DNA of 13,715 nt, from NCBI GenBank assembly GCA_030749275.1, contig JASMKJ010000465.1:1-13715 (forward strand), given 5' to 3'. Every line of letters starts with the position of its first letter. Within the stretch, counting starts at the first letter, position 1. The stretch is from Acidimicrobiales bacterium (lineage in GTDB: Bacteria > Actinomycetota > Acidimicrobiia > Acidimicrobiales > Poriferisodalaceae). Shown one piece after another: positions 1 through 13,715 of the stretch. A model generated the notes under the pieces. That model saw only the letters and a program-made list of their open reading frames with translations. It ran no database searches and was not told where the DNA came from. Position numbers and translations under genes: made by a program.

Positions 1-239
1 AGTGGTTCTCCCCCGGTCAGACGAACACCGTCAAAACCGAAATATTTGGTACACACCCGGGCGAAGCGTTCAATTTCTTCGAAGGACAGGATCTCTTCTC
101 TCGGAAGCCATTGCATTCCCTCGGCGGGCATGCAGTACTGGCACCTGAAATTGCAGCGATCAGTCACGGAGATACGGAGATCGCGAACCACACGGCGGAA
201 CGGATCGACCAGTTGCTCGGCAACTACTTCTTCACGCAT
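1..239 (-). CDS. moaA: GTP 3',8-cyclase MoaA, N-terminal part (cut by window edge)
   Basis: Radical SAM enzyme that, with MoaC, converts GTP to cyclic pyranopterin monophosphate, the first step of molybdenum cofactor synthesis in the cytoplasm. Reading leftward from ATG at 239-237 gives 79 codons that run off position 1. They contain the family signature [20 protein letters not shown] with the [4Fe-4S]/SAM cysteines C29, C33 and C36 (C-x3-C-x2-C), and end in LTGGEP, the SAM-binding GGEP motif. The C-terminal half, with the second iron-sulphur cluster, lies outside the window. The gene follows moeA after 50 bp, so the two may be co-transcribed. There is no Shine-Dalgarno sequence, but TACGCT sits exactly 6 nt before the ATG, which would allow a separate leaderless transcript. 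Assignment is secure; only the start could differ, since an in-frame TTG lies two codons upstream. Confidence 0.95.
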
Positions 240-245
240 GGTTCA

Positions 246-251
246 AGCGTA
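246..251 (-). promoter_or_regulatory. candidate -10 box for leaderless moaA
   Basis: The minus strand reads TACGCT, then 6 nt, then the moaA ATG. TAnnnT at this distance puts the transcript start on the start codon, the usual layout of actinobacterial leaderless genes. No clear -35 is visible, and the gene is only 50 bp behind moeA, so this could be an internal promoter or chance. Confidence 0.35.
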
Positions 252-289
252 GCGACGCTTCGCCGTTCACACTTGTTTGAAGCGTTAGC

Positions 290-1483
290 TCAGTGAAGCA
301 GCAACAGGTTCACGCCGTCACCCGCTTCGTATCCATCTCCATCGGGCAGGACTGCCAGAGCATTGGACCGGGCCATTGAAGCGAGCATGTGTGAACCCTG
401 TCCTGAAATCGGATATACGGCTAAGTCCGAACCTTCGTGTTTCGCGAATACGCGAGCGAAATGAATTTTCCCGTCAGGTTGCCTCAGCAACGGGCTCGCC
501 GCTACACCCTGGATCATTGGTCGAATGGGCTCCGCAAATCCCATCATGGACCGCAAACCGGATCGGGCAAACAACTCATAGGAAACCATCGAGGAAACGG
601 GATTTCCCGGAAGGCCGAAGACCGGGGTGTCACCGACGGTGCCAAACGCAAGGGGCTTAGCGGGCTTTATCGCAATTTGCATCCACCGCATGTTTCCCAC
701 GCGATCGAGCACCTCTTTGACATAGTCATAATCCCCCATGCTGACCCCACCGGAAGTGATGACGGCGTCGCAATCTCGCGAACCCTGAATTAATGCCCTT
801 TCGATCACTGCTTCGTCATCGGGTAGAAGACCAAGATCGACTGTTTCGAATCCATCACCATCCAACAACGAAAGCAAGGTCCGTCGGTTGGAATCCCGTA
901 TTTGACCCGGAGCCAAGGGGCCACCACCATCTACCAACTCGTCACCGGTAGACATGACGCCAACTCGAAGTCGAGGGTAAGCCTCAATCTCTTGTATCCC
1001 CAAGCTGCACAGCACGCCCAAGTGTCCAGCTGTCAACGTTGTTCCGTTAGGAAACACCAACTCCCCTGCCGAGACATCATCGCCAGCCGGTCGAATGTGA
1101 TTTCCGGACTCAACTGAAGTTTCGATCGTCACAATGTCTCCATCGACAGTTGTCTTTTCGACCATCACAATCGCATCGGCGCCATCGGGCACGGGTGCCC
1201 CAGTCATTATTCTGCTCGCTTCACCCTGACCCACGCTCTTCAGCGGGTTGTGGCCGGCGGCAATCGTTTCCACAATACGAAGCTGTGTCGGAACATTGGT
1301 GAGGTCCGATGATCGGACGGCAAACCCGTCCATCGCTGTATTTGCAAACGGCGGCAATGACTCTTCTGCAACTACGTCAACCGCAGTGACAAGCCCAAGC
1401 GCATCACTTACCTCCGTCAATACGGGTGCCCGACGCGAACAGCAGTCCATGACATACGAGCGGGCTTCTTCAAGCGAGATCAT
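290..1483 (-). CDS. moeA: molybdopterin molybdenumtransferase MoeA
   Basis: Inserts molybdate into adenylylated molybdopterin to form active Mo-molybdopterin cofactor. The 397 aa match the usual length of about 400. Visible landmarks are FANTAMDGFAV (residues 47-57, near the N-terminus); MTGAPVPDGADAIV (93-106); the MoCF-binding domain from about 172 to 310, with STGDEL (178-183), DSNR (197-200), TSGGVSMGDYDYV (243-255) and LPGNPVSS (291-298); and a C-terminal domain ending with GSHMLASMARSNAL (363-376). The gene is divergent from fmdB and precedes moaA, so two cofactor steps sit together. FmdB-type genes near moeA are also familiar from mycobacterial and other actinobacterial genomes. The ATG at 1483 is supported by a TAGATT box 7 nt upstream, compatible with leaderless translation. 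Assignment is secure. A gephyrin-like second copy elsewhere cannot be excluded. Confidence 0.95.
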   Translation of the reverse strand: MISLEEARSYVMDCCSRRAPVLTEVSDALGLVTAVDVVAEESLPPFANTAMDGFAVRSSDLTNVPTQLRIVETIAAGHNPLKSVGQGEASRIMTGAPVPDGADAIVMVEKTTVDGDIVTIETSVESGNHIRPAGDDVSAGELVFPNGTTLTAGHLGVLCSLGIQEIEAYPRLRVGVMSTGDELVDGGGPLAPGQIRDSNRRTLLSLLDGDGFETVDLGLLPDDEAVIERALIQGSRDCDAVITSGGVSMGDYDYVKEVLDRVGNMRWMQIAIKPAKPLAFGTVGDTPVFGLPGNPVSSMVSYELFARSGLRSMMGFAEPIRPMIQGVAASPLLRQPDGKIHFARVFAKHEGSDLAVYPISGQGSHMLASMARSNALAVLPDGDGYEAGDGVNLLLLH

Positions 1484-1490
1484 GTGCCGG

Positions 1491-1520
1491 AATCTAGTGG
1501 CGATACGCCCTCGGTGTCGT
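1491..1520 (-). promoter_or_regulatory. candidate promoter of moeA (leaderless)
   Basis: On the minus strand, ACGACA (1520-1515) is followed after 18 nt by TAGATT (1496-1491), and 7 nt later by the ATG of moeA. The -35-like box matches TTGACA at four of six positions and the -10 fits TAnnnT. Transcription would begin at or next to the A of the start codon, so no ribosome binding site would be needed, and none is visible. Confidence 0.5.
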
Positions 1521-1556
1521 TCCTTATCGACAGGTGGCTGCTTGGTGAGTCCTCGC

Positions 1557-1562
1557 TACAAT
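1557..1562 (+). promoter_or_regulatory. candidate -10 box of fmdB
   Basis: TACAAT matches TATAAT at five of six positions, 41 nt before the proposed ATG of fmdB. A convincing -35 at 16-18 nt is not visible. Transcription would start near 1569, inside the palindrome described next. Confidence 0.4.
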
Positions 1563-1565
1563 TTT

Positions 1566-1579
1566 CCTCGGCCCCGAGG
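1566..1579 (+). promoter_or_regulatory. 14-bp palindrome at the fmdB transcript start, possible operator
   Basis: CCTCGG-CC-CCGAGG is a perfect 6-bp inverted repeat with a 2-nt centre. It begins three bases after the TACAAT box and ends before the AGGAG sequence, so it overlaps the likely transcript start. It could bind a dimeric regulator or form a small 5' hairpin. Short GC-rich palindromes also arise by chance. Confidence 0.25.
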
Positions 1580-1603
1580 GCTAACCAGGAGTTCACTCAC
1601 CAC

Positions 1604-1927
1604 ATGCCTACCTACCAATACCGGTGCACTGCATGCGACAATCAATTTGAAGTGCGTCAGTCGTTCACTGACGAGCCGGTAACCACGTGTTTGAACGAGG
1701 GTTGCGAGGGTGAGGTAAAGAAGATTTTCGGGAACGTAGGAATCGCTTTCAAAGGCAGTGGCTTCTACAAGAATGACAGCCGTCCAGGTAGCAGCAAACC
1801 ATCCGATTCTGCCGGTTCTACTGAAGACAAAACGCCGTCAAAGAGCACCAATGAGGGCAGTGCGTCAACGTCGAGTTCAACAGAAAAGTCTTCGAGCCCC
1901 GATGCCCCCAAGAAAGCCAAGGACTGA
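1604..1927 (+). CDS. FmdB-family zinc-ribbon protein with long Ser/Lys-rich tail
   Basis: Small protein of the FmdB/CxxC_CxxC_SSSS family, 107 aa from ATG 1604. The start is chosen because the family begins MPTYxYxC and an AGGAG sits at 1587-1591, 12 nt upstream (a long spacing). The frame stays open for 40 more codons upstream, but those look like non-coding sequence. The fold region is residues 1-55: C8-x2-C11, QSFTDEP, then C29-x4-C34 and a GSGFYKND end. The usual second knuckle is C-x2-C, so the two extra residues here are atypical. Residues 58-107 are low-complexity S, T, K, E and P and probably disordered. Family members have been linked to regulation of amidase or formamidase genes, but the molecular role is not established and I do not assign one. 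Its stop codon directly abuts that of uppP. Confidence 0.85.
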   Translation: MPTYQYRCTACDNQFEVRQSFTDEPVTTCLNEGCEGEVKKIFGNVGIAFKGSGFYKNDSRPGSSKPSDSAGSTEDKTPSKSTNEGSASTSSSTEKSSSPDAPKKAKD

Positions 1928-2755
1928 TCAGCGCACGACTAGAGCCACGATCAGTGCGAATGCTAACGCCACTCGATACACCGCGAAGCCCGCGTAACTT
2001 CGTGATTGAGCCCACCGCAACATGACGCGAACAGCGAACCAGCCTGTCAGTGCAGACGTCACGGTGCCGGCAACTAAGGCGTTCCACATGCCCGACGGCA
2101 AGCCGTCTGTTAGAACTCCCGCCATTCTGAAGAGAGCGGCGCCTGCGATGATGGGCAGCCCCATCAAAAAAGCAAGCCGTGCCGCATGAGGTCGGCCATA
2201 GCCGAGCCGCCGAGCAGCGGTGATCGTGATCCCAGAACGGCTGACACCGGGGAAAAGAGCCAAACATTGTCCAACACCCATTACGAGCGAGTGGGTGACG
2301 GATAGTTCTGTGGTGGAACGCTCATCAGGGGCGTGGCGATCAACTATCCACAAGATGACACCGAATGCAGCTAGTCCGACTGCGATGAGTCCTATCCGAT
2401 CACTTTGCCTTAGCAGGAACGCCTCAAACACCACGGCAACTAGGGCCGCAGGCACAGCCGAGAGCAGCAAGAACCAGCCGATTTTTGCTTGGGCGTCCCA
2501 GGGTCGACGCCCAAACAAGGCACTCAAGCCAGCTCCTGAGTAAGAACTGACATCCCTCCACAAGCACGCTGTGGAGCCAATCAATGTCCCAAAGTGGAGT
2601 GCTACATCAAAGGTGTTTTCTGTTCTTGTGTCTCCCACGAATTCATTCCAATTGAATAACCAGGGGATAATTTCGAGATGACCACTTGAGGACACCGGCA
2701 AAAATTCAGTGAGTCCTTGGGTGATACCTAAGACGATTGCGTGAAAGATTGGCAT
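1928..2755 (-). CDS. uppP: undecaprenyl-diphosphatase UppP (BacA)
   Basis: Integral membrane enzyme that dephosphorylates undecaprenyl diphosphate to the monophosphate, recycling the carrier lipid for peptidoglycan and other envelope polymers; high levels can confer bacitracin resistance. The 275 aa have the family length. Both signature regions are intact: Q13-x3-E17 followed by LPVSSSGH (19-26), and FPGVSRSGIT (168-177) with the catalytic arginine R173. Multiple hydrophobic helices include about 97-113, 120-138, 155-170, 195-215, 223-240 and 255-275, and the end SYAGFAVYR is typical. The ATG at 2755 has no clear Shine-Dalgarno sequence. It is the last gene of a minus-strand run, 30 bp after the PHP gene, and its stop touches the fmdB stop head-on. 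Very secure. Confidence 0.96.
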   Translation of the reverse strand: MPIFHAIVLGITQGLTEFLPVSSSGHLEIIPWLFNWNEFVGDTRTENTFDVALHFGTLIGSTACLWRDVSSYSGAGLSALFGRRPWDAQAKIGWFLLLSAVPAALVAVVFEAFLLRQSDRIGLIAVGLAAFGVILWIVDRHAPDERSTTELSVTHSLVMGVGQCLALFPGVSRSGITITAARRLGYGRPHAARLAFLMGLPIIAGAALFRMAGVLTDGLPSGMWNALVAGTVTSALTGWFAVRVMLRWAQSRSYAGFAVYRVALAFALIVALVVR

Positions 2756-2785
2756 GCTTGCGGCCGTTAGCGACGCTGTGGCGGG

Positions 2786-3499
2786 TTAGTCGGCGGTAGA
2801 GGGGACGATACGAGGTTTCCAGCGTCTTGGGGGGTCGTAGTAGTGACCCACTGGTTGACCAAGCCGCATAGATTTAAGGAAGTCCACCGGGTTGTCAAAA
2901 TCTGGCATTTGCATATATGCAGCTCCTATGGCCTCAGCTACGTGCGCGTCGCTTCCAGCGCCAATCGCCAAATCATTTTCAGTTGCATAATCTGAAGCCT
3001 TCTTGTTGAGGCTAGTGAGGCTCGTCTTCCCATTGAGAACTTCGATGCCGTCAACAAGATCTGAAGCAACTAGGTCGTCGAGGACATCGGAACGCAAATT
3101 GTTACGAATCGGATCAAAGGGGTGCGGGACATAGACGATTCCCCCTTGTTCGCGAATATTTCTGGCGGCAACCTCCGGCGGAATTCCTTGGGGGATTCGT
3201 TCCTCTAGGAACAGTCCAATTATTTCCCCAGCGTGGGTCTTCAACTCTTCTCCGATGACTACCCGACACGGCAGTTGATCCACGAGTTCTGCAGCGCCTC
3301 GAATCGCGTTGTGATCGGTTACGCACAGCACGTCGATTCCGGAGGCAACGACCGACTCTCGAAGTTCGTCCGGCGTGGTTGTCGAATCGCCCGACCACAT
3401 GGTGTGAGAATGGAAATCTACTCGGACCCAGCCTTCGGGGCAGGGTTCGCCGAGGTGGGGGTGACGCTCAAGCGCTTCGGGTGATGGCAAAGAAGGCAC
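2786..3499 (-). CDS. PHP-domain metal-dependent phosphoesterase-like protein
   Basis: PHP (polymerase and histidinol phosphatase) domain protein, 237 aa, starting at GTG 3499. Metal-ligand motifs appear in family order: FHSH (H30, H32), TDHN (D62, H63), GEELKT (E84/E85), PHPFD (H126), GIEV (E153) and GSDAH (D184, H186). All expected ligands are present, so an active metallo-hydrolase is likely. Relatives act on nucleotides or phosphorylated small molecules, but the substrate cannot be read from sequence. The C-terminal 50 residues resemble the PHP-associated region. The first about 22 residues, rich in Pro and Glu, are poorly anchored. No Shine-Dalgarno sequence is visible and no ATG or other common start occurs upstream in the short gap, so GTG is the best choice. 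It lies 44 bp after tldE and 30 bp before uppP, suggesting one transcript. Confidence 0.88.
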   Translation of the reverse strand: MPSLPSPEALERHPHLGEPCPEGWVRVDFHSHTMWSGDSTTTPDELRESVVASGIDVLCVTDHNAIRGAAELVDQLPCRVVIGEELKTHAGEIIGLFLEERIPQGIPPEVAARNIREQGGIVYVPHPFDPIRNNLRSDVLDDLVASDLVDGIEVLNGKTSLTSLNKKASDYATENDLAIGAGSDAHVAEAIGAAYMQMPDFDNPVDFLKSMRLGQPVGHYYDPPRRWKPRIVPSTAD

Positions 3500-3543
3500 G
3501 GCCAGCAGGGTACCAACGGGCTTGTCTTGTTCGCCCGCGCGTC

Positions 3544-4893
3544 TTACATACCTGACAACGCGACATCGGCTATTGCAATTGAGGCGACCCCTGATCCGGT
3601 CGGTAAAAATTCGAAGTCGCCGCCGATCGCAACAACATCTAGAAGCATTCTCTGAAGCGTTGAAGCGATGGTGGCTTCCCTAAAGGGTGCCCCCAACACG
3701 CCGTCCTTGATGTGGTGACCGTAGGCCCCCACGGAGAAGTCACCGCTCACCGGGTTAACTCCACTGTGTAAACCGTTGACGCCTCGAACGTATACTCCCG
3801 AACCAATTTGTGCGAATAGCTCGTTTCGATCACCAGTTCCCGGAACTAGGCAAAGCGCGTGTATTCCCACCCCTGGTGTGGACCGCGCACTCCGAACAGC
3901 CGAGCCTGTTGATTGAACTCCCGCGCGCCTAGCGGTGTAGGAGTTGTGCAAATAGTTGGACAGGACACCATCTTCGATTAGTAGGTTCTTGCGAGTAGCG
4001 AGACCTTCACCATCGTGGTTGTCAGCACCGAGCGACTCAATGTTTGTCGGGTCATCAAACAAGACCAGTTTGGGCGACGCGATTTGTTCACCCAAACGGT
4101 CCGCGAACGGTGACCTACCCTTTATCACCCGATCACCTGTGAGGGCACCGGCGATCGTTCCAAGAAAGGCAGCCGCTACGGAGGGCTCAAAGACGACGGT
4201 CAGTTGTTCTGATGCCGGCTTGGTAGCCCCCAACATTCCTGTGGCGTTCTCAACTGCTTCGGTGACGACGCGATCAAGATCCAACGCATCGGGCCGACGA
4301 GCTGCGTCTCCTGCGTATCCGATCTGCGTCTCGTCGCCGTCCACGGCGAGGGGCTGAACGCCTACTGAACAACTTCCGCCCTCACTATGTATTGATATCC
4401 CTGAAGTCGAAGCCAAAGCGAACTCGCCCCAACCATCCGACCAAGCCGCTGATCGAACGCTATTTACTCTCGGGTCAGATGATAAACATCTCTGTTCCAA
4501 CTCAATAGCCACTGAAGATCTCTCATTTTCAGTCACTTGAAGAACCGCTGGGTCAGAAAGGTCAAGGTTCGGTGGAACGACATCATCGGGAGCGGCAATA
4601 CCTTGATGGGGATCTCGTTCCGCGAATGTCAAATTCTCGCGAGCTTCTTCGACAAGCTGACTCAACACTTCGCTATCAAGTGAACCGGCGCTGGCGAATC
4701 CTTGTCGACCATCGATAACGATTCGGATTCCAGCCGCCTCAGACATCCCTGAGCGAACTGATTCGACCTGACCTGAATATGCCTTGACCGTCGTGGACCT
4801 GTTACGAGATACGCACACCTCAAGTTGCTCATTGTCGCGGGCCGCAGCTACCAGTTGGTCCGCTAATTCGGGAAGTTCGAGCCTCTTCGTCAA
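3544..4893 (-). CDS. pmbA: TldE/PmbA, non-catalytic partner of TldD peptidase
   Basis: Subunit of the TldD/TldE cytoplasmic metallopeptidase, which degrades unfolded peptides and, in enterobacteria, trims the microcin B17 leader and helps degrade the CcdA antitoxin. From TTG 4893 it is 449 aa, the family length. The frame is open 29 codons further upstream, but that part overlaps tldD and has no family resemblance. The TTG overlaps the tldD stop as TTGA, implying translational coupling. Typical family segments are VKAYSGQVESVRSG near the N-terminus and, in the C-terminal half, LTGDRVIKGRSPFADRLGEQ, the DNHDGEGLATRKN region, LIEDGVLSNYLHNSYTAR and SGDFSVGAYG. The HExxxH motif of TldD is absent, as expected for TldE. 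An intact pair with the gene upstream makes the assignment firm. Confidence 0.93.
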   Translation of the reverse strand: MTKRLELPELADQLVAAARDNEQLEVCVSRNRSTTVKAYSGQVESVRSGMSEAAGIRIVIDGRQGFASAGSLDSEVLSQLVEEARENLTFAERDPHQGIAAPDDVVPPNLDLSDPAVLQVTENERSSVAIELEQRCLSSDPRVNSVRSAAWSDGWGEFALASTSGISIHSEGGSCSVGVQPLAVDGDETQIGYAGDAARRPDALDLDRVVTEAVENATGMLGATKPASEQLTVVFEPSVAAAFLGTIAGALTGDRVIKGRSPFADRLGEQIASPKLVLFDDPTNIESLGADNHDGEGLATRKNLLIEDGVLSNYLHNSYTARRAGVQSTGSAVRSARSTPGVGIHALCLVPGTGDRNELFAQIGSGVYVRGVNGLHSGVNPVSGDFSVGAYGHHIKDGVLGAPFREATIASTLQRMLLDVVAIGGDFEFLPTGSGVASIAIADVALSGM

Positions 4894-6299
4894 CTTGCCG
4901 TACCGCCGATGGTCAGGGCTGCAACCCGCAGCGTCGGTTGACCATCGCCTACAGGTACTCCTTGACCGTCTTTGCCACAAGTACCTGGGCTTCCCATCGC
5001 AAAGTCATTTCCGATCACTTCAATGTGTCGAAGTACGTCGGGGCCATTACCAATTAGGTTGCCTTCCCTGAGAGGTGCTGTTATTTCGCCATTTTCGATG
5101 AGATAAGCCTCGGTCATACCGAAGACAAAGTCACCCGTAGCGGTGTTGACCTGACCCCCACCCAATTGGGCTACATAAACACCGTTCTGGGTGTCAGCAA
5201 TGATGTCCTGGGGTTCGGCCTCTCCGTTGGTTACATAAGTATTTGTCATCCGAACCATCGGGAGATGCTGATAACTCTGTCTTCGTCCATTTCCGGATGC
5301 AGGTCTTCCCTCTGATCGACTACGCAAGTGGTCCCACATGTAATCAGTCAGAACACCATCTTCAATCAGCACATTTTTTTGGGTTGGGCATCCTTCATCG
5401 TCAATGGCGACCGTTCCCCATTCAACTCCCATCGTTCCATCGTCAACCAACGTCACTGATGGGGCTGCCACAAGTTCTCCAATCCGGTCACGAAATACCG
5501 ATGCTCCCTTGTTGACAAGGTCAGCTTCAAGGCCATGTCCACAGGCCTCATGGAACAACACACCTCCCCCACCTCGTTCGATAACGACGGGAAGTTGACC
5601 ACTGGGAGCTGGCCTGGCCGACAACTTTGTTATCGCGCGTCCCGCCGCTCTGCGCGCCATGGCCTCCACGTCATGATCGTCAAACAACTCAAATCCGACT
5701 GTGTAACCCACAGTTTCTCGCCCAGTTTGCAAACCTTGGTCGCCGCTCGCCACGCAATTAACCGAGAGCAATGTGCGGGTTTGGTCGTCGGCGTTGAAGA
5801 CGCCATCGGTGTTGGCCACAAGCACCCTGCGGCGACCCTCCGAGTATCGGACGGTTACTTGAGTGATGGCCGCATCTTCGTCGCGAGCAGCGGTGTCTGT
5901 TTTTTGTAACAGTTCTACTTTGCGGGCTTTTGGCACCGAGGCCGGCAAGATCGCTGCTCTGGTTTCCGCTGTACCGGTACCACGAAGAGCGACCGGGGTG
6001 ATCTGCGCGCCTCCACGAGCTGCGGCTGCCGCCGCCTGCGCAGCCTCATTGAGACCAGTAGGAGACATATCAGAGGTATGAGCGAACCCGGTGGCGTCGC
6101 CGACTGTGACACGGATACCCGCGCCCAAGTCTCGGCTAGAAACCATTGCCTCGACGCGACCTTCGTCGAACTCAGTGGACGCACTCTGTCTATCTTCGAC
6201 GAACACCTCAGCCCACTCTCCCCCATTGCTCATCGCTGTGGAGAGCGCGTTTTGAATGATTTCTCGGTCCACCAGTGGTGAATTCATGCTTGCGCCCAT
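4890..6299 (-). CDS. tldD: TldD, catalytic subunit of TldD/TldE metallopeptidase
   Basis: Zinc peptidase subunit of 469 aa that forms a heterodimer with TldE. The zinc motif HEACGH is at 250-255 (H250, E251, H255) and the third ligand is probably C441 in GTCGKDGQ. The family ending GKDGQGVPVGDGQPTLR (442-458) and the tail LTIGGTA are intact. The N-terminal half has the beta-rich TldD fold with EFDEGRVEAMVSSRDLGAGIRV (43-64). ATG 6299 gives MGASMNSPLV; ATG 6287 is an equally possible start. No Shine-Dalgarno sequence is evident for either. It heads the run tldD-tldE-PHP-uppP and diverges from the membrane-protein gene on the other strand. Substrates in this organism are unknown, and no ribosomally made peptide precursor is visible nearby. 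Confidence 0.95.
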   Translation of the reverse strand: MGASMNSPLVDREIIQNALSTAMSNGGEWAEVFVEDRQSASTEFDEGRVEAMVSSRDLGAGIRVTVGDATGFAHTSDMSPTGLNEAAQAAAAAARGGAQITPVALRGTGTAETRAAILPASVPKARKVELLQKTDTAARDEDAAITQVTVRYSEGRRRVLVANTDGVFNADDQTRTLLSVNCVASGDQGLQTGRETVGYTVGFELFDDHDVEAMARRAAGRAITKLSARPAPSGQLPVVIERGGGGVLFHEACGHGLEADLVNKGASVFRDRIGELVAAPSVTLVDDGTMGVEWGTVAIDDEGCPTQKNVLIEDGVLTDYMWDHLRSRSEGRPASGNGRRQSYQHLPMVRMTNTYVTNGEAEPQDIIADTQNGVYVAQLGGGQVNTATGDFVFGMTEAYLIENGEITAPLREGNLIGNGPDVLRHIEVIGNDFAMGSPGTCGKDGQGVPVGDGQPTLRVAALTIGGTAS

Positions 6300-6325
6300 G
6301 TCGGCCTCAGTTGGGTCGGAGTTAG

Positions 6326-6339
6326 CTCTGGCGCCACAG
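6326..6339. promoter_or_regulatory. near-palindrome in the divergent tldD / membrane-protein gap
   Basis: TGGCGCCA at 6329-6336 is a perfect 8-bp palindrome. With one mismatched pair it extends to a 14-bp near-palindrome, CTCTGGCGCCACAG. It lies between two divergent genes, where a regulator could act on both. No partner copy was found elsewhere in the window, so this is a weak candidate. Confidence 0.2.
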
Positions 6340-6403
6340 TATCTTGCTTGGCCACAATTTGGACTTCTCAGAGTTGCTAGTTCGGCCTAATCTTCGATCT
6401 CTC

Positions 6404-7393
6404 GTGTCACATTCCAAACATCGTTCCTTTCGCTTACCGAGGACTGCATCTCTCGGACTTCGTCTCATCGCGAGTTCCGTCATGCTCATTTTGCTGTTGA
6501 CCAGTTTTCCTGCCGACGATCTTCAAGAACGGTGGCCCGAATGGCAAGGAACTAGTTGGTTGTGGCTCGTCGCTGCCCTCATAGCTACCTTCGCTGCCTT
6601 TGGCCTAGCTGCACTCCGCTGGCTCGAGGTGTGTAGAACTCTCGGAAACGACCTCAAGTTCTCCGCTGTTTTTGGTTATTTCTTAGCAGGACAGTTCGTT
6701 GGAAACTTTCTTCCAACCACTGTCGGAGGAGATATTTTGCGGGTGTCACGAATGGGCACTGAAATCCGTGACCACTCCAGTGCTTTCGCCTCAGTTGTTA
6801 TTGAGAGGTTGACTGGTTGGCTCGTTTTGCCGTTCATTACCCTCATAGCTTTGGGAGTGAACCCGGATCTCGTAACTAGTCGCGCCGGGGTAGTGGCTTT
6901 GTTGGGCGCATTAGGAACCCTTATGTTGCTAGTGATCTTGATTCTGATGGCTCAGCACCAGCGACTCGGCGGAAGAATTCGCGGCAACAACAGTATTTCG
7001 GCATCAGTTGCAGCGGTTCACCGTGGTCTCAACAGCTACCGAAAAGTTCCGGCCTCAATGCTGCGACTGCTCGCCATCGCTGTCGCGTTTCAGGCCTGTC
7101 TGATGACCGCCGTTATCTGTATCGCGAGTTCAATCGGCATAGAAGTCGGCTTAGTTAACTGGGTTGCCTTCATCCCAATGGTCTTCATCGCTCAGGTTCT
7201 CCCAGTCGCAATTGGGGGAATTGGCATCCGAGAAGCAGCATTAGTCCTATTTCTCGGTGGTTCCAATGTCAGTAGCGGGCAGAGCGTGGTATTAGGCCTA
7301 GCAATTTACGCTGTTACTCTCGTCGCGAGCCTCGCCGGCGCTGTGCCATTTGTGATAGGTGGCCGTCGCTCAACACCGGAGGAGACAACTTGA
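6404..7393 (+). CDS. UPF0104 / LPG-synthase-type integral membrane protein
   Basis: Polytopic membrane protein of the family named after the flippase half of lysyl-phosphatidylglycerol synthase (YbhN/UPF0104-like). From GTG 6404 it is 329 aa with about eight hydrophobic helices (roughly 15-35, 51-73, 85-103, 130-150, 161-182, 222-246, 252-272 and 293-318). The two family signatures are present: FVGNFLPTTVGGDILRV (98-114) and LPVAIGGIGIREAALV (266-281). There is no cytosolic aminoacyl-transferase domain, so it should not be called MprF; a role in moving or modifying a lipid is inferred from the family. TTG codons at 6344 and 6374 are alternative starts, but GTG 6404 leaves room for promoters between the divergent genes. 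It overlaps the next gene by TTGA, so the two products probably act together in the membrane. Confidence 0.87.
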   Translation: MSHSKHRSFRLPRTASLGLRLIASSVMLILLLTSFPADDLQERWPEWQGTSWLWLVAALIATFAAFGLAALRWLEVCRTLGNDLKFSAVFGYFLAGQFVGNFLPTTVGGDILRVSRMGTEIRDHSSAFASVVIERLTGWLVLPFITLIALGVNPDLVTSRAGVVALLGALGTLMLLVILILMAQHQRLGGRIRGNNSISASVAAVHRGLNSYRKVPASMLRLLAIAVAFQACLMTAVICIASSIGIEVGLVNWVAFIPMVFIAQVLPVAIGGIGIREAALVLFLGGSNVSSGQSVVLGLAIYAVTLVASLAGAVPFVIGGRRSTPEETT

Positions 7394-8172
7394 CCGCTGT
7401 CAAATCTGTTGTCGACAAGAGGCGCTGGTGGAAAGAAGTCCTCTTTGTACTCGCCTTTTACGTGGTTTATGCCCGGATTCGAAATCAGTTCGGATCCAAT
7501 GGAATTTTTGCGGCAACAACCACAACAGCAGCAGATAACGCTCGGCGAGTGATCGATTTCGAAAAAAAACTTGGCCTCTTTTTCGAGGAAGGTTTGCAAG
7601 ATTTCTTTCTGGACTGGGGTTGGTTCCTATGGTTTTGGAACGTGTTTTACGGCAGCCTCCACTTCGTCGTAACGATTGGGGTCGGGGTTTTTTTGTATCG
7701 GCGCTTCCCACTCCGATACCTGAAGTACCGCACCGGCTTAGCCATAACGACCGCCTTAGGTCTCGTCGGTTTTGCGACCTTTCCACTTATGCCTCCGCGA
7801 CTCCTTTCATCTCCACCTCCATACGGGGGTGCGATCACGGAGTTTTCTTTCGTGGACACCTTGTCAGTTCATGGAGGTCTGTGGTCCTTCGACTCAGGGA
7901 CATTACAGGCGATATCAAATCAGTGGGCCGCTATGCCAAGTTTGCACCTTGCGTGGGCGGCTTGGTGTGCGCTGGCTCTGATTCCGGTATTGAAATCTCC
8001 TTGGACTCGTTGGGCTATGTGGGGTTATCCGATCGCTACCAGTTTCAGTATCGTCGTTACTGCTAATCATTATTGGATAGATGGTCTCGCAGGGTTAATG
8101 GTTCTTGGCCTTGGTATTCAATGCTCGTCGTGGATGTGGAAAATTCGAAGGACGTCTGGCACTGTCATTTAA
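7390..8172 (+). CDS. PAP2-superfamily membrane phosphatase/transferase (PAP2_3 type)
   Basis: Membrane protein of 260 aa in the inositolphosphotransferase-like branch of the PAP2 superfamily, which includes lipid phosphatases and inositol-phosphoryl transferases. Core motifs are present: MPPRLL (134-139), MPSLHLAW (182-189) with H186, and NHYWIDGLAG (226-235) with the catalytic pair H227 and D231. The classical K-x6-RP first motif is missing, as in this branch. About six helices span 17-32, 77-102, 115-132, 180-200, 208-225 and 231-247. The active-site histidines face the same side near helix ends, suggesting extracytoplasmic lipid-phosphate chemistry. It starts at TTG 7390, overlapping the previous stop (TTGA), which implies coupled translation with the UPF0104 protein. 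The substrate is not predictable; a prenyl-phosphate or phosphoinositide role is speculation based on neighbouring uppP and dxs. Confidence 0.87.
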   Translation: MTAVKSVVDKRRWWKEVLFVLAFYVVYARIRNQFGSNGIFAATTTTAADNARRVIDFEKKLGLFFEEGLQDFFLDWGWFLWFWNVFYGSLHFVVTIGVGVFLYRRFPLRYLKYRTGLAITTALGLVGFATFPLMPPRLLSSPPPYGGAITEFSFVDTLSVHGGLWSFDSGTLQAISNQWAAMPSLHLAWAAWCALALIPVLKSPWTRWAMWGYPIATSFSIVVTANHYWIDGLAGLMVLGLGIQCSSWMWKIRRTSGTVI

Positions 8173-8222
8173 CTTTCAGCCGATAGTGTGACCCGTAATT
8201 CGGAGCGCCAAACAAATCCCTC

Positions 8223-10088
8223 ATGCATATCGAAAAGATTCAAAGTCCCGCAGATCTGCGTGCATTAGACCATGAACAACTAGAAGAGCTTTGTCTCGAG
8301 ATCCGAGAATTTTTGGTCGATGCCGTATCAAGGACCGGTGGCCACTTGGGGTCCAACCTCGGCGCTGTTGAATTGACAATCGCTGTACATCGGGTGTTTG
8401 AGTCACCGAGAGACATCATCATCTGGGACACCGGTCATCAGACCTACGTCCACAAACTGGTCACTGGTCGCTCTGAAGCTTTCTCCACGCTTCGGCAGCG
8501 GCACGGTTTGTCCGGTTACCCAAGTAGATCTGAATCCGAACATGATGTCGTCGAGAACAGCCATGCTTCAACTTCACTTAGCTGGGCTTCCGGTCTCGCT
8601 GCGGGGTTCGATCTCACCGGGCACGAACATCGCCAGGTGGTAGCGATCATCGGCGACGGTTCTATGACTGGGGGAATGGCATTCGAGGCCCTCAACAATC
8701 TCGGTCACTATGGGCAAAGAGCCGTGATTATCCTCAACGACAACGGCCGATCGTATGCTCCCACGGTAAGCAGATTGGCCACGGTGATGTCTCGGCTGCG
8801 GCAATCACCGAATTACGTGAAGGGTCGACAGGCGGTGGTAAGCATTCTTGACCGCTTGCCGCTCGGGGAAGAAGTAAAACGCGGTTTATCCGGAGCGGCC
8901 GCCGCTATGCGGGAAATGTGGGAACCTCCGGCGTTCTTCGAAACCCTCGGGGTTAGATATCTGGGCCCCATAGACGGACATGATATTGACGCACTTGAAT
9001 CGGCTTTGAACGATGCCTCCTCATATGAGGACGGACCAATAGTTGTGCATGTGCTCACCGATAAGGGTCGTGGCTATGCTCCAGCTGAGGCAGACGATGA
9101 AAAACATCTACACGACATCGGACTGTTCGACCCGGTAACTGGAAACACCCCTTCTACCGGCGGGAAAAGCTTCACTTCGGAGTTCAGCAGCGCGTTAGTG
9201 AACATTGCAGAGCGCCGAGATGACGTTGTCGCAATCACCGCGGCCATGCCGGGTTCAACGGGCTTAATTCCGTTTCAACACCGCTATCCCGAACGTTTTT
9301 TTGATACCGGGATAGCGGAACAGCACGCTTTGACTTCGGCAGCGGGTATGGCGCGCGCTGGTCTCAGACCATTTGTAGCCATTTATTCAACTTTTTTGGC
9401 TCGCGGGTTCGACCAGGTGATGTACGACATCGGCCTCCACCGACTTCCTGTCGTCATCTGTATCGATAGAGCTGGAGTGACGGGCCCCGATGGCGCCTCT
9501 CATCACGGTATTCATGACATAGCGATGTATGCGCGCGTTCCCGGGATGACTATTTTCTCACCCTCGTCGCTTCAGGAACTCCCGCTGATGATGGATCAAG
9601 CTCTTGAAATAGAACACGGACCTGTTGCTATTAGGTGGCCCCGCGGAAACGCCGATGAGTCAAGCGTCGTTGGTCAGGGGCTAAGCGCTCGACTAGTGAG
9701 AGATGGCAACGACGTTGCTATTTTGGCTGCCGGCAGGATGCTCAAAGCGGCGACCGCGGCAGCGGTTCTGCTCGAGGAAGAGGGCATCGATGCTTCTGTT
9801 TGGGATCCCAGGCTGTTGAAACCCGTTGATAAAGAGATGATCCGTACAGTCGTCAATCGATCACTAGTGGTAACCGTTGAAGATGGAAGCAGGATAGGGG
9901 GCTTCGGCAGTCTTGTAGCTGACGCCTTGCAGCGGCGTTCGGGACCAATTCCTAGATTGTTGCAGTTGGGTACTCCTGATGACTATCTTCCTCATGGCGC
10001 GGCGGAAGAGTTACTCGCGGAGCTGGGTCTTGACGCATCTGGCATTGCTGCCGAGATTATTAAGGTATTCAAGTCAGACCATCGCTAA
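8223..10088 (+). CDS. dxs: 1-deoxy-D-xylulose-5-phosphate synthase
   Basis: Thiamine-diphosphate enzyme joining pyruvate and glyceraldehyde 3-phosphate to give DXP, the entry step of the MEP isoprenoid pathway and a precursor for thiamine and pyridoxal synthesis. The 621 aa match the family. Landmarks are SRTGGHLGSNLG (36-47) with H41; WDTGHQTYVHKLVTGR (68-83); the ThDP motif GDGSMTGG (144-151) closing with N172; NDNGRSYAPT (172-181), the actinobacterial version of this segment; GYAPAEADDEKHLH (284-297) before the pyrimidine domain; DTGIAEQHA (361-369) with catalytic E366; RAGVTGPDGASHHG (416-429); and a C-terminal transketolase domain from about 490. ATG 8223 has no close Shine-Dalgarno sequence; GGAG at 8202 is too far away. 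It follows the PAP2 gene by 50 bp in the same direction and may share its transcript. Very secure. Confidence 0.97.
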   Translation: MHIEKIQSPADLRALDHEQLEELCLEIREFLVDAVSRTGGHLGSNLGAVELTIAVHRVFESPRDIIIWDTGHQTYVHKLVTGRSEAFSTLRQRHGLSGYPSRSESEHDVVENSHASTSLSWASGLAAGFDLTGHEHRQVVAIIGDGSMTGGMAFEALNNLGHYGQRAVIILNDNGRSYAPTVSRLATVMSRLRQSPNYVKGRQAVVSILDRLPLGEEVKRGLSGAAAAMREMWEPPAFFETLGVRYLGPIDGHDIDALESALNDASSYEDGPIVVHVLTDKGRGYAPAEADDEKHLHDIGLFDPVTGNTPSTGGKSFTSEFSSALVNIAERRDDVVAITAAMPGSTGLIPFQHRYPERFFDTGIAEQHALTSAAGMARAGLRPFVAIYSTFLARGFDQVMYDIGLHRLPVVICIDRAGVTGPDGASHHGIHDIAMYARVPGMTIFSPSSLQELPLMMDQALEIEHGPVAIRWPRGNADESSVVGQGLSARLVRDGNDVAILAAGRMLKAATAAAVLLEEEGIDASVWDPRLLKPVDKEMIRTVVNRSLVVTVEDGSRIGGFGSLVADALQRRSGPIPRLLQLGTPDDYLPHGAAEELLAELGLDASGIAAEIIKVFKSDHR

Positions 10089-10138
10089 GGCGCAATGAAC
10101 TGGACCCTTCCAATGGTCGGTAATGTCGGCGAACGCGT

Positions 10139-10186
10139 AACGACCGTTCATCCACATGGCTGGATGAACGGTCGTTGAATGCTTTT
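10139..10186. terminator. perfect 16-bp hairpin between convergent dxs and thiolase
   Basis: The arm at 10139-10154 and the arm at 10161-10176 are exact reverse complements (AACGACCGTTCATCCA), separated by the 6-nt loop CATGGC. The stem lies 51 bp after the dxs stop and 25 bp before the thiolase stop. On the plus strand it is followed by a short T stretch (TTTT at 10183-10186); on the minus strand the tail is not T-rich. It is best read as the dxs terminator, perhaps working in both directions. Confidence 0.85.
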
Positions 10187-10200
10187 AGATCTGTGTCGAT

Positions 10201-11391
10201 TTAACCGACTTCGGATCCAACGACGGACACGAACGATACACATGCCCCCGGTTGGCCGCCCAGGTTGTGCGTCAACCCGAGTGTCTTGTCTGAGTCGATT
10301 TGTCGCTCCGGAGGTGCCTCGCCTCTGAGCTGCAACCAACACTCAAAGAGCATCCTTAATCCTGATGCCCCAATCGGATGTCCGAAACTCTTGAGCCCGC
10401 CGTCAGGGTTTACTGGCAGATCACCGTCTAGGTCGAAAGTTCCATTGAGGGCTTCTTTCCAAGCGGTGCCTTCTTCAGCGAATCCCAGATCCTCCATGAG
10501 TACTAACTCGGTTGGGGTAAAGCAATCATGTACTTCAGCCATCGCTATTTGGCTTCGAGGATCGTTGATTCCTGCTTGTTTGTATGCCTCTTCTGCCGAG
10601 GCGCGGACTTCACGGAAAGTTGTGTAGTCGTAACTCGGGTCGAGAGCTCCAGTTGCTGGTCCTGAAGAAAAGCTCAGGGCCTTCACGTACAGGGGCTTGT
10701 CTGTGTAGCGATGGGCATCCTCGGCGCGCACTATCACCGCTGCGGCGGACCCGTCACTGACGCCTGAGCAATCGAAGATTCCTAAGGGGCCGGCTACTAG
10801 CGGCGAGCCCGCAATTGTTTCCTTTGCCACTTCTTTGCGGAACTGAGCTCGGGGGTTTAGGGCACCATTCTTGTGATTCTTCCAAGCAATCCGAGTCAGA
10901 ACCTCTTTCATGGTTTCATCGTCAAGACCGTGCTTGTGGGCATATGCGGGAGCCAACAGGCTGAACGTCGCAGGTGCAGTCAAAGATGAATCGGTGCCAT
11001 CGCTTGGTGGACGACTGCCGGTGAGGCCTGAATATCCGCTGTCTTTCAGCTTCTCAACTCCGATCGCCATGACTACGTCATAGGCACCTGATGCCACCGC
11101 GTAGCAAGCATTTCGGAATGCTTCGGAACCCGTTGCGCACATATTTTCCAGTCGGCTTACAGGTTTGTAGTCAAGCTGTAACGGTTTTGAGAGTGTTAAC
11201 CCGGAAACTCCCGATCCCATTGTGCCTAACCAAAAAGCGTCAATATCGTCTTGTGTTACTCCGGCCGAGGCGTACGCCTCGTGTGCTGCGTCAACGAGCA
11301 TGTCGTCGGCGCCTTTATCCCAGTGCTCGCCGAAGGGCGTGCAGCCCATGCCGACGATAGCGACCTGGTCTTTTATGCCATGTGAGGCCAT
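10201..11391 (-). CDS. thiolase-family protein (SCP2/lipid-transfer type)
   Basis: Thiolase-superfamily enzyme of 396 aa, closest by pattern to SCP-x/lipid-transfer-protein thiolases and to the archaeal-type acetoacetyl-CoA thiolases that work with DUF35 proteins. All catalytic elements are present: nucleophile C85 in NMCATGSEAF, H288 in HDCFTPTE (288-295), H338 in FGHPIGASG (336-344), and the second cysteine C384 in HNLGGQPGAC (375-384). It should therefore be able to form or cleave acyl-CoA C-C bonds; the chain substrate is unknown. ATG 11391 has a good AAGGA at 11400-11404, 8 nt away. It lies 76 bp downstream of the HMGCS-like/DUF35 gene, whose product is a likely partner by analogy with archaeal thiolase-DUF35-HMGCS complexes and the Ltp2-ChsH2 steroid aldolase. 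Generic 'acetyl-CoA acetyltransferase' naming would over-specify it. Confidence 0.88.
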   Translation of the reverse strand: MASHGIKDQVAIVGMGCTPFGEHWDKGADDMLVDAAHEAYASAGVTQDDIDAFWLGTMGSGVSGLTLSKPLQLDYKPVSRLENMCATGSEAFRNACYAVASGAYDVVMAIGVEKLKDSGYSGLTGSRPPSDGTDSSLTAPATFSLLAPAYAHKHGLDDETMKEVLTRIAWKNHKNGALNPRAQFRKEVAKETIAGSPLVAGPLGIFDCSGVSDGSAAAVIVRAEDAHRYTDKPLYVKALSFSSGPATGALDPSYDYTTFREVRASAEEAYKQAGINDPRSQIAMAEVHDCFTPTELVLMEDLGFAEEGTAWKEALNGTFDLDGDLPVNPDGGLKSFGHPIGASGLRMLFECWLQLRGEAPPERQIDSDKTLGLTHNLGGQPGACVSFVSVVGSEVG

Positions 11392-11399
11392 GTCACTTT

Positions 11400-11404
11400 T
11401 CCTT
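11400..11404 (-). promoter_or_regulatory. Shine-Dalgarno sequence of the thiolase gene
   Basis: AAGGA on the minus strand ends 8 nt before the ATG at 11391. It is one of very few canonical ribosome binding sites in the window and fixes the thiolase start. Confidence 0.6.
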
Positions 11405-11467
11405 TGTTGTGTACTAACAGTTTGCTAGATGAGAGCGTACCCATGCACGGATACTTATTATTTCCGT

Positions 11468-12865
11468 TCATTCTGAGAACGGACGAGCTTTCCAGAAGTA
11501 GTTGTGGATTCCTTGTGCGGTGAACAAACGACGGAACGTCATTTGTACCCGGTCTCCGATCTTGACCTCATCTGGGTCGACGTCGGTCATTTCGGCTTGG
11601 AACCTTCCACCTCCGTCAAAGTCGATTACAACCGCTACGGTCGGAGGCGACAATGAAAAGGCCAAATAGTCGACGGTGAAGGTGGCAATAGTCGCAGGTG
11701 TATCTGCCATTCTCACGCGCTCCATGTCGTCGACTGCCCCACCATCCATTGATACTCGCATTGGGGGCAGATGGATCGCTCCTGATGACCGGTCGCGCGA
11801 TCCGACAAACGCGTATTTCCAATCTTCGGAACGAAATGCCGGTGGAGCACCCGGGCGGTCCGGGTCGGGACGTCTCGGCGGTTCTCGGTCAAGGAAACCA
11901 CGCCAGGTGAGATACAAGTTGTAATCGAGATTGTCGCTTCCATTCTCAATCTGTGATTCAACCGTCGCGAATGGGGTGTAGTCGCTGATCGCGTCCGTCG
12001 TGCGGAGCACAACGGCGTATGCGCCGTCGGCCAAATGGGTGCAGAGAATGGTCTCTCCGGGCGCTGCTTCATCCAAGGCTGAGGCAAGTAGGAGAGGAAG
12101 TTGGGCGGTTCCTGGGTTCCCGATCCGTCCTGTGAGGTCGTCGACCAACTTGTCACCGGCAATCTTGGACAAACTCCTAACGGCCCGGGCATGAAGCCCC
12201 GCGATAATGACCTTATCCACGTCTTCCAGTCCGATGTTGGCCTCCTTGGTCGCACGCTCGATGGCATCGTTGGCTAGCGCGAGGTAGGCCTGCTCACCGA
12301 AACGTTCTTCCCAAATTCGACTTGAGCTTTCTCCTGGCAACCGGTACCGATCTAAGAATTCGCCTGTGGACGCAGCAACACCCATGGCGTGGGCGATCAC
12401 CGGCGCATCTTCGTCATCGCCAAATAACAGCGCCGCTGCCGCATCACCGCCGCCACTTTCGTCGTTGCTCGTTGGATTGCCTGTTCTGAGGTCCGATACA
12501 ACTGCCATTGAAACTCCGGCCGTACCGATCGCCCCGCGGATTGCGGCTTCTGATGATCGCGCTGAGCCTCCAGCGTCCACTGCCCATGTTTCTTGCGGAA
12601 GGTCGAGTGCCGCCTGGATGGCGGTAGCGTTGGTTTTATCTAGATAGGCCGGGTTGGCTGTCGCGAACCATATTGAAGACGGCGTCACGCTGCTTGCTCG
12701 CAATGCGCTGCGCGCTGCTTCGACACCCATGGTCGTAGTGTCTTCGTCGAAACTGGCCACGGCACGGTGGCCTCGACCTCCGCCCGCACCCATGGCGGCT
12801 GTGATCTTTGCTCGATCTAGTCGGTAGTAGGGCACATAGGTCCCATATCCAATGATGCCTCTCAC
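11468..12865 (-). CDS. HMG-CoA-synthase-like domain fused to DUF35 OB-fold, key cysteines missing
   Basis: Two-part protein of 465 aa from GTG 12865. Residues 1 to about 330 have the HMG-CoA synthase/KAS III thiolase-like fold: GIIGYGTYVPYYRL (3-16), DEDTTTMGVEAAR (40-52), LDKTNATAIQAAL (75-87), GNPGTAQLPLLLASALD (249-265) and a HLADGAYAVVL end (277-287). Residues 345-465 are a DUF35 region ending in an OB-fold (PATIATFTVDYLAFS, then GDRVQMTFRRLF). In catalytic relatives a cysteine follows the GGS of the active-site loop; here it is GGS-A102-R. The DUF35 zinc ribbon, normally C-x2-C-x10-C-x2-C, reads D358, S361, S372, G375 around HLPP (365-368). The only cysteine in the whole protein is C275. 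A true mevalonate enzyme is therefore unlikely; a non-catalytic partner of the downstream thiolase is my inference. It follows nfuA by 78 bp. Confidence 0.85.
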   Translation of the reverse strand: MRGIIGYGTYVPYYRLDRAKITAAMGAGGGRGHRAVASFDEDTTTMGVEAARSALRASSVTPSSIWFATANPAYLDKTNATAIQAALDLPQETWAVDAGGSARSSEAAIRGAIGTAGVSMAVVSDLRTGNPTSNDESGGGDAAAALLFGDDEDAPVIAHAMGVAASTGEFLDRYRLPGESSSRIWEERFGEQAYLALANDAIERATKEANIGLEDVDKVIIAGLHARAVRSLSKIAGDKLVDDLTGRIGNPGTAQLPLLLASALDEAAPGETILCTHLADGAYAVVLRTTDAISDYTPFATVESQIENGSDNLDYNLYLTWRGFLDREPPRRPDPDRPGAPPAFRSEDWKYAFVGSRDRSSGAIHLPPMRVSMDGGAVDDMERVRMADTPATIATFTVDYLAFSLSPPTVAVVIDFDGGGRFQAEMTDVDPDEVKIGDRVQMTFRRLFTAQGIHNYFWKARPFSE

Positions 12866-12943
12866 GTCGCCCCCAGATGTTTTGGTGTTCAGAGTCTATG
12901 CGGCCCTTGATGAGAGACGCTATCGCCAGCACCGTCCGGTCAG

Positions 12944-13561
12944 TTAGGTGGCCGCGAAATAAGGATTTTCGCCCGAGGTGTGATCTGTGATGTCGAGGAC
13001 ATGTTCAACACCATCGATCAGTTCTGTCAGGGTTTTTTCTATTCCGGCAGTAACAGTCGCGTTTGCCATTCCGCAACCCTGACATCCGCCGCCAAGTTTC
13101 ACTAAGACGGTCGAGCCTTCCACGCGAACTAGTTCGGCGAAACCGCCATGAGCCGCAATAGAAGGATTGATTCTTTTCACCAGTACCTCTTGGACTTGCT
13201 CCTCGATGGTCCCGGATAGCTCGAGTGCGGCGGTGGGTCCAAGTTCCGGACGATTCGGGTTACGTAGCACCAAGCCGGGTTGGTTCGCGTTACTCGGAAC
13301 GTCAAGCGTAGCTCCTTCCAGTTTTGCTACATCTCGACTCGGAACCAAAACCGTCAAGCCCTCCCCTACGTGGGTTGGAACGTCTTCGGGATCGGCTTCT
13401 TCGAGCACTTCGAAGGCGAGGTCATAGGAATAATCAACACCTTGGGTCCCAACGACTTCGATCCGCAAAGCGAGTTGAGCCGCGTCGTCTTCACCTGCGC
13501 GCAACTCGAGCACTTTTTCCAGTGCTGACTCTGTGACACTTACGATTTGTCTTTCGGACAC
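12944..13561 (-). CDS. nfuA: NfuA-type Fe-S carrier protein (degenerate A-type domain + NifU domain)
   Basis: Iron-sulphur cluster carrier of 205 aa that delivers [4Fe-4S] clusters to apo-enzymes. Residues 1 to about 100 are an A-type (IscA/HesB-like) domain without cysteines, as in E. coli NfuA, where it recognises targets. Residues 117-195 are a NifU C-terminal domain with HGGFAELV (138-145) and the cluster-binding GGGCQGCGMA (157-166), cysteines C160 and C163, which are the only cysteines of the protein. The start is GTG 13561; an ATG two bases further upstream is in another frame. There is no clear Shine-Dalgarno sequence, but TAGGCT lies 6 nt before the GTG. It heads the minus-strand run that continues with the HMGCS-like and thiolase genes, though a functional link between Fe-S delivery and those two is not evident. 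MoaA nearby is one plausible Fe-S client. Confidence 0.93.
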   Translation of the reverse strand: MSERQIVSVTESALEKVLELRAGEDDAAQLALRIEVVGTQGVDYSYDLAFEVLEEADPEDVPTHVGEGLTVLVPSRDVAKLEGATLDVPSNANQPGLVLRNPNRPELGPTAALELSGTIEEQVQEVLVKRINPSIAAHGGFAELVRVEGSTVLVKLGGGCQGCGMANATVTAGIEKTLTELIDGVEHVLDITDHTSGENPYFAAT

Positions 13562-13567
13562 ATTGCC

Positions 13568-13573
13568 AGCCTA
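13568..13573 (-). promoter_or_regulatory. candidate -10 box for leaderless nfuA
   Basis: The minus strand reads TAGGCT, then 6 nt, then the GTG start of nfuA, the same geometry as at moaA. There is no convincing -35. It supports GTG 13561 as the true start. Confidence 0.4.
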
Positions 13574-13675
13574 CAGAGCGGCGAGCAGCAGCACATAGGA
13601 CATATGGCCCGTTGAGGAGTAAGGTCCGGAACCAAGGTAGTTTCCCTTGTTGGGATGATTGACGAGTGAGGATTC

Positions 13676-13715
13676 ATGACGTTTCGGGCAGTGCTGTTGA
13701 CTCAAGAGGAGAAAG
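13676..13715 (+). CDS. start of a gene, possibly quinone/acrylyl-CoA reductase (cut by window edge)
   Basis: ATG 13676 opens a frame that remains open to the window end (13 codons, MTFRAVLLTQEEK). GAGG at 13668-13671 is a plausible but close ribosome binding site, 4 nt away. The opening, a short basic-hydrophobic strand followed by an acidic turn, resembles the first strand of medium-chain dehydrogenases of the acrylyl-CoA reductase (AcuI/YhdH) type. Thirteen residues are too few for a firm assignment. The gene diverges from nfuA across 114 bp. Confidence 0.4.
   Translation, partial: MTFRAVLLTQEEK

Follow-up and report, generated by a model that had tools for sequence, protein, structure and literature searches.

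A fused HMG-CoA synthase-like/DUF35 protein of an Acidimicrobiales bacterium, without catalytic triad or zinc ligands, is probably the non-catalytic partner of an adjacent thiolase

The archaeal acetoacetyl-CoA thiolase/HMG-CoA synthase (HMGCS)/DUF35 complex (PDB 6ESQ/6ET9) serves the mevalonate pathway. Its chains are unfused, its DUF35 protein carries four cysteines and its HMGCS has a working Cys114 and Glu82, as given in a report on PhlABC (PMC6392133). The protein described here differs from it in all these respects. PhlABC (PpATase, 5M3K/5MG5) and CsATase (9SKH) are multicomponent Friedel-Crafts acylases encoded by three genes, compared with two for the pair studied here, and PhlABC performs CoA-independent acylation of phenols. 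In the same report, only residues of PhlC are described as acting in catalysis. PhlA is a dead subunit that is not directly involved in the acyl transfer, it and PhlB are presumed to be required for complex formation, and PhlA, PhlB and PhlC that had been expressed singly and then mixed were inactive (PMC6392133). The MucABC acyltransferase complex of Streptococcus macacae (9VBO/9VBT) is more distant, with 20% identity and separate chains.

A DUF35 protein docked on a thiolase-fold enzyme, the arrangement considered here, is also found in the steroid aldolases Ltp2-ChsH2 and Sal-Shy and in BbsAB. The DUF35 is tied to a hydratase in Ltp2-ChsH2 and Sal-Shy and stands alone in BbsA; in these systems it contains zinc and is not accompanied by an HMGCS-like domain. 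In Sal-Shy, the zinc finger of the DUF35 protein shapes the substrate cleft of its partner (PMC12329534), which suggests that a metal-free ribbon could tune substrate choice. All DUF35 proteins structurally characterised up to 2019 bind zinc, according to a paper of that year (PMC6996347).

The locus lies in a stretch of 13,715 nucleotides (contig JASMKJ010000465.1, assembly GCA_030749275.1; hereafter the window) from an Acidimicrobiales bacterium of the Poriferisodalaceae. The target gene (11468..12865, minus strand, as are all features located below unless stated; GTG start, stop at 11468-11470) encodes 465 amino acids. The protein can be divided into an HMGCS/KAS III-like domain (residues 1-321; 11903..12865), a linker (residues 322-345, RGFLDREPPRRPDP...; 11831..11902), a zinc-less DUF35 ribbon (residues 346-385; 11711..11830), delimited by alignment to 6esq_E and to relatives with CxxC...CxxC, and an OB-fold (residues 386-465; 11471..11710). 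Pfam PF01796 (DUF35, ChsH2 C-terminal OB-fold) is matched at 48.8 bits, above the gathering cut-off of 27.1, and the Pfam match to the KAS III C-terminus stays below its cut-off. Both an HMG-CoA synthase fold and a DUF35 ribbon plus OB fold are predicted. A sequence comparison with PDB chains ranks the HMGCS of the archaeal complex 6ESQ first, followed by PhlA (of two acylases) and MucA, and the C-terminal part is matched by the DUF35 of 6ESQ. The linker is highly conserved (mean top-residue share 0.84, with 0.82 in the OB part and 0.68 in residues 1-321), despite which its model confidence is low (pLDDT 40-61). It is proposed to be a thiolase-docking tail by analogy with the N-terminal tail of PhlB, which is buried (PMC6392133).

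The triad positions were taken from HMMER and MAFFT alignments to the 6ESQ HMGCS, S. aureus MvaS and PhlA. Alanine stands at all three of them: A70 (12656..12658) for the catalytic Glu, A102 (12560..12562) for the nucleophilic Cys and A222 (12200..12202) for the catalytic His. A preceding sequence-only reading had already placed A102, in the motif GGS-A-R, at the nucleophile position and had suspected a replaced Glu near A70/N71; the alignments bear out both placements and add the His, which it had missed. In a wide alignment of the target and 111 of 130 loci (112 rows, ~25-90% identity; loci numbered lower than L019, which are close to the target, were omitted, as was L129, which gave no match), none of the rows carries any of the three residues. 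Cys at position 102 is equally absent from 121 close rows, made of the query and its best 120 relatives in a protein search that scored 8000 candidates, 7980 of them past E 0.001 and of all degrees of relatedness. Pro, Val, Leu, Ala, Thr, Ile, Ser or Gly occupy this position across the wide rows, and none of these replacements looks catalytic in the alignment. Among 15 aligned plasmid relatives, Cys and Glu are missing from all and His is kept in two, one of them from Halostagnicola (L176). PhlA carries Cys83, Gly115 and Gln at the Glu, Cys and His columns, and the published assignment agrees for Cys83 and Gly115 (PMC6392133). The conserved H225, three residues past A222, was ruled out as the catalytic His, as its counterpart in the 6ESQ motif HQPN is the Asn.

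It is exceedingly improbable that the protein is an active HMG-CoA synthase using S101, S104 or C275 as its nucleophile. The fold and a match to NCBIfam NF003274 (archaeal HMG-CoA synthase) would suit such an enzyme, as would Ser at position 101 in 75 and at position 104 in 84 of the 112 rows; the same positions are, however, Ala in 22 and 16 rows, and Glu and His are gone as well. The NF003274 score of 140.9 bits also misses the cut-off of 244, that for TIGR00748 (95.9 bits) misses 353, and among 296 genomes from the phylum no match passes the NF003274 cut-off, versus three of 14 control genomes that have one. C275 (12041..12043), the sole cysteine of the chain as had been noticed, is unconserved, with Cys in 25 of the 121 close and 3 of the 112 wide rows. 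It was therefore dismissed as a substitute nucleophile, a role that the sequence-only reading had allowed for. That reading had also allowed that Ala or Ser might be ancestral in homologues with full HMGCS activity: small or hydrophobic residues are indeed the state of the family, but no sign of HMGCS activity accompanies them.

HMG-CoA reductase (PF00368) was not found in the window's own assembly (90% complete), which likewise speaks against an active synthase, and DXS of the MEP route is encoded within the window; a role in the mevalonate pathway was rejected on these grounds and on the presence of LytB/IspH in 20 of 20 relatives. LytB/IspH was not found in that assembly (G000) either, which in view of the relatives is an assembly gap; by the same reasoning, the absence of PF00368 carries no more weight than an assembly of 90% completeness allows. 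Without the triad, and with DXS but no detected reductase, channelling of acetoacetyl-CoA to HMG-CoA by the target pair is unlikely.

The zinc ligands are replaced as well. The four ligand positions hold D358 (11792..11794), S361 (11783..11785), S372 (11750..11752) and G375 (11741..11743), with P367-P368 between the two pairs, exactly as first read from the sequence. Whereas PhlB keeps its Cys4 zinc site (PMC6392133), the target ribbon is zinc-less, and the replacements recur in its close relatives: the 121 close rows show Asp (121), Ser (104) or Thr (17), Ser (121) and Gly (121). Over the 108 wide rows longer than 400 aa, four of the 112 having no DUF35 part, the cysteines are all-or-none, with four in 35 rows and none in 73. 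Relatives with a full CxxC...CxxC ribbon also lack the active-site Cys; a zinc-bearing relative is found, for example, in Rhodococcus opacus PD630. Judged from the aligned sequences, the nucleophile therefore disappeared first, throughout the family, and zinc was lost later.

On a tree of 75 rows built without the ribbon columns, the minimum number of zinc-state changes is two (by a quick method, with open forks), one of which is presumably the odd row L125. That the family lost zinc just once is ruled out by zinc-less or zinc-poor ribbons in sphingomonads outside the 75-row set: the plasmid-borne members of Sphingopyxis (L168) and N. resinovorum (L173) have no ribbon Cys, and that of Sphingomonas paeninsulae (L170) has one. 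Zinc has thus been lost again, fully or partly, in sphingomonad plasmids, and its loss is not unique to the target clade. In that clade the zinc cluster was replaced as a unit, probably with the ribbon fold kept and the shaping of the thiolase pocket altered.

The loss of both the catalytic and the metal site in one sequence could be taken for decay, the gene being a remnant of a mevalonate complex in bacteria that survives through its linkage to the thiolase. This has next to no probability and is already contradicted by the substitution rates. Against 16 close relatives, dN is 0.047-0.076; dS is saturated in 13 of the comparisons, and the other three give ratios of 0.026-0.032. Selection on the gene is purifying. 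In addition, none of the strong matches has internal stops, the replacement residues are near-invariant, and relatives that still have the zinc ligands lack the Cys as well. Because purifying selection acts on the gene and a large family shares the triad and zinc losses, the gene is not decaying, and the earlier description of the protein as degenerate is not supported. The fusion into one chain is real, but it is the architecture of the whole family and no novelty of this genome. The HMGCS-like domain evolves faster (dN 0.061-0.094) than the OB part (0.012-0.043), and the thiolase is the slowest of all.

This thiolase (396 aa; 10201..11391) is encoded 76 nt downstream of the target on the same strand. 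It scores 609.3 bits against NF004810 (acetyl-CoA acetyltransferase), over the cut-off of 403, and its PDB relatives are 7yvy and 6esq_A. The nucleophile Cys85 (11137..11139), His288 (10528..10530) and His338 (10378..10380) are each present in all 119 rows of an alignment covering 118 of the 130 loci, the window's own (L001) among them; two rows are the window's own, and matches below 200 bits, below 330 aa or with stops were left out. The thiolase that had been supposed to be still active has its catalytic residues intact.

The two genes occur together in genomes of the phylum. Among 396 genomes, 83 have some match to the target and 53 a strong one (E 1.1e-48 or better; the fragment G187:C130 and weaker matches are omitted from this tally), and all 53 encode an NF004810 thiolase over the cut-off. 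The 30 further genomes hold weaker or partial target matches only, and their thiolases are below the NF004810 cut-off or outside the tally. An NF004810 thiolase occurs in 55 genomes. One of the two extra ones is at G130:C331:33551-34696 (463 bits), in a genome without a partner match; the other, in G382, lies at the edge of a contig, and the one partner match of that genome is weak and located elsewhere. The thiolase is the next gene downstream at 61 of 63 target loci, with 12-231 nt between the matches, and the remaining two loci are at contig ends. In the genome_contigs set it lies downstream on the same strand at 79 of 80 loci (six at 0.86-2.2 kb, nine as partial matches), and the one exception ends 195 nt past the target gene. 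The further loci L082-L130 contain the target in 48 of 49 cases and a thiolase match in all 48. Plasmids give the same picture, the thiolase being adjacent in 16 of the 16 regions examined, out of 48 records; in two of them, from haloarchaea (L166 and L176), it lies upstream of the fusion rather than downstream. The partnership of fusion and thiolase is near-obligate.

Two unusual arrangements were seen on the way. One genome has two fusion-thiolase pairs in tandem (G117:C1:1365348-1371251). On a Paraburkholderia plasmid (L174, 6448-7634), the thiolase match falls into two overlapping pieces with no gene listed, possibly owing to a frameshift.

Since the catalytic centre is lost in a large and conserved family whose genes have an intact thiolase gene as neighbour, the target is most likely the non-catalytic partner of that thiolase and not a synthase. 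We consider it probable that it is a fused, catalytically dead subunit of the PhlA plus PhlB kind, belonging to a thiolase of two genes. At the level of sequence, this is supported by the triad loss, the intact thiolase residues, the near-obligate adjacency, the purifying selection and the predicted folds. The scaffold-like role suggested at the outset is likewise favoured by homology to 6ESQ and PhlABC. In PhlABC as in the target pair, the HMGCS-like subunit is without Cys and Glu and the partner thiolase has its Cys intact. Some observations count against a dead subunit. Polar residues of the HMGCS-like domain that are strongly conserved (D40, E41, D42, E136 and R175) could serve a chemistry; the thiolases of G130 and G382 are without a strong partner, His persists in 2 of 15 plasmid rows, and the HMGCS-like domain is the faster-evolving one.

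In the proposed complex, the HMGCS-like domain with its dead triad and the DUF35/OB domains would form in one chain the equivalent of PhlA plus PhlB. The HMGCS-like domain would dimerise, and the OB-fold, the ribbon and the conserved REPPRRPDP linker would dock on the thiolase dimer. The dead HMGCS pocket may help to line a shared CoA/acyl cavity, while all chemistry, a Claisen cleavage or condensation of a 3-oxoacyl-CoA, would take place at Cys85/His288/His338 of the thiolase. To judge from the neighbours of relatives, the direction is presumably thiolytic cleavage in acyl-CoA breakdown.

Alternatively, the HMGCS-like pocket could have been rebuilt into a second active site that feeds the thiolase through a nucleophile-free reaction on a CoA thioester, such as hydration, retro-aldol cleavage, decarboxylation or hydrolysis. 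Such a site would account for family-specific polar residues that differ from 6ESQ (R127 in 103 of the 112 rows, D141 in 103, R173 in 90, E186 in 94 and D280 in 89). Gln stands at the Cys position in five of the 15 aligned plasmid members (L164, L165, L170, L174 and L175), and a Cys-to-Gln exchange is a mark of decarboxylating ketosynthases. Re-use of the thiolase fold has a precedent in Sal, whose retro-aldol cleavage employs Tyr302 and Cys304 (PMC12329534). On the other hand, P, V, L, A, T and I replace one another freely at position 102, which suits a residue that merely fills space, and the dead PhlA of PhlABC is not directly involved in acyl transfer (PMC6392133). A second site is thus unlikely.

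That the pair is not a thiolase at all, but a CoA-independent C-acyltransferase of the PhlABC/MucABC type, seems decidedly unlikely, even though PhlA and MucA are the closest solved relatives with a dead HMGCS. The partner scores as an acetyl-CoA acetyltransferase (NF004810), and PhlA falls outside a 39-row clade of the target family (SH-aLRT 99, in a quick tree with long branches). Genes of acyl-CoA metabolism beside relatives point in the same direction: acyl-CoA dehydrogenases, hydratases, SDRs, CoA ligases, P450s and ring-hydroxylating dioxygenases. These neighbours make the breakdown of CoA-bound acids the likely pathway of the fusion-thiolase pair.

The window's own other neighbours, a NifU-domain protein and DXS, point to no acyl-CoA pathway. 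The former is encoded at 12944-13561, upstream of the target, and a homologue lies upstream at 58 of the 80 genome_contigs loci. A conserved wider operon was ruled out, as only the pair recurs widely among L082-L130, of which nine loci (L082-L090) have only ~1.5 kb of flank. The next two gene clusters, with 30 and 15 loci, resemble antisense shadows of the pair, to judge from their representatives, and ECH, SDR and AMP-binding genes each recur at 6-7 loci.

One relative stands in a known catabolic context. Novosphingobium sp. ES2-1, an oestradiol degrader (PMC12507874), encodes a family member (tblastn E 4e-18) that is ~29% identical to the target and has lost all three triad residues. Unlike the target, it keeps the four ribbon cysteines, the first pair being one residue closer. 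On plasmid p3 (L161, 8992-11549), this gene and that of its thiolase form part of an edc-like oestradiol cluster: the member is followed by an acetyl-CoA acetyltransferase, and the gene order matches OpA of the N. tardaugens edc cluster. The authors of the edc study were unable to place two genes, among them the HMGCS-like EGO55_13555 (PMC7793797). By gene order, and not by sequence, the ES2-1 member is the syntenic counterpart of EGO55_13555, and a testable role is now available for one of these two genes.

Members of the family bear annotations such as 'hydroxymethylglutaryl-CoA synthase' and 'OB-fold domain-containing protein', and pathway reconstruction can therefore mistake them for condensing enzymes. 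Cys and Glu are missing from every aligned member and a thiolase partner is nearly always adjacent. Assays of these thiolases alone may fail, just as the singly expressed and mixed Phl proteins did (PMC6392133). More tentatively, and with the odds somewhat against it, the fusions may represent a large overlooked class of thiolase-specificity subunits in Actinomycetota, Pseudomonadota and haloarchaea, in which the zinc cluster gave way to a metal-free ribbon in some lineages, so that DUF35 could do without its zinc ribbon or have it tuned; in the most extreme form of this idea, the emptied pocket would be a second, nucleophile-free site acting on the substrate of the thiolase. The zinc-less DUF35 clade is a natural comparison for the role of zinc in the bridge domain. 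Apart from the unplaced gene of the edc paper, no account of the fused family was found in the literature searched, outside which most subscription papers lay.

Statements on taxa are based on the titles of 80 named loci and of the plasmid records. The haloarchaeal plasmids L166 and L176 carry fused homologues. A locus titled Bifidobacterium breve (L078) resembles those of Acidimicrobiia MAGs and is probably a mislabelled MAG. Elsewhere in the window, two overlapping minus-strand open reading frames (3544-4980 and 4890-6299) resemble, by eye, a TldD/PmbA pair.
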